Source: Protonemura montana
Taxonomy: Eukaryota; Arthropoda; Insecta; Plecoptera; Nemouridae
DNA length: 64,000 nucleotides
NCBI GenBank assembly: GCA_947568835.1
Contig: OX387603.1
Coordinates: forward strand, 2,177,701 to 2,241,700
Direction of reading: 5' to 3'
The position numbers were made by a program, and so were the translations under genes. Positions 1 through 64,000 of the stretch are shown piece after piece (within the stretch, counting starts at the first letter, position 1; each line of letters opens with the position of its first letter). The notes under the pieces are model-generated. The model saw only the letters and a program-made list of their open reading frames with translations. It was not told where the DNA came from and did no database searches.

Positions 1-25
1 TGATCTTTTATCCAGATTCTCCAGG

Positions 26-265
26 TTAAGCCATGAGGTCCATAATTTTCATCCATTCATCCATTTCCAAGACAATTGGCGCCCATTCTGGCAAAAGTGG
101 CCGATATTTGCAGAACAATTCTGAGCGTGCCCCAAGTAACACAATTACAGGAGCGCCAACTTTCCAAGAGTGCGATCCAGTGGGCGAGATGAAATGGACG
201 ACAACAAAATGAAAAGAAAAACAACAACGCACGGGAGCTTTGAGTCCTCGCCCACGACTCAACAC
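26..265 (-). other. possible coding exon or exon fragment
   Basis: An open minus-strand frame whose distal part (roughly positions 160 down to 26) reads like real protein: a hydrophobic beta-strand-like stretch (APVIVLLGARSE) followed by a W-rich segment and a stop at 26-28. The stretch resembles the core strands of periplasmic-binding-protein-like ligand domains, which would fit the receptor exon at 1794-2294 on the same strand. No convincing splice acceptor was found; an AG at about 160 is one candidate. It could equally be a chance frame. Low confidence. Confidence 0.25.
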
Positions 266-478
266 CGCATCTCTTCAGGCAAAATTAGTCCCATTTTAAC
301 AACAAGAAAAGTCTTCAAAACTGAGCGTGGCTCATCAAACTTTCAGATCTGTTCAAGTTAAAGAAAGTACAAAACAACTTGTGTAAAATTATGTTTTCTT
401 TGGTTCGGTGTTTCCTGTGGGGGAAGGGGAGAAGTATTCGAGCAACGACCCCCGTCACTCCAACGACATCTACTGACT

Positions 479-777
479 TTTTTTATTATTATGAACACTA
501 TAACCGTCTCAATAATTGATGCCCAAACGGGGACTCAAACCCCGATCTCCACCTGTCGCGGGTGTTGCTCTAACCCATTGAGCTACTTGGACACTGGCTT
601 TTTGAGTCGATTTGATATGGTAATATGCCAATGGTACAAGTAGCTCAATTGATTTTCGCAACACCCGCGATAGGTGGAGATCGGGATTCGAGTCCCCGTT
701 TGAGCATCAATTTTTGAGACGGTTTTAGTGTTCATAATAATAAAATACCCCGCGCATTGCAAGCGTTTGCAATTTAA
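479..777. repeat. inverted dimer of tRNA-like element
   Basis: Two copies of the tRNA-like element lie head to head. The left copy is on the minus strand (about 479-618), the right on the plus strand (about 636-777). Each contains the tRNA-like A-box arm (TAGCTCAATTG), the anticodon-like arm and the B-box-like arm, and each is bounded by GAGACGGTTTTAGTG-type ends followed by an ATAATAATAAAA stretch. The pair could fold into a hairpin with arms of about 120 bp. The right copy continues into the family tail CGCGCATTGCAAGCG at 753-767. Confidence 0.75.
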
Positions 778-1486
778 ATGACGTTTCATCTATGTCCGTT
801 GAAGTTCTTACGACGCATTCGGCAATTTAAATTTGAGTGCCCGCACACACAACTTGAAATCGGTAGACGGAGTAAAACACGGCTTGAAAAGCCACCGTCG
901 TTTGGGCAAAGTTTGGATAAAGTTTGGGAAAATATGACAGGGAAGCAGTTTCATTTGAAAGTAGACACAGGTGTGTGGGCAGCACGTAGCACGTGTGACC
1001 CCCGCATGACCTGGATGACCTCACGAACGATGCCCGTTGGACGGTGCATCAACCAAATTAATTATGAGATGCGGCGAAGGTGGATTAAATTGACGCAATG
1101 ACAATAAAACAGCAATAAACAACTTAACTTTGTGTCTTTCTCGGCCAAAAAACCTCCGAAGCAGTTTGACACTGAATGAAGTAACATGACTTAAGTTGGA
1201 ATTAAATTGATGATAAGCATTTCAATCGAGTAAACGGAAAGGTGGTACGATTGGAGCGATACTGCCTTTGCTGGCGACTTCACAACGAAGACTTATTATT
1301 ATATACTATCAAATTATGATTCTTATTAAGCTCATACAGATATAATGTACTTGTTCGCAGCTATAAATAAATATGAAAAATCTGAAAAAATTCTGAGGCC
1401 GGGCATCATAGGCACCCTTTAAACTCACATAAAGCACAAAATTTCCCCGTCAGGTCTCCCGTTCCACGTGCCGACGCCATCTTATC

Positions 1487-1783
1487 TTAAGATTTCATCT
1501 AAATACAGCGAATCCAACGTCAAATTGGAGTTACTCGAGATTGACAGGTTGTGACTTGATATAGCGTCACTAGAATCAGAGTGACTGTGAGTATTCACAG
1601 CCTCTTGGTTCTACTCCTTGGAGATCCGTCATTCTCATCAAATACACTAAAATCGTCTCAAAAAGCCAGTGTCCAAGTAGCTCAATAGGTTAGAGCAACA
1701 CCCGTGATAGATGGAGATTGGGGTTTGAGTCCCCATTTGAGCATCAATTTTTGAGACGGTTATAGTGTTGTTAATAATAAAAT
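1487..1783 (+). repeat. tRNA-like SINE/MITE element, near full length
   Basis: The body (about 1487-1648) contains short hairpins, for example GTCACT...AGTGAC. It is followed by the inverted-repeat end CACTAAAATCGTCTCAAAAA, a 73-nt tRNA-like segment at 1671-1743, and the opposite inverted repeat TTTTTGAGACGGTTATAGTG plus AATAATAAAA. The tRNA-like part has paired acceptor-like ends (GTCCAAG against CATTTGAGC-type), a D-arm with an A-box match, and a T-arm with a B-box-like sequence. The same body plus head recurs at 12033 (minus) and 28500 (plus). The element ends within about 10 bp of the splice donor of the exon at 1794. Confidence 0.8.
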
Positions 1784-1793
1784 GCCATCCTAC

Positions 1794-2294
1794 CTGTTGA
1801 AAGTATCCTGACGTGTCGCCGTTGCCTCCGCGCGCCCACAGCACTGGTATACCGGAAGTTCCCGCCGCCAGCGCCACTGCGAAAGCGGCGGGCGACCCGC
1901 CAACTATCAGCACGGCCACCACGTGTTTCTGTTCGAAGGTCGAGCACGTGGAATTCAAGATGTCTGCCGAGAAGCGGTTGTTTTCGGGGAGCGAGATCAC
2001 GAGGGGATTCAGCGAGACGTCGTAGTCGGAGTTGCCGTCGAGAAAGTTCTCCGTTAGGTTCGCTAGTGTCTTGTTGAAAGCGCGGGTGAAAGTCTGACCT
2101 TGAGACTTTGTCAAGGCTATCGCTAGGTACATCGTCCATTGTTGTGGTTGTTTGTGTTTGGTAGGCGAGAACTGAGCCAATGAGAAGGCTGGGATTATGA
2201 ACTTCACGATGATCACAATCAGAATCAATAATATTGGAGCTGTTTTTGATGATTTGAACCCGTAAATGGATGGCTGACGTTTTTTTACTGGCAT
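1794..2294 (-). CDS. first coding exon of a putative glutamate-receptor-like protein (partial)
   Basis: This exon encodes 167 residues from an ATG at 2294-2292 to a consensus splice donor (CAG|GTAGGA) at 1794/1793, ending in phase 0. It has a basic N-terminus, a strong hydrophobic segment at residues about 19-40 (signal peptide or signal anchor), several N-glycosylation sequons (NKT, NLT, NST), and an alpha/beta segment near residues 120-160 (VVAVLIVGG...GIPVLWARGG). That layout, a strand with a Cys just before it and a second strand ending in a small-residue loop, resembles the start of the amino-terminal domain of NMDA-type ionotropic glutamate receptors; a class C GPCR or other ligand-binding receptor is possible. 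It would act at the plasma membrane. Later exons should lie to the left, mostly outside the window. A tRNA-like element occupies the intron next to the donor. The exon is real-looking; the family call is an inference from fold-like patterns. Confidence 0.55.
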
Positions 2295-2897
2295 TTTGGT
2301 TTAGTTTTGTTTGGTTTAATTTTCTGTCTGATTTTATGAGAATCGAATTTGAGGTTCTAGGAATCTTTCCTCAGCCGTCAGGGTACTTAAGGATAATCCT
2401 CATATTAAGTTTGCGTTGGGCATCGATTTATTGTGGCAGACATTCTGTTTGTTTTTTTGGGTTGGGGATGGGTCTTTTTTAGAGGGGGTCGATGATTTGT
2501 GTTGGTGTTTTCTGTGAGTAGATGCTGTGTTGTGGTGTCAAAATGTTGGTTCCCCTGCGCTGTCGACAGTGGGGTGAGGACGAGGCATGTGGAACGACCG
2601 CGTCGAGGGTTCAATGAGAGACCCGCTCCACCATAGCACCTGTAACACAAGAAGAAGACGGTGGGCGTTAGACTTGGTTTGAATCTTGCTCAGCTCAGTC
2701 ATGAGCTTGTGACGGCTTGCAATCTTTGTCATTGCAATATAAGACCGAAACAGTTCCTTCCTTTCAGTACCTCGGTCTGCTCGGCGATTCTAGGGGCATC
2801 TGATTGCAATCAGCAACCAGGATCAAGGCATTGCTAACATCATTCCTTTCCGTCAAAACTTATCTTCAATCCTTTTTATAAACAAGTTTAAAAGCCT
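2295..2897. other. region upstream of the receptor exon, no feature recognised
   Basis: AT-rich sequence that would contain the 5' UTR and promoter of the minus-strand exon. I see no TATA box, CpG cluster or further exon that I can defend. Confidence 0.4.
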
Positions 2898-3188
2898 TAT
2901 GTCTACTTGATGTAAACTTAGCACTAGTTTTAACAAAAACTATTTCAACTGGGTTTTCAATGCTAAGTGAAGAACAACTAAATTTCCCGACGTTTCGTAA
3001 CTTGTACCTGTTACTTTATCAAGGGTAAGAGCAGTCCTGACAATTTTCCAATAACAAAATTGGTTAGTTAGTTACCTAGGACTGCTCTTACCCTTGATAA
3101 AGTAACAGGTACAAGTTACGAAACGTTGGGAAATTCAGTTGTTCTTAACTTAGCATTGAAAACCCAGTTGAAATAGTTTTTGTTAATT
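2898..3188. repeat. stem-loop-core interspersed repeat, inverted pair
   Basis: The left half (2898-3058) is a minus-strand copy and the right half (about 3060-3188) a plus-strand copy of a dispersed repeat. The shared core reads CCCTTGATAAAGTAAC, an 8-nt loop, then GTTACGAAACGTTGGG, so GTAAC and GTTAC pair. The minus core is at 2991-3025 and the plus core at about 3091-3126. The same family occurs at 15425, 27683, 33430, 37972 and 43138. Nothing in it encodes protein. It may derive from the terminal part of a larger retroelement. Confidence 0.75.
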
Positions 3189-3189
3189 T

Positions 3190-5690
3190 TAAAGCTGCTC
3201 GTTCAAAAATTACTGACCAAAATATTACCGACTTTCGCTGCAATTCTACTTTTCAGAAATTAACATAAATTTAAATTTGCTTTTGAACAAAAACCGTATA
3301 TTTTTTGAAGCCCGCTAATTATCCGTCCCGGGTGTTCTAAACTTAGTAACTTAAGATGCACGGAGTTGTCTTGTTTTCCATCCTGAAGAAAATAGTTGAA
3401 CGTCTGGCTACTGGAAGCAGATCGAAGAAAACAATTTGTTTTGCTTTATTTTGTATCACAGCTCAAGAATTCGTGAACATTGGGCTTAAAAAAATAAAGT
3501 TTCATATTTGTTTATTTAGTATTAACATCCAAAGCATGTGTTTTTTTTCATTTGTTTCGTGGCCGTATTTTTGTCTTTTCATTTTGTTTCTTCTCTCACT
3601 GCCTCCTGAGTTCTTGTTTCCATTTAGTTTACTTAACCCAAGTGTCAAGACGTTAGCTTTGTGTGGGCAAAACAAAACAAATTGCGTTTCTATGTGAAAA
3701 AAATTATAATTAAAAAAATATATGAAATCGACTGCACAAGGTATAAAAGTTCCTACAAAGATTATCTTGCTTATTTTCAAAGTAGGTTAAAGTTGTTGAA
3801 TTTCCACCCAGACATTCGCCGACCGAGTCCAGCGAAAATATCCCCAGCATTAATCTGGAATAACCTCTAGTCTGAAACATCCCTTAATTCCCAGATAGGA
3901 AGACGCAGCTGCGTGAACCCTTTCATATTGCTTATTACATGACACAACGCACCGCCCTTGCTAAGTGATTCCACCTCAAGGCAGCCAATCAAAGGCGACC
4001 CTTCCGAAGGACGACTTCTAATTAATGTTGCCACGATTTCGCTGACGTGGTCTCAGATATCCCTTTCACCCTTCGGCCCGGTGGAAACCAAAACAAAGCA
4101 GCGAGTGTCTGGAAGGTTCTGCGATATTCTACTGAGCATATGGCGATGTTGATTGAAAGGTGGAAGGTCTGATTTCGAGTTCACGAGACGCTAAAAAGAA
4201 AAGAAAGCGTTCGTTGTTGTTTCTTAAAACAAATAACTTCGAGAAACTCGGCATGATTTGCAAATTAAATGCACAGAAACAAAAACACAAAAACAAAAAC
4301 AAAAACAAAAACAAATATTGTATTTGAGAATTTCTTAATAAGCAAGAACATATGGGGTGAGAGCCAGGAATACGCAGAAGAAACGGATTTTCTCTAGCAA
4401 GAAGCTTTGACCTTTTCTCCTTTCCCACGCAACAGAGATGTCCTCTTTTCCATTTCAACAAGAAAATGTGAATTCTTTCAATCTCTTTCTATGAGAGTGA
4501 CATCGATTTTCACCATTTCCGGCAATTTTCCTCACCGATTTTCCTTTTTTTTCAGGTATATTCTGACCCGTTACTTTATTTTTTGGCGACATACTTTGAT
4601 AAACTATAATGGCATCGAAAAAATGTGCGTTTCCCAACAATTGGATTAAATTGAGACGTTAAAATTACAGGAGACGTTAAGCCCTTTTTAGGAACACAGA
4701 GGAAAAATATCCCAACAATTGCATAAAATATCAAAATATAACCAAAGACAAGCATCGATTGCTCCCAACCGACGGCAAGTGGCTGAATTATTAGCGAGGT
4801 CAAAGAATCAACAAGTTGAGTCAACATTTCACAATCCAGCGCTCGTTTTAAGCATAAAACCAGGCGACAATCCAGTAAGCTTTGTTCGACGATCGCACCG
4901 AGATTGTCAAACTGCAATTCACATTCTTAGTAAAATCACGGTTTATCTGAGAACAATTTGAATACCGGAAGTGACTCGCCTTGGTACTCTATTTAAACTT
5001 AAACAGAAGACGAGAGGAGCGGCGAATTCAAAGTGGCTCAGATAAGAAAACTTTCAAATTTTGTGCCGTTTGACATTTGGATTTCACAGAATTTTTCGTA
5101 GAAACGTTCGGTTGGTACCGGATTTTAAGCCCGTGTAAGCCCCTTTTTATTTGAGAAGCTTGATTTTAGATAAATATTGCACAATTTAATGTTGTTACAG
5201 CTGATACGAATTGAAACCAACCAGATTTCCATGATAGTGAGGCGAAGATTCATTGAAAGATATTAAGAAATTTACAAACTTGGATGTTATTCCAAATCGC
5301 AATTTTGTATTAAATCATAAATAACAAAATAAATGTTTCTTTGTTCATTAAAAGTGGTTGACATAATATTGCTGTTCAATTCTACTTTAGTGAAAATGAG
5401 CCTATCATTCTGGTTCGTACCACTTTCCATGCAATAATAGTTATCAGCCATTTTTCTGTATTTGTATTTGAAGAAATATAATTAATATCGTTACGCCTCG
5501 AACATTAACAACCCGAATGTAACACCCCAATAGGGTGTTTTTAAAATTTGGCAATTTTGTGAAAATCAATAAAGTCGAGGGTTAGCTTGGTAATAGCCAC
5601 TCAGCCAGTCCAACAGCACCTCTGGGTGCAATCAGGACTTACCCCTGAATACTGCCCGCACAGCAAATCTGGCACCTCCACCACCAGCTG
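3190..5690. other. intergenic, no gene recognised
   Basis: AT-rich sequence with only short, unconvincing open frames. An A-rich (AAAAAC)n microsatellite lies at about 4277-4315. No RNA gene or dispersed repeat that I can place in one of the window's families. Confidence 0.5.
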
Positions 5691-5707
5691 GAAGCTGGGG
5701 TTGAAAT

Positions 5708-7467
5708 TGAATGGTTGATTATTGGTGTTTAGCGACGCACTGTTTTGACATCTGGTCATGCGGCACTGGTCTAATGGCGTCGGTGAATGAGTGGATAATG
5801 ATGAACCTAACCTAGCCTAGAAGGGAGGAGGGGAAATCCGGTGCCAGCACGTAGCCTACTCCTGTCGAAGACCAAGAGGACCACCGGCTTAACGTCCCTT
5901 CCGAAGGACGGTACAACGCGAACAACAGGATTCCTTCACAAATCCATGCTGTCGCGAGGTTGATAAGCAAGGCGAGTGAAGTTGCTGTACTAACTTTCAT
6001 CCCTCCAACCTCTCTCCCGAACAGAACTGGTCATGTGTATGATGGTCACCCATCCAATACCTGACCCAGCGCAGTGTTGCTTAACTTTCATTCCTCCAAC
6101 CTCTCTCCCGAACAGAACTGGTCATGTGTATGATGGTCACCCATCCAATGCCTGACCCAGCGCAGTGTTGCTTAACTTTCATCCCTCCAACCTCTCTCCC
6201 GAACAGAACTAGTCATGTGTATGATGGTCACCCATCCAATACCTGACCCAGCGCAGTGTTGCTTAACTTTCATCCCTCCAACCTCTCTCCCGAACAGAAC
6301 TAGTCATGTGTATGATGGTCACCCATCCAATATCTCATCCAGCGCAGTGTTGCTTAACTTTCATCCCTCCAACCTCTCTCCCGAACAGAACTGGTCATGT
6401 GTATGATGGTCACCCATCCAATACCTGACCCAGCGCAGTGTTGCTTAACTTTCATCCCTCCAACCTCTCTCCCGAACAGAACTGGTCATGTGTATGATGG
6501 CCACCCATCCAATACCTGACCCAGCGCAGTGTTGCTTAACTTGCATCCCTCCAACCTCTCTCCCGAACAGAACTGGTCATGTGTATGATGATCACCCATC
6601 CAATACCTGACTCAGCGCAGTGTTGCTTAACTTTCATCCCTCCAACCTCTCTCCCGAACAGAACTGGTCATGTGTATGATGGCCACCCATCCAATACCTG
6701 ACCCAGCACAGTGTTGCTTAACTTGCATCCCTCCAACCTCTCTCCCGAACAGAACTGGTCATGTGTATGATGGCCACCCATCCAATACCTGACCCAGCGC
6801 AGTGTTGCTTAACTTGCATCCCTCCAACCTCTCTCCCGAACAGAACTGGTCATGTGTATGATGGCCACCCATCCAATACCTGACCCAGCGTAGTGTTGCT
6901 TAACTTTCATCCCTCCAACCTCTCTCCCGAACAGAACTGGTCATGTGTATGATGGCCACCCATCCAATACCTGACCCAGCGCAGTGTTGCTTAACTTTCA
7001 TCCCTCCAACCTCTCTCCCGAACAGAACTGGTCATGTGTATGATGGCCACCCATCCAATACCTGACTCAGCGCAGTGTTGCTTAACTTTCATCCCTCCAA
7101 CCTCTCTCCCGAACAGAACTGGTCATGTGTATGATGGCCACCCATCCAATACCTGACTCAGCGCAGTGTTGCTTAACTTTCATCCCTCCAACCTCTCTCC
7201 CGAACAGAACTGGTCATGTGTATGATGGCCACCCATCCAATACCTGACCCAGCGTAGTGTTGCTTAACTTTCATCCCTCCAACCTCTCTCCCAAACAGAA
7301 CTGATCATGTGTATGATGGTCACCCATCCAATACCTGACCCAGCGTAGTGTTGCTTAACTTTCATCCCTCCAACCTCTCTCCCAAACAGAACTGGTCATG
7401 TGTATGATGATCACCCATCCAATACCTGACCCAGCGCAGTGTTGCTGAACACGACAAACCGTTTGGT
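5708..7467 (-). mobile_element. 5S-rRNA-derived SINE with 16-fold multiplied head
   Basis: Read on the minus strand, the element starts with a 5S-like head (ACGGTTTGTCGTGTT), runs through about 16 tandem 91-bp units (7446 down to about 5991), then a unique body of about 280 bp with the motif CCTTCGGAAGGGACGTTAA, and a tail with GCGTCGCTAAACACCAATAA. It is bracketed by a 12-bp direct repeat, TGGGGTTGAAAT, at 5696-5707 and 7468-7479, which marks a retrotransposition target-site duplication. Each unit carries the segment AAGTTAAGCAACACTGCG...TTGGATGGGTGACC, which aligns with the box A, intermediate element and box C of 5S rRNA genes (type 1 Pol III promoter). Confidence 0.85.
5991..7446 (-). repeat. 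91-bp 5S-derived tandem array, about 16 units
   Basis: The period of 91 bp was measured directly (for example the CTTTCAT starts at 5994 and 6085). Units differ by a few substitutions, mostly at CpG and at GGTCACC/GGCCACC/GATCACC. About half of each unit is 5S-derived; the rest (CATACACATGACCAG...GAGGGATGAAA) is not 5S. The array is the head of the SINE at 5708-7467. Confidence 0.95.
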
Positions 7468-7479
7468 TGGGGTTGAAAT

Positions 7480-8390
7480 GTAGGTAAGTGGATGCAAGTT
7501 ACGATCCAGTTGGAGGTAGACGTGGTTAGAGTTGAGGAAAGAAGAATTGTTATTATAGTTGTTGCAGTTGTTTGACAATAGTTAGACTTACTTAATATTC
7601 AAAACCCTGTTCAGATAAAGTTTCTTTGAAAACTTGTGCTTGAAATAGTAAGAAGTGTACGTGAGAATAATGATGACACATAAAATGTTAGATGTGAGCA
7701 ATTTCTTTATTTCACTAAGTGACGGTTTTTTAGCGGTACGTTCGTTATTATTAACGGGCTGTTAACAAATAAAATATGAATGGCTCATGTTAACTAATTG
7801 ACGGAATGTTAAGTTCTTAACGGACCACTGAATAACTAACCTTTAGACTAACAATAAAATCAACTACTCGTTTTGTTTACTGTTATTTTTGTTACTTAAA
7901 TATGTTCCCTGCGTTGAAGCCGATGTTTTAATTTATTTACCGTCCCAATAAAGCACTTTTTTAGGTGAAATGCTTCTCAAGAACTAGAAAGAAAGACACA
8001 GCTTCCAGTTCCTCGGTTCTCATTCCGAATTAATGATGCTAAGTGTCTCACACGGAGCCGCCCCTTTGTGCCGATAAAGCTAAGACGTTGTATCTACATT
8101 TTAAATTTCCAGAAATCTCCATGAAAGGAACTCCGCTAACTCTCTGTTCTGGGTTAATTACAACGAGAACAAAATAAATACACTCGAGTGTCTATCGAGT
8201 ACAGTTGTCACGAGATTAACATAATGCCTGTAAGTACCATTCATACTGATAAAGCAAAGAGAAGCGTCTCATCCGAAAATCGCACCGTATTTTCTTAGCG
8301 TTTTATGTGTCAAAGTAATTTAAATACTTCCGTATTCTTTGAATCTACGGTTTTATTCTATGCTAGTTTATGATGTCTGAGTTTACATCT
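7480..8390. other. intergenic, no gene recognised
   Basis: AT-rich sequence. A segment at about 7805-7832 (GTTAAGTTCTTAACGGACCA) resembles one at about 44787-44817 and may be a small dispersed repeat. Nothing else seen. Confidence 0.4.
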
Positions 8391-8957
8391 GCGTATTGCT
8401 ATGGGATTGTTGCTACACTTCAAGACACCGGCCACGTGAAGGCGTCTAACAATTCCATCCCCGCTTGTACATAGCCACGTGAAACAAGCAAGCTGTTGAA
8501 ACGCCTCTCTCCAGCAGCCAGCGTATTGCTATGGGATTGTTGCTACACTTCAAGACACCGGCCACGTGAAGGCGTCTAACAATTCCATCCCCGCTTGTAC
8601 ATAGCCACGTGAAACAAGCAAGCTGTTGAAACGCCTCTCTCCAGGAGCCAGCGTATTGCTATGGGATTGTTGCTACACTTCAAGACACCGGCCACGTGAA
8701 GGCATCTAACAATTCCATCCCCGCTTGTACATAGCCACGTGAAACAAGCAAGCTGTTGAAACGCCTCTCTCCAGCAGCCAGCGTATTGCTATGGGATTGT
8801 TGCTACACTTCAAGACACCGGCCACGTGAAGGCGTCTAACAATTCCATCCCCGCTTGTACATAGCCACGTGAAACAAGCAAGCTGTTGAAACGCCTCTCT
8901 CCAGGAGCCAGCGTATTGCTATGGGATTGTTGCTACACTTCAAGACACCGGCCACCA
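8391..8957 (+). repeat. 130-bp minisatellite, 4.3 units
   Basis: Units begin at 8391, 8521, 8651, 8781 and 8911 (each with GCGTATTGCTATGGG); the fifth is cut off at about 8957. Units alternate between CCAGCAGCCA and CCAGGAGCCA at their ends, so the array is two copies of a 260-bp dimer. Each full unit carries two CACGTG palindromes (first pair at 8433 and 8476). The segment CACGTGAAACAAGCAAGCTG through AAACGCCTCTC is related to the start of the 82-bp array at 32204. Confidence 0.95.
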
Positions 8958-11430
8958 AGCCCCGCTAACCCTATGGCCACGTGGCACATGAACGCTGTCT
9001 AAACGCCCTTCGTGCATGACCCAGTTCGTCGCAAGGCTTCTTTGAAGGACATGCCAGTTTTTTTTTTGACGTTTTTAAGACGGGCCTGGTCGACAAATCA
9101 GTCAAGACGCCTTGCTATTTACGACGACGGGTTCGTCGGGTGCGACTGATAAGGAGACTTCACCTCTCGGTCGCGACCCTCACGGGACAGAGAGCCGAGG
9201 ACGCTATCGATTATCTCGACGTCGGTTTCTGCATTTGCATGCACGACACGTCGGGACAAGCTCGACGTCGCGGTGCAATAATTTAAGACGTCGTTTGTTT
9301 TCCGGGGCCAAGTGTTTAGTGGAACGGTCGCGATGGCGCCACGTGTTACCACGGTTTGGAAGCCAGTTGGGTCTTCGTTCTCTAGTGTTTTAACGTTGGT
9401 ATTCGCAAGATGGATGCTGTTTGACTTGGTAGAATGCAATGGCCGTTCAAAGTAGAATGTAGCGGTCGGTACTCGGTCACCAAGGCGATTTGTTCTGGTA
9501 TTTGGTGACTGTTTTGAATTTGTCAAGTGGTTTGCTAACCAGGTTCCTGCAAGACTTGGATGGCTCAGTTTATTGCAAGTAAACATTTGAGAGAAACATT
9601 TGAATGTCACTGGCATTCGTAACTAGAGCTTGAACTAGAAGATCATTTGAAAACAACGCATATGTTTTTCTTGATGGAGGTCGAATATATAAAATATTTA
9701 TGAAAAGCTGTAAAAAAGTTCTGCAAATAGCAAGCTTAAAACCACTGAGAGCCGTAAACAAAGGTTTGAACCAATATTTTCTAGCTGTTTTAAGTGGGAT
9801 TGTATTTCGAATTCATTTCAGTGTTGAACCAGAGAAAAACGAGACCAAAATTCATGATTTCTGATTTAGAAACATGAAAAGTCCAAGCCGAAGTGATGCC
9901 AGGTGGTGACAATGTGGTGACGTCTCTGCCTTGGCTGGATTCCGGTCTGGCAAACGCAAGACTAATACAGATCTCCACGCACGTCTGTGCGGTGGAAGTG
10001 ACGCTAATTGAAAACGACGTACAGCATGCGTTCAATTACAAAGAATCGAGAAAGTCATTTGTTTCCGCGGATTACGTTCACCAAACTTGTCCCACAGAAT
10101 GTATACTCGAAAAGTCCCGACAAATGATTTTCATTTCCACCGAATCTCAGCGTCGGTGTTCGCTCTAAAATTAGTACGTTATCATTTATCTTCGTCAAGC
10201 TCTCCATGAGCGCCGTCGGGAATTCTGTCAGGTGGGGAATAACACATTCTGGACGGCGGTGTCCTCATATTGATTATTATAACTCATAAGAGAGATGATT
10301 AACTGGTTTTACTAGGCGCTAGTCACCTGCAAATCACTGAAAAAGTACAGGAATTGTGACAATATTGAATGCATGATGCAATAAAAACAGTGTTTAGCTC
10401 GAGGTTTTTTAAAAGCTATGGGTGCGAGCACCCGGTGTCCCTCATTCAAACCTCGTGTATGTTCGACCAGGAGGTTATAGACACAGAGCACTAACTTTCA
10501 GAACACTTTCTGGCTGTCCACTTCATTACCCATGACGTTCTGTATGCTAATTTTAAAATGACTATTAGTTTTGTCTAGCCCAGTTAAGTCCGTATAAATT
10601 AAAGCAACCGTTCAGTGTTCACCAACTGGAAGAGGGAGATCACCGAACAGGTCTTGCCCGCACATCGCTTTTATTTGGCTCACTTTTTTGATTTGTGGCG
10701 AGATGTAATTTTTTTTGGGTTAGTGCATTTCTCTTCTAAAGTATTGGGGACAGACTTCTCGGGTATTGCATTCCCTCGAGCAAAACCCGAGGGAATGCAA
10801 CGATTTTGTGCCATCAAAGTTGTTGGCATGTCTCGCCCGGAAAGATGTCGCTAATGCAGGACCTCGTACGGAGTCTTTGCCAATTCGCCCAACTACATGC
10901 AATTGTAAATTATTGCATTTTATGTTCCTGGAAAATTTAGCGACTGTCTTGTGCTTGTTGGAACTTTGGTAAGTAAAAGCATTACCTAAATTTAAACATA
11001 TTACATGAGTAATTTGTAACATAAGTTGTTAAAGTAGATGTTTGTAAATACTCTGACCTAGTTTGTGCGCCAGATCATGAAATAAATTCAAACTGAAAGA
11101 AATGATAATTTGAATTGGATTTCGGGAAATTTTCGTTGGTAAATTGGAAATTTTTCTGATGCCCGCTTCCATTTCGTGTTCCGAACAAACAAGCTATATC
11201 AGAAGATCAAAGAAATTTATTTCCACAAATGGAATTTTGAAATGTCTAACCAAATATCCTCGGAATTTCACTGGTCGCCAGCACAAAAGCTTCTTTCTTC
11301 ACCGTTGATTACCGTTACTTAGGGAGCCTCGACCGACATCGCTTTGGCTACAAGTTGACTAAATTGTATGTTTCAATGTTCCAACTCTAATCAAGGAGGA
11401 AGGCGTTCATCAGTACATCAAACTAATATG
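8958..11430. other. intergenic; CpG-rich patch and one perfect inverted repeat
   Basis: Positions about 9070-9410 are richer in CpG than their surroundings (many GTCG/CGAC). A 165-codon minus-strand open frame (9119-9616) covers this patch but matches nothing I recognise. A perfect 13-bp inverted repeat, TTGCATTCCCTCG, lies at 10766-10778 and 10788-10800 with a 9-nt loop. No gene is supported. Confidence 0.4.
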
Positions 11431-11432
11431 CC

Positions 11433-11573
11433 ATGTCACGGAATGTCCAGCACAGAGGCGACGGCGAGTGTCCGCTCCTTTGCGTGGAGCGAAACAAGCA
11501 CCCTGTCACGGAATGTCCAGCACAGAGGCGACGGCGATTGTCCGCTCCTTTGCGTGGAGTGAAACAAGCACCC
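11433..11573 (+). repeat. 70-bp minisatellite family, two units
   Basis: Two units of the 70-bp repeat (TGTCACGGAATGTCCAGCAC... and the hairpin CGCTCCTTTGCGTGGAGCG) lie here. The same family forms large arrays at 30553 (plus) and 46922 (minus) and a short one at 49344. This is the shortest locus and may be close to an ancestral state. Confidence 0.9.
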
Positions 11574-11587
11574 CGTGGCACAGTGGG

Positions 11588-11620
11588 TTAGATGTTCACT
11601 GTACATTTGGTGCCATTGGG
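11588..11620 (-). repeat. single-copy relative of the 33-bp minisatellite unit
   Basis: The plus strand reads TGTTCACTGTACATTTGGTG followed by CCATTGGG. Its reverse complement matches the 33-bp unit of the 18.2-21.2 kb array (CACCAAATGTACA...TGAACA) with about two differences. It begins 15 bp after the last 70-bp unit. It could be a founder copy or a remnant of a collapsed array. Confidence 0.7.
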
Positions 11621-12032
11621 TGAAGACGTTCTTGAAGTCATTATTATTAAAGGCCATTTCATGGTTTGTTTGGTATAAGAGATACGATTTGTGGCAAATT
11701 GACATCGCTTTAGTCTCCCCACTCATTGCGTGTGCTCTCTTCGAATGCTTTACATCGTTGCTTTGTCTGATGAAGTCGTTATTATTATGTTGCTCTCCGT
11801 GACTAACAAAAGGAAAACTGGAAAAGCCGGCGAGCATAGTTAAATGCTATAAAAGCCATGTGAAAGAGTTTATGCCATGACAGGGGTAAGGCAAATGCTT
11901 CCTTCGCTCGCATGAAAGGTACAAACGACATTTGCCGACCTTATTTTCCAAATGTGTATTTTGGTTGTAATAATAGTGAACCATCAATTTCCCTTGCCTC
12001 GCTTTTGGCAATGATACACAAAACAAATTGCT

Positions 12033-12370
12033 TTTTTTATTGTTATGAACACTACTTCCGTCTAAAAAATTTATGTCCAAACGGGGACTCAAACCCCGAT
12101 CTCCACCTGTCGCGAGTGTTGCTCTAACCAATTGAGCTACTTAGACACTGGATTTTTGAGACGATTTTAGTGTATTTGATGAGAATGACGGATCTCCAAG
12201 GAGTAGAACCAAGAGGCTGTGAATACTCACAGTCACTCTGATTCTAGTGACGCTATATCACGTCACAACCTGTCAATCTCGAGTGACTCCAATTTGACGT
12301 TGGATGCGTTGTTGTATTAGGATGAAATCTAATTTAAAGCAATCTTAGTATCTTCATAGTTCATAGCAGT
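12033..12370 (-). repeat. tRNA-like SINE/MITE element, minus strand
   Basis: The tRNA-like segment lies at 12074-12146 (73 nt) with an A-box match and paired acceptor-like ends. It is flanked by degenerate inverted repeats (CACTACTTCCGTCTAAAAAA on the left, TTTTTGAGACGATTTTAGTG on the right). The family body follows to about 12310, with the hairpin-rich TGTGAATACTCACAG segment. The last 50 bp diverge. Confidence 0.8.
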
Positions 12371-14150
12371 GATCAATATCATAGCGTTTGCAATTTTAAT
12401 CAGATTTCAAATAGATACACCAATTTCTTATTATTGCCTGATTCGAGATATGACAGCGATCATTTAAACTTTGTGGTGAAGTTGGCATCTAAGATTAGAA
12501 CCACTGAGTCAATCTGTATAGTATATAAGTGGCCATCGACTGAAGTTTCCAGTTCAGTTCAATATCTGGACTACTACTTGAAATTCAGGGAAGCATTATT
12601 CACATTTTTCAGGAAGTGACTCATCCTTATCTCCCTTCTAAGCCAGAATAGCCTCAGTAGCAGCTCGTTTTGACCAAGTTTTACCGGCCACCTGCGCTTG
12701 GGAACGATCTTCAATAGTTAAAGGACAGGAGCGGTGTAGCCAGGTGGTCTGGGCGACGCAACCTGATGACCACTCTCCTATCCACGCCAGTGGGTGTCAA
12801 CAAGAAGATTCCTCGAGTTCACTCGTGTTGTCCACCCCTGGTAATTTATGCAGAGAAGAACTTTCAAATTCACTTGCAACCGAGGCATGGCGAGTCATTC
12901 CACGCAGAGAAATTGACAAATATTTCTGCAGCCTCCAGTTAGGAAAATGAAAGAGACATGTCGTTGCCTTTTGAAAGTAAAAACTGAAATGTGTATCGTT
13001 AGTTTTTTAAGAGGTCATTTTCCCTCACTTTGTGCTTTAGCATTTGTCTTGTACTCCAAGTCTAAATTAATGTACTTTCTTTTCCCCGCGGCTTTTCCGT
13101 GCTGAATGCCAAGAGGAATGTAATTTAGTGTGAAAATTTGAAAATATTTCTTTGGGTTTTTTTTTTGTCATTGCGGGTCAAATGAGGTATTTTCTTTTTG
13201 GTGAAACGTGGACCTAGCTCAAGACGGAATGGAGATAAGCAAGTAAGAGACTTTATAAAAACGGCCAGTGAGATTCTGAATATTGTATAGGCAATGTCTT
13301 CTGTTTGTTCTTGTGTTTTCTTGGAGGGTTACCCGCAAAACTCGACGGTGCTGCCTCCCACCGAGCGAGATTGCAAATATATGGAACAAGTAAATACCAC
13401 GGCTTGGTCTACTTTAGAAAGGATATAGCACAGTCAGCCGAAAGCCAAGCGGTGGCTTGGAATGCTCATATGTAAAATTATGCCAAGATATTTGAGAGTA
13501 TCGTTAAAATTATTTAACTTTTCGTGTTATAAAATTTAAATGTCAATAAGTACAAAGCTTTAAATTGGAAAATAACTTCTAAAAACAAGAAAAATATCAT
13601 TCAAAATCCTTGAACCAACTTGATGGCACTAACACACTTTGAAAAAGAGATATTTTATCTCTAATTTCGTTCAGAAATACAACGAAGCCTGAAAAAAGCA
13701 ACCACATAAGCTCGTCATCAGCAATTCTGTTTCCTATTCCTCGGCACCCATGTCAAAAAAACCCGCTAGGACACAATCCAACTTGACTGCCTCGTTCTGC
13801 GATGGTTGCGAAATAACTTTAACTACATAGCAAGAGTAAGGCAAATGACGGGTGTGTTTATGACCGGGCCAGGATGGCCTGGGCTGGGGCATCGGATAGA
13901 ATTGACCCCTTGGCTTCTGACCATGACCACGATGGGACGGCGGGTGTTGTTCGGTCAACGCAATGTGTTTGGCTGCGTGTGGCTTGAGGTCGTTGCGTGG
14001 GGGACCGAGGAACGATTTGGCAGTGGCGGCTCTGGGGTGAATATTTAGGTGTGTCGGTTCCGAGTTGAAATTAGAGGATGGTGATGAGGACAGAGAGACA
14101 GATGTACTTTGTTCACGGTATATTTGTTCGCATAGAAGATCAAAGAGATT
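12371..14150. other. intergenic, no gene recognised
   Basis: Only short open frames. Positions 13730-14045 are more GC-rich and contain CCAGGATGGCCTGGGCTGGG near 13868, but nothing recognisable is encoded. Confidence 0.4.
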
Positions 14151-14200
14151 TCGCTCAGGTAGTTAGAGCGGCCGGGGTTCGATTCCTCGCATGGGGACAC
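14150..14200 (+). pseudogene. truncated tRNA-like sequence
   Basis: A D-arm (CGCTCAGGTAGTTAGAGCG) is joined directly to a T-arm with a perfect B-box core (GGTTCGATTCC). The anticodon arm is missing. It is most likely a SINE head remnant or tRNA pseudogene. Confidence 0.55.
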
Positions 14201-14461
14201 ATTTTAAAGAAATTATTCAGAACAAAAATATCATAAAAAATGTGAGAATTTGTAGTTTAGAGAAGAATTTGTCTGATTCTGTTTAACAGCACCAAGCCTA
14301 ATCATAGCACACAACTCCTTTTGATTGATTCATTGATTCATTGAGTGGTTGACCACTTTGTGCTAAACATGATGGGCACGTTTGTCAGTACATTTACAAA
14401 TTATATCAAGTTGTGTAGTGAATAATAATAAATAATAATAATAATCATGATCGCTCATGAA

Positions 14462-14528
14462 ATATTTGTGCCTATGTTGGTAGAGCGCCCGACCGGTAAT
14501 TGGGAGGTCCCTAGTTCGTATCCCGGTT
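14462..14528 (+). pseudogene. tRNA-Thr(GGT)-like SINE head or pseudogene
   Basis: The D-arm remnant GTTGGTAGAGCG is followed by an anticodon arm CCCGA-CCGGTAA-TTGGG, giving the anticodon GGT (Thr), then GGTCCCTAGTTCGTATCCCG as variable and T regions. The 5' acceptor half is degraded, so a functional tRNA is unlikely. The sequence resembles generic tRNA-derived SINE heads. Confidence 0.6.
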
Positions 14529-14684
14529 CAGTTGCAGATTTATCAAGTCTAGCTTCCTTTTCGTAACTAACCTGGTTATAATAACATAGATAGTAGTTTA
14601 TCTAAACCTGCAATTCTCAAAAGATTGTACAAAGCAAATCGAGGACTAAATTGCGAATCATTTGGTCGCTTTAAGCCCACAGAC

Positions 14685-15086
14685 ATCCATCCAATGCCTG
14701 ACTCAGTGCAGTGTTGCTTAACTTTCATCTCTCCAACCTCTCTCCCGAACAGAACTGGTCATGTGTATGATGGTCACCCATCCAATACCTGACCCAGCGC
14801 AGTGTTGCTTAACTGTCATCCCTCCAACCTCTCTCCCGAACAGAACTGGTCATGTGTATGATGGTCACCCATCCAATGCCTGACCCAGCGCAGTGTTGCT
14901 TAACTTTCATCCCTCCAACCTCTCTCCCGAACAGAACTGGTCATGTGTATGATGGTCACCCATCCAATACCTGACACAGCGCAGTGTTGCTTAACTTTCA
15001 TCCCTCCAACCTCTCTCCCGAACAGAACTGGTCATGTGTATGATGGTCACCCATCCAATACCTGACCCAGCGCAGTGTTGCTTAAC
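14685..15086 (-). repeat. 91-bp 5S-derived array without a SINE body
   Basis: Four complete 91-bp units and a partial one (GTGTTGC at 14711, 14802, 14893, 14984 and 15075). It is the same unit as in the 5S SINE, but no body or tail is attached at either end. Confidence 0.9.
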
Positions 15087-15424
15087 GCAGCGGCAACGTC
15101 ATTGCTTTGCCTTCAAAGTTTGAATGTTACATCAAGTCGGTATGGGCTGGCAGGACAGATGTTAATGCAGGTTGATGTTCGTGTAGGTTGATCTATTTTA
15201 GATGAGTATTCGATCGCCACCATTAATCACGTCGCGTTTGCGGCGCTAGTTCAGGATCGTAGCTAATTATCGTAATGACCAACTGGGACATCACCGAGTA
15301 ATTAACCCAAGTACCACAACGCCAATGGATGCAATTGTGCATCGAGATAATTCGTGAAATCTTATCCCATGCATGATTACTGCACAGTGGTTATAATATC
15401 CAGGCGTTGCCAAAAGCTTCGATG

Positions 15425-15725
15425 GAGAAAACAATTTGTTCGGGGTCATATTTTCAAAAACAATTTTTTTTTGGTTTTTGAGATTATCGATCTTGATTAT
15501 TTTAGTTAGATGGATTCAGGATGCTTGTTGTAATTTTTTGTGGTTCTTTTGTTATTGACAAATTGTCAGGACTGCTTTTACCCTTGATAAAGTAACAGGT
15601 ACAAGTTACGAAACGTTGGGAAATTCAGTTGTTCTTCACTTAGCATTGAAAACCCAGTTGAAATAGTTTTTGTTAAAACTAGTGCTAAGTTTAGATCAAG
15701 TAGGCATGAGTCTGGAAACCAGTTT
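15425..15725 (+). repeat. stem-loop-core interspersed repeat
   Basis: A plus-strand copy with core CCCTTGATAAAGTAAC/GTTACGAAACG at 15581-15615. The right end is GTGCTAAGTTTAGATCAAGT, ending in ATGAGTCTGGAAAC at about 15720. The left part is more diverged than in the 27683 copy. Confidence 0.75.
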
Positions 15726-17617
15726 GTCACAGGATATGAGGCATTTTGATTCGCTGAAACTGTAGCAGAACTTTGTAGCGAAATCTTTGCTTAGGGTTAA
15801 CTGCCCAACATCTCTCTTTAACAAAGCGAACCCATTTTTTAATATAAGAAGTCATGAAACTGAATTAAGCCATCGAATACTCGACATTATGAAAGTCTAC
15901 CTCCCCTGTCATGAATTTAATTACATTGTTAGGATTTCAGACGCGTCTTAGCAATTATGACACGAGCATTACAGGCTAGAAATATAAGAGAATACGACTG
16001 TGAGGACCGACGCCACTGGGCGAAATAATTCGGTTGGATTCCAGTACGCTGTGTTCCTATATGTTGAGATCCAGAAATCCTTGAATTATTATTTGTACAT
16101 TGTTAATTGAATCTGTCCAATTCGTATTTAGTTTGTGACTCGGGTTCCGTTGCGCTGGGAACAAAGGGCACAAATTTGTTTCATTCTGCGCTCTCCAGCA
16201 CAGTTCCAATTGTTGTTCAGTTTTGTTATTTGAAAATTATATCTACAGGGCTGTGAAAACTGACTTTCATAGAAGCGGACTTTAACTGCAAATGATATGA
16301 GTTATATATCTGCATGGATGGCTGGTATATTTTCTAGTAAATCGATGCATGAAATGCTTTGTCTGAAAGCTGAATTTATTGCAAATATAGTTGGCAATGT
16401 TACTAAAATATTAGAATAATTGTGAATAATTTTCAACTGAGTTATTTATGAATGCTCCAAGTTTGTTAAATGAGCTTTTTTTCCAAATGTCAAGTTTAAT
16501 TGATGGAGATTGTTTATTTTGATCAACGAAAGATCAAATGAGTGAATAGAAATGCACTCAATGACGTTGGCTCAATGATCTTTTATTCCTCTTATGGGGG
16601 ATTTCACCAACAACGAGCTAAACTAAGTTTAAAAAGTAAAATCTGTTTTTACCGAGAGTTAAGAAGCAGAAATTTACAAAAATACCAACAAAAAATACTA
16701 AAATTTCTCTTGAAAAGTGGTATAAATTCTAGAAGGCACTGCCAGGTAACAACAAACAAAACTAATTTTTTAGCTGTCAATATTTTCTCTAGATCGATGG
16801 AGTTTTAAATTCTAAACAAGTAAACAGGAAATAGATCCGGACAAAACCGTTACATATTTCTGTATCTCAACAAATTATCTTTCAATTTAAACTCTGAGCA
16901 AGAAGTTATTTTATATTTTCGATTATTAAATCGTGTTGTCTAAGTTAACTTGCTTGACGCTTAGCATCACTTTCGACCGGAAGTTCCTGTCAGTTCCACG
17001 GCGAGCCCCGCGTGCTTTTAGTTCAAAACACGGACACAGATAAAAAAAAAAAGCGCGGCAAGCGTCGAAGTTCAAAGAAACTTTTCCACCCAACGTTGGG
17101 TGCTGATCGTCATCTTGTGCGATCGAAATAGTTCCATCCCCGCAAGCATTTTTACTGCTCTTTTTCTAATCGAGATGGCAATGTAAGGTGCATTTGTTTT
17201 GAAAAGTCACACGATTATGACGCAATCTAAACAAAAGAAGCCGCCTTTTTCACAACAAGTTGGAATGGAACATAAAAATTGCCATGATCTTTCATCTGCA
17301 GCAGTAATTCAACAATCCAGTAACTTGCTGAAGACATCAAGACGCCTCTGGTAGATTTTTCCTGTGCTTCTCAATAATTTTTCAACCTACTATTAAGGCT
17401 TAAAAGCTGTGATGACGGTGCTTTTTGCTCACTAATAAACTCCATTCACTCTCTCTCTTCATAACTCGTTACTAAATCCTTTCCAACAAGATGCGGCTTC
17501 AACTTCTGATAAAATTAATGGGCAATGTAATTCACCATTAAATGGATTAATCTGCAGACAATCTGCAGTCCAGCAGTTTCATTCACCTTCTGCGCAATAT
17601 TTCCTTGGTACATACAC
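15726..17617. other. intergenic, no gene recognised
   Basis: AT-rich sequence with only chance-sized open frames (for example 88 codons at 16542-16808). A short palindrome (CCAACGTTGG) lies near 17090. Confidence 0.4.
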
Positions 17618-18152
17618 AGAACGGTTTGCCGTGTTGGAAAAACAGGTTCTCTTGAGATCACCGAAGTTAAGCAACACTGCGCTGGGTCAGGTATTGGATG
17701 GGTGACCATCATACACATGACCAGTTCTGTTCGGGAGAGAGGTTGGAGGGATGAAAATTAAGTAACACTGCGCTGGGTCAGGTATTGGATGGGCGACCAT
17801 CATACACATGACCAGTTCTGTTCGGGAGAGAGGTTGGAGGGATGAAAATTAAGTAACACTGCGCTGGGTCAGGTATTGGATGGGTGACCATCATACACAT
17901 GACAAGTTCTGTTCGGGAGAGAGGTTGGAGGGATGAAAATTAAGTAACACTGCGCTGGGTCAGGTATTGGATGGGTGACCATCATACACATGACAAGTTC
18001 TGTTCGGGAGAGAGGTTGGAGGGATGAAAGTTAAGCAACACTGCGCTGGGTCAGGTATTGGATGGGCGACCATCATACACATGACCAGTTCTGTTCGGGA
18101 GAGAGGTTGGAGGGATGAAAGTTAAGTAACACTGCGCTGGGTCAGGTATTGG
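17618..18152 (+). repeat. 5S-derived head plus 91-bp array
   Basis: It begins with the 5S-like leader GAACGGTTTGCCGTGTTGGA and GAGATCACCGAAGTTAAGC, which match the 5' part of metazoan 5S rRNA. Units follow with starts at 17666, 17757, 17848, 17939, 18030 and 18121. The last unit breaks off inside its box C region (AGGTATTGGA) and passes straight into the 33-bp array. No SINE body. Confidence 0.9.
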
Positions 18153-21100
18153 AACCCACTGACACCAAATGTACACTGAACATCCCACACTAGCACCAAA
18201 TGTACACTGAACATCCCACACACTGGCACCAAATGTACACTGAACATCCCACACTGGCACCAAATGTACACTGAACATCCCACACACTGGCACCAAATGA
18301 ACACTGAACATCCCACACACTGGCACCAAATGTACATCAAACATCCCACACACTGGAACTAAATGTACACTGAACATCCCAAACACTGGCACCAAATGTA
18401 CATCAAACATCCCACACACTGGAACTAAATGAACACTGAACATCCCACACACTGGCACCAAATGTACACTGAACATCCCACACACTGGCACCAAATGTAC
18501 ACTGAACATCCCACACTAGCACCAAATGTACATCAAACATCCCACACACTGGCACCAAATGTACACTGAACATCCCACACACTGCACCAAATGTACATCA
18601 AACATCCCACACCCTGTCACCAAATGTACATCAAACATCCCACACACTAGCACCAAATGTACACTGAACATCCCACACTCTGGCACCAAATGTACACTGA
18701 ACATCCCAACCACTGGCACCAAATGTACATCAAACATCCCAAAGACTGGCACCAAATGTACACTGAACATCCCACACACTGGCACCAAATGAACACTGAA
18801 CATCCCACACTAGCACCAAATGTACATCAAACATCCCACAAACTGGCACCAAATGTACACTGAACATCCCACACACTGGCACCAAATGTACACTGAACAT
18901 CCCACACACTGTCAACAAATGTACACTAAACATCCCACACACTGTCACCAAATGTACATCAAACATCCCACACACTGCACCAAATGTACACTGAACATCC
19001 CACACACTGCACCAAATGTACACTGAAAATCCCACACTCTGGCACCAAATGTACACTGAACATCCCAACCACTGGCACCAAATGTACATCAAACATCCCA
19101 CACACTGGCACCAAATGAACACTGAACATCCCACACACTGCACCAAATGTACACTGAAAATCCCACACTCTGGCACCAAATGTACACTGAACAACCCAAC
19201 CACTGGCACCAAATGTACATCAAACATCCCACACCCTGGCACCAAATGTACACTGAACATCCCAACCACTGGCACCAAATGTACATCAAACATCCCACAC
19301 ACTGGCACCAAATGTACACTGAACATCCCACACACTGGCACCAAATGTACACTGAACATCCCACACACTGTCACCAAATGTACACTGAACATCCCACACA
19401 CTGGCACCAAATGTACATCAAACATCCCACACACTGTCACCAAATGTACACTGAACATCCCACACACTGGCACCAAATGTACACTGAACATCCCACACAC
19501 TGGCACTAAATGTACACTGAACATCCCACACACTGACACCAAATGTACATCAAACATCCCACACACTGGAACTTAATGTACATCAAACATCCCACACACT
19601 GTCACCAAATGTACACTAAACATCCCACACACTAGCACCGAATGTACACTGAACATCGCACCCACTAGCACCAAATGTACACTGAACATCCCACACCCTG
19701 GCACCAAATGTACACTGAACATCCCACACACTGGAACTTAATGTACATCAAACATCCCACACACTGTCACCAAATGTACACTAAACATCCCACACACTAG
19801 CACCGAATGTACACTGAACATCGCACCCACTAGCACCAAATGTACACTGAACATCCCACACACTAGCACTAAATGTACACTGAACATCCCACACACTGGC
19901 ACCAAATGTACACTGAACATCCCACACACTAGCACCAAATGTACACTGAACATCCCACACACTGTCACCAAATGTACACTGAACATCCCACACCCTGGCA
20001 CCAAATGTACACTGAACATCCCACACACTAGCACCAAATGTACACTGAACATCCCACACACTAGCACCAAATGTACACTGAACATCCCACACACTGTCAC
20101 CAAATGTACACTTAACATCCCACACCCTGGCACCAAATGTACACTGAACATCCCACACACTGTCACCAAATGTACACTGAACATCCCACACAGTGGAACC
20201 AAATGTACACTGAACATCCCAACCACTGGCACCAAATGTACACTGAACATCCCACACACTGGCACCAAATGTACACTGAACATCCCACACACTAGCACCA
20301 AATGTACACTGAACATCCCACACACTGGCACCAAATGTACACTGAACATCCCAACCACTGGCACCTAATGTACACTGAACATCCCAACCACTGGCACCAA
20401 ATGTACACTGAACATCCCACACACTGGCACCAAATGTACACTGAACATCCCACACACTAGCACCAAATGTACACTGAACATCCCACACACTGGCACCAAA
20501 TGTACACTGAACATCCCACACACTGGCACCAAATGTACACTGAACATCCAACACCCTGGCACCAAATGTACACTGAACATCCCACACACTGGCACCAAAT
20601 GTACACTGAACATCCCACACACTGGCACCAAATGTACACTGAACATCCCACACACTGTCACCAAATGTAAACTAAACATCCCACACCCTGGCACCAAATG
20701 TACACTGAACATCCCAACCACTGGCACCTAATGTACACTGAACATCCCAACCACTGGCACCAAATGTACACTGAACATCCCACACACTAGCACCAAATGT
20801 ACACTGAACATCCCAACCACTGGCACCAAATGTACACTGAACATCCCAACCACTGTCACCAAATGTACACTAAACATCCCACACCCTGGCACCAAATGTA
20901 CACTGAACATCCCACACACTGTCACCAAATGTACACTAAACATCCCACACACTGTCACCAAATGTACACCAAACATCCCACACCCTGGCACCAAATGTAC
21001 ACTGAACATCCCACACACTGGCACCAAATGTACACTAAACATCCCACACACTGTCACCAAATGTACACTAAACATCCCACACCCTGGCACCAAATGTACA

Positions 21101-21224
21101 CTGAACATCCCACACACTGGCACCAAATGTACACTGAACATCCCACACAATGACACCAAATGTACACTAAACATCCCACACACTGGCACCAAATGTACAG
21201 TGAATTTTCCAACGACTGGCACCA
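18153..21224. repeat. 33-bp minisatellite, about 93 units
   Basis: The unit is built on CTGGCACCAAATGTACACTG plus AACATCCCACACA. Because 33 is a multiple of three and the unit lacks stops, both strands show long open frames of 11-residue repeats; indel units of 32 bp break these repeatedly. The left half (to about 19600) mixes two unit types (ACATCAAAC and ACACTGAAC); the right half is almost only ACACTGAAC. Larger repeats are visible: GGAACTTAATG at 19568 and 19733 (165 bp, five units), and GCACCTAATG at 20361 and 20724 (363 bp, eleven units). No splice sites or unique flanks suggest coding use. Confidence 0.95.
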
Positions 21225-21709
21225 TATTTACTTAATGAAATGTTGTTTTTTAAAAAGCGGAAGTGGAAAATAAAGTGCAACTTTGCAAGAACAAACTTTG
21301 AAGTCAAAGTGGAGTCCCGTGATTCTGTTCCAAGTGCGAGCTTAGCGTGGAATTATCCTGCACTCGAAGGTGTTAATTACGGAATTAGAAATGCATTACT
21401 TTCCTCGCGTTACAGGTAAATGCATTCGGCATTAGCGATTCTGAGTGAAGCTCGAGACCAGGTAAAGTTGGGTGTCATGGTAGACAACGCTGCCTGGTGT
21501 AGCTTTCACGTACTTAAATCACGGTTATCTTGGTAATCCCAGCACGCCGGCTCAGGGATGAAAAATTGCGAAAAAATCGTGTGAAATCGGGTGGTCACGA
21601 CCATTTGCCGTTCTTTGGCATTAAGTTAGATTATGTATTCTAAGCAATCCACCAGTAGTGAGAGCATTTTGATCCCCTAATAATGCTAATTGTTGATGGA
21701 TTGATTTTT
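21225..21709. other. intergenic, no gene recognised
   Basis: Unique sequence between the 33-bp array and the next 5S-derived block. Nothing identifiable. Confidence 0.4.
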
Positions 21710-23130
21710 TTGGCTTAACTTCGATGATCCCGCGAAGACCGAGGATTCCAACACGGCAAACCATTCGATGATCACCCGTCCAATACCTGACCCAGCGCAG
21801 TGATGCTTAACTTTCATCCCTCCAACCTCTCTCCCGAACAGAACTGGTAATGTGTATGATGGTCACTCATCCAATACTTGACTCAGCGTAGTATTGCTTA
21901 ACTTTCAGCCCTCCAACCTCTCTCCCGAACAGAACTGGTCATGTGTATGATGGTCACCCATCCAATACCTGACTCAGCGCAGTGATGCTTAACTTTCATC
22001 CCTCCAACCTCTCTCCCGAACATAACTGGTCATGTGTATGATGGTCACCCATCCAATACCTGACTCAGGTCAGTGTAGCTTAACTTTCATCCCTCCAACC
22101 TCTCTCCCAAACAGAACTGGTCATGTGTATGATGGTCACTCATCCAATACCTGACTCAGCTCAGTGTAGCTTAAGTTTCATCCCTCCAACCTCTCTCCCG
22201 AACAGAACTGGTCATGTGTATGATGATCACCCGTCCAATACCTGACCCAGCGCAGTGTTGCTTAACTTTCATCCCTCCAGCCTCTCACCCGAACAGAACT
22301 GGTCATGTGTATGATGGTCAACCATCCAATACCTGACTCAGCTCAGTGTAGCTTAAGTTTCATCCCTCCAACCTCTCTCCCGAACAGAACTGGTCATGTG
22401 TATGATGGTCACCCATCCAATACCTGACCTAGCGCAGTGTTGCTAAACTTTCATCTCTCCAACCTATCTCCCGAACAGAACTGGTAATGTGTATGATGGT
22501 CACCCATCCAATACCTGACCTAGCGCAGTGTTGCTAAACTTTCATCCCTCCAACCTCTCTCCCGAACAGAACTGGTCATGTGTATGATGGTCACCCATCC
22601 AATACCTGACTCAGCTCATTGTAGCTTAACTTTCATCCCTCCAACCTCTCTCCCGAACAGAACTGGTCATGTGTATGATGGTCACTCATCCAATACCTGA
22701 CCTAGCGCAGTGTTGCTTAACTTTCATCTCTCCAACCTCTCTCCCGAACAGAACTGGTCATGTGTATGATGGTCACCCATCCAATACCTGACCTAGCGCA
22801 GTGTTGCTAAACTTTCATCCCTCCAACCTCTCTCCCGAACAGAACTGGTCATGTGTATGATGGTCACCCATCCAATACCTGACCTAGCGCAGTGTTGCTA
22901 AACTTTCATCCCTCCAACCTCTCTCCCGAACAGAACTGGTCATGTGTATGATGGTCACCCATCCAATACCTGACCCAGCGCAGTGTTGCTTAACTTTCAT
23001 CCCTCCAACCTCTCTCCCGAACAGAACTGGTCATATGTATGATGGTCACCCATCCAATACCTGACAATACCTGACTTCGGTGATCTCACAAGGACCGGTG
23101 TTTCCAACACGCCAAACCGTACAGTGGTCT
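21710..23130 (-). repeat. 5S-derived head fragment and 14-unit 91-bp array
   Basis: Positions 21718-21767 hold one 5S-like head end (CTTCGATGATCCCGCGAAGA and ACACGGCAAACCATTCG). About 14 units of 91 bp follow (21768 to about 23063), then a complete minus-strand head (CTTCGGTGATCTCACAAGGA, CACCGGT-type, CACGCCAAACCGT) at 23064-23130. The head matches the 5' half of metazoan 5S rRNA (GATCACCGAAG, AAACACCGGT). No SINE body is attached. Confidence 0.9.
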
Positions 23131-23610
23131 TGTTGTTAAAGCTACAGAACTTATATTCAAAGCTAACGTGTAGAACGTCCGCCTGGTGTTTTTGAAATGA
23201 GGCGGTTACATACAAGCAAGCCAGTTTATTTCATAGCATAATGAGTCTCCACTCCAGCTAAACAACCTGTTACCCTCACAGATAGCCAGTTAGTGAAAAT
23301 AATGAAAACACCGTGTCGGTGATTACCACGTCTTTGTGCACCTGCGTGCGTGCAACGTGCTAAATTGCCGCCCGTGATTGCCATGAAAACGATCATCAAG
23401 TTGTTTACCCTCGAGTCACGTCATTGTGGACACGAGCGAATCAACACGTCATTGTTAAATCATTAACCCCACCATCCCCAACGCAATCATATTACCCTGG
23501 AGTCCGCATAGCAAGCAGATCCACACCCAAACCCCCACCCATCCGGGGACTGCGGACATAACGCACAGTTTTCACCGTCCAGCGCATCTCATCGCCAACA
23601 AACATTGTCA
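23131..23610. other. intergenic, no gene recognised
   Basis: Unique sequence with no recognised features up to the target-site duplication of the next SINE. Confidence 0.4.
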
Positions 23611-23621
23611 GTGGCGCTCTC

Positions 23622-24139
23622 TGTTATTATTATTATTATTATTTGTGGTGTTTAGCGACGCACTGTTTTGATATCTGGCCATGCGGTACTGATCTCATGG
23701 CGTCGGTGAATGAGTGGATGATGATGAACCTAACCTAGCCTAGAAGGGAGGAGCGGAAACCCGGTACCGGCACGTAGCCTACTACTGTCGAAGACCAAGG
23801 GGACCACCGGCTTAACGTCCCTTCCGAAGGACGGTACAACGCGAACAACAGGATTCCTTCACAAATCCATGATGTCGAGAGGTTGATAAGCAAGGCGAGT
23901 GAAGTTGCTGTAATAACTTTCATCCCTCCAACCTCTCTCCCGAACAGAACTGGTCATGTGTATGATGGTCACCCATCCAATACCTGACCCAGCGCAGTGT
24001 TGCTTAACTTTCATCCCTCCAACCTCTCTCCCGAACAGAACTGGTCATGTGTATGATGGTCACCCATCCAATACCTGACCCAGCGCAGTGTTGCTTAACT
24101 TTCAGCCCTCCAACCTCTCTCCCGAACAGAACTGGTCAT
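23622..24139 (-). mobile_element. 5'-truncated 5S-derived SINE with target-site duplication
   Basis: From right to left: part of one 91-bp unit, two full units, the complete SINE body and the tail ending in an (ATA)n run. Both sides carry the 11-bp direct repeat GTGGCGCTCTC (23611-23621 and 24140-24150). The 5' end lies inside a tandem unit, as expected for incomplete reverse transcription of a multi-head transcript. Confidence 0.88.
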
Positions 24140-24150
24140 GTGGCGCTCTC

Positions 24151-24816
24151 AGTTGCAGCCGCGGGGACCAATGCGTTTTAATTCTTTCCCGCGTAATCTA
24201 CGGGGTCGGTCTCTTGGGCGTCTTTGCAGTACTTTTTGCCGACGCCCTGGGGGCGGGAATGCGGATTTTATAAGGTTGGCGGTAGGTTATTTCATAGTGG
24301 TCGATGATAGTGCGTGTATATTTCTTCTAAATAAAAAATAATATGTTAGCCGCTCAATTAAGTATGAGTTTCTTCGTCTATCGACAGTTTTTACCAGTTG
24401 TTTGGTAACGTCATGCTTACCCCGGACCAGAACGCAGAGTAACTCAAGTCAGTGTCCTCTATTGTCGCAGTTTGGGCAAAGCCAACTTGAAGCAAACTCT
24501 TGTATCTTCTCAGCATATATCGCAGAAGATTTCTCCGTAGGAATTACCTGCAAAACAAATGAATGCTCTCATGAAGACAAAAGTCTGAACTGCAAGATAG
24601 TTCTAATATCCTGCCCCTTAGCAACACGGAACAAATGAAGCACGGGACAAACTGACGACCTACGCCACTGGCGAAGCTAGCGATGTTGGTTTACGCTTTG
24701 GTGGAAAAGTTAGCTGATAAATTTAATCACTTGGACGCGTAATTCATTAAAACTGTTTTTGCCACGACCGCCAGAATTGATGCGAAGTTTAATTTGGCAA
24801 TCACGCGGACTCCTGC
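24151..24816. other. intergenic, no gene recognised
   Basis: Positions 24140-24273 continue an open frame that also runs through the left flank of the SINE (from about 23560) if the insertion is ignored; see findings. Nothing else identified. Confidence 0.35.
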
Positions 24817-25022
24817 GTGAGTGCGTATGTGTGTGAGTGCGTGTGCGTGTGGGTGTGCGTGTGTGAGTGCGTGTGCGTGTTCGTGTGCGTGTGCGTGTGC
24901 GTGTGCGTGTGCGTGTGCGTGTGCGTGTGCGTGTGCGTGTGCGTGTGCGTGTGCGTGTGCGTGTGCGTGTGCGTGTGCGTGTGGGTGTGCGTGTTCGTGT
25001 GTGAGTGCGTGTGGGTGGGGCA
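24817..25022 (+). repeat. (GTGCGT)n microsatellite
   Basis: A hexamer repeat, perfectly alternating purine and pyrimidine from about 24880 to 24985, flanked by degenerate versions with GTGAGTGC, GGGTGTGC and GTTCGTGT. Such tracts can adopt Z-DNA. Confidence 0.95.
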
Positions 25023-25242
25023 AAGTTAGACTTCGACTAGACTAGTAAACGCATGATGCTACCTTCATCTATCGTAAGGTGTTACGATATGAAGATTAAT
25101 CTGTTCTTCACTTCCCATCAGCTCTGGCTTCATTTTCAGCGAAATTTCCCGGGATTTTCTACGTTTCACAAGCGTGATTAATTTGATCGCTTTAGTTTCG
25201 GCATAAGTTGCCAAGATTGTACTAATTTTTTTGTCTTGATTT

Positions 25243-26706
25243 ACTGATATCAAATAACCTGGATAGAGCATACGATCCAGGCAGCTGATCTCAAATCACC
25301 TGGATAGAGCATAGGATCCAGCCAGCTGATTTCAAATAACCTGGATAGAGAATAGGATCCAGCCAGCTGATCTCAAATAACCTCCATAGAGCATAGGATC
25401 CAGTCAGCTGATCTCAAATCACCTGGATAGAGCATAGGATCCAGTCAGCTGATCTCAAATAACTTGGACAGAGCATAGGATCCAGCCAGCTGATCTCAAA
25501 TAACCTGGATAGAGCATAGGATCCAGTCAGCTGATCTCAAATAACCTGGACAGAGCATAGGATCCAGCCAGCTGATCTCAAATCACCTGGATAGAGAATA
25601 GGATCCAGCCAGCTGATCTCAAATAACCTGGATAGAGCATAGGATCCAGCCAGCTGATTTCAAATAACCTGGATAGAGCATAGGATCCAGCCAGCTGATC
25701 TCAAATAACCTGCATAGAGCATAGGATCCAGTCAGCTGATCTCAAATCACCTGGATAGAGCATAGGATCCAGTCAGCTGATCTCAAATAACCTGGATAGA
25801 GCATAGGTTCCAGCCAGCTGATCTCAAATAACCTGGATAGAGCATAGGATCCAGCCAGCTGATCTCAAATAACCTGGATAGAGCATAGGATCCAGCCAGC
25901 TGATCAAAAGTGAAGTAAAGAAATGAAAATGAAGTAAAGGACAGAGCATAGGATCCAGTCAGCTGATCTCAAATAACCTGGATAGAGCATAGGATCCAGC
26001 CAGCTGATCTCAAATAACCTGGACAGAGCATAGGATCCAGCCAGCTGATCTCAAATAACCTGGACAGAGCATAGGATCCAGCCAGCTGATCTCAAATAAC
26101 CTGGATAGAGTATAGGATCCAGCCAGCTGATCTCAAATAACCTAGATAGAACATAGGATCCAGCCAGCTGATCTCAAATAACCTGGATAGAGTATAGGAT
26201 CCAGTCAGCTGATCTCAAATAACCTGGACAGAGCATAGGATCCAGCCAGCTGATCTCAAATAACCTGGACAGAGCATAGGATCCAGTCAGCTGATCTCAA
26301 ATAACCTGGACAGAGCATAGGACCCAGCCAGCTGATCTCAAATAACCTGGACAGAGCATAGGATCCAGCCAGCTGATCTCAAATAACCTGGACAGAGCAT
26401 AGGATCCAGTCAGCTGATCTCAAATAACCTGGACAGAGCATAGGATCCAGCCAGCTGATCTCAAATAACCTGGACAGAGCATAGGATCCAGCCAGCTGAT
26501 CTCAAATAACCTGGATAGAGGATAGGATCCAGCTAGCTGATCTCAAATAACCTGGATAGAGCATAGGATCCAGTCAGCTGATCTCAAATAACCTGGACAG
26601 AGCATAGGATCCAGCCAGCTGATCTCAAATAACCTGGACAGAGCATAGGATCCAGTCAGCTGATCTCAAATAACCTGGATAGAGCATAGGATCCAGCCAG
26701 CTGATC
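25243..26706 (+). repeat. 41-bp minisatellite, about 35 units
   Basis: The unit is CTGGATAGAGCATAGGATCC plus AGCCAGCTGATCTCAAATAAC. CTGGAT and ATCCAG within the unit can pair, and each unit has a CAGCTG palindrome. Variants are ATAGAG/ACAGAG and CCAGCC/CCAGTC. The array is interrupted at 25906-25940 by AAAAGTGAAGTAAAG-type sequence, and the same AAAAGTGAAGTAAAGAAAT sequence follows its right end at 26707. Confidence 0.95.
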
Positions 26707-27682
26707 AAAAGTGAAGTAAAGAAATCCATTGTTGGCAACAGGTCCCTAATTCCAAGGCGTCTCTATAATTTCAATGCTAATTTTAGTATTTTTTTAAACA
26801 CATTTCCAACCAATTTTGACCATTAAAGCGGTGAAAACGAAGAACTGTTATAAAACCACGAAAGCACAAGAGAACTGAATCTCAGGGACTCTCAAGATGG
26901 CGGTCTTGGCTTCAAAGTGTCTCCATGGCAACCGCTTACCAGGCTACTTGAGATGAGTGCATGTTCACACAAAACTCGAAGATCGTCATTCATTCTCAAC
27001 CGAACGCACTTCGAAGACATCTGAGAATAGATTCGGGATCCGAGTTGCAGACATTTCTTCGATATTAAGGAAGACGTTTTAAGAAAGCTTTGTTCATGTG
27101 TCTGAAGACGATATCCTGGCGTAGTAATAATGAATCACGCTATGTTCAAGTGGATCGAGTCAAAAAGCAATTTCCCTGGGCTTGGGACTAAAAAACTGAG
27201 TCGATAGTTGAATGTCAGCTGGAACTAATCAATCATTGGGACAGATTGTTCGTTTCACATGCTTATCGATATACAATGCGAGTGGATTGACATTTCGTCG
27301 GAGAAATGCTATCAAATATTGAAGCAGTTAACACTTCTGTTATATCTGTACCAACAAATTGATGGTATTTTCTTTCTAAATCTTATTTGAAATCCGCATT
27401 ACGATCCTATTTCAGGTTTAGTCCGAGTCACAGTGCTAATGTTAACGGTTCTGCTGAGCAAACGAGCTGGCAACATGTCGGTGCTATCCAGCGATGTTAA
27501 AAAAACTTATAAAAAATCACTTTTTCGCCTCAAATTATCGATACATGCGTATGATTCGTTGAGGTTAGCATTATTAAAGATTAATTGAGCGTAAACCAGA
27601 CTCAAATGGGAGTAATCTGCGAGAAATAACGAAATTAAAGACGATGGTCTTGTCGAGATCTTATATCAAATACTTTAATCTT
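26707..27682. other. intergenic, no gene recognised
   Basis: Unique AT-rich sequence. No open frame of note and no repeat family match. Confidence 0.4.
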
Positions 27683-28028
27683 TTTTCCATACACATAATT
27701 GGTTAGTTAGTAAAAAACGCCAATTTGTTCGGGATTTTATTTTCAGAAAATACAAAATACTTTAGTCTTTGAGTTATTGACCCTGATTATTTTATTTAGA
27801 TGCATTTAGGAAGCTTGAACTTGGTAATTGTTATAATTTTATGTGGTTCTTTTGTTATTGGAAAATTGTCAGGACTGCTCTTACCCTTGAAAAAGTAACA
27901 GGTACAAGTTACGAAACGTTGGGAAATTCAGTTGTTCTTCACTTAGCATTGAAAACCCAGTTGAAATAGTTTTTGTTAAAACTAGTGCTAAGTTTACATC
28001 AAGTAGACATGAGTCTTGAAACAATCTC
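27683..28028 (+). repeat. stem-loop-core interspersed repeat, longest copy
   Basis: The most complete copy: left end TTTCCATACACATAATTGGT, middle TTATTTAGATGCATTTAGG, core at 27883-27917 (here CTTGAAAAAG instead of CTTGATAAAG), and right end CATCAAGTAGACATGAGTCT. It is highly similar to the copy at 37972. Confidence 0.8.
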
Positions 28029-28465
28029 CTATTTTCGTCAGTTTAGTAAATGATAATAATAATAAAAGTATTAACTGTCAAAGTTAAATATCAACATTTT
28101 AGTTGACAGTCAAGAGAATACGCTGTGTAATATTCTACTTTTTTATATAAAATAAAACCCTCCACTGGAATGAAAATAACTGGTAATTAAATACACTTCA
28201 AGTTGACATTTGATTTAAGTGCCAGATAATGGATTGAGTGACCTTTTACTCAACCATTCCTCTCAGGTATAATATGACCGATGTATGGTTGTGTATTCTG
28301 TACACAGTTTAATTTGTTGAAACAATTGAAATGTTTTCAATTGAGTTATATTGGTCCGCACATGCCAATATCAATGTTCTAAATGTAATCAGCCCATAAG
28401 AGTCCTGGTAATGGAATCTGAACTCGCTCGTGCCGTACATCGAATAAAGCGCTATTTAACAGAAC
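28029..28465. other. intergenic, no gene recognised
   Basis: AT-rich unique sequence with nothing identified. Confidence 0.4.
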
Positions 28466-28469
28466 ACAT

Positions 28470-29035
28470 GATATATTTTTATAATTATTAACACTAAAAT
28501 ACCCCGCGCATTGCAAGCGTTTGCAATTTGAATAAGATTTCATCAAAATACAGCAACGAATCCAACGTCAAATTGGAGTTACTCGAGATTGACAGGTTGT
28601 GACGTGATATAGCGTCACTAGAATCAGAGTGACTGTGAGTATTCACAGCCTCTTGGTTTTACTCCGTGGAGATCCGTCATTTTCATCAAATACACTAAAA
28701 TCGTCTCAAAAAGCCGGTGTCCAAGTAGCTCAATTGGTTAGAGCAACACCCGCGACAGGTGGAGATCGGGGTCCAAGTAGCTCAATTGGTTAGAACAACA
28801 CCCGCGACAGGTGGAGATCAGGGTCCAAGTAGCTCAATTGGTTAGAGCAACACCCGCGACAGGTGGAGATCAGGGTCCAAGTAGCTCAATTGGTTAGAGC
28901 AACACCCGCGATAGGTGGAGATTGGGGCTCGAGTCCCCTTTTAGGCATCAATTTTTGAGACGTTTACAGAGCTCATGATAATTAAATACCCGCGCATTGC
29001 AAGCGTTTGCAATTTAATTAAGATTTCATCTAAAT
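28470..29035 (+). repeat. tRNA-like element with fourfold multiplied promoter half
   Basis: It starts and ends with the family's CGCGCATTGCAAGCGTTTGC segment (28503 and 28990). The body at about 28550-28690 is followed by the inverted-repeat end CACTAAAATCGTCTCAAAAA, then four tRNA-like units starting at 28719, 28771, 28823 and 28875, spaced 52 bp. Only the last unit continues into the B-box/T-arm (CTCGAGTCCCC). Each unit has an A-box match (TAGCTCAATTGG). The outer direct repeats suggest the family is, or was, tandemly arranged. Confidence 0.85.
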
Positions 29036-29412
29036 AATATTTTCATCTGTGCTCAGCGTATTGCAGATTTGCTGGAATTAAACCGGAACAGATGAACTGA
29101 TATCCACTTTTACTGTCATTTTCTTTGTTATAAAGAATCCAGAGTCAACTTTTCCTGGTATTAATTCCAGGAGGGATTTCCAGTTTACTTTGTTGTGAAG
29201 TTTTATTCCAAATAATTCAGTATCGGTAACGGCTCTGGTTGATTTGTTTTAAACTCTTATTGAATGAGACTGATCGCCCACTTATCACGTCGTATTAAAT
29301 TGTTACATTGTTGTTCTAAATGCTGTTAAGAAAATTCCATCCCATTCCTTTCACTCGAAATATTGGTATTTTTCACAAAGACAGTTCAACACAGAGGCAC
29401 CAAGTCAAGTAT
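29036..29412. other. intergenic, no gene recognised
   Basis: Unique sequence between two element insertions. Nothing identified. Confidence 0.4.
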
Positions 29413-30178
29413 AACGACGCACTGTTTTGACATCTGGCCATGCGGCACTGGTCTAATGGCGTCGGTGAATGAGTGAATGAGTGGATGATGATGAACTTAA
29501 CCTAGGCTAGAAGGTAGAAGGGGAAATCCGGTGCTGGCACGTAGCCTACTCCTGTCGAAGACCACGGTGACCACCGGCTTAAAGTCCCTTCCGAAGGACG
29601 GTACAACGTGAACAACAGGATTCCTCCACAAATCCATGCTGTCGAGAGGTTGATAAGCAAGGCGAGTGAAGTTGCTGTCATCCCTTCAACCTCTCTCCCG
29701 AACAGAACTGGTCATGTGTATGATGGTCACCCATCCAATACCTGATCCAGCGCAGTGTTGCTTAACTTTCATCCCTCCAACCTCTCTCCCGAACAGAACT
29801 GGTCATGTGTATGATGGTCACCCATCCAATACCTGACCCAGCGCAGTGTTGCTTAACTTTCATCCCTCCAACCTCTCTCCCGAACTGAACTGGTCATGTG
29901 TATGATGGTCACCCATCCAATACCTGACCCAGTGCAGTGTTGCTTAACTTTCATCCCTCCAACCTCTCTCCCGAACAGAACTGGTCATGTGTATGATGGT
30001 CACCCATTCAATACCTGACCCAGCGCAGTGTTGCTTAACTTTCATCCCTCCAACCTCTCTCCCGAACAGAACTGGTCATGTGTATAATGGTCACCCATCC
30101 AATACCTGACCCAGCGCAGTGTTGCTACTGCGGTGATCTCACAAGGACCGGTGTTTCCAACACGCCAAACTGTTCGGT
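29413..30178 (-). mobile_element. 5S-derived SINE, five-unit head
   Basis: Tail (AACGACGCACTGTTTTGACA) at 29413, body to about 29680, then about five 91-bp units and a well-preserved 5S-like leader (GCGGTGATCTCACAAGGACC through CACGCCAAACTG) ending near 30178. I did not find a clear target-site duplication. Confidence 0.85.
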
Positions 30179-30552
30179 GACAAGCAATCGAACTAAGCAA
30201 TCCATCAAGTGTGTCGGTATCGACGCCGACGTACCGCCGTGTAACCGTATTTACAGGGCGGTGACAGCTTTGATTGAATTGCCTTTGTCTTCCGTTGTTC
30301 GCCAATCATTCAATATCGAAACAATCCAATGGGCGTTGCGATCTCGATAGTCATTTGATAGGCACAAGCCATGTTCACCTCCTATGTAACCAAACAGAAC
30401 TGTTCTAAACTTTAGATAGATGAACGTTTTGTGCAAGAAATAACTTTATACAATGAGTAAGTCAGCAATGGATATTGCTTCTGGCTTATTTCTACTAAAC
30501 CTAATTGCACAAAAACTAGAGTAAGCATACTCGGAATATATTTAATTTTAGT
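30179..30552. other. intergenic, no gene recognised
   Basis: Unique sequence with nothing identified. Confidence 0.4.
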
Positions 30553-31796
30553 GACATTCCGCTCCTTTGCGTGGAGCGAAACAAGCGCCCTGTCACGGAA
30601 TGTCCAGCACAGAGGCGACGGCGAGTGTCCGCTCCTTTGCGTGGAGCGAAACAAGCGCCCTGTCACGGAATGTCCAGCACAGAGACGACGGCGAGTGTCC
30701 GCTCCTTTGCGTGGAGCGAAACAAGCGCCCTGTCACGGAATGTCCAGCACAGAGGCGACGGCGAGTGTCCGCTCCTTTGCGTGGAGCGAAACAAGCACCC
30801 TGTCACGGAATATCCAGCACAGAGGCGACGGCGAGTGTCCGCTTCTTTGCGTGGAGCGAAACAAGCACCCTGTCACGGAATGTCCAGCACAGAGGCGACG
30901 GCGAGTGTCCGCTCCTTTGCGTAGAGCGAAACAAGCGCCCTGTCACGGAATGTCCAGCACAGAGGCGACGGCGAGTGTCCGCTCCTTTGCGTAGAGCGAA
31001 ACAAGCGCCCTGTCACGGAATGTCCAGCACAGAGGCGACGGCGAGTGTCCGCTCCTTTGCGTGGAGCGAAACAAGCGCCCTGTCACGGAATGTCCAGCAC
31101 AGAGGCGACGGCGAGTGTCCGCTCCTTTGCGTAGAGCGAAACAAGCGCCCTGTCACGGAATGTCCAGCACAGAGGCGACGGCGAGTGTCCGCTCCTTTGC
31201 GTGGAGCGAAACAAGCGCCCTGTCACGGAATGTCCAGCACAGAGGCGACGGCGAGTGTCCGCTCCTTTGCGTGGAGCGAAACAAGCGCCCTGTCACGGAA
31301 TGTCCCGCACAGAGGCGACGGCGAGTGTCCGCTCCTTTGCGTGGAGCGAAACAAGCACCCTGTCACGGAATATCCAGCACAGAGGCGACGGCGAGTGTCC
31401 GCTTCTTTGCGTGGAGCGAAACAAGCACCCTGTCACGGAATGTCCAGCACAGAGGCGACGGCGAGTGTCCGCTCCTTTGCGTAGAGCGAAACAAGCGCCC
31501 TGTCACGGAATGTCCAGCACAGAGGCGACGGCGAGTGTCCGCTCCTTTGCGTGGAGCGAAACAAGCGCCCTGTCACGGAATGTCCAGCACGAGACGACGG
31601 CGAGTGTCCGCTCCTTTGCGTGGAGCGAAACAAGCGCCCTGTCACGGAATGTCCAGCACAGAGGCGACGGCGAGTGTCCGCTCCTTTGCGTGGAGCGAAA
31701 CAAGCGCCCTGTCACGGAATGTCCAGCACAGAGGTGACGGCGAGTGTCCGCTCCTTTGCGTGGAGCGAAACAAGCGCCCTGTCACGGAATGTCCAT
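30553..31796 (+). repeat. 70-bp minisatellite, about 18 units
   Basis: The period of 70 bp was measured directly (TGTCACGGAA at 30591, 30661 and so on). Unit variants include GTAGAGCG, TATCCAGCAC and GCTTCTTTGC. The pair TATCC plus GCTTC recurs at 30811 and 31371, 560 bp or eight units apart, indicating a block duplication. Each unit has the hairpin CGCTCC-TTTGCGT-GGAGCG. The unit has no stop codon in any frame of this strand and 70 is not divisible by three, so all three frames stay open for hundreds of codons; this is a repeat artefact, not a gene. Confidence 0.95.
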
Positions 31797-32203
31797 CTTG
31801 GCAGTTAAGCAGCGAAACTAGCGGCGACTGCCGTACTTTATTAGCACCGCGGCTTAATGTTTGTCTCACACGACATCGCTCCCTACAGATTGGTCCCACG
31901 CACGCGCACACGCACACGCACACGCACATGCTCATGCTCACGCATGCTCATCTATTTTCCAGCCAGAGCGACTTGGACACTTTTTTACTCCCGGAAATCA
32001 GCACTGAATTATTTCACGGAACATGAAAATTTGATGATAATACAAGTAGAATACAAAGTAAATAAAAAATTTGGCTTTTTTTAGATAAATTTTCTTCTAA
32101 AACTCGGTGAATTCTTCAACAGCGAATTACTTCAAGTGGGCTTTTAACAATTCACTGGATGCTGCCGTTCTCGTGTATCACCACGTGTAACGAGCAAGCT
32201 GTC
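31797..32203. other. intergenic with short (CACACG)n tract
   Basis: A CACACG/CATGCT-rich microsatellite lies at about 31899-31945. Otherwise nothing identified. Confidence 0.5.
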
Positions 32204-32470
32204 GAAACGCCTCTCCGTGCTACGGGGCTGTTCCTTTACAAACAAACATTATTCTACTTCCACCTTGAACCCACGCGAAGCTGGAGAAACGCCTCTCCGT
32301 GCTACGGGGCTGTTCCTTTACAAACAAACATTATTCTACTTCCACCTTGAACCCACGCGAAGCTGGAGAAACGCCTCTCCGTGCTACGGGGCTGTTCCTT
32401 TACAAACAAACATTATTCTACTTCCACCTTGAACCCACGCGAAGCTGGAGAAACGCCTCTCGATATCAAG
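32204..32470 (+). repeat. 82-bp minisatellite, three units
   Basis: GAAACGCCTCTCC starts at 32204, 32286, 32368 and 32450, a period of 82 bp. Upstream, CACGTGTAACGAGCAAGCTG is related to the 130-bp unit at 8391 (CACGTGAAACAAGCAAGCTG), so the two arrays share ancestry. Confidence 0.92.
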
Positions 32471-32678
32471 GAATTACCGAAATAATTCGAGCTGATCTTG
32501 GCATCTCTTGGGTCCCCTGTACCTTCCAATCGTCTGGCATTGGTTATTCTGGGAGGGTGGATGTGGAGGGTGGAGGGTTGTAAAATATCGGCTGAACAGT
32601 GAGACAACGGGCCAAGAAAAGATCCTAGTCGCGTTTGCGTTCAGAAGTCAAAGTTCAATTGAAAACATTTGTTTTGCA

Positions 32679-32845
32679 ATTTTATTATTATGAACACTAT
32701 AAACGTTTAAAACATGGATGAACACACGGGGACATTTTTCCCTGTTTGGGCATCAATTTTTGAGACGGTTATAGTGTTGAAAATAATAAAATACCCCGCG
32801 CATTGCAAGCGTTTGCAATTTTAATCAGATTTCATTTAAATTTGT
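32679..32845 (+). repeat. tRNA-like element, internally deleted
   Basis: Both inverted-repeat ends are present (TTTTATTATTATGAACACTA on the left; GTTATAGTGTTGAAAATAAT on the right), but the tRNA-like centre is reduced to its 3' part (TTTGGGCATCAA). The family tail CGCGCATTGCAAGCG follows. Confidence 0.75.
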
Positions 32846-33429
32846 TTTGCGAGTTGGTTAACCTGGCCGTGGTGCTGATTCTTGTCGACTTTGACTGAGA
32901 TGTTTGTCTACGGAAAGAAAAGCTGAAAACTGGAAGATATCGTAAGATTCCACGGGGCTTATACATTATCACTGGGATTGTTACACTTTTCCCGCGTGGA
33001 TTTTCACGCTAGAATGCGCTCGGGTTGAAAATAAAAACGAGATAAAACTCTAAGAGATAAAAGAGAGAGAAATTTAGACGAGGGTTGCGGTTTTCCCGAC
33101 ATTTAAGACATAAAAAAGTTGAAGGAAATAAAAGATGTCGGTCACGGTCCGTTATATGCAAGTCGAGGGTCGTTACTGACGTCACGTCACTGTCCTCGAA
33201 CTGTGTGACGAAGCACTTTGTGTGACGACGCACTGATATTGTTTGATGACGCTGCGTGGTAAGAAATGTTTAGCTCTTGTAATCCGCTGCTTCAGCTTTT
33301 AACTGGGTTTTTTTAACAACGCATTGCTCTGAAACGCAGCATAACAAAGTTTAACAAAAGAGACTTTTGAAAATGTAGTCAAAGATTTCATAATAAAGCA
33401 CAGTTTCTAAGTAAATGACAGCTAAAATT
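32846..33429. other. intergenic, no gene recognised
   Basis: Unique sequence with nothing identified. Confidence 0.4.
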
Positions 33430-33685
33430 TCTTGACGATGACTCTGATTATTTTATTTAGATGCATTAAGGAAGCTTGAACTTGGTCATTGTTATAATTT
33501 TATGTGGTTCTTTTGTTATCGGAAAATTGTCAGGACTGCTCTTACCCTTGATAAAGTAACAGGTACAAGTTACGAAACGTTGGGAAATTCAGTTGTTCTT
33601 CACTTAGCATTCAAAACCCAGTTGAAATAGTTTTTGTTAAAACTAGTGCTAAGTTTACATCAAGTAGACATGAGTCTAGAAACTA
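33430..33685 (+). repeat. stem-loop-core interspersed repeat
   Basis: A plus-strand copy beginning in the TTATTTAGATGCATTAAGG segment, with the core at 33545-33580 and the right end CATCAAGTAGACATGAGTCT. Confidence 0.8.
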
Positions 33686-34340
33686 TCACAGTTTTTATTC
33701 CATTAACGAGTGCATTACCTTAAAAAAATGTGACTGTAAATTTAGATTACAGGTTATTTTAAGTTACATATGTTTCTATGTTTCCAGCGCCTGTTTTAAC
33801 AAAAATTTGTGAAAAACATGAATGGCATGCATAAAAAACAACGGAAAATAAATACAAAATACAAACGACGCATTGCCCTTGTTAATCAGTGCACTAACCT
33901 TGTGAAATTACAAAATGTTTAACGACGTATTCTGTCCAACGAAGCACTCTCTCCTAAACGTAGTGGTCACATATCAACTTTCTACCAAACTTAGCCAAAT
34001 AAGGACCAAATAATAAATCAGTTGATTCCATTCCATGGATTAAACCCTAGTTAAGATTTTCAAATAACCCGCGTCGGTCCCGTCTGTCCAGCAGCTCTAA
34101 AGGTTGTCCACCCCTGGCTTAAATCGGCGGACGGGTTTCTAAAGGTAATGGCTTTCAGCAGGACCGAGGGGTGGCCGTAGCAAGGGGTGGGTGGGGGGGG
34201 GGGGGTGCCGAAGGAGGTGGGGGGGGGGGGAGGGTCGGAGAAAAGTTGTTTCTCCGTTTGTGGGCCTGCGAATATTATAGAGGTGTACATTCTTCGGTTG
34301 AAACGGATCTCGGTCTCTGGGTCTCCTTTGAAACGAGACC
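33686..34340. other. intergenic with G-rich tract
   Basis: Positions about 34176-34233 contain several long G runs separated by short spacers (quadruplex-prone). They lie about 110 bp upstream of the next 5S-derived SINE. Otherwise nothing identified. Confidence 0.5.
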
Positions 34341-35041
34341 ACCGAACGGTTTGATGTGTTGGAAAAACTGGTTCTCATGAGATCACCGAAGTTAAGTAAC
34401 ACTGCGCTGAGTCAGGTATTGGATGTGTGACCATCATACAAATGACCAGTTCTGTTCAGGAGAGAGGTTGGAGGGATGAAAGTTAAGCAACACTGCGCTG
34501 GGTCAGGTATTGAATGGGTGACCATCATACACATGACCAGTTCTATTCGGGAGAGAGGTTGGAGGGATGAAAGTTAAGCAACACTGCGCTGAGTCAGGTA
34601 TTGGATGGGTGACCATCATACACATGACCAGTTCTGTTCGGGAGAGAGGTTGGAGGGATGAAAGTTAAGCAACACTGCACTGGGTCAGGTATTGGATGGG
34701 TGACCATCATACACATGACCAGTTCTGTTCGAGAGAGAGGTTGGAGGGATGAAAGTTAGTACAGCAACTTCACTCGCCTTGCTTATCAACCTCTCGACAG
34801 CATGGATTTGTGAAGGAATCCTGTTGTTCGCGTTGTACCGTCCTTCGGAAGGGACGTTAAGCCGGTGGTCCCCTTGGTGCTCTTCGACAGGAGCAGGCTA
34901 CGTGCCGGCACCAGGTTTCCCCTCCTCACTTCTAGGCTAGGTTAGGTTCATCATCATCCACTCATTCACCGACGCCATTAGACCAGTGCCACATGACCAG
35001 ATGTCAAAACAGTGCGTCGTTAAACACCACAAATCAATCAA
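34341..35041 (+). mobile_element. 5S-derived SINE, plus strand, four-unit head
   Basis: The 5S-like leader (ACCGAACGGTTTGATGTGTT, then GAGATCACCGAAGTTAAG) is followed by 91-bp units starting at 34391, 34482, 34573 and 34664, the body from about 34750 with CCTTCGGAAGGGACGTTAAG, and the tail GTGCGTCGTTAAACACCACA ending in (AATC)n near 35041. This is the clearest complete copy for building a family consensus. The body contains an open frame of about 63 codons, seen in other copies too, which I do not treat as a gene. Confidence 0.9.
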
Positions 35042-35494
35042 TGGGACGAGAAGTCTAAATGTTGAAGTTTGTTGCATCATGTTAGGAGCGGACACTCGCC
35101 GTTGCCCGGCTTAACAGTTCGTTAGCGCCATCTTGGATTCACCGCTAACAAAAACTTGTATTTCTCTTGGTCGTGTTGCTAAAACTGGGATATTGTGGAG
35201 AATAATTTGACCAGAAAATCAAGACTTGACAATTACTGGTATTATTTGTTCAACGATGTTCTTCTAATTATCTATGTCAACAAGAACGCCGTGACTGAGA
35301 TCTAATGGCGTAGACTTTCAGCAAACAAGAGACGACCTACACTTGAATTCACTTCGAAGCACAGAACAAGTGCAGCTCGTAACAGCGGCTATTTTTATTT
35401 CCTTCTCTCGACTTACTTTCTCAACAAATTGCATAAAAACACAGATAAAACTCAATCAAAAAACTGAATCGGTTGAAAATTCTGACTGCCACTT
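35042..35494. other. intergenic; fragment of 70-bp repeat
   Basis: A short match to the 70-bp family (AGGAGCGGACACTCGCCGTT) lies at about 35085-35105. Nothing else identified. Confidence 0.45.
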
Positions 35495-36545
35495 CGGTTG
35501 CTCTGCGGGTTGCATATAGGATTATTATTATTCTTATTATTATTATTTGTGGTGTTTAACGATGCACTGCTTAGACAACTGGCCATGCGGCACTGGTCTA
35601 ATGGCGTCGGTGAATGAGTGGATGATGATGAACATAACCTAGCCTAGAAGGGAGGAGGGGAAACCTAGTGCCGGCACGTAGCCTACTCCTGTCGAAGACC
35701 AAGGGGACCACCGGCTTAACGTCCCTTCCGAAGGACGGTACAACGCGAACAACAGGATTCCTCCACAAATCCATGCTGTCGCGAGGTTGATAAGCAAGGC
35801 GAGTGAAGTTGCTGTACTAACTTTCATCCCTCCAACCTCTCTCCTGAACAGAACTGGTCATGTGTATGATGGTCACCCATCCAATACCTGACCCAGCGCA
35901 GTGTTGCTTAACTTTCATCCCTCTAACCTCTCTCCCGAACAGAACTGGTCATGTTTATGATGGTCACCCATCCAATACCTGACCCAGCGCAGTGTTGCTG
36001 TACTAACTTTCATCCCTCCAACCTCTCTCCCGAACAGAACTGGCCATGTGTATGATGGTCACCCATCCAATACCTGACCCAGCGCAGTGTTGCTTAACTT
36101 TTATCCCTCCAACCTCTCTTCCGAACAGAACTGGTCATATGTATGATGGTCACCCATCCAATACCTGACTCAACGCAGTGTTGCTTAACTTCGATGATCT
36201 TACGAGAACCAGTTTTACCAACACGACAAACCGTTCGGTCTTTTCATATGGGAGTTGAACGTGGAGGAGCCGTGTTTGCTCTGCGGGTTGCGTCTAGGAG
36301 TTGAACGTGGAGGAGCCGTGTTTGCTCTGCGGGTTGCGTCTAGGAGTTGAACGTGGAGGAGCCGAGTTTGCTCTGCGGGTTGCGTTTAGGAGTTTAACGT
36401 GGAGGAGCCGAGTTTGCTCTGCGGGTTGCGTCTAGGAGTTTAACGTGGAGGAGCCGAGTTTGCTCTGCGGGTTGCGTCTAGGAGTTGAACGTGGAGGAGC
36501 CGAGTTTGCTCTGCGGGTTGCGTCTAGGAGTTGAACGTGGAAGTA
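35495..36545 (+). repeat. 46-bp minisatellite, six units plus a split first unit
   Basis: Six units with GGAGTTGAACGTGGAGGAGC and TTTGCTCTGCGGGTTGCG run from 36251 to 36545. The left half of another unit (GTTGCTCTGCGGGTTGC) sits at about 35498-35514, and the SINE at 35522-36244 separates it from its right half. Confidence 0.88.
35522..36244 (-). mobile_element. 5S-derived SINE inserted into a minisatellite unit
   Basis: The tail (ATTATTATTATTTGTGGTG) is at the left, the body at 35600-35820, about four to five 91-bp units follow, and the 5S-like leader (ACACGACAAACCGTTCGG) ends at 36244. One unit is preceded by a second body-junction sequence (TGCTGTACTAACTTTCATCC) near 35996, so the head is chimeric. 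Flanking direct repeats are CATATAGGA (35513-35521) and CATATGGGA (36245-36253). Confidence 0.85.
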
Positions 36546-37255
36546 CTTAGTTTCCCTGATTAAAGTACGTGCTTCTTCCTTGCAATGTCTAGAGATAAGT
36601 TGCGTATCTCTATGACGCATACATCTCCATGGCACGGCACACTTGAGCTCTCTCTGTGTAAAGTTTAGCGCTGTTTGCGACAGATAAGACAAGTTCGCGT
36701 GTCGCGGCCAATTAGAATTTAGCGCCGCTGTGCGGTGTAATATATTATCGTGTTTTGTTTTAGCAACTTCAAGTGAAAGGGAAAATGAAAATGTTTCAGT
36801 TTTTAAACGTTAGGTTTTTTTTTATGAGATCTTTTTGTGAATTCTGTTCCTGTGTTAAACACGTGTCAGTTGCCAAGCGACACGTGTGCATCGTTAAGTC
36901 GACCAATCTTGAAAAACTGCAAAACTACGGAAATCTGAACCAAAATGTTTTGAACATCATTGAAATATTTTTGCAAGACGGTTTGGTTGCTAAGCTTTGT
37001 GCCACTTAGCATTTAGAATTAATTAAACAAACAAAAAAATGCTTTTAATTGTTGCTTATGACTGATCGGAATTGCTTTCAAAATTGGTTTTTGTCATTAT
37101 TTTTGGATCACTCTCATGTTATGTGTATTGGTTGCTTTAAATTCGTTTTAAATGGATTTATTCCATGTATATATCTATAAAAAAAAATTTCTTTGTATTT
37201 GTTAATTTTCATCAATTTTATTTTGGTACAGCTAAAAAAAATCTCAAAAAACATC
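36546..37255. other. intergenic, no gene recognised
   Basis: Unique, AT-rich towards the right. Nothing identified. Confidence 0.4.
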
Positions 37256-37663
37256 TCTCATATCATGATGGTCTTCATATTATGATGGTCATCATATCAT
37301 GATAGTCATCATATCATGATGGTCATCATATCATGATGGTCTTCATATTATGATGGTCATCATATCATGATGGTCTTCATATTATGATGGTCATCATATC
37401 ATGATGGTCTTCATATTATGATGGTCATCATATCATGATGGTCTTCATATTATGATGGTCATCATATTATGATGGTCTTCATATTATGATGGTCATCATA
37501 TCATGATAGTCATCATATCATGATGGTCCGCATATCATGATGGTCATCATACTATGATGGTCATCATATCATGATGGTCATCATAGTATGATGGTCATCA
37601 TATCATGATGGTCCGCATATCATGATGGTCTTCATATTATGATGGTCATCATATCATGATGGT
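37256..37663 (+). repeat. 17-bp minisatellite, about 24 units
   Basis: The unit is CATATCATGATGGTCTT, alternating with CATATTATGATGGTCAT forms. It is partly self-complementary (ATCATGAT). Confidence 0.95.
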
Positions 37664-37971
37664 GAAGCAAACACACATTTAGTCCAACCATTCACCGCAA
37701 GTCGGCTGGTGGCGCTAGTCAAGTTGTTTCTGTTCTATTCATCTTATTCTGGTTAAGTTAAGTTAGTCTTAATTAACCTCAGTAACCACGGCAACCAACC
37801 ACAACAAGTTGCTACCGAATTAACCGCAATGAAATTCAACAAGGCGCAGATTTACTGGTGGTTATGTTTTGTTGAGCTATCCAAGCTGCCGCGTTCCGGA
37901 AGTGTATTTCAAATTTTTAATTTTTTTAATGTGATATTTTGATTTTTTTTTTACTCAAGTCTACTGGGTTT

Positions 37972-38285
37972 TTTCCATACACATAATTGGTCAGTTAGTA
38001 AAAAACGCCAATTTGTTCGGGATTTTATTTCAGAAAATACAAAATACGTTAGTTTTTAAGTTATTGACCCTGATTATTTTGTTTAGATGCATTTAGGAAG
38101 CTTGAACTTGGTAATTGTTATAATTTTATGTGGTTCTTTTGTTATTGGAAAATTGTCAGGACTGCTCTAACCCTTGATAAAGTAACAGGTACAAGTTACG
38201 AAACGTTGGGAAATTCAGTTGTTCTTCACTTAGCATTGAAAACCCAGTTGAAATAGTTTTTATTAATGTGATATTTATTTTGAAA
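37972..38285 (+). repeat. stem-loop-core interspersed repeat
   Basis: Nearly identical to the 27683 copy, with the core at 38171-38207. Its right end stops at AAATAGTTTTTATTAA, shorter than in other copies. Confidence 0.8.
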
Positions 38286-39204
38286 TTCTGCAGATCTGAA
38301 CAAGTTTCTTTGGTTTAAGGAACCCACGAGTGAGATTTCTTACCAGCCGACCCAGCTGAATGCCAGTACGTGGGTTAACAGTTAAATCTTACAACGGAAG
38401 TTTTGTGCAAAGTTTTGTGAATATTTCTCAAGACCCAGACGCCTTGTTTGATATCCAATTAGTGATCTAATTAGAAAAATCAAACATCAAAGATAAATTT
38501 CTAAATGAAAATAATTGTTAAGTATCTCTGTAGCTTCGTGGTGTGAATTCAGACAAGACTCGGCTTTCTTAAAGCAACAAAAAGTTACTCGAAGTCAAAC
38601 TAATCGGGATTAAAATTACCACAAAATTAATACAATTCTTAACACTCTAACATCGACCGAAACCACAAAGCTCCTTAAAACAACCGGGAAAAAAATATAC
38701 ATTTAAGAAACAAAAACGAGGATAAAAACACCGCACAAAGTAAGTTCCCTGTGTAAGCGCGTGGCCCAAGATCTAGATAGCGCCACCTCCGTCGGGGGCC
38801 AAGGATACGATGTCTTACAGCTTGAGATAAGACAGCAACCGAGTACCGAACCGGGACCCGTGTGCCTTTATAGGCGCTTCGGAGCTCTGCAGGGATTAGT
38901 TTGATCCTTTGCTCTAGTATATCGCCCCAGTGTGTCACGTCAAGTCCCCCCCCCCCCCCTCCCCCCACATTCCCTTACCGGGACGATAAACAACGCAGAC
39001 GCTTGACCAAACGGCCGATTCAGTAACTAGTGCCAGTGGCGTGCGAAGTCTGGTGGCGGATTAGGCATTGCCTACTCTAGTTTAATACAGATTAGTTTCA
39101 ATGACGTCCAGAGGATGTCCAATTATTCAGCTTTCCTGGTTGAGGTTTTTTGTGTTTATTTGCAGATCATTCCTGGGAGAATGACAGGCAAAGGTACGCA
39201 ATGA
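38286..39204. other. intergenic; C-rich tract
   Basis: A long C run lies at about 38946-38967. Otherwise nothing identified. Confidence 0.4.
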
Positions 39205-39362
39205 TTTTATTATTATCAACACTAAAGCCGTCTTAAAAAGTGATGTTCAAACGTTTGGTTTCGAGTCCGCGTTTGGGCATCAATTTTTGAGACGGTTATA
39301 GTGTTGATAATAATAAAATACCCCGCGCATTGCAAGCGTTTGCAATTTAAATAAGATTTCAT
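39205..39362 (+). repeat. compact tRNA-like element with long terminal inverted repeats
   Basis: The left end TTTTATTATTATCAACACTA followed by AAGCCGTCTTAAAAA is matched by the inverted right end TTTTTGAGACGGTTATAGTG followed by TTGATAATAATAAAA (35-bp arms with about three mismatches). Between them only the B-box half of the tRNA-like sequence remains (TTTCGAGTCCGCGTTTGGGC). The family tail CGCGCATTGCAAGCG follows to about 39362. Confidence 0.8.
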
Positions 39363-40785
39363 CTATACACAATTATCCGTGTGAAACGGTGGATGTATCT
39401 AACCTATTCAGTTGGCTTAAAATACCACATGATTACTTTATTATAGCAAGGTTTTGTATCATATTTATCATTGTTTTTGAAATATTTCAAAGTTTTTTTT
39501 AAATTTAGATGTACTAAGCAAACGGTTATCTCATTTTGACCTACTTTTCAAATAAATACGAATCCGACATCGTCAACTGTCATCAAAAAGTAGGTACTTA
39601 AAAAACACAAGTACGATTGCAAATGAATAAGTTCAAAGCCAAAATTATTGACTTGATTATCAAAAAATGACACAATTCTCTGTCTTTAATCATCTGTTAA
39701 AATCACCTGTTAGTTAAATTAAAGTTTTAATTCATGTTAGTAGCCTAGTATAATCATTTGTAAGTAGATGAGAATTTATCTAACCTCACTAGTAGCAGCT
39801 CATAACATCAATGTATATCCTGTTACAATCCCACACTAGTTTAACTTATGTGCGATTTTTTACTACTTCATTTTTTGTTTTCTATATGTGTACCTAAAAT
39901 GCGTCATATGTTTATAATTGTAATAAATTAAAATAATAAAATAAAAATAAAATTATATAAAAATGGGCGAAACAAAACATGTATCAAAAGTTCCACGACC
40001 ACCCGTGAAAAGCGTGCAGCTCACAATCGGGGTAAAAACAGTGGCAACCCTTGGTGCAAATCATCGCCGCACGCCACTGCAGAGCAATTTCATCCACCGA
40101 ATCTGTCGGTAAAAGATGGTGTGTAACTTTACGAGAGAGAATATACGACTCAATTAAATATATTACATTCACTGGTTTGTCAAAACCAACCTCCTGACAT
40201 AATGTTCAACAGCACCTCGATGTTACCTTCCTTCCTTTGCGGTAACTTATATCAAATGGAAGAGGTTTTTTAAGACATGCTTCAATTTTTACTTGTATTT
40301 GTGGTATGTGACGGCGGTATTGAAGTTTTCAACTAGGTTAACGGTGCTAGACTATAAACTTTCATCTATTTTCGATCTGTTTTCCAACATTTCACACAGT
40401 TTATTAGTTATATATGATGGGAATATGATACTCGAGATATTTGCATTGTAATTTAATAGATTTTTTTACGGCTCTTTGGCATTTCCAGAGGAACTTTTAT
40501 GTTTTTCGTCTCAAACTTCTGTTTTTTGTTGGAAAGTGGTGATTGAAACTTGAGTAGTTCTGATAGCCGTGGTATTCCTGGACCGTGATTTCTCACGGCC
40601 ATTAGAATCCGATGCTGGGATAGTGGGCTAAGCAGGGTCGCTAAACGAACAAAATTAGAAGCTTTATTCTGGAAAATGGCGTCCACACTTTAACTTAACT
40701 GTTAAAACTGTTGTGAATTCTTTCCTCCCCAAATAAAACTTGACTCAGTTGACTTCGGATTATTATTTGTTTTGATTGATAGTTT
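39363..40785. other. intergenic, no gene recognised
   Basis: AT-rich sequence with short open frames only. Confidence 0.4.
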
Positions 40786-40789
40786 ATCC

Positions 40790-41440
40790 TGAAAAAAAAA
40801 AAAAAAAAAAAAAAAACATGAACACCTCTCGCAAATATTGGTGCCCAGCCGGGGACACGAACCCAGATCTCCACCTGCAACGGGTGTTGCTCTAACCAAT
40901 TGAGCTACTTGGACCCCGATCTCCACCTGTCGCGGGTGTTGCTCTAACCAATTGAGCTACTTGGACCCCGATCTCCACCTGTCACGGGTGTTGCTCTAAC
41001 CAATTGAGCTACTTGGACCCCGTTCTCCACCTGTCGCGGGTGTTGCTCTAACCAATTGAGCTACTCGAACCCCGATCTCCACCTGTCACGGGTGTTGCTC
41101 TAACCAATTGAGCTACTTGGACCTCGATCTCCACCTGTCATGGGTGTTGCTCTAACTAATTGAGCTACTTGGACCCCGATCTCCACCTGTCGCGGGTGTT
41201 GCTCTAACCAATTGAGCTACTTGGACCCCGATCTCCACCTGTCGCGGGTGTTGCTGTAACCAATTGAGCTACTTGGACCCCGATCTCCACCTGTCGTGGG
41301 TGTTGCTCTAACTAATTGAGCTACTTGGACCCCGATCTCCACCTGTCGCGGGTGTTGCTCTAACCAATTGAGCTACTTGGACCCCGATCTCCACCTGTCG
41401 CGGGAGTTGCTCTAACCAATTGAGCTAATTGGTCATGCCA
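40790..41440 (-). repeat. tRNA-like element with elevenfold multiplied promoter half
   Basis: TGAGCTAC-type anchors start at 40901, 40953 and every 52 bp to 41421 (11 units, minus strand). Each unit contains the A-box TAGCTCAATTGG. Only the leftmost unit carries the T-arm/B-box (GGGGACACGAACCC at 40851-40864). A poly(A)-like run at 40792-40816 (plus strand) adjoins its 3' side. Unit boundaries are the same as in the four-unit array at 28719. Confidence 0.9.
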
Positions 41441-42064
41441 TTTAAAAAGCATTTCAGTGCTTTTGAGAAGATTTTTGAGAATTTATTAGACTTCCTAGCA
41501 ATAAAAATACTCAGTACATTGCAGTTTTTATAAAATTGCACTTAAACACATTGTTTTCGTTTGACAATCCAAGCATCAATTTACTGAAAAAGTTCCTTGA
41601 AAATAACGACTGTGAAATGGCAACTGGTTAAAGAATGTACAAACGAAATCGGCAACTATTTGAAATGTATTTCTTTGCAATAGTACCAACAAAACTGGGA
41701 CTCTCGTCTCGGGCGTGTTTAGACCAGAAAATATCTTTCCTTCATCCATTATTCATAAGTAGGTATGCTGGATCGTAAGCCCGTTGTACCGCAAATATAA
41801 CTCAACTAGTGGCCGCGTTATTGTAACTAGTTGTGTGTTTTGTGCAGGGAAAATATTCAACGCAAACAGGGGTCGGTAAGCCGCGGCCGCGTATCTAACT
41901 TCACATTTCACCGATAACACATTTTCACGGGACTTCAGTTTTAAAAACGAGCTATCAAACTTAAACTGGTGGGAATCAACACGGTATTCCAGTATTTTCC
42001 AATTCGCTGGATTTTCAACGGGAAGTTGACTCAGACAAAATGCCGCGTTGATACATCCAGGTTA
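41441..42064. other. intergenic, no gene recognised
   Basis: Unique sequence with nothing identified. Confidence 0.4.
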
Positions 42065-42065
42065 G

Positions 42066-42612
42066 ATTGATTGATTTGTGGTGTTTAACATAGCACTGTT
42101 TTGACATCTGGTCATGCGGCACTGGTCTACTGGCGTCGGTGAATGTGAAGATGATGATGAACTTAACCTAGTCTAGAAGGGAGGAGGGGAAACCCGGTGC
42201 CGGCACGTAGCCTACTCCTGTCGAAGACCAAGGGGACCACCGGCTTAACGTCCCTTCCGAAGGACGGTACAACGCGAACAACAGGATTCCTCCACAAATC
42301 CATGCTGTTGAGAGGTTGACAAACAAGGCGAGTGAAGTTGCTGTACTAACTTTCATCCCTCCAACCTCTCTCCCAAACAGAACTGGTCATGTGTATAATG
42401 GGCACCCTTCAACTTCACTCGCCTTGCTTATCAACCTCACGACAGCATGGATTTGTGGAGGAATCCTGTTGTTCGCGCTAACCGTCCTTAGTCCTTCGTA
42501 CCAGTACCAGGTTTACCCTACTCCCTTCTAGATTGGATTAGATTTATCATCATCCTCATCATCATCCTCTCATTAGACACCATTAGACGAGTGCCACGTT
42601 GTGAAAACTAAT
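42066..42612. mobile_element. two 5S-derived SINE bodies head to head
   Basis: The minus-strand copy (42066 to about 42407) has tail and body, and only part of one 91-bp unit. It is followed directly by a diverged plus-strand copy of the body and part of the tail (about 42408-42612: TTCAACTTCACTCGCCTTGC through CACCATTAGACGAGTGCCA). The arrangement is an imperfect inverted repeat. Confidence 0.8.
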
Positions 42613-43137
42613 TGCCCACCCCTGGATTTAAGTTTTATTCAATATGGTCACTTCTAGTCAACAAAGCTTTTCTCTAGCCATTGCTTGGGATTCATCCCCA
42701 CCAGACCAGAGGGTGCGGCACCTATTCATGTCATTTACACTGACGCTGGTGCTGCTCTGCGGCAGCTTGGTGAAACAATGCTGGGCGCGGACTATTTTTG
42801 TCCATGGTATTCAATCAATTAAACCCCGTCAAGGAAACGGTCATAAAATATCATAAATATTCCGCGTTATAGCGAAAGATAATAAATCAATACTTGGTTG
42901 GGAAAACAATATTGACATTTTGCGTTTTTTTGTTGTTGTTTTTATGTTTTGAGTAATTTTGTTTTGTGGTTTTTTATTTTTTTACCTGTTTCAAGTGATT
43001 TGTCATTTTTTTTTATAGTCTGGTTAAAAATTGTGGCAGTTGTCAATAAAAGTAGCATTGCTTTAAATTCTATTTGATTCTGTGACTTTTGTCCGAATAA
43101 CGAACTAAACTCACACTAAAAGCTATGATTGTTTTTA
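42613..43137. other. intergenic, no gene recognised
   Basis: T-rich unique sequence with nothing identified. Confidence 0.4.
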
Positions 43138-43457
43138 GACTCATGTCTACTTGATGTAAACTTAGCACTAGTTTTAACAAAAACTATTTCAACTGGGTTT
43201 TGAATGCTAAGTGAAGAACAACTAAATTTCCCAATGTTTCGTAACTTGCACTTGTTACTTTATCAAGGGTAAGAGCAGTCCTGACAATTTTCCAATAACA
43301 AAAGAACCACATAAAATTATAACAATTACCAAGTTCAAGCTTCCTAAATGCATCTAAATAAAATAATCAGCTGACCCTGATTATTGGGTAACAGGTACAA
43401 GTTACGAAACGTTGGGAAATTACTTGGCATTGAAAACCCAGTTGAAATAGTTTTTCT
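43138..43457. repeat. stem-loop-core interspersed repeat, inverted pair
   Basis: A minus-strand copy (43138 to about 43378; core at 43234-43270, loop changed but the GTAAC/GTTAC pairing kept) is followed by a short plus-strand copy (about 43378-43457) that has lost the 5' half of its core. Confidence 0.78.
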
Positions 43458-45337
43458 AAAAACACTAAAAGCTATTTTGAAAACATTTTTAAAAGGTAAA
43501 TTTATAAAGTCACATGTATGATAACTGAACAAATTCAAATTGACAATAGAGGTTTCATTTCTTGAAGTGCTTGATGCAGTTTCCACTTGATAATAATTCA
43601 GAAGTCTAAGTACTCTATCCTCTGCTCGCAATATCGTAATCATTTTATCGATATTTGCACGAGGTTAAATAAATTCACGAATTAAACGTGAATTTCTCAA
43701 CGATGCGTGGAAAGTTTGCACGGTTCACGTTCCCAGCGGGATTTTAAATCATGAAAAATATGTACGCTTTATCGGAAATTAACATCCACCGGCAAGAATC
43801 TAAATTTGAGATCAACATTAGCGCCCACATTCCACTGCCATTAGGTGCATGTGACGTGAGCTCGCACGGTTTCTTCCATTTCAAAGATCCCAACGTTTTC
43901 TATGCTTATGATAATTCAAAACTTAATGTGTAGAAAAATCAAAATTTTATAACAAAACACAAGAAAAGCTTTGAAAATTCATATTTTAACGCTAAATTAT
44001 TTCTTAAAAGGTTTAAAAAAAAATAATAATAACTATAAAATTGGTCGATTTCAAAGCTTTGCTTAATGTATGTCGGCCATTCTCATTTGGGAACTCTCCA
44101 TAAATTATGACATTCTTTGAGCATATTAAAGTGATATTTTATGTTCAGTGCTTAACGACGCATTAACGATGATGGGTCATGTGTTACGTGTGCCGAGGTC
44201 TGGTTTTAACTTTCCACGAGACTGGTTTAATAAGTGAAGACGGTGACAAATCAGGTGTAAAAATATCTCTGTACCAACATCTCCAGTGTAATTCAAGATC
44301 TCGACACGTAATTTAATTGTGATTTAAATCCTCTAAAATTCCTACTTCATTGGTTTTTGAGCAAAAATTTCATCGCTTTTTAATTTCAAGTTTTCTTAAA
44401 ATAATTCCTTTATAAGAAATTGATTGCACGATAATTATTTTACATCGCGCACTTTGCGTATGAAAAGAAATAATCAATTCGACGACATTTTTATACCGAA
44501 TTAGTAAATAATTACTATAAAAATTTGACTTGATATTTGAAGCACTAAGTCCTCGATTACGACCGCGCCTAGAGATATTTCAGAAAGCGTCAGTAGCAGG
44601 TAATTACTGAGGTATTCGTCAAGTACCTCATTACCAGGGAAAATGCATCGGGAATCATTTCCTAACGCCAGGAAAACAACCACTCAGTAATTTAAAATAA
44701 ATTGCACACCGATTTCAGTTATTTGCAAGCCACCAGCTAACAAAATACACTTTCTGATCGTCCGTTACCAAGCAAATAACAAGTTAACAGACTGTTAAGC
44801 TCTTAACGAACCACTGAAAGATCCGGCATTAAGTACACTAGGATTAATTTGAGTTTGCCACTTTCTGGGCTGCTTGTACCAACCTAGAAAATATGACACC
44901 ATGATGCTACTATTAGCTATCTGATTTAAAAGCAACTAAATAATGTTTTTCTTTGGTTGAAACATTTAATAATTTTAGGAAAACAAAATATTTAATGAAA
45001 AACAATAAATGTTAATCAACAAAAGTTAAAATTAATATATTTTGGATTACTTTTAACTTTTATCAGGTTTAGGCAGGAAACCAAGCTTGCAAACTGCTTT
45101 TTGGCAGCCATTGCTAGAATCCGCTAGTGTACGGTAGGTATTTAGCAGAAGTCATTAGGACTTTTAGTTTTGCATTTAAGTTCTTATTTTTCAATAGAAT
45201 TAATTTCACGTAAATAAACTGATAAATCCACAAAGAATTTAAGGGCATGATGCATTGTTTGGTCATAATTTTCTGGTTAATTTTCAAACTCCCCGGTGAA
45301 GACTGGCTTTATTTTGCATTCTAAAGTTGGCAATGTG
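43458..45337. other. intergenic, no gene recognised
   Basis: AT-rich sequence. A segment at 44787-44817 resembles 7805-7832. No gene recognised. Confidence 0.4.
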
Positions 45338-45993
45338 TAGTCAGAGTCCACCAGGCTGTGGCAAGGTTAGGCTAACACGACTGTAGTTAGTGACGTCAGA
45401 GTCCACCAGGCTGTGGCAAGGTTAGGCTAACACAACTGTAGTTAGTGACGTCAGAGTCCACCAGGCTGTGGCAAGGTTAGGCTAACACAACTGTAGTCAG
45501 AGTCCACCAGGCCGTGGTAAGGTTAGGCTAACACGACTGTAGTTAGTGAAGTCAGAGTCCACCAGGCTGTGGCAAGGTTAGGCTAACACGACTGTAGTTA
45601 GTGACGTCAGAGTCCACCAGGCTGTGGCAAGGTTAGGCTAACACGACTGTAGTCAGAGTCCACCAGGCTGTGGCAAGGTAAGGTTAACACGACTGTAGTT
45701 AGTGACGTCAGAGTCCACCAGGCTGTGGCAAGGTTAGGTTAACACAACTGTAGTCAGAGTCCACCAGGCTGTGGCAAGGTTAGGTTAACACAACTGTAGT
45801 CAGAGTCCACCAGGCTGTGGCAAGGTAAGGCTAACACGACTGTAGTCAGAGTCCACCAGGCTGTGGCAAGGTTAGGCTAACACAACTGTAGTTAGTGACG
45901 TCAGAGTCCACCAGGCTGTGGCAAGGTTAGGTTAACACGACTGTAGTCAGAGTCCACCAGGCCGTGGCAAGGTAAGGTTAACACGACTGTAGT
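45338..45993 (+). repeat. 46/55-bp minisatellite, about 13 units
   Basis: The unit core is GTCAGAGTCCACCAGGCTGT followed by GGCAAGGTTAGGCTAACAC and GACTGTA. Long units carry an extra 9 bp (GTTAGTGAC), which creates a perfect TGACGTCA at 45391, 45446, 45602, 45703 and 45896 (mutated to TGAAGTCA at about 45547). Short units lack it. Confidence 0.93.
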
Positions 45994-46921
45994 GATGGTT
46001 TTATGTATATTATCTCAATGTACACGCCATTGTTTGGCAGCCATCTTGGACATGAGATGGTATATAACAAACATTAACCTTAAAACCAATATGGCAGCGA
46101 AACTGGGTCGGAAGTACATGGTGTAGTAATCTAGCAGTTTAGTGCCAGTTGTATTCAAAGCATGTTCCTGTTGATGATGCCATCACGCTAAATTCATCTT
46201 TAAAAGTCAATGAAAAACAGCAAAAGATAAAAAGAGCTTTGCCAATGCCTTCTTGATACTCACTTCAAATCAAGAAGACCTTGGTCTTTCACAAAAACAT
46301 TCTATTTTTTTCATTTCGTTTGAAATTACTTCAAAAGTGCATTGTAATCTCATTCCAGTTCATTTCTGCAACCAAAAATCCTTGTCAGCGAGGCTTAAAC
46401 GCTAGAAACTTTGCAAATATATTATTATTTTTAAAAACTCTTCGCCGAATAAAAGCGGAAATATCGTCTCTGAACTTCCGGGCGTGTCATCTCCGTTTTG
46501 AGAGTAGCTAAAAAAAGAAACTGTGCATATTACGAACTTATGGGAAGACCTGTACGACGAACAATGAGATGATAGATTGCATGGGCCACTTGAACCAGCG
46601 CTGAGACAAAAGACGGCGGGTTCATATAAAAAAAAATCTTGGTAGGTAAAAACTCTTTGCCTTGTTCGGAGCGATGTTGCTGCTTTTGCCAGGCGAGGGT
46701 GGATTTTGTTCACAAAAGCAGAGGGAAAACTGACGCTGTGAACACAAGGATTTCTTTTTGTCTTTACGGCGATAGATTGCAGCTGATGCTGTCCTGAAAG
46801 ACGTTCATTGCAGATGATATTACACAAGATGTCATCTTTTTCAAATGGGTTTCGATCCGCCAGCCAGGTCCAGGACCTGGAATCCAGGCGGGAGATGCTG
46901 GGCGACTGATTCCGTACTTCT
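45994..46921. other. intergenic, no gene recognised
   Basis: Unique sequence. Open frames here are read-through from the neighbouring 70-bp array. Confidence 0.4.
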
Positions 46922-48837
46922 GTTGTTTCGCTCCACGCAAAGGAGCGGACACTCGCCGTCGCCTCTGTGCTGGACATTCCGTGACAGGGCGCTTGTTTCG
47001 CTCCACGCAAAGGAGCGGACACTCGGTGTCGCCTCTGTGCTGGACATTCCGTGACAGGGCGCTTGTTTCGCTCCACGCAAAGGAGCGGACACTCGCCGTC
47101 GCCTCTGTGCTGGACATTCCGTGACAGGGCGCTTGTTTCGCTCCACGCAAAGGAGCGGACACTCGCCGTCGCCTCTGTGCTGGACATTCCGTGACAGGGC
47201 GCTTGTTTCGCTCCACGCAAAGGAGCGGACACTCGCCGTCGCCTCTGTGCTGGACATTCCGTGACAGGGCGCTTGTTTCGCTCCACGCAAAGGAGCGGAC
47301 ACTCGCCGTCACCTCTGTACTGGACATTCCGTGACAGGGCGCTTGTTTCGCTCCACGCAAAGGAGCGGACACTCGCCGTCGCCTCTGTGCTGGACATTCC
47401 GTGACAGGGCGCTTGTTTCGCTCCACGCAAAGGAGCGGACACTCGCCGTCGCCTCTGTGCTGGACATTCCGTGACAGGGCGCTTGTTTCGCTCCACGCAA
47501 AGGAGCGGACACTCGCCGTCGCCTCTGTGCTGGACATTCCGTGACAGGGTGCTTGTTTCGCTCCACGCGAAGGAGCGGACACTCGCCGTCGCCTCTGTGC
47601 TGGACATTCCGTGACAGGGCGCTTGTTTCGCTCCACGCAAAGGAGCGGACACTCGCCGTCGCCTCTGTGCTGGACATTCCGTGACAGGGCGCTTGTTTCG
47701 CTCCACGCAAAGGAGCGGACACTCGCCGTCGCCTCTGTGCTGGACATTCCGTGACAGGGCGCTTGTTTCGCTCCACGCAAAGGAGCGGACACTCGCCGTC
47801 GCCTCTGTGCTGGACATTCCGTGACAGGGCGCTTGTTTCGCTCCACGCAAATGAGCGGACACTCGCCGTCGCTTCTGTGCTGGACATTCCGTGACAGGGC
47901 GCTTGTTTCACTCCACGCCAAGGAGTGGACACTCACCGTCGCCTCTGTGCTGGACATTCCGTGACAGGGTGCTTGTTTCGCTCCACGCGAAGGAGCGGAC
48001 ACTCGCCGTCGCTTCTGTGCTGGACATTCCGTGACAGGGCGCTTGTTTCACTCCACGCGAAGGAGTGGACACTCACCGTCGCCTCTGTGCTGGACATTCC
48101 GTGACAGGGTGCTTGTTTCGCTCCACGCGAAGGAGCGGACACTCGCCGTCGCTTCTGTGCTGGACATTCCGTGACAGGGCGCTTGTTTCGCTCCACGCAA
48201 AGGAGCGGACACTCGCCGTCGCCTCTGTGCTGGACATTCCATGACAGGGCGCTTGTTTCGCTCCACGCAAAGGAGCGGACACTCGCCGTCGCCTCTGTGC
48301 CGGACATTCCGTGACAGGACGCTTGTTTCGCTCCACGCAAAGGAGCGGACACTCGCCGTCGCCTCTGTGCTGGACATTCCGTGACAGGGCGCTTGTTTCG
48401 CTCCACGCAAAGGAGCGGACACTCGCCGTCGCCTCTGTGCTGGACATTCCGTGACAGGGCGCTTGTTTCGCTCCACGCAAAGGAGCGGACACTCGCCGTC
48501 GCCTCTGTGCTGGACATTCCGTGACAGGGTGCTTGTTTCGCTCCACGCAAAGGAGCGGACACTCGCCGTCGCCTCTGTGCTGGACATTCCGTGACAGGGC
48601 GCTTGTTTCGCTCCACGCAAAGGAGCGGACACTCGCCGTCGCCTCTGTGCTGGACATTCCGTGACAGGGTGCTTGTTTCGCTCCACGCAAAGGAGCGGAC
48701 ACTCGCCGTCGCCTCTGTGCTGGACATTCCGTGACAGGGTGCTTGTTTCGCTCCACGCAAAGGAGCGGACACTCGCCGTCGCCTCTGTGCTGGACATTCC
48801 GTGACAGGGTGCTTGTTTCGCTCCACGCAAAGGAGCT
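46922..48837 (-). repeat. 70-bp minisatellite, about 27 units, minus orientation
   Basis: The largest array of the 70-bp family, in opposite orientation to 30553-31796. A distinctive two-unit block (GTTTCACTCC...GGAGTGG, then CACGCGAAGG) occurs at 47905 and 48045, 140 bp apart. Open frames of up to 486 codons result from the stop-free repeat and continue into unrelated flanking DNA; I do not treat them as genes. Confidence 0.95.
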
Positions 48838-49343
48838 GAGTAATGACTCTTGTCATTGGCTACGTCCGAGGCCGCCGATTACCGAACCTAGATCTTAAGA
48901 AAGCGGCCCAAGAAAATTGTCTTCATTCTTGAGAAAAGTGGAAATCGAAGTTTTATTATCGTTGTACTGTCCGCTAATCGGGAGCAATTGGGCGCGGACT
49001 GACCGAGTGGACCACTCCTTTCGGGATGCGAAACAGGAACCGGGTGAGGGGTGGGGATAATCCTTTCTGTTCCCGCTGAGCCTTTGTAGATTCGCTCGGC
49101 GGAAAAATCCCGTCCGATAAATCTCATCCACGAGGCAGTTAATCAGAACCGGCACGCTTAGAAAATATCGTCAGGCTTAACTGCTTGCAATTTTAATCCT
49201 TAATTGAAGAGATTTTGCCAGCGCCGTTCATGCCAATCGTTTGTAAAATGTCGTCCGGTAAAGTAGCTCGATGAACGACGGGCCAGTTTTACCCCCGAGC
49301 TTCGTGGTCTTTGCCAAAACAAGCAACTTTATATTTTCCACCA
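48838..49343. other. unique spacer between two 70-bp arrays
   Basis: About 500 bp of unique sequence separates a minus-oriented and a plus-oriented array of the same repeat. Nothing else identified. Confidence 0.45.
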
Positions 49344-49530
49344 CACCCTGTCACGGAATGTCCAGCACAGAGGCGACGGCGAGTGTCCGCTCCTTTGCGT
49401 GGAGCGAAACATGCACTCTGTCACGGAATGTCCAGCACAGAGGCGACGGCGAGTGTCCGCTCCTTTGCGTGGAGCGAAACAAGCGCCCTGTCACGGAATG
49501 TCCAGCACAGAGGCTACAGCGAGTTCCGCT
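49344..49530 (+). repeat. 70-bp minisatellite family, about 2.5 units
   Basis: Starts TGTCACGGAATGTCCAGCAC at about 49349 and ends degraded (GAGGCTACAGCGAGTTCCGC). Plus orientation. Confidence 0.9.
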
Positions 49531-50981
49531 TTGTACCACGATATGAAACGAGGGTTAATTCAGTCTCCTTAAACTTGATAAATTGTGCTTCGAAATGTAC
49601 TCTAAAGTTCTACCCTGACGCAAACTCATGCATGCCCTTTTTTTATAATTTCTTACACGTTGAGCCATATGCTATTTTTTTTTTTGCTCTACCTTTAGTG
49701 CTTGGGTCTACTGGCATCATCGCAATAGATCAAGACGTTCCGTGCCAACACGGGGACAGAGATGATCGTCATTAAAAAACATCTCGCGACAGCGTCGTCG
49801 TAAAACCTCCACACATACGAACCCCCCCCCCCCCCCCCCCCCCCCTTCTCAAAAAAAGGGGGGGGGGGTTGGGTGTTGAGATGCGATCGTGCGGGTCGGC
49901 GTTGAGTTAGCGCGCGAGTTTTGGGCACATTTCGGTCGAGAATTCGGGCGTGCTCGAGTACGGGCCGGGGCTCGCTGCGCCGGCCGATCGATACGGCGGG
50001 TCAAAATCTTGACTACCCCCCGCTGTTCTCTACTGGAGAGACTGGAGCGCCAGGCAGGTCGGGATAAGTTGGTATGGCGTCTTTTTTGTCACATGCCAGG
50101 TTCACACTTTGAAATTGTTGCAATAGCGTTCGATGAGACAACAATGAAACCAATCTGTTTGTACCAAACAGAAATTACATGAGGCCTATCGTTGTAGGAG
50201 TCCGCTCTTTTAGCAGGCTACCAGCTGAATTGAAGGTTTTAACAAGGAAACAAGACTTCGCTGTGAAGCTCAGATACTTTTTAATTACGAATTGATTTTA
50301 TTCATACAACGCATTTTCTGAATGTTTCATGTTTTCATGTTTGAATGAATGAATGAATGAATGAATGAATGGATGAATGTGCTTGCACCATATTAACAAA
50401 TATTGGTGAAGTTGTTTGCCGTTTCGCTACTTAAAGGAATAGCTTAGTAATTCTACAAATCTAGTGCGCTGCTTCACTGGAATTGATAGGTTTTAGATGG
50501 CAGTTTTATTGCCTTTATGTGGTTTGATAGAATATGAACTTTGATAGGACCTCCCTTTGAAATGTCATTGCTGGCCACACCGCTGACTGGCCTGGGTACT
50601 TTTCACTCTTTTTTTAAATCGACTTGAGCTACGAAATTTCGCACAATTTTCTGTTTGCAAGTTCAAATTTGAGCTGCTCACAAGGGTTGTGTTAAAACTG
50701 TGTCCAAGAGAAAGTCAGGCGGTCGAACTCAAGATATTACATACGGTTAGCGTGAGAGTAAGGTCCTGCGAGTTGCCGTAAGGTTCAGACGTAAGTTTCA
50801 CGGGACAGCCGAGCGAAACTAACACCGAGTTTTGTAACGAAGAAACCGCAATGCAATTCACCGTAGAAGTGGGCTGCGCATTTTGGTGGGAAAATGTGCT
50901 CGTGGGTTTAAATTTCAAAATATTTGTGGGAAAACATCTCAACCTAAGGCTACCTATACTTGATGGACCATTCAGGTTCCT
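49531..50981. other. intergenic; homopolymer palindrome, CpG-rich patch and (GAAT)n
   Basis: A C24 run at 49822-49845 faces a G11 run at 49858-49868. Positions 49870-50010 are CpG-rich. A (GAAT)n microsatellite lies at 50344-50374. A 97-codon open frame (49889-50182) covers the CpG patch but I do not recognise it. Confidence 0.45.
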
Positions 50982-51230
50982 GTCCCACTCCCATTCCCAC
51001 TCCCATTCCCACTTTCACTCCCACTCCCACTCCCACTCCCACTCCCACTCCCACTCCCACTTCCACTCCCACTCCCACTCCCACTCCCACTCCCACTTCA
51101 ACTCCCAATCCCACTCCCACTTCCACTCCCACTCCCACTCCCACTCCCACTTCCACTCCCACTCCCACTCCCACTCCCACTCCCACTCCCACTCCCACTC
51201 CCACTCCCACTCCCACTCCCACTTCCACTT
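50982..51230 (+). repeat. (CCCACT)n microsatellite
   Basis: About 40 hexamers with interspersed CTTCCA and CATTCC variants. Open frames of Ser-His, Thr-Pro, Glu-Trp or Gly-Val dipeptides on both strands are artefacts. Confidence 0.95.
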
Positions 51231-53239
51231 ACACACATATTATCTCACAAAAAATCGGGGGAAAAATCTGGGGAAATCGCCTCGAACCTTGAAAGCCTGG
51301 TGGGAAGCTAAGTAAATAAGGCACGGCGCGGTGAAATGTTTGGTATTCAAATTTTTAGCTTTTTAAGATTCCTGTTTGCCAGTCCTTTGGTCGATTTCGC
51401 GATCGATTGGATGCAGAAAGTGGAAACCAGTCAAGCTGATGAGCTGGACACTTTAATGCATCACAGTGAAAAGTTTGCTGAGTTAATATTTCAAATTAGC
51501 ATTGTATTTAAAATCGTAGGAAGCCGTGATGTTAGTGGGGGGCAATCACAGCCACTTTATTTACATCGCAAGTCTTTAAAGACAAAAGAGTTATTTTGCT
51601 TTGAAAGTGCATTTGAAATTACCGATGCGTTGATTGTCGAATTGTAATATTAGAGTCTCTTCGCTGGATGTAAGCTTTGTAATCAAATGGGAAAATGGAT
51701 TTCGGTGCGTACTCGTGTATTTCCTCTTGCAATTATTATTATTGTCAGCTACAACGTTGGTCATGTTTCAGAACTGAAAGAAATTTTCCTGACTTCAGCA
51801 TGAAAATCATACGAAGTTTGCTTAAGTATGCAATGGCATTGGTTTTCCATGCATTTTCCATGCATTTTCCATGCATTTTCTTTGCGAACCTTTATAAGAA
51901 AACACAGGATATTGTTATCGTGGAGGTCATTTTCATGCGTCACAATGTCATTATAATTTTGTAGAGCAAAGCGTGGAGTTATGTAGGTCGAACTCACATA
52001 TGACAACGCAAAGCAATTGACAATCTTAGAAGAAATCAACTTCTTGTCTGATGTGTTTATGTCAAACCAATCACAGATCATTGTTGAACGTTGATGGGAC
52101 ATTGTTGAGTGCATTATTTTCTATTATGTGCCCGCACTTACGGTCAATAACAATTGCTACCTCACTGCTAATTTATATAATTAGTAATCAAGAATTTATC
52201 TTTTATCTCTCTTGTGAAATGGGGTTAGTTTGAATTTATCTCTTTATTCATAGCGTATCTCTTTTATCTCTATCATAAGGTATGTGCACTGTTAAACTGG
52301 CTAATAAAAGTTCAAACAAGAATTACGGGATATTTGGGAAATTTAGAAAAATCCCCAAAGTCATTTCACGGAATGGAACGCTTGTTCAAATACCCGATTA
52401 ACAATGTACTTCACAATTGAAATTGTTCGTTGATATTATTGGTATTAAATCAAAATACAATGTTTGTTTCCATCATGTTAGTTTCCCAATCCTAATAAGC
52501 CCATCCGTCCTTTGCGTGGATTTTATAAATCTAGTTCAGTGAACGTGAATTGCCGTCGCTCTGAAGGGCATCCTTGCCCTGCCCTTGAATTAGGAGCCCT
52601 TCGCAAGTATTTGCCATGAGATCGGCCCACTCCCTTTAACTAACCAATTGAGCAAATTGCATGGCCGACCATACCGTATATGCATTGCAATCATTTTGTC
52701 GTTTCGATTACTGGTTTTGCGATATTTCTCTGCTAAAACTGGAATGCGATGAAATATTACAAGAAGCAAAAAGTCATCTCCGATAGCGATGTTTGCTCAG
52801 CGAAGATTTTTCGATTAAATTATGAAATTACAATCTGTGATACAATTTGGTAGCCGCAGATTGAAGATGAATTTTAAAACGGATGCTAAAATTGTGAAAT
52901 ACGCATTGTACGCATTTTACACGTTGCGCATTTCAAATTTAGGTACTTAAAAAATATTTGTTTTACTCTTAAGTCACTTCCCATTTGTTTATTACCCAAA
53001 AAAATCGTGAGAAAATCTCCAATCTCTTGGAAATCGAATTATATATACAAACGTATTCAGAAAATACCGCGCGAATATTTAGAAAATTTTAAAAAATCAC
53101 CATCTAACTCTAAAACCTGTTCAAATATCCGACCAGAATCTCGCCGAGCCGTGATTTACCACAAACATCCTGTCGCATGCGTGCTTATCGGTAAATAATG
53201 CAACCCCTGTACTATCGCACCCTGGCACTACGTCGCGAC
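51231..53239. other. intergenic, no gene recognised
   Basis: A 103-codon open frame (51336-51647, plus) has no family I recognise and no splice context. A 12-bp repeat (TTTCCATGCATT) occurs three times at about 51843-51880. Confidence 0.35.
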
Positions 53240-53400
53240 GGCGGGCGTCGGACTTACCTTGGCGTCGCGCGTGGCTCGAAGACGGCGTCGACGTCCTCAC
53301 GGCGCCAGTGACGTCGGCAGACTGCCGGTCTGGCGCCACCCAAGTCCGACGCCGACATCAACCCCATCTAGCTGGCGTCGGGCAATCGGCGTCGGCAACG
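53240..53400. repeat. GC-rich segment with repeated GGCGTCGG motif and inverted repeats
   Basis: A sharp GC-rich, CpG-dense island in AT-rich DNA, with many GGCGTCG words and an inverted pair GGCGTCGGACTT (about 53247) and AAGTCCGACGCC (about 53341). It lies about 900 bp upstream of the SLC35E3-like start. It could be a degraded hairpin transposon or a CpG island. Confidence 0.5.
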
Positions 53401-56504
<3,104 letters not shown>

Positions 56505-59154
56505 AGATCGGCTGCCTCCAGCTAGATTCGTCATTTAGATACCTACCAATTGAAATAACTGGATATTTGAATACTTTCGGTTAGCCTTGCTATGTTTTCA
56601 GAATTGCTAAGCATTTGCTTCTTATGAGTATTTTCAACAAATCTCCAATTTAGTAATTCATGCCTCCAGTACTTTGAAACTTCGTCAGGAGGTGACTGTA
56701 TTTTCATCCTCTCTTCTAGGCTAGGTTAGGTTACTCATAATCTTCCTCTCATTCACCAATATAATTTTGCAAATCCTACAGGGCATGTTTTGGAAGCAAA
56801 TCATTCACCTGCACAATTTTTACACACAATCTCTTACCTTGATTTTGTATTTTTTTGAATGCAAATTTTTTTCTTTTTGGTTTTTAGCTCAGAGAGCAAA
56901 GGGAAACGAGTCTGACGGGAGGTGCGATGAAGAGCGGGTGATAATTGCTTGACAGTAGATACCTCTGCCGCGTTGGTAACTTGACCAAAATGAGGGTGCA
57001 TCTCTCCACGACATTTTAATTGTGATTCTGTTCTCAATTTTTTATCAACTTTGCATGAAAATGATTCTCATTTTGCTGTTCACCAAATGTTTGATAGTTG
57101 TTAATTGATTTTTGTTACTTTATTTGTTTGCATTACCTTCATTTTAAGATATTGCTTAGCATTTTATTTTTCAAATGTACTTTTATAGCAAGTTCCTTGC
57201 ACCTTATCGTTTTGAATCTTGTACACGACTTACAACAATTATAAAATTTTATATATTTTATATTTATATCGTTTTATATCGACGTTACAACATTGGTACA
57301 GCCACCTATTGTCTTGCATTCAAATATCTGATGATGGTTTCTTTCTATTTTGTTATTTTGTCATTCTTGTAATATCTGCTGAAACATTCATAGCTTCCCA
57401 GTTAAACTGCCTGCCATTTGCCAACAAGTATAGAAGACTTTAAGTGATCTAAACATTACTAAACAATAATTTTGAATCAGAGATTATCTTTCTAAAATAT
57501 TGTCGGGATGCATAGTTTTTGTCGTTTTCCTGAAGAACAAACACAAAGTATACCATGTCGAATACTTCTTTCTTAAAAACTAGCTTCTAGCAAGTTCTTC
57601 TTGTCTTTTTGTCATGGGGGAAAAGTAATGTTTGCGACAAACATTTCCTTTCCCAACGCCATACAAGTGATCCTTAAATCTCAAATCTACAATCTAGTTC
57701 TTTTTCTGTGGAGCAATCAGGAAGTCTGTAGTATACCTATTCAAACTTAAACAAGTGTTTAGCAAGCTTCCCATCTCCTGTACCTGTTACAACAATCTAT
57801 TAAATGACCATTTCAATTATCATATCTTGAATCTGTTTTTTATAAGTACATGACAAATAACCAAAGCATGTATTGAGCAAAAACCAAACCTGCATGGGGT
57901 AATAACAAACCCAGAAATGGAGCAAACATTTCCGTATGTGTGCCATGATTCTCCAAACGTTTTAATGTCAACTTCTATGTATTTGTGAGCTTGTATGTAC
58001 ATGATGCCTCTTGGAATTAAAGGTGGGCAAGTTCAATTATCCTGAGTTCTCTAAGAAATGTTGGGATTTTGTAGATTGTACGGATTTCACTCATACTGCC
58101 ATAACTTTTCCCTGTAAAAGCATAGGTGCAAGTGTGAGAACACTTTGCGTGCTTCTAGGAAAGGTCGAAAAACAAGTTTTTGTAAGTGTCGATCATCGTG
58201 CAACTTGTCACAATGGGATGGAAAGGGAGGAATAATTCGAGGGTTAGTACAGCAATCTTAAAGATGTTACTCAACAATTGAACCTGGAAAATAGAACAGA
58301 AAGGATCACTATTCCTCAACTGAGATTGCTACACCTGAAAGCTTAAAAGAATCTACTCATTGTTTGGCACATACTGGACTAGCTACCATTTGGTTGCTAC
58401 ATTCTCTGCAAGTCAAAATAAAAATGATCGCTCCTTAAAGTCTACAGAAGTTATTTCATGCCTTTAAGTGTAACTCTTATTGATACTCGTTAGTAATTCC
58501 TTAGAATTTTATTTCTTTCTGCTTTATTAGAGCAGAATTATCTTACTGATATGACTGAGTACACCATGTCCTTATTTCTAATTTGCTTTATAAATTTGAT
58601 TCTATTATCTGAAGTGTTGATATCCTATGGTCAGCATTATCAATATTCAATGATTGTTATTGACGTTGTTAGTTCCTGTTATTAGGGGCCTGAAAGTATG
58701 TTCTATTCCACATTAATCACATTTAAATTAGTAACAAGCATAATAACCCAGAGTATGATTACAAAAATTGATGAAACTATTCAATGTTCTTTGGTTGAGG
58801 CCGACATTACCGCACAAAACACTGCTGTCACATTGTCAACCGATTAGGAGGTCTTTAGACGAGATGGGTGGATCAGTCGGTCCAAGTTGTTACATTTTCC
58901 GGCTGTTTAACATGATGGGTCAGACCATGCAATGAACATTGTAGCTACCAGCAAATATTATCAATTAACAATGGCCCTCTTTAAATTTTCACCACAGAAC
59001 AGAGATTAGTTTGGTATTCTTTGCCCTGTATTGTAATTTAAAAAATAAAAACCTAACATGCCTTTAACCCAATTTTGAAGCATGAGGTGATTTGCTTCCA
59101 ACTAGCTGGCCATGTGAGCGTTCTCAGGGAGTGGTCGAAAGAGATACAAAACAA
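56505..59154. other. 3' flank of the transporter gene; no further gene
   Basis: Presumed 3' UTR and intergenic DNA between two convergent genes. Candidate AATAAA signals for the plus-strand gene occur far downstream (58417-58422), so the UTR end is uncertain. AT-rich with short open frames only. Confidence 0.4.
56711..56765 (+). repeat. fragment of the 5S-SINE tail
   Basis: TTCTAGGCTAGGTTAGGTT plus CATAATCTTCCTCTCATTCA matches the distal body/tail of the 5S-derived SINE (compare 34927-34970). It lies about 200 bp after the SLC35E3-like stop codon, probably in its 3' UTR. Confidence 0.7.
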
Positions 59155-59178
59155 GTATTTGCAGCAGACAAAAGTTTG

Positions 59179-59184
59179 TTTATT
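59179..59184 (-). terminator. polyadenylation signal of alpha-tubulin gene
   Basis: AATAAA on the minus strand, about 150 nt after the tubulin stop codon. Confidence 0.7.
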
Positions 59185-59335
59185 TACCTTGACATTGCCA
59201 AACGATACAAAAAATTAAGTTAATCAAAATTTGCTAAGCACCAATGCAAATAAAAAAAAAAAAACATTAAAGCTTCAGGAAAATATGATAGAATGATTGA
59301 AAGCAGATCTTGAATGATTTGAAACTTGAGATTCT

Positions 59336-60821
<1,486 letters not shown>

Positions 60822-60976
60822 GTTGAAAACTTGGTCTTGGTGATTTGATAAATGAAAAAGATGAAGTTAATCGAGACGATTACTGAGCTGAAGGGGTGAT
60901 TTCACAATAATACAGACAAGACGTAACGAGTCTATCAGTATCCTTGTAGAAGTGCGCGGAAAGCGGCGTCACCCCC

Positions 60977-60984
60977 TATATATA
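60977..60984 (-). promoter_or_regulatory. TATA box of alpha-tubulin gene
   Basis: TATATATA on the minus strand, 156 bp upstream of the start codon. Transcription would begin near 60945-60955, giving a 5' UTR of about 130 nt. Confidence 0.75.
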
Positions 60985-61510
60985 CGTGACAGCGCGATGA
61001 CGCACGCATCGCATGTGAATCACAGGGCACAATCAAAGCTGCCAACCTAAAATAAACTGGACCTAGAAATTTAGAGTCAGATTTAGCAAGGTTCAGATTT
61101 TTTTTTAATCAAATTAAATTATTTGATATTTACTCTATTTTTTTTTGCTCAGTGACCATTTTTGCACACTTATTTAACTATTTTGTTCGTAACGACCTTC
61201 TTGTTGGTAAGGTTTGATTGATTTTAACGATCATACGTTCGTTGACCCGCAACTTAGAAACACAAGTCTTAAATAAAAATTGTATCCTGAGAAAGAGCAA
61301 CATATCACACTGCTTTATTCATCAAGATTGTAATTTTAATTTCAGCTATAAGCTTCAATCAATCGTTATTCACAGGAACGTCTAAAGGTCAAATGTTTTA
61401 ATTTGTTAAAATGACACAAATATGTAAATTGCAAAGCAAACCTCCCGCCAACAGTTCTGTCAAAGTGCAAACGTAGGGTCACATTTTCTGGTATCAAGTG
61501 ATCAAGTAGG

Positions 61511-63700
61511 ATGGCTGCTCCAGCGGTTTTGGAAGTTTCGACGCAGTCGAAAACGTTATTGAGCCACGAGGATAGCAAAGATGAAGACGTAATGTCAAAT
61601 AACAGCTTCTCATATGATGGATCTGTGGTAAGGCTTTGCGGTGATTAATTTTTTTGACAGTTTATGACGGCAATCTAACCACACTGTTCACCACTTGACA
61701 ACAAATTTCTCAATAATTGTACCCCATTTCAGGTTGCTTCGCCTTCAGTGGGAAGTTTTTCAACTTTTGCTGATGCGGAAATATCACAATTTGGCAGCGC
61801 AGATACCCGCGATCTGCAAGTCCGCGTCGATAATCCGCAGAAGCATGTGGATACGCTGGAGACATATATCACATTTAGAGTTCAGACTCGGGTGAGGGGA
61901 CTAGACTTGTTATTTCTTATCACTATCTAGAAACCCATATACCGGCCCACAATCCGTAATGGAACATAAACAGGTAGGTAGGTAAGTAGGTTTAATGCCA
62001 AGAAACTGCTTTGTGGTGGTTTTGTCTGCCCTGCACCATTGGTTTAAAACTTGCTTATTGGCATCATGCTGCACTGAGAATACAGCTCTGAGTGAGAGCC
62101 CTCCCAATTGAAAACAAGATCACTAGCTGTCAGCTGGCATTTTTTTTCCAACTGCACAGTCAAAATTCTCAGATCGCTGAGAAGAGTGCTGAGAACGGCC
62201 TGAAAGCAAGTGACTGCCAGTCAAACAAGCAGATGGTCCCAGTGCATGCCCAGGGCCGAAGATGGTGCATGCCCCAAGCACACTGAGGCAATTTGGCACA
62301 ACTAAAAATGCACAAAGTCGTGTTCAGAGTTGACAATTATTTCAAATGACACTCACCCTCACATAACAATTGATAATGATCCAAAGCTGGGAGTTGGATC
62401 TGTTTTCCAAACCACATACAGCGTGTGACCGTGTGTGATAAAACATTTTAAAGTCAGTGAAAGTTAGTAAGTAAACTGTCATTGTTCAACAGACCAGCCG
62501 TGCCGAATTCGACGAGACTGAATTCACGGTACGACGCCGTTACAATGACTTCGCGTGGCTTCGTTCGAAGCTGGTTGCAACTTTCCCTACCCATCTGGTG
62601 CCTGTAAGTTGTAGCTCAGACAAATATTTTGCCTACAGCATATGGTTTGGACAGCGCAGTCTCAAGGAATCTCGTTGTTCTTGCAGCCTCTACCCGGGAA
62701 GCATTCGATACTGGCTCAGTTGGATCGATACTCGAAAGAGTTCATCATCGCTCGGATGTCTTTGCTTCACCGATTCCTCAACCGTGTTGCTAATCATCCG
62801 ATACTTAGCTGTGACCAGCATGCCAAACTGTTCTTGACTGCAAAGCCGTCTGTGAGTATTCAATCTTATAATAAACTCTAATTCCAGCAGGAACTCTTAA
62901 TTATAAGTTTGTTGTGTATTGACTTGTAGTTGACTTGCAACTTTTTATGTCATTTTTGTAATTTTTATATAAAAATTAGGATAATATATATACCTAAAAT
63001 ATTGTGGCATAACTCAAACTATTCCAGTGGCTGCTTGATTTCAAGTTGCAGGCATCGAGCTGAATATAAGGAAAACTATTATCCGTCATTCTTATCAAAT
63101 ACACTAAAATCGTCTCAAAAAGAGTGTCCAAGTTGCTCAATTGGTTAGAGCAACACCCGCGACAGGTGGAGATCGGGGTTCGAGTCCCCATTTGGGCATC
63201 AATTTTTGAGACGGTTATAGTGTTGATAATAATAAATCACCCCGCACATTGCAAGCGTTTGCAATTAAAACAAGACTTCATTTATGTTACAACTGGTTTA
63301 TTGAATGCCAAGTAAATAACTGCAACTTATGCCTGTTATTTCACCAAGGTACCAGGTATAAGTTATTAAACGTCTAGAAAACCAGTTGTTTTATTTAGCA
63401 ATCAAAAACTAGGATTTAAATATTTTTCCCAAAAGTGAAAGAACTATTGACATACAAAGCTCAAGACGTGGACTGCCAATTTATTGTCTTTTGAAAACTC
63501 GCAGGAGTTTGCGATTCAGCGACGGCAGAAAGGCTCGCTTTTCTCGCGGATCTCGGTGTCGTTGCACGATGTCGCCGCGTCCCTGGCTCCGCGGAAGCCG
63601 GCGCCAGAGTTTGACGCCGCGAGGAAGTACGCGGCGCTTCTCGGCGCCAAGTTACAGGCGTTCCTGGGCACGGCACAGCGCATACAACAGGAGCGCCAAG
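61511..63700 (+). CDS. SNX7/SNX30-like PX-domain sorting nexin, 5' part
   Basis: Coding exons are 61511-61627, 61733-61891, 62493-62603, 62687-62851 and 63505-63700 (GT-AG introns; the gene continues past the right edge). The visible 249 codons comprise an acidic, low-complexity N-terminus (residues 1-70), a PX domain (about 71-180), and the start of the C-terminal region expected to form a BAR-type coiled coil (from about 190). The PX domain shows the phosphoinositide-binding [10 protein letters not shown] motif (residues 106-115), the VPPLPGK loop across exons 3/4, and the [12 protein letters not shown] helix. [20 protein letters not shown] at the domain start closely resembles SNX7/SNX30, which act in endosome-to-surface recycling and autophagy as heterodimers with SNX4. 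SNX4 itself is a less likely match. The start ATG at 61511 is the first in frame with the exon; the upstream gap to the tubulin TATA box is about 530 bp. Intron 4 carries a tRNA-like element and a stem-loop-core relic. Confidence 0.93.
63085..63290 (+). repeat. tRNA-like element in sorting nexin intron 4
   Basis: The best-preserved single-head copy. The inverted-repeat end CACTAAAATCGTCTCAAAAA is followed by a 73-nt tRNA-like segment at 63126-63198, with acceptor-like ends GTCCAAG/TTTGGGC, D-arm GCTC/GAGC, an anticodon-like arm, and T-arm GGGG-TTCGAGT-CCCC (B-box). The opposite inverted repeat TTTTTGAGACGGTTATAGTG and the tail GCACATTGCAAGCGTTTGCA follow. The loop that would hold the anticodon lacks the usual U33, so it is not a functional tRNA. 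Confidence 0.85.
63335..63420 (+). repeat. degenerate stem-loop-core repeat relic
   Basis: CAAGGTACCAGGTATAAGTT followed by ATTAAACGTC and CCAGTTGTTTTATTTAGCA resembles the core and right part of the dispersed repeat, but both the stem and the GAAAC motif are altered. Confidence 0.45.
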
Positions 63701-63732
63701 GTGCGAACAATTAAAAAACCTTTAAAAAGAGC

Positions 63733-64000
63733 TCAAATGTATCGAAATGTCAGAGGGTGATCATTTTTACCAATAAATGCGGGCTTGGAGATCATTTGTG
63801 CCACACCATGCCAGGCTGGGTGGCCTTCAGCTGCCTTGTGTAGGCACCGCAGACTGGCTCGGGCTCTTTTCAGACTGAGAAGTGATACTTGATGTTCTTC
63901 TGAAAGATCTAACTCGATGTCCCTGTCGCGGAGCAGGTTACCTGCAGGAACTGCGACAGCTTCATCCGTGCCTGACGCTCTGGTCAGGCTCCGAGCCCGA
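63733..64000 (-). other. open reading frame entering from the right edge
   Basis: On the minus strand one frame is open for 88 codons from the window edge to a TGA at 63735-63733. It reads like protein: acidic and basic residues are mixed (LLRDRDIELDLSEEHQVSLL), followed by SLKRARASLRCLHKAAEGHP, and the DNA is markedly GC-richer than the surrounding intron. It lies inside the presumed intron after sorting nexin exon 5, on the opposite strand. I do not recognise the family. It could be the end of a transposon-encoded protein or a nested gene. Confidence 0.35.

Follow-up and report, generated by a model that had tools for sequence, protein, structure and literature searches.

A SINE with a 5S-derived promoter head repeated in tandem near contig ends

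Many copies of a SINE derived from 5S rRNA carry, near contig ends, the promoter part of their head in tandem arrays, and these arrays are very probably the product, in the main, of minisatellite growth after insertion near contig ends, with some later retrotransposition of copies that were already multi-headed. Growth after insertion is favoured as the main process because the arrays are biased towards contig ends, because their boundaries lie on pre-existing repeats, and because arrays of a tRNA-derived SINE are also found near the ends. The window, by which we mean the whole stretch of 64,000 nucleotides that was analyzed, is C2:2177701-2241700, and the genome searched comprises 258 Mb in 34 contigs. 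Two of the reading frames in the window are taken by us to be those of an alpha-tubulin and an SLC35-like gene, and by these genes we assume the source to be an animal.

The stretch from 5696 to 7479 in the window is one retroposed 5S-derived SINE that lies on the minus strand in 5S sense. Read on that strand from 7479 to 5696, it opens with the duplication ATTTCAACCCCA and 20 nt of 5S-like 5' end; the 16 units, each of 91 bp, come next, then the body (268 bp) and a tail of 15 nt, and the duplication again closes it:

7468..7479, minus strand: 5' target-site duplication (ATTTCAACCCCA in 5S sense), identical over 12 bp to 5696-5707 and directly adjoining the element
7448..7467, minus strand: 5' end of the 5S-like head, then an internal deletion of ~34 nt relative to sister copies
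5991..7446, minus strand: 16 tandem 91-bp units, each a 5S internal control region and a linker
5723..5990, minus strand: SINE body, 268 of 269 reference positions, of the young subfamily (67T, 74C, 3-bp deletion)
5708..5722, minus strand: SINE 3' tail ataatcaaccattca, the sequence between the body end and the target-site duplication
5696..5707, minus strand: 3' target-site duplication, an exact 12-bp repeat

The first-pass annotation of this DNA had described 16 promoter-bearing units of 91 bp, and they were recovered both by Tandem Repeats Finder (91 bp in 16.0 copies at 5991-7450, with 97% matches) and by blastn (16 full units at 5991-7446). The 12-bp direct repeat that it placed around the element, TGGGGTTGAAAT, occurs without mismatch at 5696-5707 and at 7468-7479, in both places directly adjoining the element, and the target-duplication score of this copy (12) was reached by no mismatched flank pair in the null set. 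This test took 51 of the 67 annotated elements, those left aside being without a near-complete body or enough flank. A reading of the array at 5991-7446 as satellite only is ruled out by the remnant of a 5S head, the tail and the flush target duplication.

Derivation from 5S rRNA in the manner of SINE3 elements, also proposed in that annotation, is borne out by the heads and by alignments that exceed those of shuffled sequences. Against RF00001, whose Rfam gathering score is 38, bit scores of 47, 46.9, 44 and 39.4 were obtained with the 5'-most head of each of four sister copies in the window. As alignment query we used an invertebrate-type 5S gene; it gave a score of 106 with head and unit together (maximum of 65 in 500 shuffles) and of 58 with an internal unit alone (maximum of 40 in shuffles). 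The comparison with the Rfam 5S model that the annotation had suggested thus succeeds for the sister heads (39.4-47 bits) but fails for the copy at 5696-7479 itself, which has no Rfam 5S match even at E<=10 because its first head is without ~34 nt of the 5S 5' part.

Each 91-bp unit corresponds to the promoter part of 5S with a linker, and not to a whole 5S. The full head in sister copies is 54 nt long and runs straight into the first unit, head and unit together being 5S-like. In the internal units AAAGTTA, at the end of the preceding unit, occupies the place that GAAGTTA has in the head, so that box A is completed across the junction and the distances between it, the intermediate element and box C remain those of 5S. 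The positions of these boxes within the units are presumed ones, compared with the alignment. No TTTT run occurs in the reference head, unit and body.

The closest matches to 5S genes (88-89% identity) among the best 40 scored form regular clusters at the very start of C11 and C15, and are also present on C23. Among these best 40, C11:70-105743 holds three per ~9.5 kb on both strands, and at C15:8746-88879 the spacing is 40 kb. It seems, then, that the genuine 5S genes are also located at chromosome ends.

Further copies and arrays of this SINE, and two arrays from a tRNA-derived SINE, are spread through the window; the names A box and B box at 28715-28947 are our own reading:

14684..15082, minus strand: 4.4 units in an array that lacks both head and body
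17616..18153, plus strand: head and ~5.3 units, no body, running into a 33-bp array; Rfam 5S match, 46.9 bits
21716..23120, minus strand: array of ~14.3 units, flanked on either side by other pieces of 5S head
23645..24142, minus strand: sister copy cut inside a unit, 2.5 units and body, with the flush target duplication GAGAGCGCCAC (24140-24150 and 23611-23621)
28715..28947, plus strand: head of a tRNA-derived SINE, its 52-bp A-box part in tandem (4.1 copies), then the B box; Rfam tRNA match, 35.5 bits
29409..30178, minus strand: sister copy of head, 5 units and body; the head is an Rfam 5S match, 47 bits
34341..35030, plus strand: sister copy of head, 4 units and body; Rfam 5S match, 39.4 bits
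35549..36239, minus strand: sister copy of head, 4 units and body; Rfam 5S match, 44 bits
40861..41432, minus strand: second array of the 52-bp tRNA-derived unit, 11 copies
42078..42410, minus strand: sister copy cut inside a unit (0.7 unit) with body, unexpanded

Other repeats adjoin or accompany these copies. The array of 33-bp units at 18157-21231 (~93 copies) directly adjoins the body-less array of 5S units at 17616-18153, and within 42078-42595 pieces of the same SINE body, in inverted orientation, come immediately after the truncated copy. Within 35480-36541, a 46-bp array lies beside the copy at 35549-36239, which was probably inserted into it, since the unit GCAACCCGCAGAGCAA also occurs just past the other end of the SINE. 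A 70-bp unit appears in four separate arrays (11434-11573, 30558-31795, 46923-48836 and 49344-49530) as a dispersed minisatellite whose flanks differ by eye. The motif AAACGCCTCTC is common to a 130-bp array (8391-8955) and an 82-bp array (32196-32461), which are perhaps two expansions of one element.

Multi-headed forms recur beyond this locus, as the first-pass annotation had supposed: two units followed by a body are found at 112 places genome-wide at one mismatch or fewer. At the same tolerance the array/body junction occurs at 8136 places, and its reversed control at none. Twenty places fetched as the best matches to a 16-head query, and hence biased to long arrays, contain 14 to 37 units each.

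The number of heads depends strongly on where a copy lies. In the interior of contig C1 (5-22 Mb), 13 of 15 places, hand-picked so as to be spread over the array/body junction list, have a head, one unit and a body, while one is truncated and one (L051) has five; a single head is the norm in this sample and not the state of the copy at 5696-7479. Near the end of the same contig (0.13-0.61 Mb), six of seven copies are multi-headed, with head counts of 2, 6, 7.5, 8, 2, 2.4 and 1, among the first eight places of the junction list, L030 being uncounted as its chain is a 15-bp sub-array. The difference between end and interior is significant (Fisher p=0.0006). On nine contigs, 80 of 98 unit-unit-body places fall within 3 Mb of a contig end compared with 23 of 45 single-headed places (p=0.0003), a zone that makes up 26% of the length of these contigs; the places are 98 of 100 multi-headed ones listed out of 112, and 45 of 55 single-headed ones, at one mismatch or fewer. 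Contig ends are here presumed to be chromosome ends.

Other tandem repeats follow the same distribution. Minisatellites with a period of at least 15 cover 25% of the window, 17% of the C1 loci at 0.13-1.5 Mb, and 1.9% and 1.4% of two sets of interior C1 loci, where all C1 loci are centred on SINE copies and the window is not. The tandem A-box junction of the tRNA-derived SINE occurs at 204 places genome-wide at three mismatches or fewer, and at two or fewer all 49 of 49 places lie within 4 Mb of a contig end (37% of the length). Minisatellite expansion after insertion, one of the outcomes that the first-pass annotation had listed, is the best supported of them, given the single heads in the interior, the enrichment at the ends, the expansion of unrelated repeats, and the array boundaries on direct repeats described below.

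The single-headed reference contains 15 direct repeats of at least 6 bp within 200 nt. Five types of tandem were seen, and four of them coincide with such pre-existing repeats:

91 bp: direct repeat AAGTTA
95 bp: direct repeat AGCAAC, at one junction (35990-36007) of the copy at 35549-36239, different from its others
36 bp: direct repeat ACAGCA, an array of body sequence at L044
15 bp: direct repeat TGACCA, a piece of the unit in ~92 copies at L030
92-bp period, 3.7 copies: the whole 5S 5' head and 39 nt of the unit at L062:2681-3024, not on any 6-bp repeat of the element

Variants within the arrays are distributed in blocks. A block of 14 units is present twice at L015 (12 of 14 identical), 8 units are present twice at L025, and 3 units three times at L027. 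Units differ from each other at 3.31 positions within an array and 3.67 between arrays, with 31 of 39 arrays in the expected direction, so slight a difference that it speaks against a purely local origin. We infer that the block-wise and largely private variants are the marks of DNA slippage and unequal exchange, the route by which the arrays would have grown.

In the mechanism that we propose, the founder would have been a single-headed 5S-derived SINE (a head of 54 nt, a unit of 91 nt, a body of ~269 nt and a short A/T-rich tail) that inserted with target duplications of ~9-15 bp. The promoter part of the head happens to lie between two copies of the 6-bp repeat AAGTTA, one at nt 49 and one at nt 140 (a spacing of 91 bp), and another pair, AGCAAC, with a spacing of 95 bp, adjoins it. 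Towards the chromosome ends, within the outer few Mb, slippage or unequal repair between such repeats, acting at the level of DNA, could double the 91-bp promoter block, and unequal exchange could then enlarge the array to dozens of units by one or several units per step. The same zones would make minisatellites of other sequences: the A-box part of the tRNA-derived SINE is one example, and further segments of the 5S SINE, each at a single locus, are others. Secondarily, at least some multi-headed copies would have been transcribed and retrotransposed as such.

Different processes could contribute to the same pattern. Ectopic exchange or gene conversion among chromosome ends, which would spread existing arrays and allow a single-headed or truncated copy to be converted by a neighbour, is a possible alternative that we consider less than likely. 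The 91-bp register and near-identical units are common to arrays across chromosomes, an array without body or head exists (14684-15082), and of 84 amplified variants, 32 show this amplification in two or more arrays; against this, the other 52 are amplified in one array only.

A rather unlikely explanation is that one subfamily gained several heads and was spread from a multi-headed master by retrotransposition, the extra heads preserving a promoter after 5' truncation or raising transcription, and that the enrichment at chromosome ends reflects where this young subfamily inserted or was retained. The bodies are mainly of two types, an older CA and a younger TC, and in the first set of 51 bodies, counting those with at least one whole unit, 30 of 35 TC copies were multi-headed compared with none of 10 CA copies. 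Young TC places at two mismatches or fewer are likewise multi-headed in 229 cases and single-headed in 13, and L051, the five-headed copy in the interior of C1, is of the TC type. In mouse L1, monomer duplication is described as helping to keep promoters through truncation-prone retrotransposition (PMC6454616, in the portion consulted).

Three multi-headed copies of the CA type were found later, outside the first set of bodies, and they show the effect of position within the older type. On C1, CA-type copies are multi-headed in 3 of 3 cases at 0.9-1.5 Mb and in 0 of 11 at 2.6-7.4 Mb (p=0.003), the sample being the first 14 places of its C1 list, one of which (5.00 Mb) is also among the 15 interior places. 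Position therefore acts within the older type, and inheritance of whole arrays is ruled out as the sole cause by this restriction to the neighbourhood of the contig end. The expansion in the same zones of an unrelated SINE, and at one locus of a segment of the 5S SINE outside its promoter, also counts against a master. Within the young TC type, single-headed and multi-headed copies do not differ in distance to the ends (medians 1.94 and 2.09 Mb; p=0.54), and because they are equally far from them, part of the pattern in head number may be inheritance of a multi-headed master.

A tree of the bodies, in which 1 of 48 inner branches is starred, is uninformative on one versus many origins. Its labels are significantly clustered (9 changes compared with a mean of 16 after shuffling, and 0 of 500 shuffles as low), with subfamily and place confounded. 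On C1 the older body type (76 exact places by body-type 24-mers) is absent from the last 1.9 Mb and the first 0.9 Mb, and the younger type is concentrated near the ends; the sequence farthest out on C1 looks younger.

Selection for many promoters left no consistent sign in the arrays. Variants per site are 0.009 in box A, 0.019 in the linker, 0.024 in box C and 0.056 in the intermediate element, the last value being driven mainly by one site. Only box A is less variable than the linker, so that selection on the promoter boxes is unsupported, and the boxes are not consistently better conserved as a master would predict.

Retrotransposition of multi-headed copies themselves, which the first-pass annotation did not foresee, is suggested by copies that begin within an array. 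Multi-headed copies without a detected head start inside a unit in 11 of 15 cases, and 3 of these 11 have a flush target duplication, as a multi-headed master would leave:

Copy at 23645-24142 of the window: 2.5 units, duplication of 15 bp with 1 mismatch
L032: 7.5 units, duplication of 14 bp, exact
L022: 9.4 units, duplication of 11 bp with 1 mismatch

By chance, 0.1 such duplications are expected in 15. The RNA of a single-headed copy, cut inside its unit, yields only a partial unit and the body; whole units behind the cut, together with a flush duplication, are hence a sign that the template had two or more heads and was presumably a multi-headed RNA, and they suggest that such RNAs are sometimes retrotransposed. 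The same picture could arise if a truncated copy underwent gene conversion by its neighbour. Across the classes, target duplications with a score of at least 8 mark 8 of 17 single-headed copies and 3 of 16 multi-headed ones in which a head is present; where no head was detected, the counts are 3 of 15 multi-headed and 0 of 3 single copies. Chance would give ~0.1 in each of the three larger classes. The remaining 13 of the 16 multi-headed copies with a head are without a significant target duplication, so their insertion is unproven.

Template switching by the reverse transcriptase of a partner LINE, at AAGTTA or AGCAAC during insertion, would produce tandem heads in one step and is quite improbable. 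It accounts for junctions that fall exactly on 6-bp repeats and for the mixture of 91-bp and 95-bp junctions in the copy at 35549-36239, but leaves unexplained the bias to contig ends, the block duplications of 3, 8 and 14 units, and the 15-bp array of ~92 copies. That the units were multiplied by the assembler is hardly credible: some blocks do repeat exactly or nearly so (L025, L015), but many units have variants of their own, the arrays are of very different sizes, and interior copies in this assembly have single heads.

Several known systems are close to this one. Elements of the SINE3 class (HaSE3, SINE3-1_TC and zebrafish SINE3) have a 5S-like head with box A, an intermediate element and box C, and the present SINE resembles them in its 5S-like head, unrelated body and tail (PMC3272025, PMC10886601, in the parts consulted). 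Tandem heads are unmentioned in those parts, the word 'tandem' being absent from the text of PMC3272025 as available to us, whereas here there are up to 37 near contig ends.

Once inserted, Alu elements have had segments repeated in tandem on the spot between short direct repeats (PMC3389668, citing Jurka and Gentles), and a VNTR derived from mouse B1 is tabulated in PMC9659126. The arrays described here resemble both in that a SINE segment goes tandem between short direct repeats after insertion, as far as the consulted sections of these papers describe it. For human repeats derived from transposable elements, the same sections of PMC3389668 report no obvious genomic hotspots and a mean of 2.3-2.4 Alu units, whereas our arrays crowd contig ends. 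They also differ from the Alu and B1 minisatellites in that the repeated block is the Pol III promoter part. The Hy/Pol III satellite of Hydromantes and Satellite 1 of Xenopus are, in the passages available from PMC9659126, new tandem repeats from the tRNA-related Pol III promoter part of a SINE; here, by contrast, the head is 5S-derived and the arrays sit inside recognisable SINE copies.

In mouse L1 the promoter of the 5' UTR lies in variable tandem units, or monomers, and is often cut inside the first of them (PMC6454616, in part). Variable tandem promoter units, and copies cut inside the array with a target duplication, are common to both elements. The mouse element differs in having an L1 promoter that is backed by transcription data (CAGE) according to the same source, and for the present SINE the dependence on contig ends points to an origin at the level of DNA.

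That SINEs can give rise to minisatellites between short direct repeats, and that tandem repeats can come from Pol III heads of SINEs, is already known. No SINE with a tandemly multiplied 5S head is described in the literature searched, which consisted of titles and the starts of abstracts with subscription journals mostly outside it. As far as these searches show, the 5S-derived head, the scale, the dependence on contig ends and the evidence of multi-headed mobility are new.

It is doubtful, if conceivable, that this SINE lineage maintains its promoter as a self-renewing tandem array, in which recombination at chromosome ends would add Pol III heads, multi-headed RNAs would be retrotransposed, and spare heads would keep 5'-truncated copies transcribable. 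If true, a chance 6-bp repeat around a promoter would have protected a young subfamily against 5' truncation, by which such elements usually die, and this SINE would be a Pol III counterpart of the mouse L1 monomers, fed by subtelomeric instability.

These arrays provide a large natural experiment on the birth of minisatellites, in which one SINE with thousands of copies combines a known start sequence, countable short repeats and a contrast between interior and end. Whether a SINE can survive 5' truncation by having its promoter duplicated could also be tested on them. For the annotation of genomes, they are a warning that arrays of 5S or tRNA promoters near chromosome ends need not be clusters of 5S or tRNA genes.
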